A stretch of 64,000 bases of DNA from Chloranthus sessilifolius (lineage: Eukaryota; Streptophyta; Magnoliopsida; Chloranthales; Chloranthaceae): NCBI GenBank assembly GCA_021018995.1, contig CM037585.1, positions 122,354,831 to 122,418,830 of the forward strand. Reading direction: 5' to 3'. A program made the position numbers and the translations under genes. Each line of letters opens with the position of its first letter. Within the stretch, counting starts at the first letter, position 1. Below are positions 1 through 64,000 of the stretch, one piece after another. The notes beneath the pieces were generated by a model. It was not told the origin of the DNA. It ran no database searches and saw only the letters and a list, made by a program, of their open reading frames with translations.

Positions 1-127
1 TTATTCATGAATGATGCTGAAAAGGCCTAAAGCAAAACTTAAACTTTCAACTTAAGTAGTCCCCGAGCAATATAGCATCGAGCCCCGATGAGATACCCTT
101 CATCGTCATCTATATAGACACTTTTAA

Positions 128-1150
128 CGTATTCCCTGGGAATACCATATAGTACCCAAGCCCCTTTCCCCTGGGGATTGGTGGCGGGGTTTCACTTGTC
201 TCAAATCAACACCCCTGGGGTGTACTTACTATGTGCCGATAAGCCTCCGCACTGGCTTACGGTTTCACCGCCGTATCGGTCACGGATATCCTGTCGTGTC
301 AGTCGTGGATATCCCGCCACGTCGGTGGGGTACCCTATCAAATCTCAAATAACAAAAATATCGGTGCCTTACATATAGTTATTCACCGTGTAAATGTGCT
401 ATCTTATATCAGTTAGGCCCTATCAATCATGATTCAATCTTGGATACATCCCTGGGATGTATCCATTTACTTGCATCACACCTGATGCTCTTATCTCTTT
501 ACTTCTTCATCCCCTGGGGATGGCTCATTATACTTACTCTTATGGGTGTTACTCACATACACTTTTCACAATTCTTAAGCAATAAATATTTGAATTTGAA
601 TTCTATATCACTACATACATGCTCTTATAAAATAAAGTACATGTTCAAGGTGTTCCCTACCTCAAGTCTTTGTTTGCTCAACGCATCAAGGTCACACGTG
701 GCTCCTTGTGCATTGGTTCACACGTACCACCTATGGTACCACATAACAGGTGAAACACATCACTAAGGATGCAATAAAGAAGGTCCAAGACCCTCCAAGA
801 ATCTTAAAGTCAAACTCAAAAGTTAACATAATTTATCTCGATTTAACTCCAAAATCGATTAATCGAATCTGATTCGATTAATCGATTTCCAAAATCGATT
901 AATCGAAAGTCAATATCGATTAATCGATTCTCAAATCGATTAATCGAGATTTTCATTCGATTAATCGAATCCTAATTCGATTAATCGAAATTCTCTGTTC
1001 AGCCAAGTCGATTCTCAATTCGAGTAATCGAGTTCCTAAAATCGATTAATCGATCCCAAATCGATTAATCGAAAATTGAAATCGATTAATCGAAATCCCA
1101 TTTTGATTAGTCGATTTTCCCAAATCTTTTCCTCCAGCCCCCCTGGGGTC
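128..1150. repeat. scattered CCC(C)TGGGG dyads
   Basis: Short perfect palindromes built on CCCTGGG recur: ATTCCCTGGGAAT near 131, TCCCCTGGGGA near 168, ACACCCCTGGGGTGT near 210, a dyad of the type ACATCCCTGGGATGT near 447, ATCCCCTGGGGAT near 508 and CCCCCTGGGG near 1139. They lie in the presumed U3 part of the LTR. Function is unknown; repeated protein-binding sites are one possibility. Confidence 0.6.
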
Positions 1151-1318
1151 CACTGGAGGTTCCCAGTCGATTAATCGATACCCAAATCGATTAATCGAAA
1201 TCCAAAGTCGATTAATCGAACTCCAATTCGATTAATCGAAATCGGGGTCCACTGACTTTTCAACTTCTTGGCCAATTTTGATTAATCGAAACCCAATTTC
1301 GATTAATCAAAATTGTCA
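841..1318. repeat. cluster of the 12-bp palindrome TCGATTAATCGA
   Basis: About 20 perfect or one-mismatch copies of TCGATTAATCGA are separated by variable 7-9 nt AT-rich spacers, giving a rough 19-22 bp rhythm. A short gap around 1130-1160 holds a CCCCTGGGG dyad. The conserved part is the palindrome and not the spacer, which suggests the palindrome is what is selected or amplified. It is not a CRISPR: this is a plant LTR and the spacers are degenerate. Confidence 0.85.
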
Positions 1319-2106
1319 GATTCAGCCCCCTCTTGGCTGTTCTTCTCACTCTTTTTCCACACTTTTTCCTCTATTTTTCTAAACCATTTTCCTATGATTT
1401 AAACCATTTTCAACTACAATCTAACCTCTACAATCTATGCATTTTATTCACAAAAATTTACCTTGAATCAATCTCAAATTGATTTCAAATCAAGTGGTTG
1501 GAAGGCTAGGGTTCCAGCTTTGCTTGAACGGATTCCTTGCGCAGAATCGGCCTCTTTAATACTTGAATCCCCCTTCCAATAACCCACAATGACTCCTTGC
1601 TTTATCACCCTCTTTTCTCCTCTCTCTCTCTTCTTTACTTTTCTCTCAACAACCAAACCATTGATTTTAGGGTTATTAAACCCTTTTATCTCCCCCCTAG
1701 CTTGTGTGTTGAGCACATGCACCTCAATAGGTGTATGTGACTTTAAATTTTCAACACACACCACACAGACACTCAACCCATCACATCTCATCCGTTCATC
1801 ACACCCCATACTAACTATTGGACTTCTATTTGGTCAAACCTATGACCGATCGGGCACGGATCCCGAGGTCATAGTTTAGCGTGATTTTTCGGGCTATTAC
1901 ATAACGTCATGAGTCAAAGTTTGACTTATGCTATAACCTGTGACTGACTTGAGATCAGTTCACTAACCACTCCTTATGATTGATTTGGTTGGTTGGATCA
2001 TTGTTCAAAATATTAGCTTCCTTATGATTGGTTGCTTTCTTATTTTTATGCTTCATTTACATGGTGTGGCATTCATCACTTAGTAGTACGTTATGGCATA
2101 TGTAGG

Positions 2107-3662
2107 TAATCAGTCACATAATTTATCATTTATCACCCTTAACTTAGTGATGTCAGGGTTTAGTTTGCTACTAATAACTTACTGATGTGTATATATTAGG
2201 GATAAACAGTAAAATAGAGCCTAAGTGTTAATATTCATCAAAGTGGACTCAAATTACAGTAAGAATGACGATTGAGCTTATAAGACGATTCGCCATTACA
2301 AGCAAGATGAAAAATCGTACTTAACGATTTTGCGCTACTACTGAAGTGAGAAGAAAGAAATGAGAAATCGTAATTTTACGATTCTTTAAAAAAACGATTC
2401 TTCAGAAGCGACAAAAGAGTAAAAGACGACAAGAGAAGAAAAAACGATCGTTTGTAATAGAAAATCATCCAAAGACCAAGTTTAGTATGAAAGCCCTGAG
2501 AATAGAAAATCGTGATTTACAATTTTCCAAAGAAGCTATAATAGAAGAAGAAATTGTGATTGACGATTTCTCATAATGGAAGCTTTCTACCACTACTGAT
2601 CACGTGAGAATTATCACCACCATGAACAAAATTAGAAGATATCTAGAAGTCTGGTGAATCACAAATCTGAGAAGATTGATGAAGATACACTGTGAAAATC
2701 TTTGATGTCGTTACTAAAGAATAATCCATAAGCATACCTACCGTCTAAAGCAAGGAAGAATAAAATTATGAATTAGAGTTATATTAGGAATCTTTTATTT
2801 TAGTAGTTTCTTTTATTAGAATTAGAAGTCATTGTAAACCGACTCCTTATGATCTATAAATAAGAGAGCTCTGTGTAGGAATAAGCATCGAAGAATTTCA
2901 GCATCAATTGATGCTTGAAGTCGAATTTTCTTCTGATCAAAGTAGTGTAAAATAGTTAGAATATATTAGATATCAAAGGTTTCTCAAGAGCAATTGACGA
3001 CTGCAATTGAGTGCTGAAGATTAGTATAGATATCCTAGTTTCTCAGAAGCAATTGACGACTGCGGCTGAGGGGTGAAAGATATATTTATTTGCTTTCTAG
3101 TTTAGATTTTATTTGCTTTATTTAAAACTTTGTAAACATCTCCAAGTTTTAATTTGAATCGACAACTCAGGTTAGAATTTGCATATTAGTATAACGATTT
3201 TTACTTTTCTATCTTCAGTTTTCTAAGGTTTGATTGACGCCCAGATTTTAGGAAGTTGTTGATTAGATTAAATCTGTATTGATAGGATCATAGATTTAAT
3301 TGATGACCAATACTAAGAAACTAGAGATATAGTATAATGATACTGTTTAAATTTATAAATATCCGATAGCTGAAGATTGGGATTGACGACCTCAATCAGA
3401 AGGAGGGTTTAGATTTATTTTATGCACTTTAGATTAAAAAATCATTCTTTTATTCATATTTCTCTAGTATATTAGATCTTAAAGATAAATAAAAGTTTTT
3501 AAGATAAAGATTTAAGTAGAAGATATAAATAAGAAGTAATTAGATAAATAAACTTTCTTGTGGGAATGATCCTATGCTAGTACTATAATTTCCATTGTGT
3601 GCTTGCAATAGGTTAAGACTTGAATTCAATATAATCATAATATACATAATAAGCAACGATCA
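2107..3662 (+). repeat. 5' LTR of Athila-like element 1
   Basis: It is 1556 bp and pairs with 8227-9750. It contains repeated AATCGT/ACGATT half-sites and short dyads at about 2285-2575, and two related segments containing CAATTGACGACTGC at about 2990 and 3050. Confidence 0.9.
2855..2862 (+). promoter_or_regulatory. LTR TATA box
   Basis: TATAAATA followed by AGAGAGCTC is in the expected place for the U3/R junction of a plant LTR. The same block occurs, reversed, in both LTRs of Athila-like element 2 (about 44500-44520 and 50985-51000). In the 3' LTR of element 1 this stretch is partly deleted (near 8950). Confidence 0.6.
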
Positions 3663-3668
3663 AGTTTT

Positions 3669-3687
3669 TGGTGCTGCTGCAGGGGAA
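3669..3687 (+). other. primer-binding site of Athila-like element 1
   Basis: TGGTGCTGCTGCAGGGGAA lies six bases after the LTR end. It is a decayed version of the TGGCGCCG(T/A)TG(C/T)CGGGGA site typical of Athila elements. The sister element 2 keeps a better copy at 50195-50214 on the minus strand. Confidence 0.75.
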
Positions 3688-3985
3688 GCGGAGTTTATCT
3701 TTATTTCTATTTTTATTTAATATTTCTATCCTTTTAGAAACCAATATTTATCTTTCTCTTTTATATTTCTTTGTATTTTTAATTTTCTTTGATCACTTCT
3801 TAAATCTCTCACAGGTTTATTCGGAGCAGTAAATTAAAAGTTTTCAACTTCTGCCGGCCATGAAATTTCAAAACTCATATTTGTTTCTCTCCATGCTTTC
3901 TAGAATAAAAATCATATAAAACCTAAACTAAAACTAGACATATTGCATTCTAGCCAACCTGCCTCAATTCTAAATCAATATAAAT

Positions 3986-5097
3986 ATGGCAGAAGTAAAC
4001 CAAAGTAAAGCTAAAATAATGAGAGAATACTATGCATTGACACCTCTTACACTACCCTTGTTTCCGGTTATGAGGCTTTCGAAATCACGCCAAATATGCT
4101 TCAAATACTTCCTAATTTTCGTGGGCTGATTGAGGAAACCCCCCAATGGCATTTAAATAATTTTATAGAAATGTGTAACATTATTCGAATCAAAGAACTG
4201 ACAAGAGTATCCGTTCGTTTAAGGTTGTTCTCATATTCTCTTAGAGACAAGGCAAAGCAGTAGTTTCATTCTTTACCCCGAGATTCGATTGCTGATTGGG
4301 AGGGATTGAAACGTGAATTCCTTATGAAGTACTTTCCAATGTGCAAAATGAATATAATTCTACATCTTATTTTAACGTTCCATCAATTTCTAGATGAACC
4401 TCTTCAAGAGAGTTGGAGTCGCCTCGAGGATCTTCTCAATATGTGCCCTCATCATGGGGTCGCGAAATGGCAAATAGTACTCACTTTCTATGAAGGATTA
4501 AATGACCAAACTAAGCATATGATTGATGTTGCCTGTGGTGGTAGGTTTCGTAATTTAACAACAATGGATGTTTAGGAACTCTTTGAGACCCTCAACAAGG
4601 AAACAGTGAAACACCATGCACCGGGTGAGATTGATTCGGAGACTTCTAGGAATATACCCCCTACGCAAAGAGGATTATATAAATTAAAGTCAATGACGAA
4701 AGGTCTTCCGAAGTTGAAGCTTTGGAATGAAAAAATTCAATCTCTGGTGGGTATAAAATCGCACCCAACATCTGGACAAGGTGAAGCTTGTGGTCCTAAC
4801 CATAGCCCAACTCAAGTAGCTCCAAAGTGTCCTACTGCTATTTTTTACCCCACAGAGGCCCAATACCACACTGCTAATGAGGATGCCTTACTGCAAATAG
4901 CGGACAGTTGGGTGCAACATAGCCACATCCAGACAAAGTTACTCAATCACTTGCGACAATCTATCATAAGGTTGGAAGCTCAAATTGAGCAGCGAACCCT
5001 TATGGGGGGAGAGAGTAACATATCACCTTCACATGCAACTGGTACGTCTAGAGGATGTATATCTATGGGAGGCACATCAACTCCCTCTGTTTTTAAT
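3986..5097 (+). pseudogene. Athila-type gag, degenerate
   Basis: A start at 3986 (MAEVNQSKAKIM) leads into a frame broken by a frameshift near 4070 and by stops at 4261 and 4573. After the frameshift the translation reads like the Athila capsid: FRGLIEETPQWHLNNFIEMC, then VRLRLFSYSLRDKAK, then FLMKYFPMCKMN, then LLNMCPHHG and TFYEGLNDQTK. These are the conserved blocks of the plant retrotransposon gag domain, which forms the virus-like particle core. The tail (about 4850-5097) is a low-similarity region with a short helical segment. The stop at 4261 replaces the Trp or Gln expected after DKAK. It is not functional as it stands. Confidence 0.85.
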
Positions 5098-5099
5098 TA

Positions 5100-8000
5100 A
5101 TTTCCTCTAGAACCCATCGAGCTATCGACTCACCCGTAGCAAAACAGCTGTAACATATATCTATATATATATATATATATAATATTAGAAAAAGAGTATT
5201 CTACGATCTACAGTATGAAAAAATCCAATCAATCGTAAAAGTCTCTTTTAGGGCATAATCACCTAAAGCGTATGGATTTACGATTTTTGGTGATACGTAG
5301 AGTCAAATCGTAGTGAGAACAATTTGAAGCGTAAAAAAGTCTCACTTTTGTTTTGTAGAATTGCAAACGATAATTCTAGGGAACAGGCGATTCCAATGAT
5401 CGATCTTTTCGGTTACATTGGAATTTGAACCCATTAAATTTATAAGGGAAACAAACAAAGTTCACATTCAAGACTACCACTTCCCAACTACCCTAACCTA
5501 GAAACTTACATGTTGACATTTATTTTGAAGTGATCGTTCAAAACAGAGCTTATTCGCTATAAATCCATACCCATCCATAAACCAACTCATCTCTTTCGTC
5601 TCCCATCTTTCATACCTAAAATCCCATGATGGAAGAGCATAATTAAAACGATTTCAGTAAAAAACTTGATAAAATTCTTGAAATACATAGAGTTGAGCTC
5701 CTGGCTCCAGAAAAGAAAGTAGAAGATCTAAAGCGCCAGCGACCTAGTCGAGATGTTGAATCGTCCACTGAAACTACCCTTAACCGTAAACCTAACCCAA
5801 ATCTGAAACTACATACCACGAACTCATCTTCCCCCACTTCCTAAACTTTACACCATCACAACCCACCCCGAATGCAAACTCTCATATGATGATGGTGGGT
5901 TGAGCCGTCTCTCACCACCCCTCTCCATTGCTTATCTTCTCCCTTCACTTGCGCTACATTCCCTTCACATCGTCTTCGCAAGGGAGCAGTATAGGTAAAA
6001 AATGAATCAGTGAGGTGGTCGATTCCCACTCTAAAGAAGAGGAGGGGAGGCGACCCTGCAAAGGTGTGAATATGCCTTTGGTGGGAAGGAATATAAAATT
6101 TTGATTAAAAGTAGTTAGAAGCCGGAGGACCGATCTTCATTGAAGATTTCTCTTGGACGTTGCTGCCAGTGTCTTAGTTTAATGTGTGTCTAGATTTTTC
6201 CTAGGAATTTCTTTTGATGTAATTAGTTTTCTTTCCATATTTCTGTAATTAGTTCATATATATGAACAGTTTTTCTTTCTTTTGTTATTTTTGACTAATT
6301 TACTAACAATGGTACTAACATTTAACATTTTCTTTATTACTCCATAGAATCGGTAGTATTTTTCTCCTAAGTTTGGGGGAAGATTTTTTATTCTTTTTGC
6401 AGATTATAAGTCCGATAACTAACCTAGTAGTCAAATAAGGTAATATTCTTTCCTGTGTGTCTCCTGTTTTGCATAATGAGGATATTGTCCTAATTCAGTT
6501 TGGGGGGGATACATATCAATTTTAAAAAATATAATATATTAGTATAGTTTTTTTCTTTAGAGTTTTTTTTAAGTTAATCATTATATGAGAATTATGAAAA
6601 AAATTATGAAAATCCAAAATTCTTAGCAGCCCATCATAGTAGTAGTTCTAAAAATCAAAATAAAAATAGTTGCAATTCAAAGTAAAGCATCTTTAGAACA
6701 CTATATCAGGAGAATGTTTGAAACTATACGATTGATCTGAATTGCAAATATTTTAAATTATAGTTTCAAAATCATATAGCTAGTGAGCTATAGAGCTTAT
6801 TTCCTCTTTTATTCTGAGAAAGAGAGACTGCTTTTATTCATGCTAAATTTTCCTTGAACTTCTCTATTATTTGAAATCTCATAATGCCAAACTTAAAATT
6901 AAGATATTATGTGAATATGATGATTTATTTGTTTAGAACTATCTATTAATTATATCAAAGCAATAAGACATCCACATTAGTAAATTGTGAAAATGATCAA
7001 AGGCCATCTTTTGTTAAACCAGAGCCAAAAAGTCAAAAATCTCATAATATTTTACCTTTGAACCCATATTAGAAGCCTAAAAGCTAAATTTCTTTGTACC
7101 GAAATTTTATAAACCTTTCACCATATATACTGTCCAAAGCTTTCTATCCTTAACCCTTATAATTTCTGAAAGTTTAGAATGTTAAAGGAGAGAAGAGGGA
7201 GTGAAAGGAGTATGCACGTAACAGATAAAGGATCTGCTGAAAATTATACAAATAAATATTAAAAAAAAGAAATGCAGTCGTATAAAAATGTGGGAAAAGA
7301 AAAGAAGAAGAAAATCGTAAAAAGACGATTCTATGAAAAAGAGAAGCAAAAAGCTTCCAACTAGAAAAATAATGGGATTTATACTAGAAAAGAAATGGGA
7401 AGAAGTTATCCAAAATAGGGATACTTATTGAAGTTGAAAAATATAGAAGAAAAAAAAAAAAGAGCTAAATTCTCAGAAATAATTTTGAATCTTCTTTACC
7501 TTTTTTCTTTGAAATCTTCTAACCCAAAGCCCCGTTACAAGCCGAAAGAAAGACCTTTGTGATTTACGATTTGCAGGAATATGAGTCTAATAGAAATATA
7601 TAAAATAGATACTATGAATAAATGGAGAAGTTATATGAACAGAACTGATTATTCTTTCCATGAAATTTATCTCCTTAGCTAATTGTCCGATAAAATTTGC
7701 ATATATCTATAATATTGTGAGAACCCGAAAAATTTTAATTATTTTTTAGAGTATGCCAATAAGTGAGAGTTTGGATGAAAATATTTTTTAAGAATTGCAG
7801 TTTAGAAAAATCTATGATGAATAAACTTTTCACTGATATGCACACACTCCATGCTATACTGAATTGAAATTATTGAGTTCTAATAGAGGATAATTACAAT
7901 GATGGAAAGCTAAGGATGAAAGATTTGAAATTTTTTAGAAAATAATGAACATATAATGAATGACTGAGTAATTAGTATATAGAACTCTATATTTTGAATT

Positions 8001-8226
8001 TTTAGTTTTGAAAAATCCAAAAATATTGGAAGTTTGTAGGTGACTTCACTGAAAACCTTCAGGAGACTACAACTCCTCCACTAGGGATCACCTAGGGGTT
8101 TAAAGGCTTGTTGCATTTGCTAAATGCAATCGTGCTCCCTACGAAAGTGGCATTTAAATTTTTAATTTTAGGATAGCTTAATTTTCCTTGTTTGCTAAGG
8201 ACTAGCAAAACTTAAGTTTGAGGGTG
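5100..8226 (+). other. non-coding interior of Athila-like element 1
   Basis: No pol domain is visible. It contains a (TA)n run at about 5158-5185, ACGATT-type repeats at 5200-5400 resembling those of the LTR, and a short broken frame at about 5626-5843 (reads KKLDKILEIHRVELL and further charged residues) of unknown origin. Purine tracts with TTTGGGGG at about 6371 and 6500 resemble polypurine tracts. The end TTTGAGGGTG at 8217-8226 directly precedes the 3' LTR and is the likely functional polypurine tract. Confidence 0.6.
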
Positions 8227-9750
8227 TGATCAGTCACATAATTTACCATTTTATCACCCTTAACTTAGTGATGCTAGGCTTTAGTTTGCTACTAATAACT
8301 TATTGATTGCAGATATCAGAGATAAACAGTAAAAGAAAGCCTAAGTATTAATATTCATCAAAATGAACTCAAATAGCAGTAAGAATGACGATTGAGCGTA
8401 TAAGACGATTCGCTATTACAAGAAAGATGAAAAATCGTACTTAATGATTTTGCGCTACTGTTGAAGTGAGAAGAAAGAAAGAAATGAGAAATCGTAATTT
8501 TATGATTCTTTAAAAGGATGATTCTTCAGAAGGGGCAAAAGAGTAAAAGATGACAAGAGAAGAAAAAGCGATCGTTTGTAATAGAAAATCGTCCAAAGAC
8601 CAAGTTTTGTATGAAAGTCCTGAGAATAGAAAATTGTGATTTACGATTTTCCAAAGAAGCTATAATAGAAGAAGAAATTGTGATTGACGATTTCCCAGAA
8701 TGAAAGCTTTCTACCACTGCTGATCATGTGAGAACCATCACTGCCATGAACAGAATTAGAAGATCTTTAAAAGTCTGGTGAATCATAGATCTGAGAAGAT
8801 TGATGAAAATACACTGCGAAGATCTTTGCTGCCGTTACTAAAGAACAATCCAGAAGCATATCTACCGTCTAAAGTAAGGAAGAATAAAATTATGAATTAG
8901 AGTTATATTAGGAATCTTTTATTTTAGTAGTTTCTTTTATTAGAATTAGAAGTCTTTATAAACTGATTCTTTTATTAGAATTTCAGCATTAATTGACGCC
9001 TGAGGTTGAATTTTCTTTCAATCAAAGTAGTGTAAAATAGTTAGAGTAGATTAGATATCAGAGGTTTCTCAAGAGCAATTGACGACTACAATTGGATGCT
9101 GAAGATTAGTGTAGATATCCTAATTTCTCAGAAGCAATTGACGACTGCGGCTGAGGGGTGAAAGATATATTTATTTGCTTTCTAGTTTAGATTTTATTTT
9201 CTTTATTTATAGCTTTGTAAATATCTTCAAGTTTTAATTTGAATTGACGAATCAGGTTAGAATTTGCATATTAGTGTAACGATTTTTACTTTTCCATCTT
9301 CACTTTTCTAAGGTTTGTTTGACACCTAGATTTTAGAAAATTATTGATTATATTAAATCTATATTGATAGGATCTTAGACTTGATTGATGACCAATGCTA
9401 AGAAACTAAACATATAGTGTAATGGTACTGTTTAAATTCATAAATATCCGATAGTTGAAGATTGAGATTGACGACCTTAATCAAAAGAAGGAGGATTTAG
9501 ATTTATTTTATGCACTTTAGATTAAAAAATCATTCTTTTATTCATATTTCTCCTGTATATTAGATCTTAAAGATAAATAGAGGTTTTGAAGATAAGGATT
9601 TAAGTAGAAGATATAAATAAGAAGTTATTAGATAAATAAATTTTCTCGTGAGAACGATCCTATGCTAGTACTATAATTTTCATTGTGCGCTTGTAATAGG
9701 TTAAGACTTGAATTCAATATAATAATAATATACATAATAAATAACGATCA
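8227..9750 (+). repeat. 3' LTR of Athila-like element 1
   Basis: It is 1524 bp, starts TGATCAG and ends ATAACGATCA. A deletion around 8960 relative to the 5' LTR removes the TATA region. Confidence 0.9.
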
Positions 9751-11053
9751 GTAGGTTAAGAAAAAAAAAAGAATAAGATACGACACACGACTTATAAGCC
9801 TTTGTAGGATTTCTTTCACGGTCACGTGAAACTTGAAATGTAGGCGTCCATATACGGATGCAAACCTCTATGGTAGTATGAGATGCCACACGAAGTACAT
9901 CCAGGTTACTACGAAATGCATCCCTTGGAAAGCATGGTTTGTGAATCCTATCACACCGTAACTCATTCTAATTAACTTTAAGAAAAGATGAAATATGAAT
10001 ATGTTAAGTCACGAGATGTTAAGAAAGTGGGCACTTAAGCCCACGCAAATATGAAATTGGGGTGGGGACCTAAGCCCATAACCGAATAATATTATAATAT
10101 GTTAAGACACGCTATGAAGGCCAACTAAATATGAATTAAGTTTTTACATGTGTCATATCTTACGAGCTACCATAAGGGTACAACGTTTGCAGCTAAGACG
10201 AGTCTTAAGGACAATATGATATGACAGTGTCTCGACATAAGGGGACACTGATTTTTATACACGCAACTTTATCGGGCTGGATGATAGTTTATATTATGAT
10301 ATAGATGTTAGGTGGTTATCTATATGTGGACCTCACGTGGTAGGCTCGAGCAGCGATCCTGGCACAGATTGCTTAAACAAGATAAGTAAGATACGAAGTA
10401 CGTTGTGTAGGCGTATGGAGTAATAATAAAACTTTCGATATGCGACATAAGTTAAGTTAAAAAGATAAGTAAGAAAAGTGAGCATTAGAAGCATCATATG
10501 CACTGATATCTATTACGTTTTTTTAGCTTATTTGATATGAAATATTTATAAGGTCTTTCATGATGTTATTTATATGAAATTGTAAAGGATTTACTTCCAC
10601 TCATGAAGTTGCACCCACGATCACCTGGGTAGATTGTGGTGGATCGATTGTGCAAGCAACTGAGTTTACGTGACTGAGTAAACTCACCTCCTCCCAAAAA
10701 CTAACAGTTGCAGGTGAAGATTTTGACTGCACTGCCCAGTGGACTTGATGCATTGGTAGATGATACAGTTTATGAGGGTGACGACATGGATGACCAGCTT
10801 GACATTGTCAGGTATATTTTAATTGTTTAGGAAGACTTTCTAGTGGTTGATTGTACTTTTATTTTTGGTCATTTAGTGTTGTGGACTTTAAATTCAATGT
10901 ATAAGAAATTTGATTCACGATTTTTGAAAGCTCTGTTTTATATAAAATTTAGTAAGATATGTATGTCCGCTTATCGTCTTAACAAACGTGCGGTGTCATA
11001 ACACGAAATTCTAAGCCCTTAAAATTGACTAAAATTTTGGGTCGTGACAGAGA

Positions 11054-11070
11054 TGGTGTCAGAGTTTAGG
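11054..11070 (+). other. initiator-Met-type primer-binding site of element A
   Basis: TGGTGTCAGAGTTTAGG, five bases after the LTR end GTGACA, is close to the canonical TGGTATCAGAGC site complementary to initiator-Met tRNA used by many plant gypsy and copia elements. Confidence 0.7.
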
Positions 11071-12429
11071 CTTTACGTCCGCGAGAACTGTGTGGCTCAT
11101 GTAAGTACACTATATTGGTTGAAGTGACAATGATTCCAATAGACCCTAAACTGTAAATCTTTAGAGGACCGAAGGATTTTAAGAATGTGTGACGATCAAT
11201 GTCGTAAGATTTAAAGGTTCAATTGAGGATCTAAAGATCTATTTGTTTAAAACTTATATGAGTTAGGAGCATATGAGAAAAATTAGAAAATGATCTTTGA
11301 ATGATGGGAAGCAATTAGAAGAAACATTTTAAAGTGTGGGGGACTAATTAGAAAGATCAATCTTGAATGATTGGATGATTTATAACTCATTATTGTTTAA
11401 GATGTCGATTATAAGATTAGCTTATTAGAAGTAATTTTAGATTGAAAAATAAATTGTTATCAGTAATTTTAGATAATAATGAAATAGTCTCTAGTCAACA
11501 AGATATAACAAAGAGGCTATCTTTCAATGAAGTTTTAGGAGTTATCAATTCTGAGAAATAAAGATAAATTTTGAATAAATTATTTAAAGGGCTCTGAGAA
11601 GAATAATGTTTGAAAAGTTAAAGATTATGAGAGTTGAAGAGCATCCTACTGGCAGGAGATTTAAGAATTTCTTTTAAAATATTTTTGAGGTTCAAAAGGG
11701 TACAAGAAGAGATAATTATTGAGGATTCGATGTTAAGAATTTAACTAAACAGGTGATTTTAATAATCAAATAATTTTAATATGTCAGTCGAAAATTTATT
11801 ACTAAGGATTTGGACCAAGTGTGACACATGAAATATCGAATGTTTAAGGTTAATTAGAATGACAATTAATTTGAGACTTAAAAGATCGAATCTCAATATT
11901 AATCATGAAGGGTTGATGAATCATGAATAATAAAGTAATGAAAACCCGTGAAAAGGAAGAAATTATTTTTGATTCCTACGTGCTCCCTTTATTGAACTCA
12001 TAAAGCACGATTTATACATTGAGTAACATCTGAGGGTAGTTAAGACCATACTGACCAAGTTTTGACTTGACAACCATTCATTGGGTGCGACTTAGTTTAA
12101 TTCGAGAAATTAGAGAAAGATTCGAGGAAAAGTTTGAAGAATTGAAAAATCAAACTAATATTAAATGAAAGTTTGGTAGACCAAGTATTCGAAAGAATTC
12201 GTAATAAAGAATGTGATTATTTTATAGATTGACGAATTTAAGTCGACTTCTATTATAAGGAGAGAACTATGTCTTGGTGCAAAAAAATGGAGGTATACTT
12301 CTAATTAATAAATTATTGGCTGATGATTGAATTTCAAAAGCTCACTCAAAAAAAAAAGGGATTGCCTAAACTTGATGAGTTCTCACGTACCTAATTTTCG
12401 GGGACGAAAATTTTATGAGGAAGAGAGAA
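11071..12429 (+). other. collapsed internal region of element A
   Basis: Only about 1.4 kb separates the primer site from the 3' LTR, where a full chromovirus would have 5-7 kb. I could not recognise gag or pol blocks. Near 12395-12429, TTTTCGGGGACGAAAATTTT and the purine run GAGGAAGAGAGAA mark the end of the internal region and the polypurine tract. Confidence 0.6.
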
Positions 12430-12799
12430 TGTCATGATCAAGATTTTTAAAATTTGATTATATGGTCTTAGATGAAGAGGAGCACCGAATTTCTTATCGG
12501 TGCTCCACACCCTGTCACTATTCATACAGAAAGAAAGAATTTGAATTAGATTCGGGCACCAAGCTGGCACCCGAATTTTAGATTTGCATGCCACTTTTGG
12601 CAACTAAATTCTAGAGAGAGAAATAACCCTTTTTGGAATTTTCCCCTGGTTAGGCAACTAAGCCCAATCTAATCCCATCAATTAAGGGATTTATTCTGCA
12701 TTAGTGGCACGGCCACCCTTGATTTCAAATCTTTAGAGTCCTAATATTGGACTCTTTCCCTATGAACAAGTCAACTTTCCCAATTAAAAGACCCACCCC

Positions 12800-13384
12800 T
12801 ATATCTCTCGGACGTTCACAACCTCTCTGTTCATCTCTCGAGTTTCATTCTCATCGCAAACCATTCTTTCTCTCTCTAAGATCTCTCGTAGATCTATCTC
12901 TCTGTCATCTACATCCGCTCTCTCGCTCTCTTCTCTTTGCAAGCTGAGCAACCATCAATGGATTCATATCCACCACTACCAGCAACAGCCAGTAACCAAG
13001 CCTAGCCCCACAAACTCTCTCTCTCTCTCTCCTTTCTCTCACATTGTGACCCAAATCTCTCTCGCCCCAATTAGCCTAGCCGCGTCCTTCCTCTCTCTCT
13101 CTCTCTCTTAGTTAACCTAATAGCCCAAACCCCAACTAATACCCTCTTTCTCTCTCTTGTCGGTAATCCAAGCAACCCATCCTTCTCTCTCTCTCTCTAT
13201 ATATATATATAAATATATATCTCTCTCTCCCCGTTAACCCACTAACCCAAGCAGCAGTGCAAACCTCTCTCTTTTGTCGCTCTCTCTTCAACTCTCTCCC
13301 TCTCTCTCTATATATATAAATATATATTCCCCCGTCTCCTTTGTTGGAGCCCTCCTATTAGCAGCCAACTGTCTTTCTCTTCTC

Positions 13385-13420
<36 letters not shown>

Positions 13421-13430
13421 TCCCAGCCAC
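12800..13430. repeat. (CT)n and (TA)n microsatellite tract in the LTR
   Basis: Repeated (CT)n runs alternate with (TA)n runs at about 13190-13220, 13305-13330 and 13400-13420. The same CTCTCTC-TATATATA-(A/C) block is repeated roughly every 100 bp, so the tract looks like an expanded microsatellite-bearing unit. Such pyrimidine tracts are common in transcribed leader parts of plant LTRs. Confidence 0.8.
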
Positions 13431-14950
13431 CCTATCTCCTTCATACGTTCCAAGCAGCAGCCCTCCTTGTCCAACAGCCACTGAGACTCCTTCTATACCA
13501 CCTGTTAAATATCAGCTCCTTATCAAATTAAAACACCACATCCACACCAAACCGGCCTCCCAACCTTTGCTTCTCATGTTAGATTTCAGCAAGCATAGTA
13601 ACCCTACTACGCCACCACCATTAGACCCTTCTCTTCCGGCGCGTTAGACGGAGGACAACTTCGAGCACTAGCCGCTCTCGCTACGCACAATAAGGGTGTG
13701 CTACAGATACACTCCAAAATAGAGCACCACTCTTCTACAATTAAACCTATCAAAGCGAGCCAACTCAGACACGTGTGAGATCATCGAACAAGGTCAGACG
13801 CTAAAGCAAGGTCCTGCCAATCCAACCGATCAAAAGCTCATGTTAAGTGGGTGCCCTTGTATCCATCAAAATCTACGCTTTTACATTTTATATGATGAAT
13901 TAATGAAAATTACAATTTTCCATTCTTAGGTTTTGTATGGAATCACAAGGCGGGTATGGTCAATGGGTTGACCCTATGGTTGGACCCATCGGCCGAGAAC
14001 TATGGTATATTATATATTTCCACATGTCACACAAGTGTGTCGGTAAAATAGATCCCGAGGACTGCTGCCCCGTTCTGTGTTGACTGCACACTCGATGTGT
14101 AGGTCTTCGTTTGACCATTTCAATCTCGAGGATCTGATCAGTTTCTGACCTTGGTCAAACCTTGGACTCCCCATAAAATCATAAGCTTTATACATCTAAC
14201 GATTCACATTAATCCGCATGTCCTTATTTTTATAAATTTTAGTACCCCAATATGTGAATATATTTATTTACACTTAGAATATTTTCTACGTTTATTTATA
14301 TAAATCTACATATACACTAACTAAAGGATCTAATTTGACCCATTAAATTAAGTGAATCAGACATGAGTTAAGACCCGTGGATCTAAATAAAGATCAATTG
14401 ACCATCTATGAAATCGATGGTCAAATTTTGATTATAATAAACAAACCTTGGTCTTTGCACCACCTAAAGTGATACACATAACCATAGAAATTCCTGCACT
14501 TTATGCCTATGGCACCTTAGACTAGGGTCTGGTTTGACCCTTTTAAATCTCAAGTTTTAGGTCGAACTGGGATAAGAGACACCAAGAAGGATCCCCCATA
14601 AATTTTGAATCTCTTCCTATCCGCCAGATAGTTTTATCTAAAAACAGATCTAGTCAATTTATGCTACTGTACAAGTTTCCCAAATATAATGAAGGGCTTT
14701 ATACCCTTAGACACCCAACATCGAGGGGCATGCTTGACTCCCTACCTGACTTCGAAAACAATGAAACTAGTGAGGGGTCCGAATGGAAACCTACCTTTTA
14801 AGATTAAGAAAATTTTCTAGATAGATCTTAAAATCACGCCAAGATAGTGTACACCACTCTATGATCATACGATGATACAATCTTGATCAAAATCCTAGAC
14901 CATTCAATTAATGGTTTAAATGATCAAACCAATAGTGGCAATCATATGGT

Positions 14951-15044
14951 ACCTAAACATTCATTACACTAATGATGTCGGTAGGATTAGATTATCTACC
15001 TAAACATTCATTACACTAATGATGTCGGTAGGATTAGATTATCC
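14951..15044. repeat. 47-bp tandem duplication
   Basis: Two nearly identical copies beginning ACCTAAACATTCATTACACT are adjacent, at 14951 and 14998. Confidence 0.9.
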
Positions 15045-16846
15045 TAAACTCAATCACGTTCTCTTTACAATGTGTGTATCGAATATTTGATGGTTTATAA
15101 GTGATTGAATGATACCGAGATCAAATCTTATCGGAAACAAGTTTTTATCCGCTCGATCTAATGAGAGCAGTCTATCATCATGTTATGACACACATCATAG
15201 GGTCATGTATCGATTTACTCATGACCTCTTTGTATCTCTCTCATTTAGCAAAAAGTTGAGTGTACCTAGGAGACTCTAAATCACTTTCTTGCTTAGTTAA
15301 GACCTTAGGTCTCCATCTAACGTCATGAGTCAAAGTTTGACTTGTGCTATAACCTGTGACTGACTTGCGATCAGTTCACTAACCACTCCTTATGATTGAT
15401 TTGGTTGGTTGGATCATCGTTTAAAATATTAGCTTCCTTATGGTTGGTTGCTTTCTTATTTTTATGCTTCATTTACATTGTGTAATATTCATCACTTAGA
15501 AGTATGTTAGGGCGCATGTAAGTTAAGAAATAAAAAATAAGATACGACACACAACTTATAAACCTTCGTCACGGTGGGATTTTTTTCACGGTCACATGAA
15601 ACTTAGAATATAGGCGTCTATGTGCAGATACAACCATCTATGATAGTATGGAAAGCCACACAAAGTACATCCAGGTTATTATGAAATACGTTTCTTGAAA
15701 AGTATGGTTTGTGAATCCTATTGCACCATGACTTATTCTAATTAAGTTTAAGAAAAGATAAAATATGAATATGTTAAGCCACGAGATGTTAAGAAAGTGG
15801 GGACTTAAGCTCACACAAATATGAAATCAAGGCGAGGACCTAAGCCCAAAACCAAATAATATTATAATATATTAAAATAAACTGTGAAGGCTAGCTAAAC
15901 ACGAATTAAGTCTTTACATGTATCATACCTTACGAGTCACAGTAAGGGTACAACGTCTGCAGCCAAGATGTGTCTTAAGGATAATATGATACGATAGTGT
16001 CTTGACGTAAGGGGACACCGATTTTTATGCACACAACCTTATCGGGCTGGATGGTGGTTTATATTATAATATGGAGGTTAGGTAATTATCTACACGTAGA
16101 GCTCGCGTAGTAGGATCGAGCAGCTATCCTGACATAGATTGTTTAAACAAGATAAGTACGATACGAAGGACATTGTCTAGGCGTATGAAGTAATAATAAG
16201 ACTTTCGATATGCCACATAAGTTAAGTTGATAAGACAAGTAAGAAAAGTGATAAGCATTAGAAGCATCATATGCACTAATATCTGTTACGTTCTTTCAGC
16301 TTATTTGATATAAAATATTTATCAGATCTTTCATTATGTTATTTATATGAAATTATAAAGGATTCACTTTCACTCACGAAGTTGTACCCATGATCACCTG
16401 GTAGATTGTGGTGGATCGATTGTGTAAGCCACTGAGTCTACGTAACTGAGTAAACTAACCCCCTCCTAAAAACTAAAAGTTGCAGGTGAAGATATGGACT
16501 GCACTGTCCAATGGACTTGATGCATTGTTAGATGATACAGTTTATGAGGGTGACGACATGGATGACCAGCTTGACGTTGTCAGGTATGTATTAATTGTTT
16601 AGGAAGACTTTCTAATGGTTGATCGTACTCTTATTTTTGGTCATTTAATGTTGTGGACTTCAAATTCAATGTAAACTTAATTATGAGAATTTTAATGTGA
16701 GAAGAATATTGGTTCAGAATTTTTGAAAGCCTTATTTTATGTAAGATTTAGTAAGATATGTATGTCCCTTTATCACTTTAACAAGTGTGAGGTGTCATGA
16801 CACAATTCTAGGCCCTTGAGATCTACTAGAATTTTGGGTCGCGACA

Positions 16847-18555
16847 ACTCCACAATTTCAGGGTTGGGATGGCTACGATTTGTACCTTATTTGGATGATT
16901 AGGGTTTGTTACAAGTACATTTGGGTTTTGAATTATGCATTCCAATTGTTTCAAATTGGAATGGTTGACTATGTCGTCCTTGTATTGTGGTAATTGTCAA
17001 TTATCAATTCATTCAATCCTGCTTTTTGGATTGTCAAATTAGGCTTCCTCTTAATTTCTTCATGGAAATGGGTTCACAATGAATCTTGGAAAACTCAAGT
17101 CATATTCAACAGTTATGGGTGTTTTTTATGATGTTTCGTTTCAGAGAAGTTCTTTAGGTTTAAATTTTAATCTGGTTGTCTTTGGAGTTGAGTCAAAATT
17201 ATTGGTTGAAGATGAAGATAAATTCGACCTCAATGATAGTGAGAAGGCAGCAAGAGCTTCATCAGTATTTTTGTAGCAAATCAAAGTTGAAGACACTAGT
17301 TTCAGTTTTACCGATGAGTTTTATTGATGATGAGTGTAACAGATAGGTGAATGGTTTTTAATGCTGCATATGAACTGTTCGGTGAAATTTCTCAAAGAAA
17401 TGCATTAAAGTATAATATTAGCTAATGCAAGTATTATCATTTGGGCTGTTTAAACATTCAAACAAGAGATTTTCGAATTTAAATATTTCAAATTCTGGAT
17501 TTGAAATGCTTGGATTTCAATTTCTCAAATACAAATTCATGTTCCCAAACACAGCATTAGATGATTTAGTGCTTTAGTATAAAGAGGTATAAGTTGGTGT
17601 TCAAAATTTAGAGGGAAGGATTTTGTAGGTGATGTGACTGTAACATAAGGTAAGGTAAGATTCCCAACACACACACACACACATCCCACCTCAATTAAAA
17701 TCTTAGTGGATAATGGTTAGGGGATGTTAGCGGCCAAGATGCTTGGTCCGTTCGTACGTGGATCGCAATGGTTATAGGATTGTAATCATCATGCATGTCA
17801 TCTGCTAGGCATATCATAATCAATAGATTTAGTGTAAAATAACAACTCGAAAATTATTTTTCATCATCTAATTCAAAGCGGTCGAATGTCATATGAAATT
17901 AAAGGTATATTGAAGTTACACAGTAAATATTATTTTTAGATAACATTTGACTACTTTGAATCAGATAATGGAGACTATTTGTCAAGTTGATCTTTAGACT
18001 TTAGATCTTTAGATCATGGTACACCCATCAGTTACCACAACAATGATTTCATGTGTCATGTGTAGCAAAAAGTAACCCATATACCAAGAGTGTCGGCTCT
18101 CATGCAGCTAACCTAATACCACAATTCATAAGGAAAAGTGTCACCAAGATATAAAATAGTCCAAATCTTGGTTGTTGTTCTTCTTCCTCACCTTTGGATG
18201 ACAACCCGAATGTGTTTCATAGAGGAGTGGTAATATCAAAAGTTTCCAAAAAATTTGAAAATAAGAAGACAAATGAGTGGAGAGAAATTTCTTTTTATTG
18301 TGTTACCAACATTTTATGAAAAAAAAAGCGTGATTAAAATATTTTTCCCAAAAGAATATTGATTTGGTAAATATGTCACCAATGTCAGTCGCAAGCCGAG
18401 ATAAACAATTGTTGAAGAAAAGAAGATTAGTGTTTGATTAACTACTAGCTCTAAAAATCATATTAAGGTAAACTTTTTTATGTTTGTCCCAAGGTGATAT
18501 AAAATCTCAATTTTCGAGATGTTTTATCTATAATCGAGACTGAGACTTTTATCTC
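16847..18555. other. non-genic stretch with MITE-like hairpins
   Basis: I recognise no gene. A frame at 17079-17276 (65 residues) has no motif I know. About 17360-17561 looks like a MITE remnant: TAATGCTG on the left, and on the right AATTCATGTTCCCAAACACA followed by GCATTA, with runs of AAATTTCAAATT-type sequence between, a layout frequent in plant MITEs. About 17850-17995 forms an imperfect hairpin (CATCTAATTCAAAGCGGTCG against its rough complement near 17955). A short (AC)n run is at about 17670. Confidence 0.45.
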
Positions 18556-18611
18556 GATGAGATTAGGGCTCTCAATGGGCCAGGCCAGCCCGGATTTTGG
18601 CCCGCATCTAG

Positions 18612-19328
18612 TGTTATTATAGGTTTATCCCAACGCCGGTCACTCGAGAGGGAATTTAATATGCTTGAGCGATGTGAGCACGCAATAAGAGTATTCTTCA
18701 CGGGTAGAAATCGCTCGAGTGACTTTTGTTCTCACTCAAGCAATCGGAGCACGGCTCAAAGGTAAAACTTTCGGGTGTAAGTCGCTCAAACGACTTTGGT
18801 TCTCACTCAAGTGACCCGTGACGATCAGTGACGTCTAAGTTACGTGCAGATTCAGTTTTTTGAGCAGTTTCTCTTGGGTTAGAAGTAGATCTCGGGACTT
18901 CTATATAAGGGAAAGCTCATGGATGAATTAGGGGGCTTCGAGAGAGTTTTTCGAAAGAGAAAAACTTGGGTGAATACTTTAGAGAGGCAAGGTATTGAAT
19001 AATTGCTTGGGGATTGAAGATCCGCTTGAAGCCGCTCTTGTGTCGGAATCATTGCTAAATTTTGACAAATATCTTCTCTGTTCTTTGAAGGATCGCGTCC
19101 TTGGTTTAACAACGGGTTTATTGTTGAAGATCGTGCTTGATCTTGTTTAAGAGTGCACTAGAGAGAAGAGAGTGTGTGCATTATAAACATTCATAAATAG
19201 TGCATATACTCCCATAGACGTAGCCCTCGTAAATCTTGTGTTGTGTGTGCGATTATTCTTTACATTTTCTTAATTTTTTCGCATTCATCGTGATCGAGAG
19301 TTAGTTACTGTGGGTTGAATTCCTAACA
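18612..19328 (+). repeat. 5' LTR of the copia element
   Basis: It is 717 bp, about 100 bp longer than the 3' LTR because of extra copies of a TCGCTCGAGCGA-like segment (18640-18830). A TATA box (CTATATAAGG, 18901-18910) is followed by AGCTCATGG, and the LTR ends TTGAATTCCTAACA. Confidence 0.9.
18640..18830. repeat. repeated TCGCTCGAGYGA dyads in copia U3
   Basis: A unit of the form TCGCTCGAGTGAC-TTTGGTTCTCACTC is repeated about three times in the 5' LTR. Fewer copies occur at 23397-23510 in the 3' LTR. Dyads spaced like this upstream of the TATA box are typical of LTR enhancer repeats. Confidence 0.75.
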
Positions 19329-19330
19329 AG

Positions 19331-19346
19331 TGGTATCAGAGCCAGG
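19331..19346 (+). other. primer-binding site of the copia element
   Basis: TGGTATCAGAGCCAGG, two bases after the LTR end, is the standard initiator-Met tRNA primer site of plant copia elements. Confidence 0.92.
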
Positions 19347-19357
19347 TTTATGCTACA

Positions 19358-22300
19358 ATGGCAATGAAGGTATCGAATACTCGATTCAAGGTGGAGAAGT
19401 TTTCAGTGAAGAATAACTTTGTTTTGTGGCAAATCAAGGTCACAGATCTCCATGATCAACAAGGCATTGATGATACTCTACTTGGGAAGAAGATGAGGAA
19501 GAAGACAAAGACGTCAGATGAAGAGTGAAACTCTATTGATAAAAGAGCCATAAGCAATATCCGTTTGTGTTTGTCCAATGAAGTTATGTATAATGTTCTT
19601 CACAAAAAGACAGCCGTAGATTTGTGGAAGAAGATGGAATCGCACTATATGGTAAAGTCGCTGTCCAACAAACTCTTCATAAAAAAGCAACTCTACACCC
19701 TTCGTATGAAGGCTGGTACGGGTATTCATGACCATTTGAATTTATTTAATTAAATAATTAGTAAACTATTGAGCATTGAGATGAAACTTGAAGAAGAAGA
19801 TATTGCACTTCTATTGCTCACCTCACTGCCATCATCTTATGAGCACATTGTTACCACATTAATTTATGGTAAATGTACTATTTTCGTCTAAGTGACTGCT
19901 GCACTTTTTTCGGACGAATTGAGAAAATAGCTTGAATTTAACTCCGAAGGGATTAGTCTCTTAAGCGAAAGGGGTCGGAACCATGATCTCAAAAGCGACA
20001 AGTCCAGAGGGGATAATAAATCAACGAGAGGAAACAATAGGTCCAAATCCAGGGGTGACAGAAAGGATATTATCTGTTACTTCTATAAACAATCTAGACA
20101 TATTCACAAATATTGTAAGTAGAGATTGAATAAAGATAAGGGTGATGAAGGGACTTCACAATAGGCTAGTGTTACTATGTCAAATTCCTGTGGAGACCTA
20201 TCGTGTGCATTGTTAAACCCCAATCAATTTGATGGTAGATAGATCCTAGATTTAGAAATATCATATCACATGTATCCGTATAGGGATTGATTTGACCAGT
20301 ATAAGGAAGCCAATGGTGGGACGATAATGATGGGGAATGATAGTGTATGTGCAACAGTGGGTATCGGCTCTATCAGAATCAAAATGTTTGATGGTTGTGT
20401 TCGCACTCTTACTGAGGTTTGGAATGTGCTTGATCTGAAGAAGAATATGATCTCGTTGGGGGTATTTGATGAGATGGGATGTCGAGTCATTCTAGAATTC
20501 GGGAAACTAAAGGTCGTACGTGGTGCTATGACCTTGATGAAAGGTGAAAATATGGAGAATTTGTATATTTTAGTAGGTAACACAATCATCGGTAGTGGTA
20601 TTGTGGCTATGACAGATTTTAAGGATCTCTTTTATTTGTGGTACAAGAGACTTGGTCACATGAGTGAACATGGGCTGACAGAGCTCATAAAAAAATAAGG
20701 TAATTTCTGACATTCAAACTTATAAGCTAAATTTCTGTGAAGATTACATCTTTGGGAAAGTTAGTTTCTCCTCAGGAAAGCATACTTCGAAGGGACTGAT
20801 TGATTATATACATTCTGATGTATATGGACCTGCAAAAGTCACTTCGGTGGGTGGAGCCAACTACTTTGTGTCATTCATAGATGACTACTCTAGGAAAGTT
20901 TGGGTGTATCCGATTAAAAATAAGTCAGGTGTATTTCAGAAATTCAATCAGTGACAGAGTATGATTAAAAAGCAGATAGATAGAAAGGTGAAGATTCTCA
21001 ATTTAGATACTGATGGAGAATACTTGTCATCAGAGTTCAAGGCTCACTGTGAAAATTAAAGGATAGTTAGGCACTTAACTGTTTCTGAATATCCTCATCT
21101 AAATGGTGTAGCAAAGAGGATGAACATAACACTATTAAAAAAAGTATGATGTATATTGAATCATTCAAGCTTGAGTCATGGGTTCTAGGCAGAGGTAGTG
21201 AACACGACATGTTACTTGGTCAACCAATCGCCTTCGACGACATTAAACTCGAAAATTATAGATGAGGTTTGGTATAGAGGATACAAGAATCACTCTCACT
21301 TGAGGTTGTTTGGATGTGCAACGTATGCATTACTTCAGGGAAGTGAGCGATCCAAGTTGGATCCAAAATTCAAAAAGTGTGTCTTGATTGGCTATGGCGA
21401 AGGAGTCAGAGGTTATCGTTTGTGGGATACACAATCTCACAAAGTGATAGTTGAAAGAGATGCTATTTTCAACGAAGATGAGTTTCCGATGAAAAATACG
21501 AAAGATAAACCTCAGTCATCTGGTGAATCTCAGGTACAAGTTGATGTTAAAAGTCATGAGCAAGATGAGAAGGATAATGAAGACTCCAATGGCATAATTT
21601 CTCAAGACTTGCTGTCCCAGGTACTGGTTCCAGTTTAGACTACCTTGAGATGGTCAAAAAGGATGAAAAAATGTCCTGAAAAATTAAAGGGCATGGTTCC
21701 TTTAATACTTGCACTTATCCAAGAGAATGGAGAACCAAGCACAGTTCAAGAACCTTGGATGGATACAGATGCAGTAAAGTATCAGTTAGCTATGGAAGAA
21801 GAATGGTAGTCACTTTTGAAGAATGAGACTTGGGATCTCATGGAACTTCCTAAAGGGAAGAGAGTCATCCGTTGTAAATGGATCTTTCGAAAGAAAAAAG
21901 GTGATAAGAGTGAAACCCCGAAGTTCAAAGCAAAGCTAGTTGCAAAAGTGTTTTCTCAGAAAGAATATATTGATTACAATAAGATATTCTCGTCGATTGC
22001 GAAACACACATCGATTCACATATTATTAGCAGTTGTTGTTTTAAAAGATCTCAAACTAGAACAGATGGATGTGAAAACAACGTTTCTCCGTGGAGATCTT
22101 CAGGAAGAAATTCATATAAATTTATATGAAAGATCTCGAACTAGAACAGAAGGATTTGAAGCAGAAGGGTCATAATCGCTTCTCTGCAGGTTGAAGAAAT
22201 CCTTGTATGGTCTCAAGTAGGCACCCAGGCAGTGGTACAGAAAGCTTGATTCATATATGTTGAGCATAGGGTATCACAGGGGGCAATATGATTGTTGTAT

Positions 22301-23324
22301 CTACTGGAAAGAGTATAGTAAAAGGGAGAGAACCTTTCTAATTCTCTATGTAGATGATATGCTAATAGCAGTAAGAAGCAAAATTGAAATCAACAAGTTG
22401 AAGCAATCATTGAACCAGAAATTTGAGATGAAGGATCTTGATTCTGCAAATAAGATCTTAGGTATAGAAATCACAAGGGATGGTGAGAAGAAGAGACTTT
22501 GGCTAACTCAAAGGACTTCTATCTGAAAGATCCTTGAAAAGTACAATATGAGTGATACCAAGCCTGTATCAACTCCTATCGCATAACATTTTAAGCTCAC
22601 AAAAAAGATGAGTCCGTCCAAATAGGCTGAAAGGGAATACATGAAGAATATTTCGTATGCAAATATTATTTAGAGTTTGATGTATGTCATGGTGAGTACA
22701 CATCTAGATTTAGCACAGGCCTTGAGTGTGGTTTACAAGTATATGTCTAATCTGAATAAGGAACATTAGCTTGCAGTGAAATGAATATTGAGATATTTAA
22801 AAGGTACAGTTGAACATGGTTTGATGTTTGAAGGTGGAGATACATGCGAGTTGGATCTCTACGGTTATGTCGATTCCGACTAAGCTGGTAACCCTGACAG
22901 AAGAAGGTCAACCACAGGGTACGTGTTTGTCTTGGCAGGTGGAGCAATCAGTTGAAAATCTATGCTCCAAGGGATAGTTGTGTTGTCAACTATAAAGGCA
23001 AAGTATATAGCGGCTACAGAAGCAACCAAGGAAACCTTATGGCTTAAAGGTTTGGTTAGTAAATTTGGTGAGGTTGATGAGAGCACCGATATCTTCTGTG
23101 ACAGTCAGAGTGTCATTCACCTAGCAAAGAACTAAGTCTTTCATGCTAGAACAAAGCATATAGATGTCTGGTATCATTTTATTAGAGATATGATAGAAGA
23201 TGGAGAGATATCGATTGAGAAGATCGATGCAAAAGAGAACGCAACGAATATGTTGACCAAGCTGGTTACACAAAATAAAGTTAGGCATTGCCTAAACATG
23301 ATTAATACATGTCGAAGATGTTGA
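19358..23324 (+). pseudogene. copia gag-pol polyprotein (Tork/Tnt1-like), inactivated
   Basis: From ATG at 19358 the single frame reads MAMKVSNTRFKVEKF and then, in order: gag (to about 19890); a broken zinc knuckle near 20080 (CYFYKQSRHIHKYC, second Cys lost); protease near 20250, where the DSG motif is replaced by DLE; pre-integrase LWYKRLGHMSEHG (about 20638); integrase with SDVYGP and DTDGEY, but Lys replaces the catalytic Glu (NGVAKRMN, about 21110); reverse transcriptase with WKWIF-type and YVDDM motifs (about 21790-22560, YVDD intact); and RNase H with STTGYVF and TKHIDVWYHFIRD. Many stops interrupt it, most of them Gln or Trp codons changed by one transition. The enzyme set would have copied and integrated the element; it cannot now. 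Confidence 0.93.
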
Positions 23325-23372
23325 TGCCCGTTAGAGCGATGACGTGGTTGGGTATGAAACCTAGGTGGAGAT

Positions 23373-23984
23373 TGTTATTATAGGTTTACCCCAACGCAGG
23401 TCGCTTGAGCGGAAACCAAATCCATTTGAGCGAGGTGAGCACGCAACAAGAGTATTCTTCACGGGTAGAAGTCACTCGAGCGACTTTGGTTCTCGCTCGA
23501 GCAACCCGCGACCTCCAGTGATGTCTAAGTTATGTGCAAATTCGGTTTTTTGAGCAGTTTCTCTTGGGTTAGAAGTATGACTCGGGACTTCTATATAAGG
23601 GAAAGCTCATGGACAAATTAGGGGGCTTTGAGAGAGCTTTTGAGAGAGTTTTTTTAAGAGATAAATACTTAGGTGAATACTTTGGAGACGCAACGTATTG
23701 AAGAATTGCTTGGAGATTGAAGATCCGATTGAAGTCGTTCTTGTGTCGAAATTGTTACCATATTTCAGCAGATCTCTTCTCTGTTCTTTGTGAGTGTACT
23801 AGAGAGAAGAGAGTATGCGCGTTGTAAACGTTCATAAATAGTGCGTATGCTCCCGTAGATATAGCCCTCGATTGGGTGAACCACGTAAATCTGGTGTTGT
23901 GTGTGTGAGTATTCTTTGCATCTTCTTAATTTTTTCACATTCATTGTGATCGAGAGTTCGTTAGTATGGGTTGAATTCCTAACA
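23373..23984 (+). repeat. 3' LTR of the copia element
   Basis: It is 612 bp and aligned with 18612-19328 except for the shorter dyad region and a small gap near 23790. It ends CCTAACA. Confidence 0.9.
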
Positions 23985-24544
23985 TCCGGCCCAAAAAAAG
24001 TGGTATATTTAACCTAGTCTAGTACCCGGGTCGGGCTAAGCATGTAGCAACCCGGATTGATCCAGGCCAAGCTTGGGTTGAATGTTCCAACACCCAGCCC
24101 GCACACAGCCTGGATAAAAATCAACACCATTTAAGTATATGTCCTAAGATTAAACTGTTGAAAGGTTTAAAATCAACGAAATTTAAGTAAAAATGCACTT
24201 GCAATCTCAATCGGTACTATCTTCATGAATAGAAACCCTAAAATTGGGTATTTATTTTCTCGCAATTTCTACCATCTCAAGTCCCAACTCTAAGCAAACA
24301 AGTCTCTCTCTCCCTCAAACTCTCTCTCCTTGAAAATCGATTCGAAATTTTTTTACCAAATTTTATTTAAAAACAATCTCCCATAAAAAACTGAAAAAAA
24401 AAAGCCCAAGCCTAGCGGGCCGGGCTTGGGCTGAGCACTTCGCAGCCTGGGTTAAGGCCGAGCTAAAAAAATTAGGAACCTGGCCCGGGTAGGGTCAGGT
24501 CGGGTTGAACCCCTGTGCGGCCCATTGAGAGCCCTAGATGAGAC

Positions 24545-24863
24545 ATCTTGTTGAGAAGGCGGGGTACAAAAAATAAATCTAAATAATTAAAAATTTAAAA
24601 AAAAAAATAGAAAAAAAATATATGAGGAAATAAGAGGAGTGGTGGTGATTATGGTCATGGTCGTGGTGATCGTGGTGGTGCTAGTGGTAGTTGCAGTCTT
24701 GCAGGGTGGTGGTTGTGATCTCAGTAGTCATGTGTGTGTAGGTTGCGATTCAAATGAGTGGAGATAAATTCGTCTCAAATTTTGATGAAATTTTTTTTTT
24801 GCCAATTTTGGTAGGAGAAGAATCCCACTTTTATTAGGCCAAAGAAAAAAAAAATCATGGACT
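24545..24863. other. non-genic AT-rich and GTGGTG-rich stretch
   Basis: There is an A-rich run at about 24580-24630, then a degenerate (GTGGTN)n tract at 24640-24720. No gene is seen. It lies between the hAT element and the MULE. Confidence 0.6.
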
Positions 24864-24872
24864 CTATATGAT

Positions 24873-24968
24873 GGGAAATTTACCTGACCGACCCTGTCAA
24901 ATGTACCTTTTACTGCAGAGACCCTATAGTTTCACCTTTACCCAAATCGATCCGCTGCGCGCCGAGCC
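24873..24968 (+). repeat. left terminal inverted repeat of the MULE
   Basis: It is 96 bp, from GGGAAATTTACC to GCGCGCCGAGCC, and pairs with 33868-33963 with only a few mismatches. The MULE transposase would bind here. Confidence 0.95.
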
Positions 24969-25930
24969 ATCTTCCGCCTTTAGGAAATACCGGATTTACC
25001 CCCAATGTAATAAATAGCCGCCTTCACCAAACCCTACACACTATTTACCTTTTTACTTTTTTACCTTTTCGTTCGAAGTCGGTGGAGAGGCGGTCGAGAG
25101 TCGCTAGCATTCTGTTCATCAATCTTCAAGCTACCAAACCTGTAAGTAGCTAGTAAATAATTAATTTCTGTTGATTTTTTTTCTTCCTCTTTCGTCGGTC
25201 CACATTTTGTAGTAAATTTTATAAATATCGATTGTATAGACAATCGATAACGATTGTAAACTCAATCGATATCGATTGTCTATACAATCGATATCGTTTT
25301 CGCCAAAATTTACGTTTTCGTCCCAAAGGAACTGAAGAGGATCTGGTTCTAGTGGTGGTGGTGGGTCCTCCCTTACAAGATCGAAATTGATTTTGTTATA
25401 GTAGGTTTTAAGGTGTTTTATCGCCGTCGTTTGACATTGGGAAATGTGGGGGTTGGAAGGGATAATAGGGATGATACATTTGTTGCTGATGGTGGAAAAT
25501 CATTTGTTGGTGATGGTTAGGGATAACAACGAAAGCTATTGCATTTGCATACGATAGCGATTGCATATACAATCGCTATCGATTGCATATACCACCAGAA
25601 CTAGATCATCTTCAGTTCCTTTGGGACAAAAACAATGAAGTAATGAAATTTTTGGCGAAAGAAGAAAAGAATAAGAAGAAAAAAGGAAAAGAAATTGGAC
25701 AATTGTATAGGTTGTCGATTGTTAACGCGATCGACATCGATTGATTCAACAGTCGATGACGATTGTGTACACAATCGATGACGATCGCGTACACAATCGA
25801 TAGCGATTATGTACACAATCGATCACGATTGTTTAGGGAATCGGCGAGTTTTTTTATCTAACCTGATTATACCCTGATTATAAACATTCTCTTTCAATTT
25901 TATTACAGTTCATATACAAAAGCCGGCAAA
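24969..25930. promoter_or_regulatory. upstream region of the ULP-like gene with three dyad arrays
   Basis: Between the left TIR and the ATG lie three arrays of the 22-bp dyad unit: 25226-25300, 25549-25592 and 25708-25841. The rest is AT-rich with no open frame that looks real. A possible acceptor-like TTTTATTACAG ends at about 25909, just before the ATG, so a 5' UTR intron containing the second and third arrays is possible. That is inference. Confidence 0.5.
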
Positions 25931-26722
25931 ATGGTTGTACAATGTGCTGTTGGAAAATGTTCTCCTACTGGCATTTCGAAGATCTACGAAGACGCTAGCC
26001 CGAAGCAGAAGGAGATGCTAAGTGCATCAGTTTTTGGGGGAATATTCCAAATGCCAAAGGGTGTTAGTTTTGCTGGAGATGTTGTCGATGCTATGCTAAG
26101 TTTTTGGGTTGAGAAGAACCACTTCCGAAACCGGAGGAGAGATGTCTATCTTCGAGAGATGGACGTTGCCTTAATTCTGGGCCTTGTAGTCGTTGAACCC
26201 GAAGGGTATTCCCCTTCCATTAAAGCACCTGAAGTGGAAACCATTCGATACAAATATTTTTGGGGACTACCGCCCGGGAAAATTCTGCGGTCTCATATTG
26301 ATAGTGGATTGAGGCTAGCGCAAAGTGATGACGACTTCGTCAAGTTGGCTCTTCTTTTTGTTCTATGTACATTCCTTTTTATCGGGTCCCATCTTCAATT
26401 GTCGGAGGCCCACGTTGAACTTGTCGATGACGTGGAAAGTTTCAAAAAAACCCCATGGGGTCTCTACGTCTTCAAAGACTTGCTAGAGTATATAGAGAAG
26501 GGCGTGGCAAATAGAAAGACAGCCGACAACGATAAAGCCCTTAAGCCATATAATATTTATGGCTGTATGTGTGTACTTCAGTGGTGGGCCTATGAGATGC
26601 TGCCTGAAGTCTCACCTCAACGAACGCCAATGGTAAAACCTTTCCCCCGGTTGTTAAAGTGGGCAGAGAAGCACCAAACGAGGAATAAAAGCTACACTCT
26701 TGCGAAGATGGTCGACAGCAAG

Positions 26723-27136
26723 GTATGATGTCATTTAAACTAATTCAAATATATAAAGGTAAACTTGTAACAACTTTAAAGAGTAATCTGGATGATTCCG
26801 ATTACCAAATCAATCAATATCGATTGCCTACGTAGTCGGAAACGACTGACTACGGAATCGGATCGATTGATTAAGCAATCATTATCGACGGTCTACACAC
26901 TCGGTGGCGACATACTACACAATTGGGATCGACTACCTACACAATCGGTATCGATTACCTACACCATCGGGATCGATTACCTACACAATCGGTATCGATT
27001 ACCTACACAATCGGTATCGATTACCTACACAATCGGTATTGATTACCTACACAATCAAGATCTTTAATTTAGAGTCACTTTTCAATTTCTATAGATTTTT
27101 CTATGTTATTTTACAGCCTGTCCTTTTTTGTAACAG
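26723..27136 (+). other. intron 1 of the ULP-like gene, filled with a dyad array
   Basis: Donor AAG|GTATGATG, acceptor TAACAG|ATTAAC. The 22-bp dyad array spans 26811-27060, with the most regular part at 26930-27055. An open frame across this array is only the translation of the repeat. Confidence 0.85.
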
Positions 27137-27730
27137 ATTAACGCTCCCCTCGAACCCGTTACCTTCGAGTTGGACATACCACTCGTAAGGAATTATCAGC
27201 GGGTTTTAAAGGCTGTTGTTGTGGAAATTGGGGGGAAGAGGAAAGAGGTTGAGGAGGTCAAGAAAGCTGTGGAAGTTGATCTTCGGCCCAAGAAGAAAAG
27301 AAATATTCCGGTCAAAGAAGTTGAAGAGGAAACATTTGAGGACGAAACAACGTCTGACGAAGGCTCTTCCTCAGATGAGGTCCAAGGTCAATTAGACCGG
27401 CCTAAAAGGGTCGCCGCGAAGACAACCAGCAGTACACCATCCTCCACTAATCAAGAGTTGTTGAGGAGGATTGATGGTTTGGAGTTTGATAACATGAAAC
27501 TCAACAAAAAAGCCAGCCATTTGGAAGAGATAGTTAACCAATTGGTAGAGGGGAATAAGCAGCTGGTGGAGGAGAATATGCTCCTCCGGACATAATGCAA
27601 CTCCTTTGAAGAACGGCTCACTTCAAGGGATGTTCAATTGCAAACGGCGGATCACTTCAACAAGTTGATCCGAAAAGAGCAAGGAAAAATTATAGAACTC
27701 CTTCAAACGATAATGGAGGTGACACCCAAG

Positions 27731-28014
27731 GTATGATTGGTAGTGTAGTCTGTTTTAATTCGATTATTTATTTATTTGATTGTTTATCGATTGCATTTAC
27801 AATCGGTAACGATTGCATATACAATCGATCACGATTGAGTATACAATCGATACCGATTGTAAGTGAAGTCGGTACCACTTGTAAATGTAATCGATAAGCG
27901 ATCGGTACTGAATGTAAATACGATCAGTATCGATAGTAATTCTGTTCTCTATTTTTAGAGGTCATTCTGTTCTCTGTTTTTCTTATTTATCAATTTATGT
28001 CTTTCGATGTTCAG
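27731..28014 (+). other. intron 2 of the ULP-like gene with a dyad array
   Basis: Donor CAAG|GTATGA, acceptor TTCAG|GATGG. The array is at 27786-27935. Confidence 0.75.
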
Positions 28015-28567
28015 GATGGTCGGAAGTGTCTCTCTCTACCGATATGGGACCAAAACTTGTTGGCCCTGCTGACCAGAGATCAGCAGATGTGGCACCAGCT
28101 CCTCCCGCCCAAGAGGAGTTGGTAGCAGCTGATAACCAATCCCTTGATGATGATGATAAGGGTGGTCCGGCTGGTGATGAGCAATCCGAGCAACCAATAG
28201 ATGCTCACCTGAGGCCTAGGATTAAAGTCAAACAAATTGCCTCGAAGCCTAGGACAGGGAAAAAGCAGGCAATAAAAAAACCGCCAACCGAGACGATGCC
28301 ACCTCCTACGGTTGAGCTGACAGATGAGCAGAGGTTCATGAATGCCATCTAGACAGCTCCCGAAAAGGATGCCGAGTAAGTTACATATATTACGAATTTG
28401 TCCTTTTTTCTGATGATAGTTAAAATTTAGTTAGTAGTAACTTTCGTTTTGAATTAAAACTTGGCCGTTATGTTTCATGCAGCATCTACGTAAGCTCCGT
28501 GGGTGATTATACACTCCGGATTCATACGTTCAAATGTCTGGAAGGCACGGCATACTTGGACAATCTT

Positions 28568-28953
28568 GTAAGTAACCAAATCTCTCATATTCAATTTCCA
28601 AAGTTATTTTTTTTTCAAGTTTTCTAAAAGTAACGACTGATTAAAAAAAGGGAACGATTGCCCAGACAGTCTAACTCGATTGTTTAGACAATCGATGATG
28701 ATTGTGTACACACTCGATGCTGATTGTCTTAACAGTTGATAACAACTGTCTAGACAGTCGAGAGCGTCTCTCTACGCAATCGGTAGCGATTGTCTGAACA
28801 GTCGATAACGATTGTCTGAACAGTCGATACCGATTATCTAGACAATCGATAGCGATTGTCTGAACAGTCAATACCGATTATCTAGACAATCGTTAACGAT
28901 TGTCTGAACAGTTGATACTGACTTTGCATTTACTGAAATTTGTTTTCTTTCAG
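28568..28953 (+). other. intron 4 of the ULP-like gene with a dyad array
   Basis: Donor CTT|GTAAGT, acceptor TTTCAG|ATCATGG. The array spans about 28653-28918, with units like CAGTCGATAACGATTGTCTG at 22-bp steps. Confidence 0.85.
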
Positions 28954-29467
28954 ATCATGGGAGCCTACCTAAGACTTTTGAAAGTCATGGATGACGCTGC
29001 TCATCCTGAGGTTAGTGATAAATTCTTCCTGATGAGCCCCACCGGTTTGTCATATATCGCCATGGATTATAACGATTTCAGATTCTTTGTTGAAACTGAA
29101 AAACTCAACCAAAAATTGATGGCCACTCAAATTGAACGGTGGGCTGCCCTTAAGGAAGAAACCAACCCAGGCAAGAAGATGCTCCAAAACTTATTCTTCA
29201 ATAGGTTGAGGAATCTGTGGGCTCACCAATGCAACACGGTACATTACGCTCTCTGCAAACTTTGTTTATAATTTTCACCATTGTTTCCTTATATAAGGTA
29301 AATTTCCCTTATATTATTCATTTCAGATATTTGTCTCAGTCCATAGCCACGCTCCTTTGCATTGGGCCCTTGCGATCGTTAAGGTTTTAGAACGATCGGT
29401 AATGATCATTGATCCAATTTTGGATAGGCCTTCGAAGGACAAGTATCCCCTACAAATCAACATCCTG

Positions 29468-29655
29468 GTATGAATGGTCCACACCTTCAAAATTATCTAA
29501 ACAATCGCTAACGATTGATCATACAATCGCTAACGATTGATTATGCCATTATTGTCGATCATTTGGGCAATCGATCACACATATCTCTACATATTTTTTC
29601 TGCTTAAGTAGGTTATCTTATCAAACATTATCTGACATTACACTTTTCAAAACAG
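29468..29655 (+). other. intron 6 of the ULP-like gene with a short dyad array
   Basis: Donor CTG|GTATGA, acceptor AAACAG|ACC. The array at 29498-29573 includes two units of the form CAATCGCTAACGATTG. The short introns 3 (28376-28482) and 5 (29239-29326) have none. Confidence 0.8.
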
Positions 29656-29964
29656 ACCAAATATCTTCCCGTGATTTTACATGTACACGGAGACTCCACT
29701 GCATTGGAAGCTGCGACCTATCCGTGGTCAAGTTCTGATTGCAAGTTCAAATCCGTGCCCCGACAGAGCAATGGTTGGAACTGTGGGGTATTTGTTTTGA
29801 AGTATATAGAGTACTTCATGTTGGGGAAGAAATTTGACTTCAGCCAAGGAAATATGAGTCAGATCAGGGCAGAAATTGGCCAAATCCTCGCTAAATTTAC
29901 TGCTGATGGAGAAGTCGAGAGAGCCATGGATGAAGAACCTACTACTAATGCAGTAGCATCCTAA

Positions 29965-30451
29965 TTTATTTCAAAAGTTAAAATTATATTAACTTCAAGG
30001 ATTATTTGTAAACGAAAATTATAAATTTTAATTGTAATCATATTTTTTTTAATTTATAATATCAAGTATATAAACTTTTTATATGGGCTTGTCGCAGGCT
30101 TTATTAAAGTGTGCTCAAGCAGTCGATAGCATAATCAATCGATATCGATTTTCTAAGTAAGCGATATCGATTATGTAAGCAATCGATATCGATTTCGTAA
30201 GCGATCGATATCGATTTCGTAAGCAATCGATATCGATTGCAAAAGCAATCGATATTGACTGTCTGTGATGAAACGTTTGAAAATTCTTAAGATTACAGAG
30301 CTTGCCTAAAATTCGAAAATCAGGTTGGATACAACCCCAATGAAGTTACAAGTCAAACCCAATTCTCACCAGGGCTATCTATCAACAGCTTCTTTACATT
30401 TTTTGGGGAATTTATATCTAGTAGGAAATTTAGCCGACTTCTTGTACTGTG
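29965..30451. other. intergenic gap between the convergent MULE genes
   Basis: An AT-rich 3' flank of the ULP-like gene is followed by the dyad array at 30117-30266. Both genes would end their transcripts here. No terminator-like signal beyond AT-rich sequence is evident. Confidence 0.6.
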
Positions 30452-33188
30452 TCAACCCATAGGACCAATTGCCGTGCAACTCCGGCGATTGTGACCATAC
30501 TCATTGCACCTGCCACACTGTATGGCCCTAACTTCACCCTTAGACCTTATCCTTCTCTTTCTCGGACGGCCGGCTTGCTTTTGACAATTGTAGGGTGGTC
30601 TTACTTTCATATTTTTTGACAGTTGCTTAGCTTGGAATGCCCATTGGCTTTTATCGAGGGTGGGAAGCCATTGTTCGTCGTATGTTTGTCTAAAGCAAGC
30701 AGTGAAAAACCACTTCTCACAGAAGTTATGGTAATCGTAACTTCTCCGATTGATAGCTGTCATGGCATGAGAGCAAGGCAAGCCATGAATAAGCCAACGA
30801 CATCAAGTACAGGTCATGTGTTCTAAGTCGACGTGATGAATGAAATTTCCAGAATTGACCTGAAATTGATCGCGCCCGTATGGCTGAGCTCTCTTCCTAC
30901 CGGCCCATTGTAATACCTTCTTCATATGTTCGTCTGCTTTTGGACAGAGTATGGTGGTCCATTTCTTAGATATCTTTCTGCGCTTTTGAAAATGATCGGC
31001 GACTTTCTCTCTAGTAGTTCTGATTAGGTCGATAATGAATCTCTCTCGGGCTATCTTTAGTACGCTATTTAAGCTTTCGGCATTATTCATAGTTAGAGAA
31101 TCATATTGCCTTCCTTTCATATGTGCGCGTGCCCAATGCTTTGGGTCTATTTTCAAAATATACTCTACGGCCTGAGGATCAGCACGATCTTCCTTCATTT
31201 TGTTAATAAAATAATCAAATTTCTCTACTGAATATGCACGTGCGGCGCACCACCATAAACCCTTCACATTATTCTTGGGATACTTCCGCCTTAATTTTGT
31301 GTCATATGTCACATGCAATAGTTGTGGTGTGTGTCACGAACGCACCTACTCGTTCAAGAAACCACATCCAGGTATCCTCTTCTTCTAATTCGACGACGGT
31401 AAATGCTAACGGTAATATATAGCCATTACAGTCTTACCCCGAGGCAATAAGTAGGATCCCTTTGTAACGTCCCCGTAGGTGTGTGCCATCTACAAGCAGT
31501 GTGTGACGAAGTGTACTACGGTAGCTTCCGATGCAGGGGCCGAAACTCTAAAAAAATCTTTGAAATTTACCGTCAAGCGTTAGTTGAAAGGATGTTCGTA
31601 CATTAGGATCTACCCTCTCCATCTCTTTCACGTAGGCTGGTAGATCCACAAATTGTCGTTCTCAACTGCCTCTAATATCATTAAGGGCAATTTCTTTCCC
31701 CCTCCAACCCTTAGCATATAAGATTTGCACATTATAAGCTTTTACAATATCAAATATTATCGATGCCGGAGTATAGTCGAATCCTTTCATAAGTTTCTCT
31801 CGTACATAATTGGCTACGAACGAGATTGTTGCATTACGGTGATCGTGCGGTCCGATCTTAGCGGCCCCGCATGTGTAAGTACTATTAAACGTCTTAATTT
31901 GGAAAGTGTCGAGCCCATTTAATTTAGATGCATGTATTCACCATGAACAACCGGTTTCGTAGCATGCGGCTGTCACTTGATAATTAGCAATTTTCAAAGG
32001 CCGAATTTGAAATTTTTTCTCCACCGCGTGCTCTTTCAATGCTCTTTGAAATGTTTATTTATCTCTGAAGATCTCTCCAACTTCAAAAGTCCAATTCCGA
32101 TATTCGGTTTTCACCTCTTGATCAGAAGACTCGTCCGATGTCTCTGAAATTTCGTAAGCTCCATCTACTAATGGATTATCAATGCCCCTCGTAAAATATT
32201 TCGAATCCTCTTTTATAAACCCATCCGGTTCATCATCATAATCTTCGATGTTCTCTTCACCAACAGTGTTTTGAGGTGGTTCACTAGATCCTTCTTTACC
32301 GAAGGGGTTCTGATGTGGTTGACTAGGCCCTTCACGGAACAGGTCATGACATGGCTGACTAAGCCCTCCACCGAACGAGTTCTGACATGGTTGACTAGTC
32401 CCTTCACCGAAGGGGTGATTATATGTATGAAAATAGGGTTGAGCTCCTTCATTAATCCCCATAGATGGCATAGTAGAACATACTTTGTGAGTCATCCAAG
32501 TTGTGAATCCACCGGGAAAGATATGATGAAAATCGTCTTCATCCCCAACTCTTAGAGACGTGTAGTCTAACTCTTGACTACAATGTGCCCCATGCATATT
32601 TTGTAGTGGGTCATCATATGATTCAACTGGGGCATGATTTAAATAAATAGTTGTCTTCATGGCGGATATGTTTGCTGTGAAATCGCCGTCATCACCTAAC
32701 TGAATAGTATCATATGTAAGTCCTTCCTCCTCAAACTTATATGGCTGGAAGGAATGGTTACTCACAAAATCAGTCCCACCTAGAGGTACATGTTCAGCTT
32801 CGAATCGGAAGGAGGATGGTTCTTTAATGATGAATACCTTTATAATGTCCGACCCGAATTTATAAAACGAAAATAGGGTGGCCAAATCATTCGAATCCAA
32901 TACGTCGGCAAGCACAAGGGTGTTCACTATCTTCATAGAGAACTTTATGGAAATTGTTTCATCTTCTCTCGCAAAACTGGCAACAGAAATTCGCCTTCTG
33001 AACCGTTCATAAGATATACCCATTGAAATTATAATAATCCTCCGGCGGCCACCTTGATACAAACCACCATCGTTTACAATATGGCCATCAAAGTGACAGA
33101 GAAGAGGAATTTTCACACAAGACATCGCCACTTTAAGAAGGAGAAGAAAGGAGTCATAAGACGGATGAATATGATAAATTGGTAGCAA
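30452..33188 (-). pseudogene. MuDR-type MULE transposase, inactivated
   Basis: Read on the minus strand. The first 377 residues (33188-32055) begin with a PB1-like segment (LLCHFDGHIVND) and an acidic, repeat-bearing linker. A TAA at about 32055 interrupts FRDK and TFQRALKEHAV, the usual MuDR N-terminal domain. Then come the transposase core (VDGTHLRGRYKGILLIAS and TWMWFLERV), a SWIM finger (GLPCSHAMTAI, about 30785) and a C-terminal CX2CX4HX4C knuckle (CGRCNEYGHNRRSC, about 30500) that is intact. Between WFLERV and YDTKLRRKYPKN the block that carries the second catalytic Asp and the HxxCxRH motif in relatives is missing. Several stops (TAA, TGA, TAG) and frame changes add to this. The protein would cut and rejoin the TIRs; this copy cannot. 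Confidence 0.88.
32270..32420. repeat. about 30-39-bp repeats in the transposase linker
   Basis: Five near-repeats of a segment coding for (F)GEG.SQPCQN-type residues run across 32270-32420: FGEGTSQPCQNS, FGGGLSQPCHDL, FREGPSQPHQNP, FGKEGSSEPPQN. This is an in-frame coding minisatellite in the acidic linker of the transposase. Confidence 0.8.
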
Positions 33189-33867
33189 AATAACTGATAT
33201 CTAATCATTACCGATTGAGTATCCAATCGCTACCGATTGAATATACAATCGCTACCGATTGCTTATCCAATCGCTATCGATTGAGTATCCAATCGCTACC
33301 AATTGAGTATCCAATCGTTACCGATTGAGTATCCAATCGTTACTGATTGAGTATCCAATCGTTACCGATTGAGTTACCAATCGGGTCCAATTTCAAATAA
33401 ATGCATGAGCTGGTCGATTGGATATCCAATCGATATCGATTGTTTATGAAGTCGGTGACGATTGGATAAGCAATCGGTAATGATTGGTAACTCAATCGGT
33501 AGCGATTGGATAATCAATCGAAGCATAACTTACAATCGACCAGCTCCTGCATTTATTTACAATCGATATCTATTCACCTTTTCCAAAAGTTATTTCGATA
33601 TGGTTTACACTGGATCTGAACATACCTAGCGTCGGAATGGGAAACTGCAGGATCTTCAACTCCGAATGACAAAATACAGGAGCTTCTTCTCCCAAACCTC
33701 TGTTTTCTTCTTCTAGTTAGCAGATCTGAGGCAGAAGACGTCGTCACCTTCACCACCTCTAACTTCTTGTAACTTTAGCGCAGATTGAAATGAGAAAAAG
33801 GGAATGTATTTGGGTTAAAGAAAGTCAGAGAAGGGGGTAATATGGACTTTTTATTCTCCCTATGGTC

Positions 33868-33963
33868 GGCTCGGCGCGCAGTGGGTCGATTTGGGTAAAG
33901 GTGAAACTATAGGGTCTCTGCAGTAAAAGGTACATCTGACAGGGTCGATCAGGTAAATTTCCC
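33868..33963 (-). repeat. right terminal inverted repeat of the MULE
   Basis: Reverse complement of 24873-24968. It ends AAATTTCCC at 33963, followed by the degenerate 9-bp duplication TTGTATGAT. Confidence 0.95.
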
Positions 33964-33972
33964 TTGTATGAT

Positions 33973-34149
33973 ACCACCGCTAGATCTGTCAGTAGGTGTG
34001 GGCCGTGTGGTAATAGGCTGGGCTTGGGCCGTGCTAAGGTAAGCTAACATCAACATCTTGAAATGATTTTGAACTCCATCTAGTCATAAACTCCCAAGCC
34101 TCCCCAGGGCAGGCTCATTTATTTATAATTACTTATTGATTTACAAAAG
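33973..34149. other. non-genic stretch right of the MULE
   Basis: A short GGGCC-containing AT-rich stretch with no gene. It resembles the GGGCTTGGGCC-type sequence near the hAT element at about 24400, possibly another hAT scrap. Confidence 0.4.
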
Positions 34150-34727
34150 TAGCTAAGTATCGATTTCAATCATTTATTGTACGCAGATGACACTATTATT
34201 TTTTATTGATGGTGGTGATGAGACTTTATTGGGAGTTAGAATATCCTAGTTGGGTTCAAGTGCGAGAATATGACAAAGAAGGGCCGCCTTTTTAAATATC
34301 TTGGTCTTCTTATTGGTTCACAAATCCCCCGATGAAAAAAGGATTTGGCAACACTATAAAAAAATTAAGACTATTAGCGGCCGCCAAAAACTGCCGCTAT
34401 TAATAAAAAAAGGATTTTTTGCATATACCCCCCCGTATTATGCTAATATTATAAGAAACTCCCTGAGTTATGGGTATTTATTCTGCAGCCCCTACTTTTA
34501 TGTTTCTGTTTCATATAACCCCCTGTCGTTAACAAGCTGTGAGTTTATGGACGGAAAGCTTATTTTGCCCTTAATGAAACCAATATTTTAAAAATACCAC
34601 CATTCTAAAGGGCCCTTCATTCATCTATATTTATAAGTCATGCCATTAAAGTTTATCACCATTCTAAAAGGCCTTTCATTCACCTTTATTTACAAGTCAT
34701 GCCATTATAATTTACCAATATTCGAAA

Positions 34728-35138
34728 AAGAGTACCTTTAAATCCACCCACAAAATCTTTGAGTTCACCCACGGTGAAACACATCGACTGCATTGAATCA
34801 AACGATGGAAATTTTTTATCATCCCAATCTTTCATGAGATTGATCTTTAGATCATGGGTGTACCATCAGACGGTTGACTTTTTATTTCATGTGGTACACA
34901 CCCCTAAAAGTGACCTTAATATCAATTTTAAGTATGTACGTGATGTTAAGGTCACTTTTCTGAGATGTGTGCCATGTGAAATAAAACACTGACCGTCTGA
35001 TGGTAAGATCATGATCTCAAGATCCATCATGTGAAAGATTGGGAGGATAAATGATCTCCATCGTTCGATTCAATTCAATCAACGTGTTTCAGCGTGGGTG
35101 AACTTAAAGATTCAGTGGGTGGATTTAAAGGTACTCTT
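34728..35138. mobile_element. foldback MITE 1
   Basis: The two arms (34728-34920 and 34945-35138) are near-complete inverted copies: AAGAGTACCTTTAAATCCAC on the left and its complement on the right. The centre is GTGACCTTAATATC...GATGTTAAGGTCAC. The whole element would fold into one long hairpin, a natural source of small RNAs. Confidence 0.88.
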
Positions 35139-35374
35139 ATAAAAGGCCCTTCATTCACCCATCAGATTCAAGACTCATCAGATGGGTGATTCCCCCATTA
35201 AAGCATGCCAACGTTTGGACGAATACTCAACCAATGAAGGATTTGTGGCAAACGATGCAATTATTCTTGAAAAGAAAACCTTCAATCTATGTGTTCCACT
35301 CAAAATACTCGTCCCTCTAATTTCCTATATGATTCAAGACCCATTTTTTAAGAATTGGATTGTCTAATCGCGCC

Positions 35375-36010
35375 TGCTTCCATCCACCGAATCTTTGAGT
35401 TCACCCACGCTAAAACACATTGATTGCATTGAATAAGAAGATAGAGATCGTTTAGGCATACCATTAGACGATCAGTGTTTTATTTCGTGGCACACATATC
35501 AGAAAAGTGACCTTAACATCAATGTATACGGTTAAAATTAATTTTAAGGTCATTTTTTTGGGTGTGTACCACATGAAATAAAAAATCAACCATCTGATGG
35601 TGCCACCATGATCTCAAAATCCATCTTGTGAAAGGTTGGAACGATAAACAATCTCCATCGTCCGATTCAGTGCAATCAACTGTCTGATGGTGCCACCATG
35701 ATCTCAAGATCCATCGTGTGAATGGTTGGAATGATAAACGACCTCCATTGTCCAATTCAATGCAGTCAACTGTCTGATGGTACCACCATGATCTCAAGAT
35801 ATATCGTGTGAAAGGTTGGGACGATAAATGATCTCCATCGCCCAATTCAATGCAGTCAACCGTCTAATAGTGCCACCGTGATCTCAAGATCCATCGTGTG
35901 AACGGTTGGGACGATAAACAATCTCCATCGTCTGATTCAATGCAGTCAATGTTTTTCAGCGTGGGTGAACTCAAATATTTGGTAGGTGGATTTAAAACTA
36001 TTCTTTTTTG
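35375..36010. mobile_element. foldback MITE 2 with an expanded right arm
   Basis: Same family as MITE 1: left arm from CACCGAATCTTTGAGTTCAC, centre near 35510-35560, right arm ending GTAGGTGGATTTAAA at about 35995. The right arm contains a 90-bp segment repeated four times, so the two arms differ in length. Confidence 0.82.
35591..35950. repeat. 90-bp tandem repeat, four copies, in foldback MITE 2
   Basis: The marker TGCAGTCAACYGTCTGATGG recurs at exact 90-bp steps (about 35581, 35671, 35761, 35851, 35941). Because 90 is a multiple of three, a long minus-strand open frame with a 30-residue repeat appears; it is not a gene. Confidence 0.95.
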
Positions 36011-36533
36011 TAAGTGGAGGGGTGGATTTAAAATTACTCTTACTACGTGCAGAGAGTGGCAATTTAGTAATTTAATTTTAAAAAAGATAAATATGGTATT
36101 TAGGCTACTCTTTAACGGCAGGTTAACCATTTAAAGTAGCATCCGTTAAAGAGAGTGTTTTATAAACACCAAAATGCTAACTCAGGGGGTTTAAAGCAAA
36201 TAGCTATAACTGGGGAGGTTATTTGTAATATCAACATAACTCAGGGGGGTATTTGCAAAAAGCCCATAAAAAAACTATCGTTAATACCCTTGCCGCTAAT
36301 AGTCTTAATTGTCTTTAATAATTTTTTTATTAATAATGACAGTTTTTTATAACCAAAAATTGTCGCTAATAATCTTATTTTTTGTAGTGCAATTAATTAT
36401 CAAAAGGAGTAAAAGGAAATTAGCCAGTTGGAAAGGTAGGTTACTTTCTTTTGTGTGTAGATTAATGTTGATTAAATCCACCCTTCTTTCCCTTCCTTTG
36501 TATTTTATGTCCCTTGATTAATGTAGATTAATG

Positions 36534-36647
36534 TTTCAGCGGCCACCAAAATTGCCACTATTAGTTTTATCGCTATTGAAACAATAATTTCTTTTTATTA
36601 ATAGAGACAGCTTTTTGCTGCCCCTAGTAATCTTATTTTCTGTAGTA
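36534..36647. mobile_element. second copy of the CACTA MITE family, truncated
   Basis: The right end TTATTTTCTGTAGTA and the subterminal TCAGCGGCCACCAAAATTGC match the CACTA MITE at 34352. The left CACTA terminus is missing. It also interrupts the LINE reading frame. Confidence 0.65.
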
Positions 36648-37040
36648 TTTGTCCTCAAAAAGAGGATGGAGGTGCTAGTATCATAAATCTAAAGTTTTTT
36701 AACGAGGCTTTTCTGGTCAAGTGGTTGTGGCCTATCTTGTCTGAGAAGAGTACGCTTTAGAGGAAACTTCTGTTGGAGAAGTACGGTAATGGGTGCGGCA
36801 TTTGGAAATTTTCGTCCGATGAGCGTCCAAAGGGGTCAGGTTTTTGGAGTTCCCATCTGCAAATATCAAAGGCTTTTCTGGTTGCATGTGTTTTCATTGG
36901 AGTCGGTTCTCCACTTCTTTTTCGCCCTATCACGTATGTATGGTTAGCCAAGTGCCCTCCAAATTTAGCTCATTATATTAGGCAGAGAGTTAAGTATATG
37001 TGTAATCGAAGTTTAAAATTAAGATTAAGATCTTAAGATA

Positions 37041-37480
37041 AGTATGTTAAGATTATAAGGATTCTTAGAGTTATGTTTATCTTCATTCCATGTGTAAAGG
37101 GAAGTTTATTTAAAGACACAAAAGATTATCATAATGTAGTCACTCGTGTAGCCTTTATTCTCTATCTAATCATCTTATTATTTTCTTCTTTATTTTAGAT
37201 TTTCTACATAATATTAGAGCAAGTATTTCTCCACACCGCGTCACTCAATTCAATTGTCCACATGATTTGGCTCAATCTAAAGTTTTAGTCTCATATTGGG
37301 TATTTGTAGCTTGTCTCTCCTCTTATAAGATCATGGCCCCTCCACTCATAGCGAAATGGCTTTGAGTTGTATACACAGATTTGTCATGACATCAGAGTAA
37401 AAAAAAATAAAAAAATAATGAGCCATTGGTACTCTGATACCGTATAGAAAATCTTAAATAAAGAAAAAAATAAGTAGTCA
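37041..37480. other. LTR-retroelement scrap with primer-site-like sequences in inverted orientation
   Basis: TTAGATTTTCTACATAATAT followed by TAGAGCA at about 37195 resembles an LTR end followed by a primer site. Its near reverse complement, TGGTACTCTGATACCGTATA followed by GAAAATCTTA, occurs at about 37428-37457, where GGTATCAGAG on the minus strand is primer-site-like. The stretch has no ORF. It could be an inverted pair of small (TRIM-type) elements inserted in the LINE. Confidence 0.4.
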
Positions 37481-37886
37481 GTAATGGCTTATGCAGAAGT
37501 GGGAAAAGATGGGCTGTTTCTTAGAACCTGTCTACCGTTGGCAGGCTTTTATGATGTGGAAATTTGTGAGGTGGCTTGAGTTGTTGGGTCTTTTACATGG
37601 TGTTAGGTTCAGCAGGCCCTCCACATGGAAAGCAGATTCTTGTGGAGAGTCGAGCTTTAATTTGTACAAGAAGTTGGCAGGCGGGCTCTCGCCTACTCTC
37701 TCTTGGACTTGGCAGTGGAAGTCCAAAGGCTCCTCATCGATTTATCTCCTTCTCTTGGCTGGTGGTGATAGATAAAATTCAGTCTATAGAAATTTTGAAA
37801 GCTGGAGGCTTTTCTTTGGAAAATGGGTGTGTTTTGTGTCACCGAGTAAAATCAGGGCCATTCTTTTTCATTCGTTCCGGAAAATT

Positions 37887-38047
37887 ATAAACGGTGAACA
37901 ATTTTTTATAGACAATTTTGCAGATAGCTTATGTGGACGTGACTGGCTTCAGTGCTTGGGCACCACTATGTTGTGTGCAGCCACTCACATCACGCCACAT
38001 AAGCTGTCTGTAAAATTGTCGATCAAATATTGGCCACTGTATAACAC
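37887..38047. mobile_element. hairpin MITE in the LINE
   Basis: Inverted arms: GACAATTTTGCAGATAGCTT on the left (from about 37910) and AAGCTGTCTGTAAAATTGTC on the right (to about 38022), with weaker complementarity to the ends (ATTATAAACGGTGAACAA against TTGGCCACTGTATAAC). It is about 160 bp and lies between the zf-RVT and C-terminal blocks of the LINE. The target duplication is not clear. Confidence 0.75.
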
Positions 38048-38363
38048 TGCCGCTGGATTCAATGTGTCGACATGACTAGATCAAAATGTGGCTCTAGACT
38101 GTCGGTGATTTCGGTTTAAAAGGGACGGCTGTTTGGAATTTGGTGCCTTTGGCTTTATTTTGGCTGGTGTGGAAGGAGAGCATATATTCTTCCGAGGAAG
38201 GCAAAGCTCTTTCGGCTGGTCTTGTCGCTTTCTAAATTCAAATGAAGATCTCCTTTGTTAGGCTAAAAGTTTGGGGTATGGAAACCTTATTCCATCCTAG
38301 ATTTCCTTCAACTGTTTATTGCTTTTTTTTTTGTTTTTTTCTTGCTGGGAGTGTTGTTCAGAT

Positions 38364-38524
38364 GAAGGATCAAAATTTCGATTTTCATTTTGGTTTTGGT
38401 GAAATTTTGGACCAAAATTTTGGCCGAAAATTTGATCCCCATACAAAATTTCTATTTTGGTGGAGACCGAAACTGATAATTTCAGCCAAAATTTCAGTCA
38501 TTTTGGCCGAAATTTTGATCCTTG
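38364..38524. mobile_element. 161-bp hAT-like MITE
   Basis: Inverted ends GAAGGATCAAAATTTCG and, reversed, CAAGGATCAAAATTTCGG are flanked by a perfect 8-bp duplication GTTCAGAT (38356-38363 and 38525-38532). The interior is full of (C)CAAAATTT / AAATTTTGG repeats. Confidence 0.9.
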
Positions 38525-39356
38525 GTTCAGATTTGGTGCTTCTGTTGTAGTTTGTACTTTGTATTGACTCTGGTGGGTGGCCTCTGTTTGAATGTCTTGC
38601 TCTACATGTCTCCCCTTTTTGTCGTTAGAATAAATGTCTTCTTTTTTTCTTCTTTTTCTGTTTGAATAAATGTTTTGTCAATCATCAAACAAATATATTT
38701 AGAAAAATTAGCTCTATATTCATAAAAATAATAAATTGACATATTTTAAATATCTAAATAAGTAGTTAATAACTATTTTCAAGAAAGTGTAGAGTTTAAA
38801 AAACGAAAATCTATAATTTCTTTGTAACGACCCAATTTTTAGTGCACTTAATTTTGTGGTGTTAGATGCGTTTTATACCATCATTAGTGGTAGCGTTCCA
38901 TACCGAATCCTATCCTAGTTAAGAAAGTACACGTTTTAATTTTTCAAAAATTTTTATATTTAAAATTGTCATTATTTGACACAAGCTATATATGTGATAG
39001 CTTGCTGGTAAAAGACTTGAGTTAAAGACAAGAGATTTACGGGTCGAAACTTGGTACGAAAGTGACAACCTAACATTAGATTATTCTCAATATATTTTTA
39101 ATAAAATATTACGGGAGACCCTAAAATTATAACTTGAGAAATCTTCTTAAAAACTTTAGCCGCATCTTTCTTTTCTCCTTCTCAAAAACCTTAGCCGTCA
39201 CAACTCCTCCACTCATCCCTTTTTAATAAAAACCCTTTAATCTCTTCCATAAATCCTTGGTATTTTCTTTCACAAAGAACACCGTGGGTTATCTCCGTCA
39301 TCAAGATCGAAGAAAAAGAAGAAGGCAAAATCGTGGACGGGCCATCGGATGGACGC

Positions 39357-39480
39357 CCATCTCTATCGCCTTAATTGTCGTCGTTATGCCGATTACGTTT
39401 CAATTAGTGGGTACCCGCCGATCTCTATCGCCCTGATCACCGTCGTTCTGCCGATTACGTTTCAAGAGGTGGGTACCCCG
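39357..39480. repeat. about 62-bp tandem duplication in the LTR
   Basis: ATCTCTATCGCC...GCCGATTACGTTTCAA...GTGGGTACCC occurs twice in a row (from about 39359 and 39421). Confidence 0.85.
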
Positions 39481-40329
39481 CTAATGCATCTCATTCTTTT
39501 CAAATTTTATCGCGTAACATACGTTCGATCGCATATTGACGGACTAAATAAATGAACTCGTATATTTTATAATGAAATGACTAACCTCTAGCCATAGATT
39601 TTATTACAGTTGTCCTTCTTCTCTCTTGAGTATATTTTATTTATTTAATTGTTTTCATTTAGATCTATTTTGCTTTTGGTGTATTTTATTTATCTAATAT
39701 GTTTTATTTTAAGATCTATTTCGGAGCCTAATTCGTTTATATCAATACCTCATCTGCCGTCCTTGAATATTCACTTGAAAATTTTAAATTTCTCAAGTAA
39801 CAAAGGAAATCACCAATAGATATACCAAATGTCCTTCCTCACCTGATTAATATTCAAATCATTTTGCCTCATTTAGCGTGGCATTTATTAATTTACTTTT
39901 TAATGTGGATTCTTTGTTTTTTCGAAGGTGTTGATGCCACTGTCACCAACAAAAGTATTGGATCTAAGATGCCCTCAAACTCGGCTGCTTACACAATAAT
40001 TGATCCTTGATGCACATATCATGGTTACCCTGCTTAAGAGTAGGGCCCACAGATTATGTTCTAGGCTATCTTGCATTATATAGAGCTATACAAATGATGT
40101 GCATACTAGATATGCCGTTTTGGGATCATTCATTTTCTGTTTTGCATAATTTCCATCATCTTTTATTTATTTTTTTTAAATCTGTCTTTCCTAACTGAAG
40201 CATCCTTTACTTTAAGGAGTCAGACTTGGTGGCCCATTTTCATTTTCATTTGGATTAGGTCTATTAATCGGAGTTGTTTAGCATGGGTGGGTGATGGTTC
40301 ATACGGTTGCTTGGGTGTTGCCCACTTGG

Positions 40330-40615
40330 TTGACCCATCTAAAGTTGGGCCTTGACTCCCATTTGATGTCGGATTGTAACTCATCTGATGTCAGACTGTG
40401 ACTCATCTAATGTCGAACCGTGACCCATTTGATATTGGACCATGACTCATCCGATGTTAGACTTTGATCCATCCGATGTAGAATCGTGGCTCATCTGATG
40501 TTGGCCTTTGACCCATTTAATGTTGGACCGTGACCCATCCAATATTGAATCTTAACCCATCTAATATCGAACCGTGACCCATCTGATGTTGGACTTTGAT
40601 CCATTTAATTTGAAA
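40330..40615. repeat. 22-bp minisatellite in the LTR of element B
   Basis: About twelve degenerate copies of GACCCATCTGATGTTGGACC plus two bases run at a 22-bp period. The unit is unrelated in sequence to the dyad arrays of the MULE although the period is the same. Confidence 0.88.
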
Positions 40616-43314
40616 TCGTACCAGAAACTCTATTAAATTACATAAATGCTTTGTTGTATTATATACTCAATCAATTGGGATCCATGCTCGATCCATCGAT
40701 GCTGGGCTAAATCAATTAAAAATTCAAACTGCGTTACCTCATCTAACTGACAGCTTAATATCGATCGATTGAACCTCATACTCGATCATCTACCATTCAT
40801 CCAGCATTGATCGACTGAAATTAGTTAGCAGGTATAATTGGTGGCATTTCATTTCATATTATTACAATACTTAAAAGCCCCTTTTTAATACATTTTATAT
40901 TATAGTTAATGTAAAAGTGGTATTATAAAATTAATAAAGTAACATACACATATACTATAATATTATTATATTTCATGACAAATCAGGGTACTTGAGTGCT
41001 AGTACTCAGGTGTTATTATTAGCCTATATAATGTTATATAATATAATAATATTATATTAGCTTATATAAATGCTATATGCTATATTTAGATTATTTTAAT
41101 AATATTTTCATAAAACGGTTGGGCTTTTTAATTTAGATTCTTCAATCAATCGACACCAAAATCGATCGATCGATTATGAATCAACCAAACTATTGTGTAT
41201 TTTTAAATCACTTTAAATTCGACCGATTGATTCTAAAAATCAAGCGATCGATCTGTACCCGAATTAAATAATTTATATAATATAATTAAAACCGATTGAT
41301 TGATTTCAAGATCAATTAATCGATTATAGTCCGAGCAAACGACCTGATTTATACTAAAATTCTATTATTGCACAATCAAAAACTTAGTGCACATTAATCA
41401 CCTACAATCTTTGATCGATGGTCATGATGCACTTCACTTTAATTTATATCATCTTTGTAATTGAACACTTAATTATAATAACCTATATTTATGTAATTCT
41501 ATCTCTTCAACGCGATCACTTCGATAACCTGACGTGTTAGGAATTCGATATCTCGTAAAAATCGAAATCTGACCTTCATGTTATCGAAATCACACTTATA
41601 ACCATATCTTATAATTATATTGGTGCTATGTAAATAAATTATATGTATAAATATAATTAAATCTGATGTAAATCTTCATTTACTCATAATACTTCTGCGT
41701 TTATATTTTAATCACATTATACGAGTTATGAGTAGCTAGAGCATATATACGAGAGTGTATGAGATCATGTCTACGCTTGGACATGATAATTCGTTGAGAT
41801 AGTATCAAAATGAGGAATACACCGTATTCACGTGCCTTATAACTCATGGTGGTATGAGACATCATGACGAGTAGGGTGAATACGAATTCAGTATAATCTC
41901 GTATACGGTAACATATATGGTGACCCGATCACCCCGAGTTCTAATACGATAGGATAAGATATGAGTTAAGATACGAGATTTGGACCTTTAAGCCATAGTC
42001 ATGGTGGGGTTTTTTTTACGGTCACGTAGAATTCGAAATGTTGGCATTTATGTACAGATGTAACACCCATATGGTATTATGGGCTGCTACACGAAGTACA
42101 TTTAGGTTATTACGAAACTCATCTCTTGAAAAGCGTGATTTGTGAAACTTACCGCACCGTGTTCACTGTGGATTCAGGTCTTAGAGGTATGTTATGATAT
42201 GAGTATGTTATGATAAGATAAGTTATGAGTATGATAATAAGACATCGCTATATAGGCTAGCAAAAGATTAAGAACTTAAGTTTCTGTATGTGTCGTTCCT
42301 TGTGTAGCCACAGTAAGGACAACAATGTCTTTTAGTCAAGACGGGTCTCTGGGAGACATTATGAGTTATGAGTCGTCGGTCGCCCCTGTGACTAGATGGG
42401 GTGTATGATATGATATGATATAGAGGGCGTTATGATATGATGGTATGATACTATGGTGACTCTCACATGGTAACTCGAGCAACAACTCTGGCACGGGTCG
42501 TTTAGGATTTTATGAGTATGTTAGTTATGTTCATACGATGTACAAACATATATGCGAGAATAATAAGACATGGTATGTTATGAGATATGGTATGATATAA
42601 GATATGGTAAGGTACGTTAGGATATGAGTGTCTAGATCTTGGTCTTGCATTAATAATTATTATATGAGTTCTACGATATGCAAATAGTTTTGTCTTTCTC
42701 TTACTATTTTCTTTGAGATATTATATTTATCACTCACTTAATGCACCCACAAGGCACCTGAGTAGAATGGGGTGGATTGGTGGTATATCCACTAAGTTTA
42801 TGTGTCTGAGTAAACTCATCTCACGATAATCTAATAGTTGCAAGTGACTATCTTAACAGAGTGGACGTTGGTTCCTTTGATCTGATTGGTGCTGAGTACG
42901 TCAACCTGGTGGACGTTGATTACCAGGAGACTTGGGAGGGCGACACCACCGATTATCAGGAGGACCATAGTACTGATTTTGATCCGAGCGCCAGTTATTG
43001 ATATCTGTAGAGTCGGTATTTAGTTGGTTTTATATTTTATTGTTGATACTATGGTTTCCTTTTATCGGATTTGTCTCCGAGCTCTATTACTATTTTAGTT
43101 GTGGATTACCTGAATTTTTATCATATTTATTTAGTATTTATGATTGCTTTTATATTCCATATTTATTTGTTGGCTTTCACAGGTTTTGTGGAACTAGATA
43201 TGCGTGAAAACTCTGATTAAATGTATGTCCGCTTAGCATATGCAGGATATGTGCGGGTCATAACTCGAAATTCTAGGCCCTCGAGATGGGGTAGAATTTC
43301 GGGTCGTAACAAAG

Positions 43315-43331
43315 TAGTATCAGAGCTCAGG
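43315..43331 (+). other. primer-binding site of element B
   Basis: TAGTATCAGAGCTCAGG, a few bases after the LTR end, is a one-change form of the initiator-Met-type site. Confidence 0.75.
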
Positions 43332-43753
43332 CTTTACTTCCTATTAGATTTTAGGGACCTAAGTGATTACGAGTTCTAAGTCCTTAAAATTTTCAAACGG
43401 GATTACGATGGCACCGTCAAGTAATAGTGGGGGATCTTCATCCCAGGGAGATGAAAGTGAGATAGTGCATATGATACATGAGTTGACAGCCGCACAATAG
43501 CAACATGTGGCCTAGTTGAACGAGACCCATCAGTAAGAGACTGTCAGGCTGATTCAAAGGTTCAATCAGTAGCTGGAACAATAGGCCAGAACTTACCAGG
43601 GCTTGATTGCACAACAATTGAACAATCCTGCCAACCGAAGTCCGGTTACACCTCCACCACCGCCTACCGAAGTTCGCTTACACCTCCACCACCGCCTCGA
43701 TTTGAGAACAACTATTATAACGGATATGTGACCTTCTCCAGGGCCCAACCTCC

Positions 43754-45226
43754 TGTTAACGACTTGTATGTGTCATTTAATTAAGTCTTAACATATTGTA
43801 AGTGCGTAATAGAAATTATAGTACTAGCAAAGTATCGTTATATTAATTTTATTTTTATGAAAACTTGTATTTATCTTTTAAGTTCCTAAACTACTGGAGA
43901 AATATGAATAAAAGAATTGTTTCTTAATCTAAATTACAGAAAAATAAATCATAATCCTCCTTCAGATTATAGTCGTCAATCACAATCTTCAGCTATCGAA
44001 TGTTTATGAATTTAAACAGTACCGTTACACTATATATCACTCTTCTAGAATTTGGGTGTCAATTAAAACTAGCTTCATTCAATATAGATTTAATCTAATC
44101 AACAATCTTTTAAAACTTGAGCATCAATCAAATTCGAGAAAACTGAAGATGGAAAAGTAAAAATCATTACACTAATCTGCGAACTTCAATCTGAGTCATC
44201 AATTCAAATTAAAATTTTAAAATGTTTACAAAGTAGAAAATAAAATAAAATAAAATCTAAATCAGAAAGCAATAGAAATTATATTTTTCACTCCTCAGCC
44301 GCAATTGTCAATTGCTTCTGAGAAACTACAGATATCTACTCTAATCTTCAGCTCCCAATTACAGTCGTTAATTGCTCTTGAGAAACCTTGGATATCTAAT
44401 CTACAAAGTAATAAAAATTTATTCTAAATTGATCGAAAGAAAATACAATCTCGGTCATCAATTGATGCTGAGAATTTCTTCGATCATTATTCCTATACCG
44501 AGCTCTCTTATTTATAGATCATTAGGAGTCGGTTTACAAGACTTCTAATTCTAATAAAATAAATAACTAAAAACAAAACTATCCTAATATAACTCTAATT
44601 CTAATTTTATCTTTCCTTGCCTTCTTTAGTTGATGTACTTCTAGATTATTTAGTAGTAGAGATCTTCTGGAGTCTATCTTCATCAATCTTCTCAGATTTG
44701 TGATCAGCCGGACTTCTAATTAAAGAGTTCTTCTAATTCTGTTCATGGTGGTGAAATCTTCACGTGATCAGCAGCAGTGAGAAAGCTTCTATTAGTACGA
44801 ACATAAATTACGATTATTTCTTTTCTTCTCTTTTACTGGAAAATCATAAATTACGAATTTCTATTTTTCATAGCTTTCTCTTTGGACGATTCTCTGAATT
44901 ACGATTGTCCGCTTTCTTTCTATATCGCTTCAGCTTCTTAAATGTCTTCTGAAGAATCGTAAATTACGATTTCTTATTTTCTTCTTTAGTAATAGCATTC
45001 AGTCATCTTTTCACGATTTTCTAGCTCTCAGTATATAGCGAATCATCTTTTTACACTTAATCGTCTTTTAATGCTCTTTTTGAGTTCATTTTGATAAGTA
45101 TTAATATTATGGCTCTCTTTTACTGATTTTCCTTAATATCTGTACATTATTAATTTATTAGTAGCAAACTAAGTTCCAACATCACTAAGTTAAGGGTGAT
45201 AAAATTGTACATTATGTGACTGATTA
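43754..45226 (-). repeat. 3' LTR of Athila-like element 2
   Basis: It is 1473 bp. The TATA region, reversed, is at about 44500-44520 (TCTTATTTATAG). It carries several AATCGTAAATTACGATT-type dyads (44820-44980). The polypurine tract on the minus strand (AAGTTTGAGGGAG) adjoins at 45227-45239. Confidence 0.9.
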
Positions 45227-45239
45227 CTCCCTCAAACTT

Positions 45240-47416
45240 ACGTTTTGTTAGTCCCTAGCAAACAAGAAAACATAACATTCTTATTAAAAATTAAATTGCC
45301 ACTTTCGTATGGAGCATGATTGTATTTAGCAGATATAACAAGCCTTTAAAACCCCTAGGTAATCCCTAGTGGAGGAGTTGTAATCTTCTGAAAGTTTTCA
45401 GTGAAGTTAGCTACAGACTTCAAAATATTTTTAGATTTTTCAAATATTTTTCAACAATTAAAATAAAAATTCTAAACTAATTTTGTACACTAATTATATT
45501 ATCTAAATTACCTAAGTGGACAAATTGGTGACTATAGTTTATTGCGATTTTCTAAAATTACCAATCTTTTGTCCTTAGTTTCCATTTCAACAGTTATCCT
45601 TGATTAGAATTCCAACAATTTCAATTCATAATAAGCAGGAGATATATGCATTAGTGAACAGTTTATTCTTCATAAATTTTTCTAAATTGCAGATTTAGAA
45701 AATATTTTCATTCAAAAACTCACTATTGACATACTCTCAAAAGAGTATCGAAACTTTTTGGGTTCTCTCAATATATTTTTCAGAAAAATTCAGTCAAAGA
45801 TAAAATTGTCAATCTCATAGAAAAGGATAATCTACTTTATTCATATGAATCTCTGTACTATCCATAGTATCTATTTTTTATATCTCTACTAGGCTTATGT
45901 TGTTGCAAATCGTAAATCAGAAAGGTTTTTCCTTCGGCTTATAATGCGGCTTTAGGTTTCAGAAAGTGTCAAAGAAAAGTAGAAAATGATTCAAACTTTT
46001 TCTGAGAATTTAGCTCTTTTTTCTCTTATCTTTTCAGTTGCTTCTTTTTTTTCATAAGTATCCATAAATTGGATAACTTCTTCCCATTTTTTTCTTTTTT
46101 ATAAATCCCATTTCTTCAATTTTAAAATCGTATTTTACAATTTTTCTTCTTTTTAAAAGCTTTTTGCTTAAGAATCGTAATCTTCCTTTTCAGAAATCGT
46201 TCTTCATAATTTTTCATTTTTTTCTATTTTCTTCTTTTGATTTCTTCAATTGTACTCTCTTTTGGCATTCCCCTTATCTGTTTTTGCTTTTTACTCCTTT
46301 CACTCCTTTTTTCCTTCTTTTGTAATCTAAAATCTCATAAAATATAAGGGTTAAAGGTTGAAAGCTTTGGGTAGTACATATAGTTAAGGGTTTATCTGAT
46401 TTTTGGTACAAAGAAATTCAGTTTAAGCTTCTAATATGGGTTCAATGGATAAAATTTATTCTGGGATTTTAACTTTTTGGCTTTAGTTTAACAACATATG
46501 GTCTTTGATCATCTTTACGATTTACTAGCATAGATGTCATATTATTTTAATATTTCTAATAGATAGTTCTAAACAAAAAATCAATTTATCATAGAATATT
46601 TTGATTCTAAATTCAACTGTATGAGATTTTATATCATTATAAAAGTTCAAAAAAATTTCTGATTTGAATAAAAGAAACAGTCTCTCTAATTAAAAGAGGA
46701 AAAATGGCTCAAAAGCTCACTAGTTTACAATTCTGAAACTATAGTCTAAAATTCTTGCAGTTTAGATCAATCTATTATTTTAAACATCCATTCTAATACA
46801 GTGTTCAACGAACTAGGCATAAATTGTAACTATTCTTTTTTCTAATTATTGAATTCCTACTATAATGAATTGTATGTTTTCAAGAATTGTAATTTTTTTA
46901 TCATAATTCCTATATAATGATCAACTAAATTTCGAAAAAAAATTCTACAAAAACAAATTAACTAAACTAAAATTAAACGACTTACTGCTATACTACTTAT
47001 AAAACTACTGTACCCAGAAATTGTTTATCCCCCTCAAACTTAAATCGGACAATGCCCTCATTGGCACAAAAATAAGGGACACTAAAAAAATTATTTTCAT
47101 ACAAATTATTAATATCTCTGATTGCTTATCGGTTGTGAAAAAAAATTTGTAAGGAATATTCCCCCAAACTTAAGGAAAATACAATGGTATTACTTCTTAG
47201 GGACAAAAATAACAAAAAAATGTTAGTGGTGTTAGTAACAATTACACAGCTAGTAAAAATAAAAGTTAGTCAAAAAGAAAGAAAAATTTATATATTAACT
47301 GAATATTTACATGAACATGAAAGAAAAATATTAAAAAACTAATTAAAGAAAAGTATAAACCTAGGAAAAATCTATTGAGATCATACCTGTGATGTTTATG
47401 ATGTGTTGTTATATTT
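45240..47416 (-). other. non-coding 3' interior of Athila-like element 2
   Basis: AT-rich, no plausible gene. It matches the 5' to 3' layout of the non-coding interior of element 1 (about 6300-8226 there), including CCCCCAAACTTAAG purine-tract relics at about 47025 and 47160. Confidence 0.6.
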
Positions 47417-48890
47417 TTACTCACTTTGTGATAACTGGCATGGTACACAGATAGAAGTAGTAGGGTCATCTTCCGATTTAGATACCTCAGCAGTAGAATA
47501 ACCATCTTGATCTTCATCTGAAGGTAAATTCCCATGTGTTGACGGTTCAGCTGCGTCTGTGTTTTCTTTCTCATCAATCCTTTGACAAGAAGTTTCGTCC
47601 TTACACTGCTGCTCTTTGTCATCCTTTTCTTTTAAATCCACAGTTAGCTTCTTGATTACAGCAGATTTAAGTTGTATCTCACTTCTCAGCTTTTCTACTT
47701 TATCCTTTTCTTTTGTTATGGTGACCAGGCTATTCTTTATTATAGATTCAATGATCTGATGTTGTTCTGCATTGACTGAGTTTAGGGAATCTTGAGTGTC
47801 TTGCAGTTGCAGAATTTTTCCTTCAGCTATGGTCAGTAGATGATCCTTTTCACTCAACTGTTGATGGAGCTTTTGCTGGTAGTCTTTAAGAGTTTTTTCT
47901 GTTACAGTTTCTGCATCGTCATATGGTACCATTAACCCTCCAAATTGTTCAAGTATAGCTGTCATTTTATCTTCATACACCTTTCTTTCTTGTTCCCAAG
48001 CTTATTGATTTTCGCTCAGTCTTCTATTCTCAGATTGTAGTTGGGTGATTTATGCTTGAAGGGTAGAAGTGGCATCCTCTGTGTCTGCTGCCCATCACGC
48101 AAGATGTTCTGACACAACTTTTCGTTTCAAGCCATCCATTATTTCCGCACATTCTTGAATCGTTAGTGTAATATCAAAGACTCTCTTCTTTAGCCTTTGA
48201 TATTCCTCCATCCATTTTTTACCACATTCGGTAGTGGTGTTAATTTTGGGCCAAGTTCATTTAACCATCGTTCTACTCTCCTAAATTTGTTTACTACCTC
48301 TTAGAATGGCAATAATATTGGTTCATGTGTAAGTTGCCATTGCTCTACTGCCTTTAATCTCCTTTCTAACTCGGGGATTGATGTGATAGTGACTGGAGGA
48401 TCCACAGGAGGAAATTCTTCTTCATTTAATAATTTTGTAAAGCTCTCTCTCAGAAACTCGGAGCTTAGTTCTGCTTCAACAGCTTGAGCTATGAAGGTTT
48501 GCTCTGTAGTGGCTGCAATTGTAGGCTGAGCAATAGGTTCTATTTGGGTATGGCTAGAAGTAGCCACAAGTTGTTGGTCACTGGAAGGAATTTCTTCTGT
48601 CCTTTCTATATTTGGGCTCACCAGGTTTGCTTCAGTAACAGGTGGCAGTGTATCTGCCTCTGTAGAGTGGGGTATAGCAGGCCCTACTGGTGAGTCCAAG
48701 GCAGGGTCATAGAGGCTGGCTTGGTCTGCAGCTGAAACTCCTGACTCATTTATTCTTTCTGGTTCTTAAGAGATAATCTCTACTCCCTCCTGAGGTTGAG
48801 TAGAAGTACTCACACCTTCTTTCATAACTAGTTCTTCTGGGGCTTCAATTTCTGTTGGCTGCTCTATGGCAGTTTCTTCTTAGTCCACAT
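47417..48890 (-). pseudogene. extra ORF in Athila-like element 2: acidic linker plus coiled coil, unknown
   Basis: Read on the minus strand. A largely open frame of roughly 490 codons has a few stops (about 48766 TAA, 48300 and near 48002). The N-terminal half is rich in Pro, Glu, Thr and Ser (PVTEANLVSPNIERTEEIPS and similar). The middle reads PVTITSIPELERRLKAVEQW. The C-terminal part from 47980 is a strong coiled coil (EKTLKDYQQKLHQQLSEKDH and TITKEKDKVEKLRSEIQLKS). It occupies the place of pol in a full element. I do not recognise a family. It may be a captured host sequence or an accessory ORF of this lineage. Confidence 0.6.
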
Positions 48891-49059
48891 GAATTTGTAG
48901 GACTTGTGGTGTAGAGAGGTACTTTTGGTGCAAGGAGTGAGAGGGATTTTCTTTTTATTTTCAGCATCTAAAGTTCCTCGATGCCGGATTATATGTATTT
49001 CCATAGTCTCTCCTTTGAAAAGCCATTATTTGTTCACTTTCCACCACCTATTGGTGGGT

Positions 49060-49951
49060 TGGCGCAGTTGGGTATTCAGTATATGTTTGAGTCTGGAAAT
49101 TAGAGTGGCTTCTTTACTTTATTATTGCCGATATCGTAAAGTCCACCCCTCGCCAGCGAGGTGTGGCAAGTGACATCTAGATCAGATCTAAGCAGAGCCT
49201 GCTTCTGTTTTGAGTTATTGGCTAGTTTCTCGAATAAATTCCATGACTGCTGGCCGTTCTAAGCCATAAAGGCTCCTCCACTCACGACATCTACTGTAGA
49301 CTGGATAGTCTCAGTCAACCCTTGGTAGAAGCTTTGCGCTATCGGCCAATTTAGTACCTAGTGATGTGGACACTTCCGTAATAAATCCTTCGTCCGTGCC
49401 CAACTCTCATAAAATAATTCTCCTGGCTTTTACCTAAAGTCTTGAATCGCTTAGAGAATTTGGTTGGTTTTACCAATTGGGAAGTATTCGCCCAAAAACT
49501 TGGACTGCAATTTTTCTTATGTGGTAATACTTCTGGCAGGTAATAAAATTAACCATGCCTTCGCCCTATCCTTGAGAGAGAATGGGAACAAACGTAGTTT
49601 TACGGCCTCTTTATTGGCAATCAATAATTGCAGCACTGTGCAAAGTTCTATGATGTCCCTGAGATGCTGGTAGGGACCTTCTCGATCAAGCCCATGAAAG
49701 GTTGGTATAGATTGAAGTGTATGGAGCTTGATTTCGTAATTTAGACCCGCGGGCACCTATAGTATAGCTATACAAGAGGGCTCGGTCAAAGCTACTGGGC
49801 TGAAATGTGCCTGGGTTGACAAATCGTTAGCCATGGTAAAGGATTCTCTTGCGGAGATTTGATTTGCTACCAAATTACGTCGGAAAGTCCTCTCAATTTC
49901 TGTATCACACTCGAAGAATCTAGACTTCGAGATCGGGTGTGATGCATACAA
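49060..49951 (-). pseudogene. Athila-type gag of element 2, degenerate
   Basis: From ATG at 49951 on the minus strand: MYASHPISKSRFFECDTEIE, a stop near 49757, then HTLQSIPTFHGLDREGPYQH, VKLRLFPFSLKDRAKAWLIL and KFLGEYFPIGKTNQI. The blocks FHGL, RLRLFPFSL-type and FFP.GKT-type are conserved in Athila gag and align with the gag of element 1. Several stops follow, so it is not functional. Confidence 0.85.
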
Positions 49952-50194
49952 AAAATAAAAACTCTGTTTTTGATATTTTTAACTTTATTTAATTTTTATT
50001 CTAGAAGGTAGGGAGAGAGAGCAAATCTAAGCCTCGAGCTTCTCTGATCAGGGGAAGTTGAAACTCTGATTCGTCACTCAGAATAAACCTGCAAAAGATT
50101 TGGAAGAGATCAAAGAAAATTAAATATATAAAGAAATATTAAAAGAGAAAGATAAATACTTATTTTCTTAAATTAATATATTCAAACGCTCTTC

Positions 50195-50214
50195 CCCGAC
50201 ATCGGCGCCAAAAA
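50195..50214 (-). other. primer-binding site of Athila-like element 2
   Basis: On the minus strand TTGGCGCCGATGTCGGGGAA follows the LTR end with a short GTTTT spacer. This is the standard Athila/Tat-type site. Confidence 0.88.
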
Positions 50215-50216
50215 CT

Positions 50217-51708
50217 TGTTAACAACTTGTATGTATCATTTAATTAAGTCTTAACATATTGCAAGTGCATAATAGAAATTATAGTACAAGCAAAGGATCG
50301 TTCCCACAGAGATAGGTTAAACTACATTAATTTATTTTTTATGAAACTTGTATTTATCTTTTAAGTTCCTAAACTACTAGAGAAATATGAATAAAAGAAT
50401 TGTTTCTTAATCTAAATTACAGAAAAATAAATCCTAATCCTCATTCTTCAGATTATGGTCGTCAATCACAATCCTCAGCTATCAAATATTTATGAATTTA
50501 AATAGTACAATTACACTATATATCACTCTTCTAGAATTTGGGCGTCAATCAAAAACTAGCTTCATTCAATATAGATTTAATCTAATCAGCAATCTTTTAA
50601 AACTTGAGCATCAATCAAATTCGAGAAAACTGAAGATGAATAAAAACCGTTACACTAATCTGCAAACTTCAATATGAGTCATCAATTCAAATTAAAATTC
50701 GAAGATATTTACAAAGCAGAGAATAAAAGAAAATAAAATCTAAACTAGAAAGCAATAAAAATTATATTTTTCACTCCTTAGCTGCAGTCGTCAATTGCTT
50801 CTGAGAAACTACAGATATCTACTCTAATCTTCAACTCCCAATTGCAGTCGTCAATCGCTCTTGAGAAACCTTGGATATCTAGTCTACAAAGCAATAAAAA
50901 TCTATTCTAAATTGATCGAAAGAAAACCCAACCTCAGTCGTCAATTGATGCTGAGAATTTCTTCGATCATTATTCCTATATCGGGCTCTCTTATTTATAG
51001 ATCATAAGGAGTTAGTTTACAAGACTTCTAATTCTAATAAAAGAACTTACTAAAAACAAAACTATCCTAATATAACTCTAATTCTATTTTTATCTTTCTT
51101 TGCTTTCTTTTGTTGGTGTACTTCTGGATTGTCCAGTAGTAGAGATCTTCTGGAGTCTATCTTCATCAATCTTCTCAGATTCGTGATCAGCCAGACTTCT
51201 AATTCAAAAGTTCTTCTAATTTTGTTCATGGTGGTGAAATCTTCACATGATTAGCAACAGTGAGAAAGCTTCTATTAGTACAATCATAAATTGCGATTCT
51301 TTCTTTTTTTCTCTTTTACTGGAAAATCGTAAATTATGATTTTCTATTTTTCATAGCTTTCTCTCTGGATGATTCTCTGAATAACGATTGTTCACTTTCT
51401 TTCTGTATCGCTTCAACTTCTTGAACGTCTTCTGAAGAATCGTAAATTACGATTTCTTATTTTCTTCTTTAGTAACAGCGCTTAGTCGTCTTTTCACGAT
51501 TTTCTAGCTCTTAGTATATAGCGAATCGTCTTTTACGCTTAATCGTCTTTTACTGCTCTTTTTGAGTTCATTTTAACAAGTATTAACATTATGACTTTCT
51601 TTTACTGATTTTCCTTAATATTTGTACATCATTAACTTATTAGTAGCAAACTAAGTTCTAGAATCACTAAGTTATGGGTGATAAAATAGTATATAATGTG
51701 ACTGATTA
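50217..51708 (-). repeat. 5' LTR of Athila-like element 2
   Basis: It is 1492 bp, aligned with 43754-45226. TATA region at about 50985-51000 (reverse). Dyads such as AATCGTAAATTACGATT at about 51437-51455. Confidence 0.9.
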
Positions 51709-52340
51709 CCTCCACACTTTCTCAGACAGTTGGATCCTGATACTACTGACGACTGGATTACAAAAATAGAGAAGATTTTCAAAGTCTCTACTCCTGCAGA
51801 AAATGTAAAAGCACCTTGGGTCGTGATGTGCTTGCAAGGTGATGCACATAATTAGTGGACGTCGGTGAAAAGGTTGGCAGACAGGTAAGAAGAAAAATAC
51901 TGGACTTGGCAGCAGTTCAAAGAAGTATTTTATAACAAGTACTTCACCAATGCTACGAAGGCTTAAAGAAAGAGTGAGTTCCTGGCATTACATCAAGAAA
52001 ATCTGTTCGTGACCGAGTACAAGGCGAAGTTCGATCAACTCTCCCGATTCGCTATTATGTTGGTAGCTGATGAAGCTGAGAAGTATTACTATTTTCAGAA
52101 TGGGCTCAACCCCATCATCAGGAGCAAGATCGTTGTAATTAAAATTTCAACCTATGGAGTACTTATAGAACGGGCTCATATTCAAGAGTTGAAAATTGAA
52201 GAATTACGCACTCAGCTTGTAGCTCGCCAAGCGGCACAGAGGGATAAACTGACTCGAGAAGGCCCTTCTTCATTTACTCCGAGAGCACTTTCTTTTACTA
52301 TTTACCTACAAGGGTCTCAAAATTCTGCACATGTCTTTTT

Positions 52341-52955
52341 TTTCTTTAAGTTCAACTTTGGATGACCAAAATACCCTAACATTAATTTACTAAAACACCC
52401 ATCCTTCCATAACTATCAAAGAAGCCTGGTGTTTTCTCTATTATTTATCTTCTACTGCCGACGAGTGGGTTTTCTCTTCTCTTTATCTTCTTCCTGTAAA
52501 GATAGCATCTTCTCTTCATCTTCTTCCTATAAAGGGAGTATTTTGAAGTACTAAAAAACTCGATGTTGCTTGTTGTTCTATTCTTTGAACTCTATGACAA
52601 CGTTTAGGTATGTCTAGGTAGCTTTTGTTTTGAATATATGAATCTTCTTTAAACTAGTAAAGGACTCTTAAGGCAATGAACAGAAATCTACAAACCCTCC
52701 TCTCTTGCCACTGATTTTTAGGAACATTTAAAGCATTAGGATCCCATATAGGCCCCCTCTCTTCGCTTTATCTTCTTCTCTGCTGACGAAGCAACAAGGA
52801 GAAGTCTGATGCTGCCGTCTCTGTAAACCTTCAACTCTGCCGACGTTTCATCTTCTTCTGATCATGTACATCTAAACATTTCTACATGCACATCTCCAGC
52901 CATCCGATAAAGTCATAAGAGTAACTCATAAAATAGTGTTGTAGTAATATTGCCC
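52341..52955. other. non-genic stretch after the gag truncation
   Basis: GACCAAAATACCCTAAC at about 52358 resembles the terminus of some MULE-type elements, but I found no matching right end. The rest has TCTTCTTC-rich sequence and no gene. Confidence 0.4.
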
Positions 52956-53135
52956 TAAATGCTCAACCTTTGTTTTAATGAATGGCTTATTTGAGTTATA
53001 TACAAATGTAGTAATGTTGCCCTAAATGTTGAATCTTTGTTTTAATGAATGACTTGTTTGAGGTAGATAGAAATGTAATAATGCTGCCTTAAATACTTAA
53101 CCTTTGTATTAATGAATGACTTATTTTTAGAGATA
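52956..53135. repeat. about 70-bp tandem repeat, two to three copies
   Basis: CCTTTGTTTTAATGAATGGC...TTGCCCTAAAT is repeated at about 52966, 53031 and 53099 with changes. Confidence 0.75.
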
Positions 53136-54520
53136 AAAACCGATTGGGGTCCCAACTATGCCTCTATTTACCCTATTTATAGGGGACATATATAGGACCA
53201 TTTTCATCTCATATAAGATCACTTCAGTCTCATATAAGACTATTTCCGTCTCATATAAGACCATTTCCTTTTTGTACTTTATCACTCATGGCAAACTACA
53301 TGAGTAAAGTTATTCCAGACTCTGATATCAGTCTTGTACTGTCTCACATCAGTACTTTATTGTCTGATATTAGTCCTTTAATATTCTCATATCAGTACTT
53401 TATAAATTATGATTACTCATGCAGGTCAGAATGTAGTTTAATACTGAAAATGAGTTTAATATCAGTCCTGCACTGTCTCACATTAGTACATTATTGTCTA
53501 ATATCAGTCATTTAATGTTCTCACATCAGTACTTTATAGATTCAGATTACTCATGCAGGTTAGAATATAGTTTAATGAGTCATAATGAGTCTGATATCAG
53601 TCTTGTACTGTCTCACATTTGTACTTAATTGTCTGATATCAGTCCTTTAATGTTCTCACATCAGTACTTTATAGATTCAGATTACTCATGCAGATCAGAA
53701 TATAGTTTAATGCTGAAAATGAGTCTGATATCAATCATGCACTGTCTCACATTAGTACATTATTATCTAATATCGGTCCTTTAATATTTTCAAATCATTA
53801 CTTTATATATATTCAGATAACTTTACTCATGCAAGTCAAAATATAGTTTAAAGCTTAAAATGAGTCTGATATCAGTCATGTACTGCCTCACATCAATACT
53901 TTATTGTCTGATATCAGTCATTTAATGTTTTCACATTAGTAATTTATAGATTCAGATTACTCATATAGGTCAAAATATAATTTAGTGCTGAAAATGAGTC
54001 TGATATTAGTCTTGCACAGTCTCATATCAGTTTATTGTCTAATATCAGTCTTTTAATACTCTCACATCAGTACTTTATAGATTCAGATTACTCATGCAGG
54101 TCAGAATTAATTTAATGAGTCATAATGAGTTTGATATCAGTCTTATGCTGTCTCACATCAGTATTTAATTGTCTGATATTAGTCCTTTAATGTTCTCACA
54201 TCAGTACTTTATAGATTCAGATTACTCATGCAGATCAGAATATAGTTTAATACTGAAAATGAGTCTGATATTAGTCCCGCATTCTCACATCAGTATATTA
54301 TTGTCTAATATCAGTCTTTTAATATTCTCACATCAGTACTTTATAGATTCAGATTAACCTTTGCATTAGTGAATGGCTTGTTTTTAGAGATAATAACCAA
54401 TCGGGGTCCCAACTACCCCCCTATTTACCCTATTTATAGGAGACACATATAAGATCATTTCTGTCTCATATAAGATCATTTCCGTCCTATACTTTGTCAC
54501 TTCACTCACAGTAAACTTTT
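53105..54520. repeat. satellite-like array flanked by a direct repeat
   Basis: About eight copies of a unit of 130-140 bp (GTCTGATATCAGTC...TCTCACATCAGTACTTTA... TTACTCATGCAGGTCAGAAT) fill 53316-54350. A related segment (TTTTTAGAGATAA...CGGGGTCCCAACTA, and CTCATATAAGATCATTTC) occurs on both sides, at 53110-53260 and 54375-54500. Each unit contains two or three shorter (T)CACATCAGTACTTTA blocks, so there is a subrepeat. The GATATCAG motif is partly dyad. No coding function. Confidence 0.9.
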
Positions 54521-54890
54521 AATGCAGAGCAAACTTTTAATGTCATTAATTTTTAGAAAAATGACAGTTAATATTAGGGGAATCTATTTCTTATTGTAAG
54601 TATATTTATTAATTTTTTATGTGAATTATGTTAGGTCTGTTATAAGACTGTCGTAGTCTTTAAAGAGGTCATATTTGTATAAGACCGGTCTTGTGGCTGA
54701 ATTCACTCATGATAAATTGTAAAAGCATTTATTTGTTTAAAAACTTTTTGGCACATATTCATAAATTAATTATAGTGTAATATCATAAATTATACACAGG
54801 AGGATAAAATTACATATTCTATCCTTAGGGTCTTTACTCTTATAGCTGCTTTATCGCCTATGGAGCTTGAAGCTCTTAGTTCAATTGCAG
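54521..54890. other. AT-rich stretch without a gene
   Basis: No ORF or repeat of note. It lies between the tandem array and the mobile-domain fragment. Confidence 0.5.
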
Positions 54891-54938
54891 TGAAGCCTCT
54901 TCTACTTCAACTGCAGTGAAGCATCTTCCTTGTCTAAT

Positions 54939-56230
54939 GGATATTCCTACAATCAACGAGTTGATATATATATTAATAGAAAATTTTGATTATGAGTCTG
55001 AGAGGTTCTCTATTGGCTGGGGTGCTGTTAGTTTTCCCTTGCTAGAAATGTCTGTTTTACTTGGTATTAAGCATGTTGGAATTATCCCTGAAACTCTGAG
55101 GGAAGGTCCGAATGTCGAAAATGAAGACTTTAATTTATTTTGTATGAAATATTTTGGTCGAGTAGGGAGTATTAGTTTTGGTGAAATGGAAAAAGCAATG
55201 ACTATTGCTAGTATAGAGAAAGAGAGTCGATTTTACTCGTCTCACCTTATTACATATTCTTGCGACATTCATGATACCGAATAGCTCTAAGACAATCGAA
55301 GAAATGTACGTGAGATTAGTCTATAATATTGAGTCCTTTAACAAAATTACATAGGGACGGATTACTTATACATGTTTGTTAAACACCCTTCGATCTGCCT
55401 CTTTAAATTTTAAGAGGAGCGGCGTGCATAACAATCTTGATGGATGTACCTTTGCATTGCAGGTTAGCTATTATCTTTGCGAATGTTATCCATTTGCACA
55501 CCGTTTACCACATAATACACATATTCCCTAAGAAATTTTTAGTTTGTGATTTATTTTAGATTTGGGCATACGAGCACTTCCCGACCATAGCACCGACTTC
55601 AATTATCGATGACTTTCCAAGATATACGAAGTATACCTTAGTAAAAAGTCATCATCGGAAGTATTACCTTACCGAGCTTAATAATCCTAATGTATTATTC
55701 ATCTCAACCTCAACCAATTCTATATTATAGCTATGAATAAATAAAGAAGTCGCTTCTCCTGATAACTTGGTCTCACCCTCCTGGTAACACATCCACAGAT
55801 AATTCTAAAATTTGAATTCACTGATTGTGAATTATTAGAAGATGTAATCCAGGATGGGATTAACGATTGTGTTGGTTGTAAATTCAATCGTCTTCAACTC
55901 CTAGAAATGTCTTTCAAAGAACAAGGTAGTCGCATCACAATGTTGGAGAAGTCCAACAGTAAACTTGTTCATCAAGTACGAAAATAGAAGAAGTTAAACA
56001 GTGATCTAAGAAAGGGCCTAAAATTATTAAAGTTAAAGATAACAATTTTGAAGGTAAGTTACTTAATAGAAATTATTGTTATTTGTAAAAATGTCTTTAA
56101 AAACTACCTGACAGATTATTGTTGCAAAACCAACGTAAAGAGTACGATTTCAAATCCACTCCCAATCGCAAGGAAGGTGCGGAAAGGAGTAGTTTTACTG
56201 AAAAGAATGACTCCTAAAATATAAGTCCTC
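54939..56230 (+). pseudogene. plant-mobile-domain/DUF1985-like gene fragment
   Basis: From 54939 the frame reads MDIPTINELIYILIENFDYE and SFPLLEMSVLLGIKHVG, the pattern of the domain that precedes ULP proteases or occurs as plant mobile domain in transposons. A TAG at 55282 and frame changes follow. After a likely intron (GTTAGCTATT...TTATTTTAG, about 55461-55558) it reads IWAYEHFPTIAPTSIIDDFP, which matches the end of the domain in the MULE gene (VLQWWAYEMLP). Around 55900 a short coiled coil (LEKSNSKLVHQVRK) and another GTAAGT donor (about 56055) suggest further exons. No protease core was found. It is probably a relic of a second ULP-type MULE gene. Confidence 0.6.
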
Positions 56231-56239
56231 CAACAAACC

Positions 56240-56360
56240 CACTGAGGGATAGTGAAGTGAAAGGCAAGGAAAAAGTGCAAGTCCCTTTGAATGTGACGTG
56301 AAATGCAAGAAAAAAGTGTAAGTCCCTAGGGATAGTGACGTGAAAGGCAAGGAAAAAGTT
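56240..56360. repeat. about 55-bp tandem repeat, three copies
   Basis: GTGAAAGGCAAGGAAAAAGT and the following CAAGTCCCTTTGAATGTGAC-type segment recur three times with changes. Confidence 0.8.
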
Positions 56361-56519
56361 CAAGCCCCTTGGGATACTTGTAAACGAAATAAGGCTAGTC
56401 AAAATGCACGTATGTGTAGGCACCCCCTTTTGCCTTCTCGGAGTATATAAGTTTGTTCAGTCAACCTTTGACCTCAACTGTGACTCTTTAGAAAGGGCTT
56501 ACCTTCTCCGAGGGTTTCA

Positions 56520-56840
56520 AAACCCTAACACGGGGACCATATGCTGAAACAATAGTGTATGGCTGAACGCATGCTGAAATAATAGCTCTACGGCTCAAAC
56601 CCCATGACCCTAATGTGGGGCCATATACTGAAACAATAGTATATGGCTGAACACAGGCTGAAACAATAGCTTTGTGGCTCAGACCCCATAAAGGTAGGGA
56701 CCATATACTGAAATAATAGTATATGGTTGGACACAGCTGAAACAATAGCTCTGTGGTTCAAATCTCATAACCCTCAAGGCGGGAACTATATACTGAAATA
56801 ATAGTATATAGTCAAAACGCAGGCTGAAACAATAGATTTG
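56520..56840. repeat. about 95-bp tandem repeat with a CCATATACTG...AGTATATGG hairpin
   Basis: Four degenerate copies, each with ACCATATACTGAAACAATAG followed by TATATGG and then GGCTGAAACAATAGCTCT. The first part is an inverted repeat of 8-9 bp. Confidence 0.85.
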
Positions 56841-57336
56841 CGCCTCGGACCTGATCTAGACTCAGGACAATCTCGAATTATGAATAATGCACGCAATTCG
56901 ATTGGACGCCACACCACCAGCGCTCAATCAGTCCTGTCAGACCGAACTTCCCCTCTTTCAGACTTCCTTGAGACCCGATTGCATGCTCCAATAGGCACAC
57001 ACAATCGAATTAAGCGTCCCATCACTGGTGCCCAATTAGTCTTTTTCAAACCTAGTCTCTAAGTCCTAAGACCGCCAAAACTCCACGATTAAGCACCATG
57101 CATGTAGCGCTTAATCGGATTGTGCATTCTAAATTGGGCGCGACAATTAGTCTAATCAGACTAGGGATTGGGACACCCCGACTGAGCCAGTCACTCACTG
57201 AGTCAGTCACCGACTCAAAGTGGTTAAGCTCCTAATACAGGGCGCACAACTTAATTAAGCACCCCGGATAGGGAGCGTAATTGAAGTTAACCGACTAATT
57301 ACATGCACCCACAGGGCGCCTAATTAGCAAAATACC

Positions 57337-57344
57337 TATAAATA
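57337..57344 (+). promoter_or_regulatory. LTR TATA box of the Tat/Ogre-like element
   Basis: TATAAATA followed by GACCCCC; a start about 30 bp downstream (near 57370) would be the R boundary. A T-rich leader with repeated TTAGTTCTTAGT follows. Confidence 0.6.
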
Positions 57345-58019
57345 GACCCCCTTACCTCAACCCAAAGGGACACAACGACTTCGAGATTCAAGTTTCGAGT
57401 TCTCTGCCTTCATGCTTAGGATTTTGAGATTCGTCTCTGCAGACCTGACCTTAGGTATAATTTTTCTTCTAGTTCTCAGTTCTTAGTTCTTAGTCTCATA
57501 GATCTCATATTTCAACTATTAGTTTTTTTAATTTTTAGTCTTAGGTCGTAATACCTTTTTTTTAATCCATATTTTAATCTCTGGTTCTAATTCTTAGTTT
57601 TTTATAACCAGTCCTTAATTCTATTCACTATTTTAAAGTCTAATCTCAATTTTCAGTCCTATCGTTAATCTCTTGTTCTAGTTCTTAGTTTCTAAAACCA
57701 ATCCTTAATCATTCGGCCTGATTTTCTGATTTCGATCCCGATTTCAGTCTTTAAATTTTAGATTCTAGTCTTAATTTACTGATTCCTTATAGTTCTAGAT
57801 TTAAAATCCCCAATTTATTGATCTATAATCCAAAAATTATTAATTTTTCAATCCTAAAATATTCTCTTATAATTCAAATTCAGTTTACTTTAATCTTAGC
57901 CACCTAATTTGCCCAAGGGAGCTTACGGAGGGTAATCGAGAACGGGGTCAATCCGCCTTAGCATAGCGGGCCAAAACCCCATTTTTTTAGATTTTTAGTA
58001 AAAATCAATTTATCTATCT

Positions 58020-58620
58020 TAATTAGAGTTTCAGTAAAATCAGTAGATTTTTATTTAATTAGAGTTTTGATAGAAGTATATTTTAATTAATTAGAGTTTC
58101 AATAGAATTAGTATATTTCTAATTAGCTTCTGTAGAATTAACATATTTACATTCCTAGTACAATTAGGAGACTAATATTAATTATACTTCTAGTGGGATG
58201 ATGAAAGTTGGTTAGTTATTAGTGAAAGTCAAGTATTTAAATTAATTAAATTCCTAGTATAATTAGGATATCAAATTAGTTAGACTAAGATACTTAAATC
58301 AATTAGACTCCTAGTAAGATTAGGAGACTTAATTAATTAGATTGCTAATAGAATTAACATATTTAGACTCCTAGTAGTATTAGGAGACTTAATTAATTAG
58401 ATTTCTAATAAAGATTAAGACACTAAAATTAATTAGACTCCTAGTAGGATTAGGAGACTCAAGTAGATCAGGATATCAAGTAGACTCCTAGTAGAACTAG
58501 GAGAAGTTAATTAGACTAGGATTAAAAGCAAGAAGACCAAGAGTTAGAATAGTATTAAGCATCTTACAATTAATTAGACTCATAGTAGAATCAGGAAACT
58601 CCACTTAATTAATCAACTCA
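58020..58620. repeat. repeated CTCCTAGTA-ATTAGGAG hairpin units
   Basis: At least ten units of AATTAGACTCCTAGTAGGAT plus TAGGAGAC recur, each a small dyad (CTCCTA / TAGGAG), spaced about 30-70 bp. They lie in the transcribed leader or late LTR. Confidence 0.88.
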
Positions 58621-58877
58621 ACAAAAGGAGAAAAGGTTATCTAGACATCCGAGCGACCCAGTACTGCTAACGTTGGCAGGCTGACGATTCAACAAAGAAG
58701 GAACCCACGCCTCCTCACAAGCGTGATCAGTGACGTGTTGCAGCGTCGATAAATATCTGCAGCTGGTGATCACAACCAACCAGGTATTTTCATCACGAAT
58801 TTACCTCTTTAATCTTAGCACTTATTATTTTCTAATTAATCACTCCACCACCCATCACCAGAGTCCACTCAGGACCA

Positions 58878-58900
58878 AATTGGGCCACTAATTTCGGGGA
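58878..58900 (+). other. possible primer-binding site of the Tat/Ogre-like element
   Basis: AATTGGGCCACTAATTTCGG follows an LTR-like end (CAGGACCA, about 58877). It resembles in layout the TTGGCGCCGTCTGTGGGGA site of Tat-type elements but with many changes. Confidence 0.4.
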
Positions 58901-59241
58901 CCGAAAGGAACCCAGAAAAAGCGTGTACCAACAGACTAGCAATCACGATGGGACCTCTTATTGTCAAAGTCGCTCTTACCTAGATACTTAGTTTTACTTT
59001 GTTACAGTTAGGTTCTTTTAATTAGTTACAAACAAAAAAATAAAATAGAAAATATGAAAAAATATATATATATAATAAAATAAAATAAATAAATAACATA
59101 AAAGAAGTGAAGAGTATATGAACCTCCGCCAAAGGCTCGAGATGTACGGGATAAGGAGATCCTCCGCTATGGGGATACCACAATAATCCCGTATACGAGG
59201 AAGAATCCCCCCACGATTTAAACCAACAACCGGAGATTAAC

Positions 59242-61217
59242 ATGGCCAGTGACCAAGAGAATCCCTTTTCTACCCCGAACCCTAACAATAACCATAGTAG
59301 AGGGGAAAGCAGTAGTAGACAGAACCTCACGGCCCGATAGATAGTAGAGCTCAACATTCAAAAAATACAAAAAGGAGACGATGAAGCTAAAGAATTGCTC
59401 CGGGGATTGACAGCCGCATATGAGACGATCAAGGGATGAGAAGACTCAGATGAATGACGAGAGAGTGAGAGGTCGCCACCTACGCCAAGCACAATATCGG
59501 CCCACGTGTCACCTCTTAGACTGGCTGCTCACACCCTCTTCAACGACAATTCACATGACAAAGCTCACTTGCGGGCTGCCCAAAGAAATGCCACTGTAAG
59601 AGTCGAGAATCTTCCTCAGATGTTTGACGAATATATGGCTAAGAGGGAACGCACAGGCCTCTCATTCGGATTCGACAAGTTTTGCTGAGAACTCAAATTT
59701 AACTTACCTGCCAGATTTAAACCGCCAAAATTCAATAAGTACAACGGTGTTGGGAATCCCAATCACCATCTAGCCCTTTTCTGCAACGACTGTTGGCCCA
59801 TACGCGATAATTAAGGACTTCTCATCCACTATTTTCAGCAATCATTAGAAGGAGAAGCTCTAGACTAGTTCGCAGGACTACTGCTACATAAGATAGATAC
59901 GTTTGACGACCTAGCCGGTCAATTCCTCGACTAATATAAACACCTGATCTAAGAAATGGTTAGCCTTAGTGATCTTATGGCCACAAAGTAGAAACATAAC
60001 GAAGAGTTCACTGATTTCATCGCAGGATGGAGGAAACTTGCTGCTAGAACTGGTACCTCAATGAAAGAGAAAGACTCGGTCGACATTATCATCGACAACA
60101 CTAGAGTGCCCTTAAAAAGTGCACTCGTTATAAGTGGCTGCCCCAATTTCACAGCACTTCATTCCCGACCCTCTTCTTTGGCGCAACACATTAAAGGCAG
60201 AGACCTCGCCCTATCCAAAATTATCTCAAAAGCAGGCTCTTCAGGTGAATCAAAGTCAAAAAATAACAAGAAAGCATTGAGAACCGAGTAGGTTAATACC
60301 GTTGCCAATCAGGGATAGAATTCAGGAAACGAAAACTTTCAGCCAAGGAACTTCAAAGAGAACCAAGGCCAGCAACGATATACAAATCAGAACCAGGGCC
60401 TAAATCAATAGAGATATCTAAATCAAAACTAAGGCCATAATTAAAATCAAGGGCAATATCAAAATAGGAACCAATATCCCAGTACTTAGTAAAACCAGAA
60501 CACGACGCAGAATCGACCTGCCAACACTCAGAACTATAACAATGTACCTCAGCCACAAAACTTTAACCAACAAACTAGAGGCCCCTACCAGCCAAAATGG
60601 GAACACTATCCTCCATTGCCTGATACCATTCCCAACATTTTTCGTCTCCTCAACACCCAGAACCTTCTTAGATTTACACAAGAACGACCCTGGATTATAG
60701 CAAGCATTATGCATTCTACTGATATGCAAGACACAATTTGGAAGACTGTTGGGTCCTCTGGGACATAATCTATGACATGAATGATCGAAACCAAATCGAC
60801 TGGGAAGCACTCAGGAACTCTAACCCCAACGGCAACCAACCACTGCAGAACCTGGGGATTATTAATAATCCCATGCCAAACCACAACCAAGGCAAGCCCG
60901 CCCACATCACTATGGTAGACCTCCCCGGTCGACCCTTTTTCCAACCTTCCACCTTGATCACCCGCCTCCAACCTGTTAGCGCCCCCACTAACCCTGTAGA
61001 AATTTTCCCACTCCCACATCCCTCAACACTGATTAGACGGGTCGCCCCTCCAAATCCATCTCCCTATCCAAATTTCACTCAAATGCAAGTTCAGTCCTTC
61101 AGGGCTCGAAGACCCTTCCTTCATAGCCACCCGCTAGAACCTCCAACCCCAACGAATTCTGAGCCAATTCCATCACTATTTCCCTCATCCGACTCTGAGC
61201 CTATGCCATCACTATGA
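59242..61217 (+). pseudogene. Tat/Ogre-type gag, degenerate
   Basis: ATG at 59242 opens MASDQENPFSTPNPNNNHSR. Conserved gag blocks follow: LPARFKPPKFNKYNGVGNPN, LLIHYFQQSLEGEALD, DLAGQFLD-YKHL and FTDFIAGWRKLAARTGT, then a Gln/Asn-rich stretch (60300-60600). A frameshift lies near 60720. Afterwards NLEDCWVLWDIIYDMNDRNQ and NPMPNHNQGK correspond to the zinc-knuckle region of Tat elements (usual CxxH...GH...CW), with its Cys and first His replaced by Tyr. A Pro-rich tail ends at 61217. About ten stops, mostly TAG and TAA at Gln positions, break the frame. In life it would form the capsid. Confidence 0.85.
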
Positions 61218-61219
61218 GG

Positions 61220-63686
61220 ACCATGTCCTTCAGATCGCAGAGCAGATCGCAGCATGGTTAGACAGTGTCACCAAGAAATCTGTCAGTCGACAACGTGAGG
61301 AGACAACTGAAGAATGCCCATCTGCGGTAGAGATAGAACGCTCAAAAGAAGAACCGGTCAAAGAAGAAACGTTAATCTCCGCCTTCCTGGAGGAAGAAGA
61401 TTACACACAGGACCTCCCACCGTGGAGTGGCCTGGCATAAATATGAATCCCTTCTTCGAATTTCACCCCTTTCATGCCTAACACTAACACATCGGCATCG
61501 AGCGCTATCTAGCCCAGTCAACGGCCAACTTGCCCTATCCTTAAATCGGGAACTAACTATCCCCCACCACTGTTTCCTCAAGGTAAGGAGCCTATGAATG
61601 CACAACCACTGGAGAGGAACGCAAGAGAAAAAGAGGCTAACGTACCTCTCCCACCTCACATCATTCCTCCACCAATTCCCGCACTTCAGCCTTACCAACC
61701 ACCCGTACACAAGGCTCACCGGCCAGGTAAAAAGGTTACACTCGAAGCAGGACAGGAGTATGATCTCCTACAACATCTTCAGAAGATCCTAGCCCAGATA
61801 TCAATCTTGGAACTCATCAAGAAGTCACCTGATTACCATCGACTACTAATCAGGACATTAGAAGACACACAAGTAGATGAAGAAACTACCCCGGACGAAC
61901 TACATCAAATCGCCTCAGTCATGGCACAACCTCCAGCACTTACCTTCATAGATGCAGACATGCCTAAGGAGTCGCTCAGAGGAAGTTCGGCTCCCATATA
62001 CTTAACAGTTATAATCAGGGGATTGTTTGTACCCCATGCACTAGTCAACACCGAAGTAGGACTCAATATATGCCCTATTATTATACTAAAGACGCTCAAG
62101 TACACAGAACAAGACATTAGGCCATCAGCCCTATCCCTCATAGCTTACGACCGCTCGCATCGTTTCGTTAAAGGGACTATCAAGCTTCAAGTTCGCCTCG
62201 AACCCGTAACAAAGGACGTCACCTTCCATGTATCTAACTCCTTTAACACTTATAATCTTATCCTAGGTAGGAAGTGGTTAAAATCCATGAAGTCCATGAC
62301 ATCCACATACCATCAATGTGTCAAGCTCCCATATGAAGATTTTATTGCCCACATATACGCCGACACACCACTCCAGGAGATAGACACTGATTACACAGCG
62401 AGTATCCCTACATCCCATGACTCCATGTTGAACACTGGCCACATCAAGAGGACACGAGTCCTCAACGAGGTGACGGTCGTAGAGGTTAGCCCTCCTCCGA
62501 TGCATCAACCGAAATTAATAAGAAGAGAGGTCGGCCCAATCTCGCCAAACTCTATGACCTTAATCCTACTGCGACAAAAGGGTGGGACCTCATGTACCAA
62601 CTAGGACACGTCCCTCACACCGGACTTGGCAAGAACAAGTAAAGCCACATATGGCCTGTTGTCCCAAGGAAAATCCGTAAGCATATAGGATTAGGATACG
62701 AGTCAGGCAACCAGCAAACTGATATACTGCCTACCTCTCCGAAATAGTCTCTGTACGACCACTTCGTCTAAGGGACTACCGAAAAAGTTGACACACAGAA
62801 ACGAAAAGAAACACCTCTTACCAAATTGCGGGAAGCCAAGATTGAGAAAATGGCTAGGGCATTCATGGATCTGACAAACCTAAATGACGACGTCAATAAA
62901 CCACTCGAGGGAGACAGACCCCTGTTCAACACTGAGCAATCTACGAAAGAGAGAATAGAAGAATCTCTGGAGCTTAGCCCACACAGACGACTGCGGGTTG
63001 GTTGACGAGGAAGACTTCCGCATCGCAATTCTAAAGAATGAGGGAGAACTGGAACAACACGCCCCTCAATCTCTCCAATTACTCCAGCCTCATCTATCCG
63101 CAGAAGAGGACTAGATCTCGATGTCGAGCGAAGACGAAGACTACTGGAGGAACCTTACTAACATTGAATTAGAAGATCACTTGAGGGCAAAATGCTTGAA
63201 ATTGCTTGAGGAAATTAATCATTCCCGAGATGAAGATTCAACATCTGACGATGAATTCGACTACCGACCCATACTTCATCATTGGTGGTGCCCGCATCGT
63301 TGCCCCTACCCAAAATCCTCGTACTGTAACTTGTGTGCATCCATCCTGACCCGATGCGAAAGGGCCATCCTACGAGAAATTCAGTGAACAACTATGGAAG
63401 AAGAAACTCACATCGCCCTCATAGAGTTCGAGGAGGGACTCGAACTAGATACTTCCTAGTCCTCAGATGCACCATAACTTCAGATATTTTAGAAATCCCT
63501 AGTGGAAGAATGGCAACCGCCACCAAGCGATGATGAAGACTATTGGATAGATCTCTCCGCGCTCGAATTAGCAGAACAAGTTAACCAAGGCCTTCAGGCA
63601 CTGTCAGACCATGAAGAGGAACTCATCGCCAGTTCTGACCTCAATCCAAAAGGATGGGAATCTCCCAACATCTCTTTCCCATAATA
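61220..63686 (+). pseudogene. Tat/Ogre-type pol N-terminal part: aspartic protease and possible G-patch
   Basis: An open stretch 61594-62604 (336 codons) holds PVHKAHRPGKK and QEYDLLQHLQKILAQISILE (a pre-protease helix) and then the protease. The expected active site (A-L-V/I-D-x-G-x-x-L-N-I/V) reads ALVNTEVGLNICP at about 62038, so the catalytic Asp is Asn and Gly is Glu. The second half is standard: DRSHRFVKGTIKLQVRLEPV and SNSFNTYNLILGRKWLKSMK. After a stop at 62602, HVPHTGLGKNK and IRKHIGLGYE (about 62605-62705) resemble a G-patch, a domain found beside the protease in Tat/Ogre elements. Beyond this, acidic EDED-type frames (63121-63387, 63502-63684) continue in pieces. Reverse transcriptase is not reached. 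Confidence 0.8.
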
Positions 63687-64000
63687 GCCTCACTGTTGTG
63701 CATGCGCATTTATCCTAACATACTATGAAGATAAAGAAAGAGAATTTGCCAGTCCTGGGGATCATCAAGAAGATGACCCCCGACAAAAAGGAAAACTTCA
63801 CTCTAACTCAAAGGACAAAAGTCTAGCCGATTATGATCTCCAAACCCTTTTCGAAGAAGAAGCTGTCAACATGCTAAAGGAAGTGAGGGCATCAGCAACG
63901 CCACCACTAGCATCGCTCATCCAGAGGATTGCGCCCGATGAGGACTACAAAAAAAAATGACAAACTCAGAATGAGTCCGCATTACTAGAAGGATCGCACG
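63687..64000 (+). other. continuation of the Tat/Ogre-like pol toward reverse transcriptase
   Basis: The frames remain broken; charged residues (EDGEEFASPG-like, KGKLHSNSKDKS-like) suggest the linker before reverse transcriptase. No domain is identified before the window ends. Confidence 0.4.

Follow-up and report, generated by a model that had tools for sequence, protein, structure and literature searches.

The window analysed here, a 64-kb stretch of DNA from Chloranthus sessilifolius, contains a TIR-MULE with two genes in opposite orientation, a transposase gene and a gene that pairs a DUF1985 region with an Ulp1 region (Table 1). The sequence-only reading had recognised a ULP-carrying MULE with repeat arrays in every larger non-coding compartment, which is right, and had placed it at 25226..33565; this interval locates the element but not its extent, which is 24873-33963 with the TIRs. 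The flanks of the window copy (CTATATGAT / TTGTATGAT) match at 7 of 9 bases at the position of the 9-bp TSD, and a perfect 9-bp TSD surrounds each of four further full copies in the same genome (L069-L072). A TIR search of that genome returned 1897 candidates at first look, and the 40 for which identity was scored were all at least 97% identical.

Table 1. Features of the element, with positions in the 64-kb window; exon borders are predicted from splice signals and similarity, and the phase between exons 2 and 3 is tentative
Feature	Position	Strand	Basis or remark
Whole TIR-MULE	24873..33963	.	9091 bp; TIR pair and flanking sequence
Left TIR	24873..24968	+	96 bp; 92/96 identical to right TIR
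Array 1, upstream	25219..25306	.	
Array 2, upstream	25526..25591	.	
Array 3, upstream	25706..25859	.	
Exon 1, DUF1985 / plant mobile domain region	25931..26722	+	Pfam
Array 4, intron 1	26811..27073	.	Dialect GTAT/CCTACA
Exon 2, acidic, coiled-coil-like linker	27137..27730	+	In-frame TAA at 27593
Array 5, intron 2	27778..27887	.	
Exon 3, linker	28015..28374	+	In-frame TAG at 28350; found in four other copies
Exon 4	28482..28567	+	Four other copies 93-98% identical
Array 6, intron 4	28645..28930	.	13 units, the weak included; higher-order structure of 44 and 66 bp
Exon 5	28954..29239	+	Splice signals, similarity
Exon 6, Ulp1 catalytic region	29327..29467	+	HW and D by eye; Peptidase_C48 (exons 5-7)
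Array 7, intron 6	29502..29589	.	
Exon 7, Ulp1 catalytic Q...NCG (by eye), stop codon	29655..29964	+	Peptidase_C48
Array 8, gap between both genes	30114..30267	.	Dialect ATAT
Transposase gene	30452..33125	-	DBD_Tnp_Mut and MULE domains, weak SWIM domain
Array 9a, right non-coding region	33202..33399	.	
Array 9b, right non-coding region	33427..33581	.	
Right TIR	33868..33963	-	96 bp

When the transposase translation was scanned against Pfam with X in place of stops, DBD_Tnp_Mut (3.1e-12) and MULE (6.3e-9) scored above cut-off and SWIM (0.0068) below it. The reading frame is broken by in-frame stops and by a frameshift near 31302-31333, and since the second gene also has in-frame stops, the window copy is decayed. 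In that second gene, exon 1 matches DUF1985 weakly (26.0 bits, E 1e-5, under the 35.1-bit gathering score) and PMD at 27.8 bits (E 1.8e-6, also under the gathering score), while Peptidase_C48 is found in exons 5-7 joined (E 1.2e-13) and in 29620-29961 taken singly (E 8.1e-8). The DUF1985 region aligns with ORFs at six above-cut-off DUF1985 loci at 24-38% identity; the window copy itself is absent among the 150 DUF1985 matches scored genome-wide. DUF287 was not listed at E 0.1 in exon 1, exon 2 as far as 27595, exon 5, exon 7 or the joined exons 5-7, the parts scanned. Stops occur in the DUF1985-Ulp1 exons of all five full copies, none of which is thus an intact source. Of 30 dN/dS comparisons for the protein, 29 gave a value below 1.

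A 22-bp ladder in non-coding DNA

The repeat unit has the 22-bp consensus CAATCG-NTAN-CGATTG-NNTANN. With a dyad defined as at least 10 of the 12 bases of CAATCG-N4-CGATTG, the 64-kb window holds 49, of which 48 lie in the non-coding part of the element (3.66 kb), none in its coding part (5.24 kb) and one in the remaining 54.9 kb; 300 dinucleotide shuffles of the non-coding compartments gave a mean of 0.25 dyads and a maximum of 2. The nine arrays, or ten if the right-hand one is divided near 33400, leave intron 3 (107 bp) and intron 5 (87 bp) empty. Self-identity within arrays is 0.65 at lag 22 and falls to 0.20 when the lag is 21 or 23. Half-sites alternate in orientation at spacings of 10 and 12 bp, and TA steps follow each other every 11 bp, at offset 8 in 40/54 units and at offset 19 in 37/54. 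Among the 54 units recovered at a cut-off of at least 9/12 bases, the variable bases are more alike in the same array (0.649) than in different arrays (0.442), a difference reached by 0 of 1000 permutations.

The sequence-only reading had described nine arrays with a 22-bp step (in the upstream region, in introns 1, 2, 4 and 6, between the two genes and beside the right TIR), exons and two introns of about 100 bp free of them, and unit variants that tend to be alike within an array. All of this is borne out, with three of the arrays lying upstream. Its half-sites also hold; its 'ATA-like' centre does not, the actual centre being NTAN, with a second TA in the spacer 11 bp away.

Arrays in other copies and in diverged relatives

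As the same reading proposed to check, other ULP-carrying copies do bear arrays at matching introns. The four further full copies have them in the same seven compartments as the window copy, with none in exons, intron 3 or intron 5. Together the five full copies hold 246 units, some in each of the seven compartments of every copy and 0/246 in exons, introns 3 and 5 or the transposase gene. Numbers per copy are 3-7 in intron 1, 3-9 in intron 2, 2-8 in intron 6 and 3-14 on the right side. The four TA positions are kept in 220 (T), 202 (A), 192 (T) and 176 (A) of the 246 units, as against 80 to 135 for the six remaining free positions; units were found by the half-site, and TA played no part in finding them. 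Six elements give 219 steps of up to 120 bp, and 195 of these are multiples of 22. Dialects are more alike in the same compartment of different copies (0.602) than in different compartments of one copy (0.451), and since these compartment dialects are common to the four other copies, both seeding and dialects are older than the window insertion.

Arrays were present in 29/29 other TIR loci examined (27 elements), so that they are not missing from other copies, and the gene-less TIR elements L013 and L049 retain them. In the small L049 element the dyads are of CAGTCG type and their steps (27, 24, 24, 24 and 22) are not constant at 22. Exact matches to the array step number 2238 in the 2.17-Gb genome (both strands, overlapping). 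A satellite unrelated to the MULE, which the sequence-only reading had named as a refutation, is rejected in the places inspected: all ten, drawn from the first 30 of the 2238 matches and from contig 1 only, lie within this MULE group (8 elements).

More distant DUF1985-Ulp1 loci extend the comparison. L073, whose DUF1985 exon is 35-38% identical in amino acids to that of the window family (31-62% alike by exon), keeps both the CAATCG half-site and the 22-bp step, yet once the arrays are masked, none of the introns and intergenic stretches of L073 is alignable to the window family. L076 and L077, mutually related at 77-80% of nucleotides, carry a different 22-bp unit, with intron 6 among its places, and their 17-unit consensus shows the same pitch but no TA steps. 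The motif therefore differs in L076/L077 yet matches in L073, at similar protein distance, and the 22-bp pitch is common to all three groups. Neither unit is arrayed in the 4.9 kb read at L074, L075 and L078.

Probable docking platforms for a VANC-like protein

Arrays of this kind are already known from the VANC/VANDAL system of Arabidopsis, where VANC (DUF1985) proteins of VANDAL MULEs bind short tandem non-coding motifs and lift silencing, and where the motif arrays that VANC21 occupies lie in introns, between genes and in the terminal non-coding DNA, not in exons (PMC5735166). The statement that no description of intron-seeded arrays was known is thus superseded as regards the general type, because VANC motifs stand in tandem in VANDAL introns (PMC5735166). 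VANDAL21 (Hiun) with VANC21 and VANDAL6 with VANC6 resemble the present element in carrying a DUF1985 gene beside the transposase, in dense short-motif arrays confined to the same kinds of non-coding DNA, and in array numbers that vary among copies (PMC5735166). In Arabidopsis related families also differ in motif (PMC5735166), a trait that L076/L077 would match and L073 would not. What sets the element apart from VANDALs is the intact 96-bp TIRs (92/96 identical, as against degenerate or absent), the alternating inverted half-sites, the 22-bp pitch and the TA every 11 bp, whereas Arabidopsis motifs run in one orientation. The VANDAL system also comprises VANA, VANB and VANC as against the two genes found here, DUF287 is named for VANC proteins and was not found in the exons scanned, and the VANDAL21 and VANDAL6 motifs, YAGTATTAY and AGTTGTCC/AGTTGTAC, both occur 0 times in the element.

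The pairing of DUF1985 with Ulp1 has likewise been reported, in Ulp1-carrying VANC (KIU) genes (available text of PMC13317346). KAONASHI/KIU elements encode a VANC-type protein with Ulp1 in reverse orientation to mudrA, as here, and KIU proteins are reported to recognise non-coding motifs of their own group (PMC13317346 and PMC2528002, in the text available); KI-MULEs are, however, non-TIR, unlike this element. TIR-MULEs of melon and grapevine also carry a ULP sequence, which in grapevine occurs in either orientation; tandem arrays go unmentioned for them in the available text of PMC2528002, in whose main text 'tandem' occurs 0 times.

We consider it probable, at roughly 0.64, that the arrays serve for the docking of a VANC-like anti-silencing factor, namely the DUF1985-Ulp1 protein that the element itself encodes. 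This protein, which is probably dimeric or oligomeric, would read CAATCG half-sites that follow one another in alternating, inverted orientation at a distance of about one helical turn, with TA every 11 bp, and units in register on each larger non-coding stretch would give a high local protein density along the whole element. So placed, it may remove or block host silencing marks, leaving both genes expressed and the TIRs usable, in cis and also in trans on gene-less relatives; the Ulp1 protease might, for instance, strip SUMO from silencing factors. We infer binding, demethylation, action in trans and any protease role from VANC. On this reading exons lack arrays because of coding constraint, lack of room may keep them out of introns 3 and 5, and slippage or unequal exchange could refresh arrays locally and so give each its dialect. 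An earlier suggestion, that a protein reads a symmetric site in register, gains indirect support: half-site and TA positions hold although the intervening bases vary, the window family, L073 and L076/L077 all have the same pitch, and arrays are kept in L073, the introns of which are otherwise unalignable. With the motif common to the window family and L073, its turnover would be slower than that reported for the targets of VANC proteins.

Counted for the VANC-like reading were DUF1985 (weak) and Peptidase_C48 in one gene, an array layout like that of VANC21, the unit-free exons and filled compartments of all five full copies, the arrays at 29/29 other TIR loci, the steps in multiples of 22, the L073 motif, the L076/L077 unit, the gene-less carriers, dN/dS and TA conservation. 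Counted against it were the sub-threshold DUF1985 match, the absence of the window copy among the 150 scored DUF1985 matches, the lack of DUF287 in the exons scanned, the intact TIRs, the alternating half-sites, the slower motif turnover, L074, L075 and L078 with no array of either unit in the 4.9 kb read, the irregular L049 steps and the stops in both window genes and in all five full copies.

Other explanations of the arrays

The sequence-only reading listed transposase, host repressor or silencing factor as binders; the element's own DUF1985-Ulp1 protein is the better candidate because VANC proteins with these domains act in this way in Arabidopsis (PMC5735166 and the available text of PMC13317346). 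Binding by the MURA-like transposase, aiding synapsis or autoregulation as with CACTA/Spm subterminal repeats, seems unlikely. A DBD_Tnp_Mut domain is present, and the TIR-adjoining right side is the unit-richest compartment in three of five full copies (window 14, L070 12, L072 13), but not in L069 and L071; arrays in introns and the intergenic gap, in mid-element, have no obvious use in synapsis, and the DUF1985-Ulp1 introns of L076 and L077 carry another unit. TnpA binds the subterminal repeats of CACTA/Spm, which belongs to another superfamily than this MULE and whose repeats are, to our knowledge, subterminal only. The likeness proposed here is that of an element-encoded activator of its own element: Spm TnpA activates Spm, in correlation with demethylation (available text of PMC10398659). 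A little less likely still is a host protein, whether a transcription factor used as an enhancer or a silencing or insulator factor. Dyads of 6-bp half-sites such as these resemble the sites of dimeric factors, and a motif common to two diverged relatives in one genome is what a fixed host protein would produce; against this, L076 and L077, DUF1985-Ulp1 loci of that genome, combine a different unit with the same 22-bp pitch, and the gene partner and layout fit the VANC system.

Neutral replication slippage in non-coding DNA, with no binding function, is improbable in spite of variable unit numbers among copies and local dialects: every compartment shows the same half-site and TA positions between neighbouring bases that have drifted, L073 arrays persist where introns are otherwise unalignable, and all 29 TIR loci, as well as gene-less elements, retain arrays. 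Least probable is DNA mechanics, whereby TA phased every 11 bp would position or exclude nucleosomes and keep chromatin open without a dedicated protein. The TA offsets (8 and 19) agree with this idea, but recurrent CAATCG half-sites are superfluous for a purely structural signal, and the L076/L077 consensus keeps its pitch without TA steps.

A bolder version of the VANC-like reading is possible but doubtful, namely that TIR-MULEs harbour a distinct VANC branch in which the DUF1985-Ulp1 protein polymerises along DNA on two-fold axes one helical turn (11 bp) apart and so spreads a SUMO protease over the full element. Alternating half-sites would suit such a polymer, the protease would undo SUMO-dependent silencing, and protein geometry would set a 22-bp pitch that outlives half-site changes between families.

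If the arrays do serve the element's own DUF1985-Ulp1 protein, sequence-specific anti-silencing by DUF1985 would extend to Ulp1-carrying TIR-MULEs in another plant genome, with probably hundreds of copies for comparison, to judge from the 1897 largely unscored TIR candidates and the 2238 array matches. The ladder would offer a precise, testable geometry of 22-bp pitch, inverted half-sites and TA every 11 bp, and epigenome editing might gain a new target specificity from it. L073, which shares the unit, and L076/L077, which have another, would form a natural series for the co-change of protein and target, and gene-less elements that carry both arrays and TIRs would live as parasites on the anti-silencing system.

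The element and the decay of its two genes

Two genes occupy the element in opposite orientations (see table). The minus-strand transposase gene matches the Pfam models DBD_Tnp_Mut (E 3.1e-12) and MULE (E 6.3e-9), with a weak SWIM match, while the plus-strand DUF1985-Ulp1 gene, divided here into seven exons, shows similarity to DUF1985 and the plant mobile domain in exon 1, both under the gathering score, and an Ulp1 protease domain across exons 5-7 (E 1.2e-13), whose catalytic H, D, Q and C, read by eye, are apparently present in the window copy. The splice sites of the DUF1985-Ulp1 gene are putative, because the exon 2/exon 3 phase does not settle. With exon 1 as query, none of 422 protein-database candidates reached E 0.001, and single-sequence structure prediction (pLDDT 37.8) gave no usable model; a search of solved structures returned a single match (E 0.51), and a viral contig scan and an Rfam search at gathering scores each returned 0 matches.

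The window copy is degraded in both genes, with five in-frame stops in the first frame of the transposase gene, one internal stop in the second and a frameshift, and two in-frame stops in the DUF1985-Ulp1 gene. Target-site duplications are perfect over 9 bp in four other full-length copies, L069-L072, and agree at 7 of 9 bases in the window copy. Stops interrupt the DUF1985-Ulp1 exons of all five full copies at different places (counts being inflated by stops downstream of a frameshift), and none of the five is intact. Of 30 comparisons among these copies over three gene segments, 29 give a dN/dS (Nei-Gojobori, window frame, gap and stop codons dropped) under 1, at 0.24-0.72, and one reaches 1.17, in the linker; the pairs are not independent. 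Together, the ratios and the scattered stops fit copies decaying after insertion from a selected source.

Positions of the element, of arrays and of other repeats
Feature	Sequence	Position	Description
MULE with 96-bp TIRs	window	24873-33963	TIRs 92/96 identical
43-bp inverted repeat	window	25314-25356 / 25591-25633	91%; adjoins arrays 1 and 2
36-bp tandem repeat	window	32294-32411	in transposase N-terminal coding region; encodes 12-residue peptide repeats
Second inverted repeat	window	33395-33420 / 33536-33559	frames array 9b (by eye)
Array 9b region	window	33395-33558	matches own reverse (BLAST); second inverted repeat lies within
Separate repeat with TCGATTAATCGA	window	1-1901	
Palindrome TCGATTAATCGA	window	845-1312	18 copies (at least 10/12 bases), mostly 19-22 bp spacing; dyad array in a different repeat
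22-bp tandem array TTGACCCATCTGATGTTGGACC	window	40330-40604	12.4 copies; outside the element, unit unrelated
Gene-less element	L013	682-2684	
Gene-less element	L049	1834-2610	777 bp
230-bp tandem duplication	L073	330-765	includes array units and flank
GGGCGTCANNGCTTTGANAATN array	L076	intron 6	9.7 copies
GGGCGTCANNGCTTTGANAATN array	L077	intron 6 and after exon 7	
42-bp tandem repeat	L077	1198-1349	3.1-3.6 copies; directly after exon 1 match
Insertion of the separate TCGATTAATCGA repeat	L079	1385-3947	at a DUF1985 locus; position relative to L074

A ladder of 22-bp units in the non-coding DNA of the family

The array unit, CAATCG-N-TA-N-CGATTG-NN-TA-NN, is 22 bp long. At a threshold of at least 10 of 12 half-site bases, 48 units lie in the 3.66 kb of non-coding DNA of the element, none in its 5.24 kb of coding DNA and one in the other 54.9 kb of the window; shuffles yield a mean of 0.25 and a maximum of 2 in 300, and a chance origin is rejected. 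Exact half-sites alternate in orientation at spacings of 10 and 12 bp and repeat in the same orientation at 22 bp. Of 54 units, 40 have TA at offset 8 and 37 at offset 19, a distance of 11 bp. As read from the sequence, the array thus forms a ladder whose two-fold axes recur about once per helical turn. The CpG observed/expected ratio is 2.08 in arrays and 0.82 in the remaining non-coding DNA, a difference that carries no inference because CG is part of the motif. The 43-bp inverted repeat beside arrays 1 and 2 looks like an inverted copy of array flanks.

Neither of the two outcomes that would have undermined the sequence-only reading, an abundant satellite unrelated to the MULE or arrays confined to the window copy, was found in the material examined. 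One unit plus the next half-site, searched as an exact pattern in the plant's own genome (2.17 Gb, 32 contigs), matched 2238 times over the two strands, with some overlap, and the reversed control pattern matched 0 times. The first 30 matches, all on contig 1, fall at 10 places in 8 elements, and every one of these places (one read through an overlapping locus, L008) has a TIR or coding match to the MULE group, leaving an independent satellite unsupported there. A pattern with a 3-base centre recovered eight loci, five of them copies of the studied MULE; the other three (L002, L003 and L007) have no array, L007 having one unit, and are treated as chance matches. The left TIR gave 1897 first-look candidates, of which the best 40 were scored, all at least 97% identical. 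Thirty loci were cut out, one being the window's own, and all 29 others, from 27 elements, carry arrays; as the closest TIR matches, they are silent on more distant TIRs.

The five full copies, that is, the window copy and L069-L072 read whole (L069, L070 and L072 being also among the 27 elements), hold 246 units in total. The sequence-only reading had asked whether the same introns are occupied, and they are: all five copies have units in the 5' region, in introns 1, 2, 4 and 6, between the two genes and on the right side, and the exons, introns 3 and 5 and the transposase gene have none. Unit numbers vary among copies (3-7 in intron 1, 3-9 in intron 2, 2-8 in intron 6 and 3-14 on the right side). 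Among positions that were not used for finding units, the two TA steps are held in the 246 units (T 220, A 202, T 192 and A 176), while agreement at the other six is lower, at 80 to 135. Of the neighbour steps of up to 120 bp, 195 of 219 in six elements and 188 of 207 at the 29 TIR loci are multiples of 22; the two sets have some elements in common.

Each array also has a dialect, a pattern of variable bases of its own. The earlier claim that units are alike within an array and differ across arrays is borne out in the window, with a likeness of 0.649 within and 0.442 between arrays (0 of 1000 permutations). Across copies, arrays of the same compartment resemble one another (0.602) more than arrays of different compartments within one copy (0.451), with values per compartment from 0.459 on the right side and 0.521 in the 5' region up to 0.709 in intron 1. 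Because the dialect is common to the same compartment in different copies, most arrays were seeded before the five copies separated, and have grown or shrunk since.

Relatives of the element and other DUF1985 loci

L073, a diverged relative with the same gene order, is 83-86% identical to the window element in the TIR, 35-38% in the DUF1985 exon and 30-62% in other exons (exon 5 31%, exon 6 62%, exon 7 41%; exon 3 was not found), with transposase pieces at 27-57% amino-acid identity. Its 25 units with the CAATCG half-site occupy the right side, the intergenic gap and introns 4 and 1, with single units elsewhere and none reaching threshold in intron 6. With arrays masked, parts of the window 5' and right regions align to L073, and no window intron or intergenic stretch does so at E 0.001, a test of limited power given short intron remnants; array-to-array matches can cross any array. 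What the comparison shows is that the motif has persisted, not that the arrays are strictly orthologous. Were the arrays neutral repeats, they would have had to survive in introns that otherwise do not align, which seems unlikely. The tandem duplication in L073 is a larger-scale route to multiplying arrays.

Elements at loci L013 and L049 carry a TIR at each end (77-87% identical) and internal arrays, match neither the DUF1985-Ulp1 nor the transposase gene, and look like non-autonomous derivatives retaining TIRs and arrays. The L013 element is bounded by an A-rich 9-bp direct repeat of uncertain register; no target-site duplication was found at the ends of the L049 element. The latter has dyads with a CAGTCG half-site at steps of 27, 24, 24, 24 and 22, so that the 22-bp pitch is not kept; this element, probably non-autonomous, has a dialect of its own.

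The Pfam DUF1985 model gave 4046 first-look candidates in the same genome, of which 150 were scored, all above the cut-off and the window not among them; none of 14 control genomes matched. At six of these loci (L074-L079) 4.9 kb was read. L074, L075 and L079 are alike at 90-94% in DNA, and L076, L077 and L078 have common stretches 77-83% alike, so the six do not represent as many independent families. L076 and L077 are 37-38% identical to window exon 1 in an alignment with the DUF1985-locus ORFs, match exons 6 and 7 as well, and carry another 22-bp unit, GGGCGTCANNGCTTTGANAATN (17 aligned units), with the imperfect dyad GTCA-NN-GC-NN-TGAC. As background, at least 10 of the 12 core bases are matched at 12 places in the window, counting both strands, and other loci have single matches; among the loci read and the window, 22-bp rows occur at L076 and L077 only. 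Neither unit forms an array in the stretch read at L074, L075 or L078, the last having two isolated CAATCG dyads. Here a pair of related loci retains the 22-bp pitch with a different unit, which is a lead and not a law. The 42-bp repeat of L077 may be an array in intron 1 built from a further unit. Arrays resembling TCGATTAATCGA at L078 and L079 are not counted as DUF1985-linked, because they form part of a separate repeat, one that the window contains too.

An anti-silencing reading of the arrays

Arabidopsis VANDAL MULEs encode anti-silencing proteins, the VANCs (VANC21 in VANDAL21, VANC6 in VANDAL6); VANC genes that carry Ulp1 are termed KIU. A 2022 paper in EMBO J reportedly describes how DUF1985, DUF287 and Ulp1 were gained and lost, and is said to ascribe a role to motif density and helical periodicity. 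VANC21 binds YAGTATTAY, which forms arrays in the introns of VANDAL21 and in its intergenic and terminal regions; when VANC21 is expressed, DNA methylation is lost across that element. VANC6 has the same effect through another motif, and such arrays change fast via tandem repeat turnover (PMC5735166). The same non-coding regions are targeted by RNA-directed DNA methylation (PMC10398659). For KIU, recognition of motifs in their own group has been reported, and Ulp1 capture is placed at the monocot/eudicot separation (PMC13317346). An unpublished crystal structure of VANC21 was mentioned in 2022 (PMC8756742).

Given this precedent, the arrays are best read as VANC-like targets of the DUF1985-Ulp1 protein that the element itself encodes, with a probability of about 0.64. 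The protein would bind the arrays, bring demethylation of the element and act in trans. A less likely reading is that the element represents a distinct VANC-kind branch in TIR-MULEs, in which a DUF1985-Ulp1 polymer on axes spaced 11 bp apart would bring a SUMO protease. Both the own-protein reading and the distinct-branch reading are slightly weakened because L076-L078 are interrelated and the L049 element does not hold to the 22-bp step; binding by the transposase and neutral repeat turnover, both improbable, gain very slightly. Neither the VANC21 nor the VANC6 motif occurs in the element.

Unlike VANDAL, the element has TIRs, and on these it fails membership; some VANDAL-clade elements of other Brassicaceae have TIRs (PMC6446971), so TIRs do not bar an element from the VANC kind. 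TIR-MULEs with ULP sequences are described in grapevine, in both orientations, and in melon (PMC2528002). The literature searched, in which coverage of subscription papers is thin, gave no description of the 22-bp unit. As a VANC-type system the element is a candidate whose membership turns on binding. The anti-silencing logic proposed for the arrays is known from VANC systems; what differs here is their geometry and their setting in a TIR-MULE.
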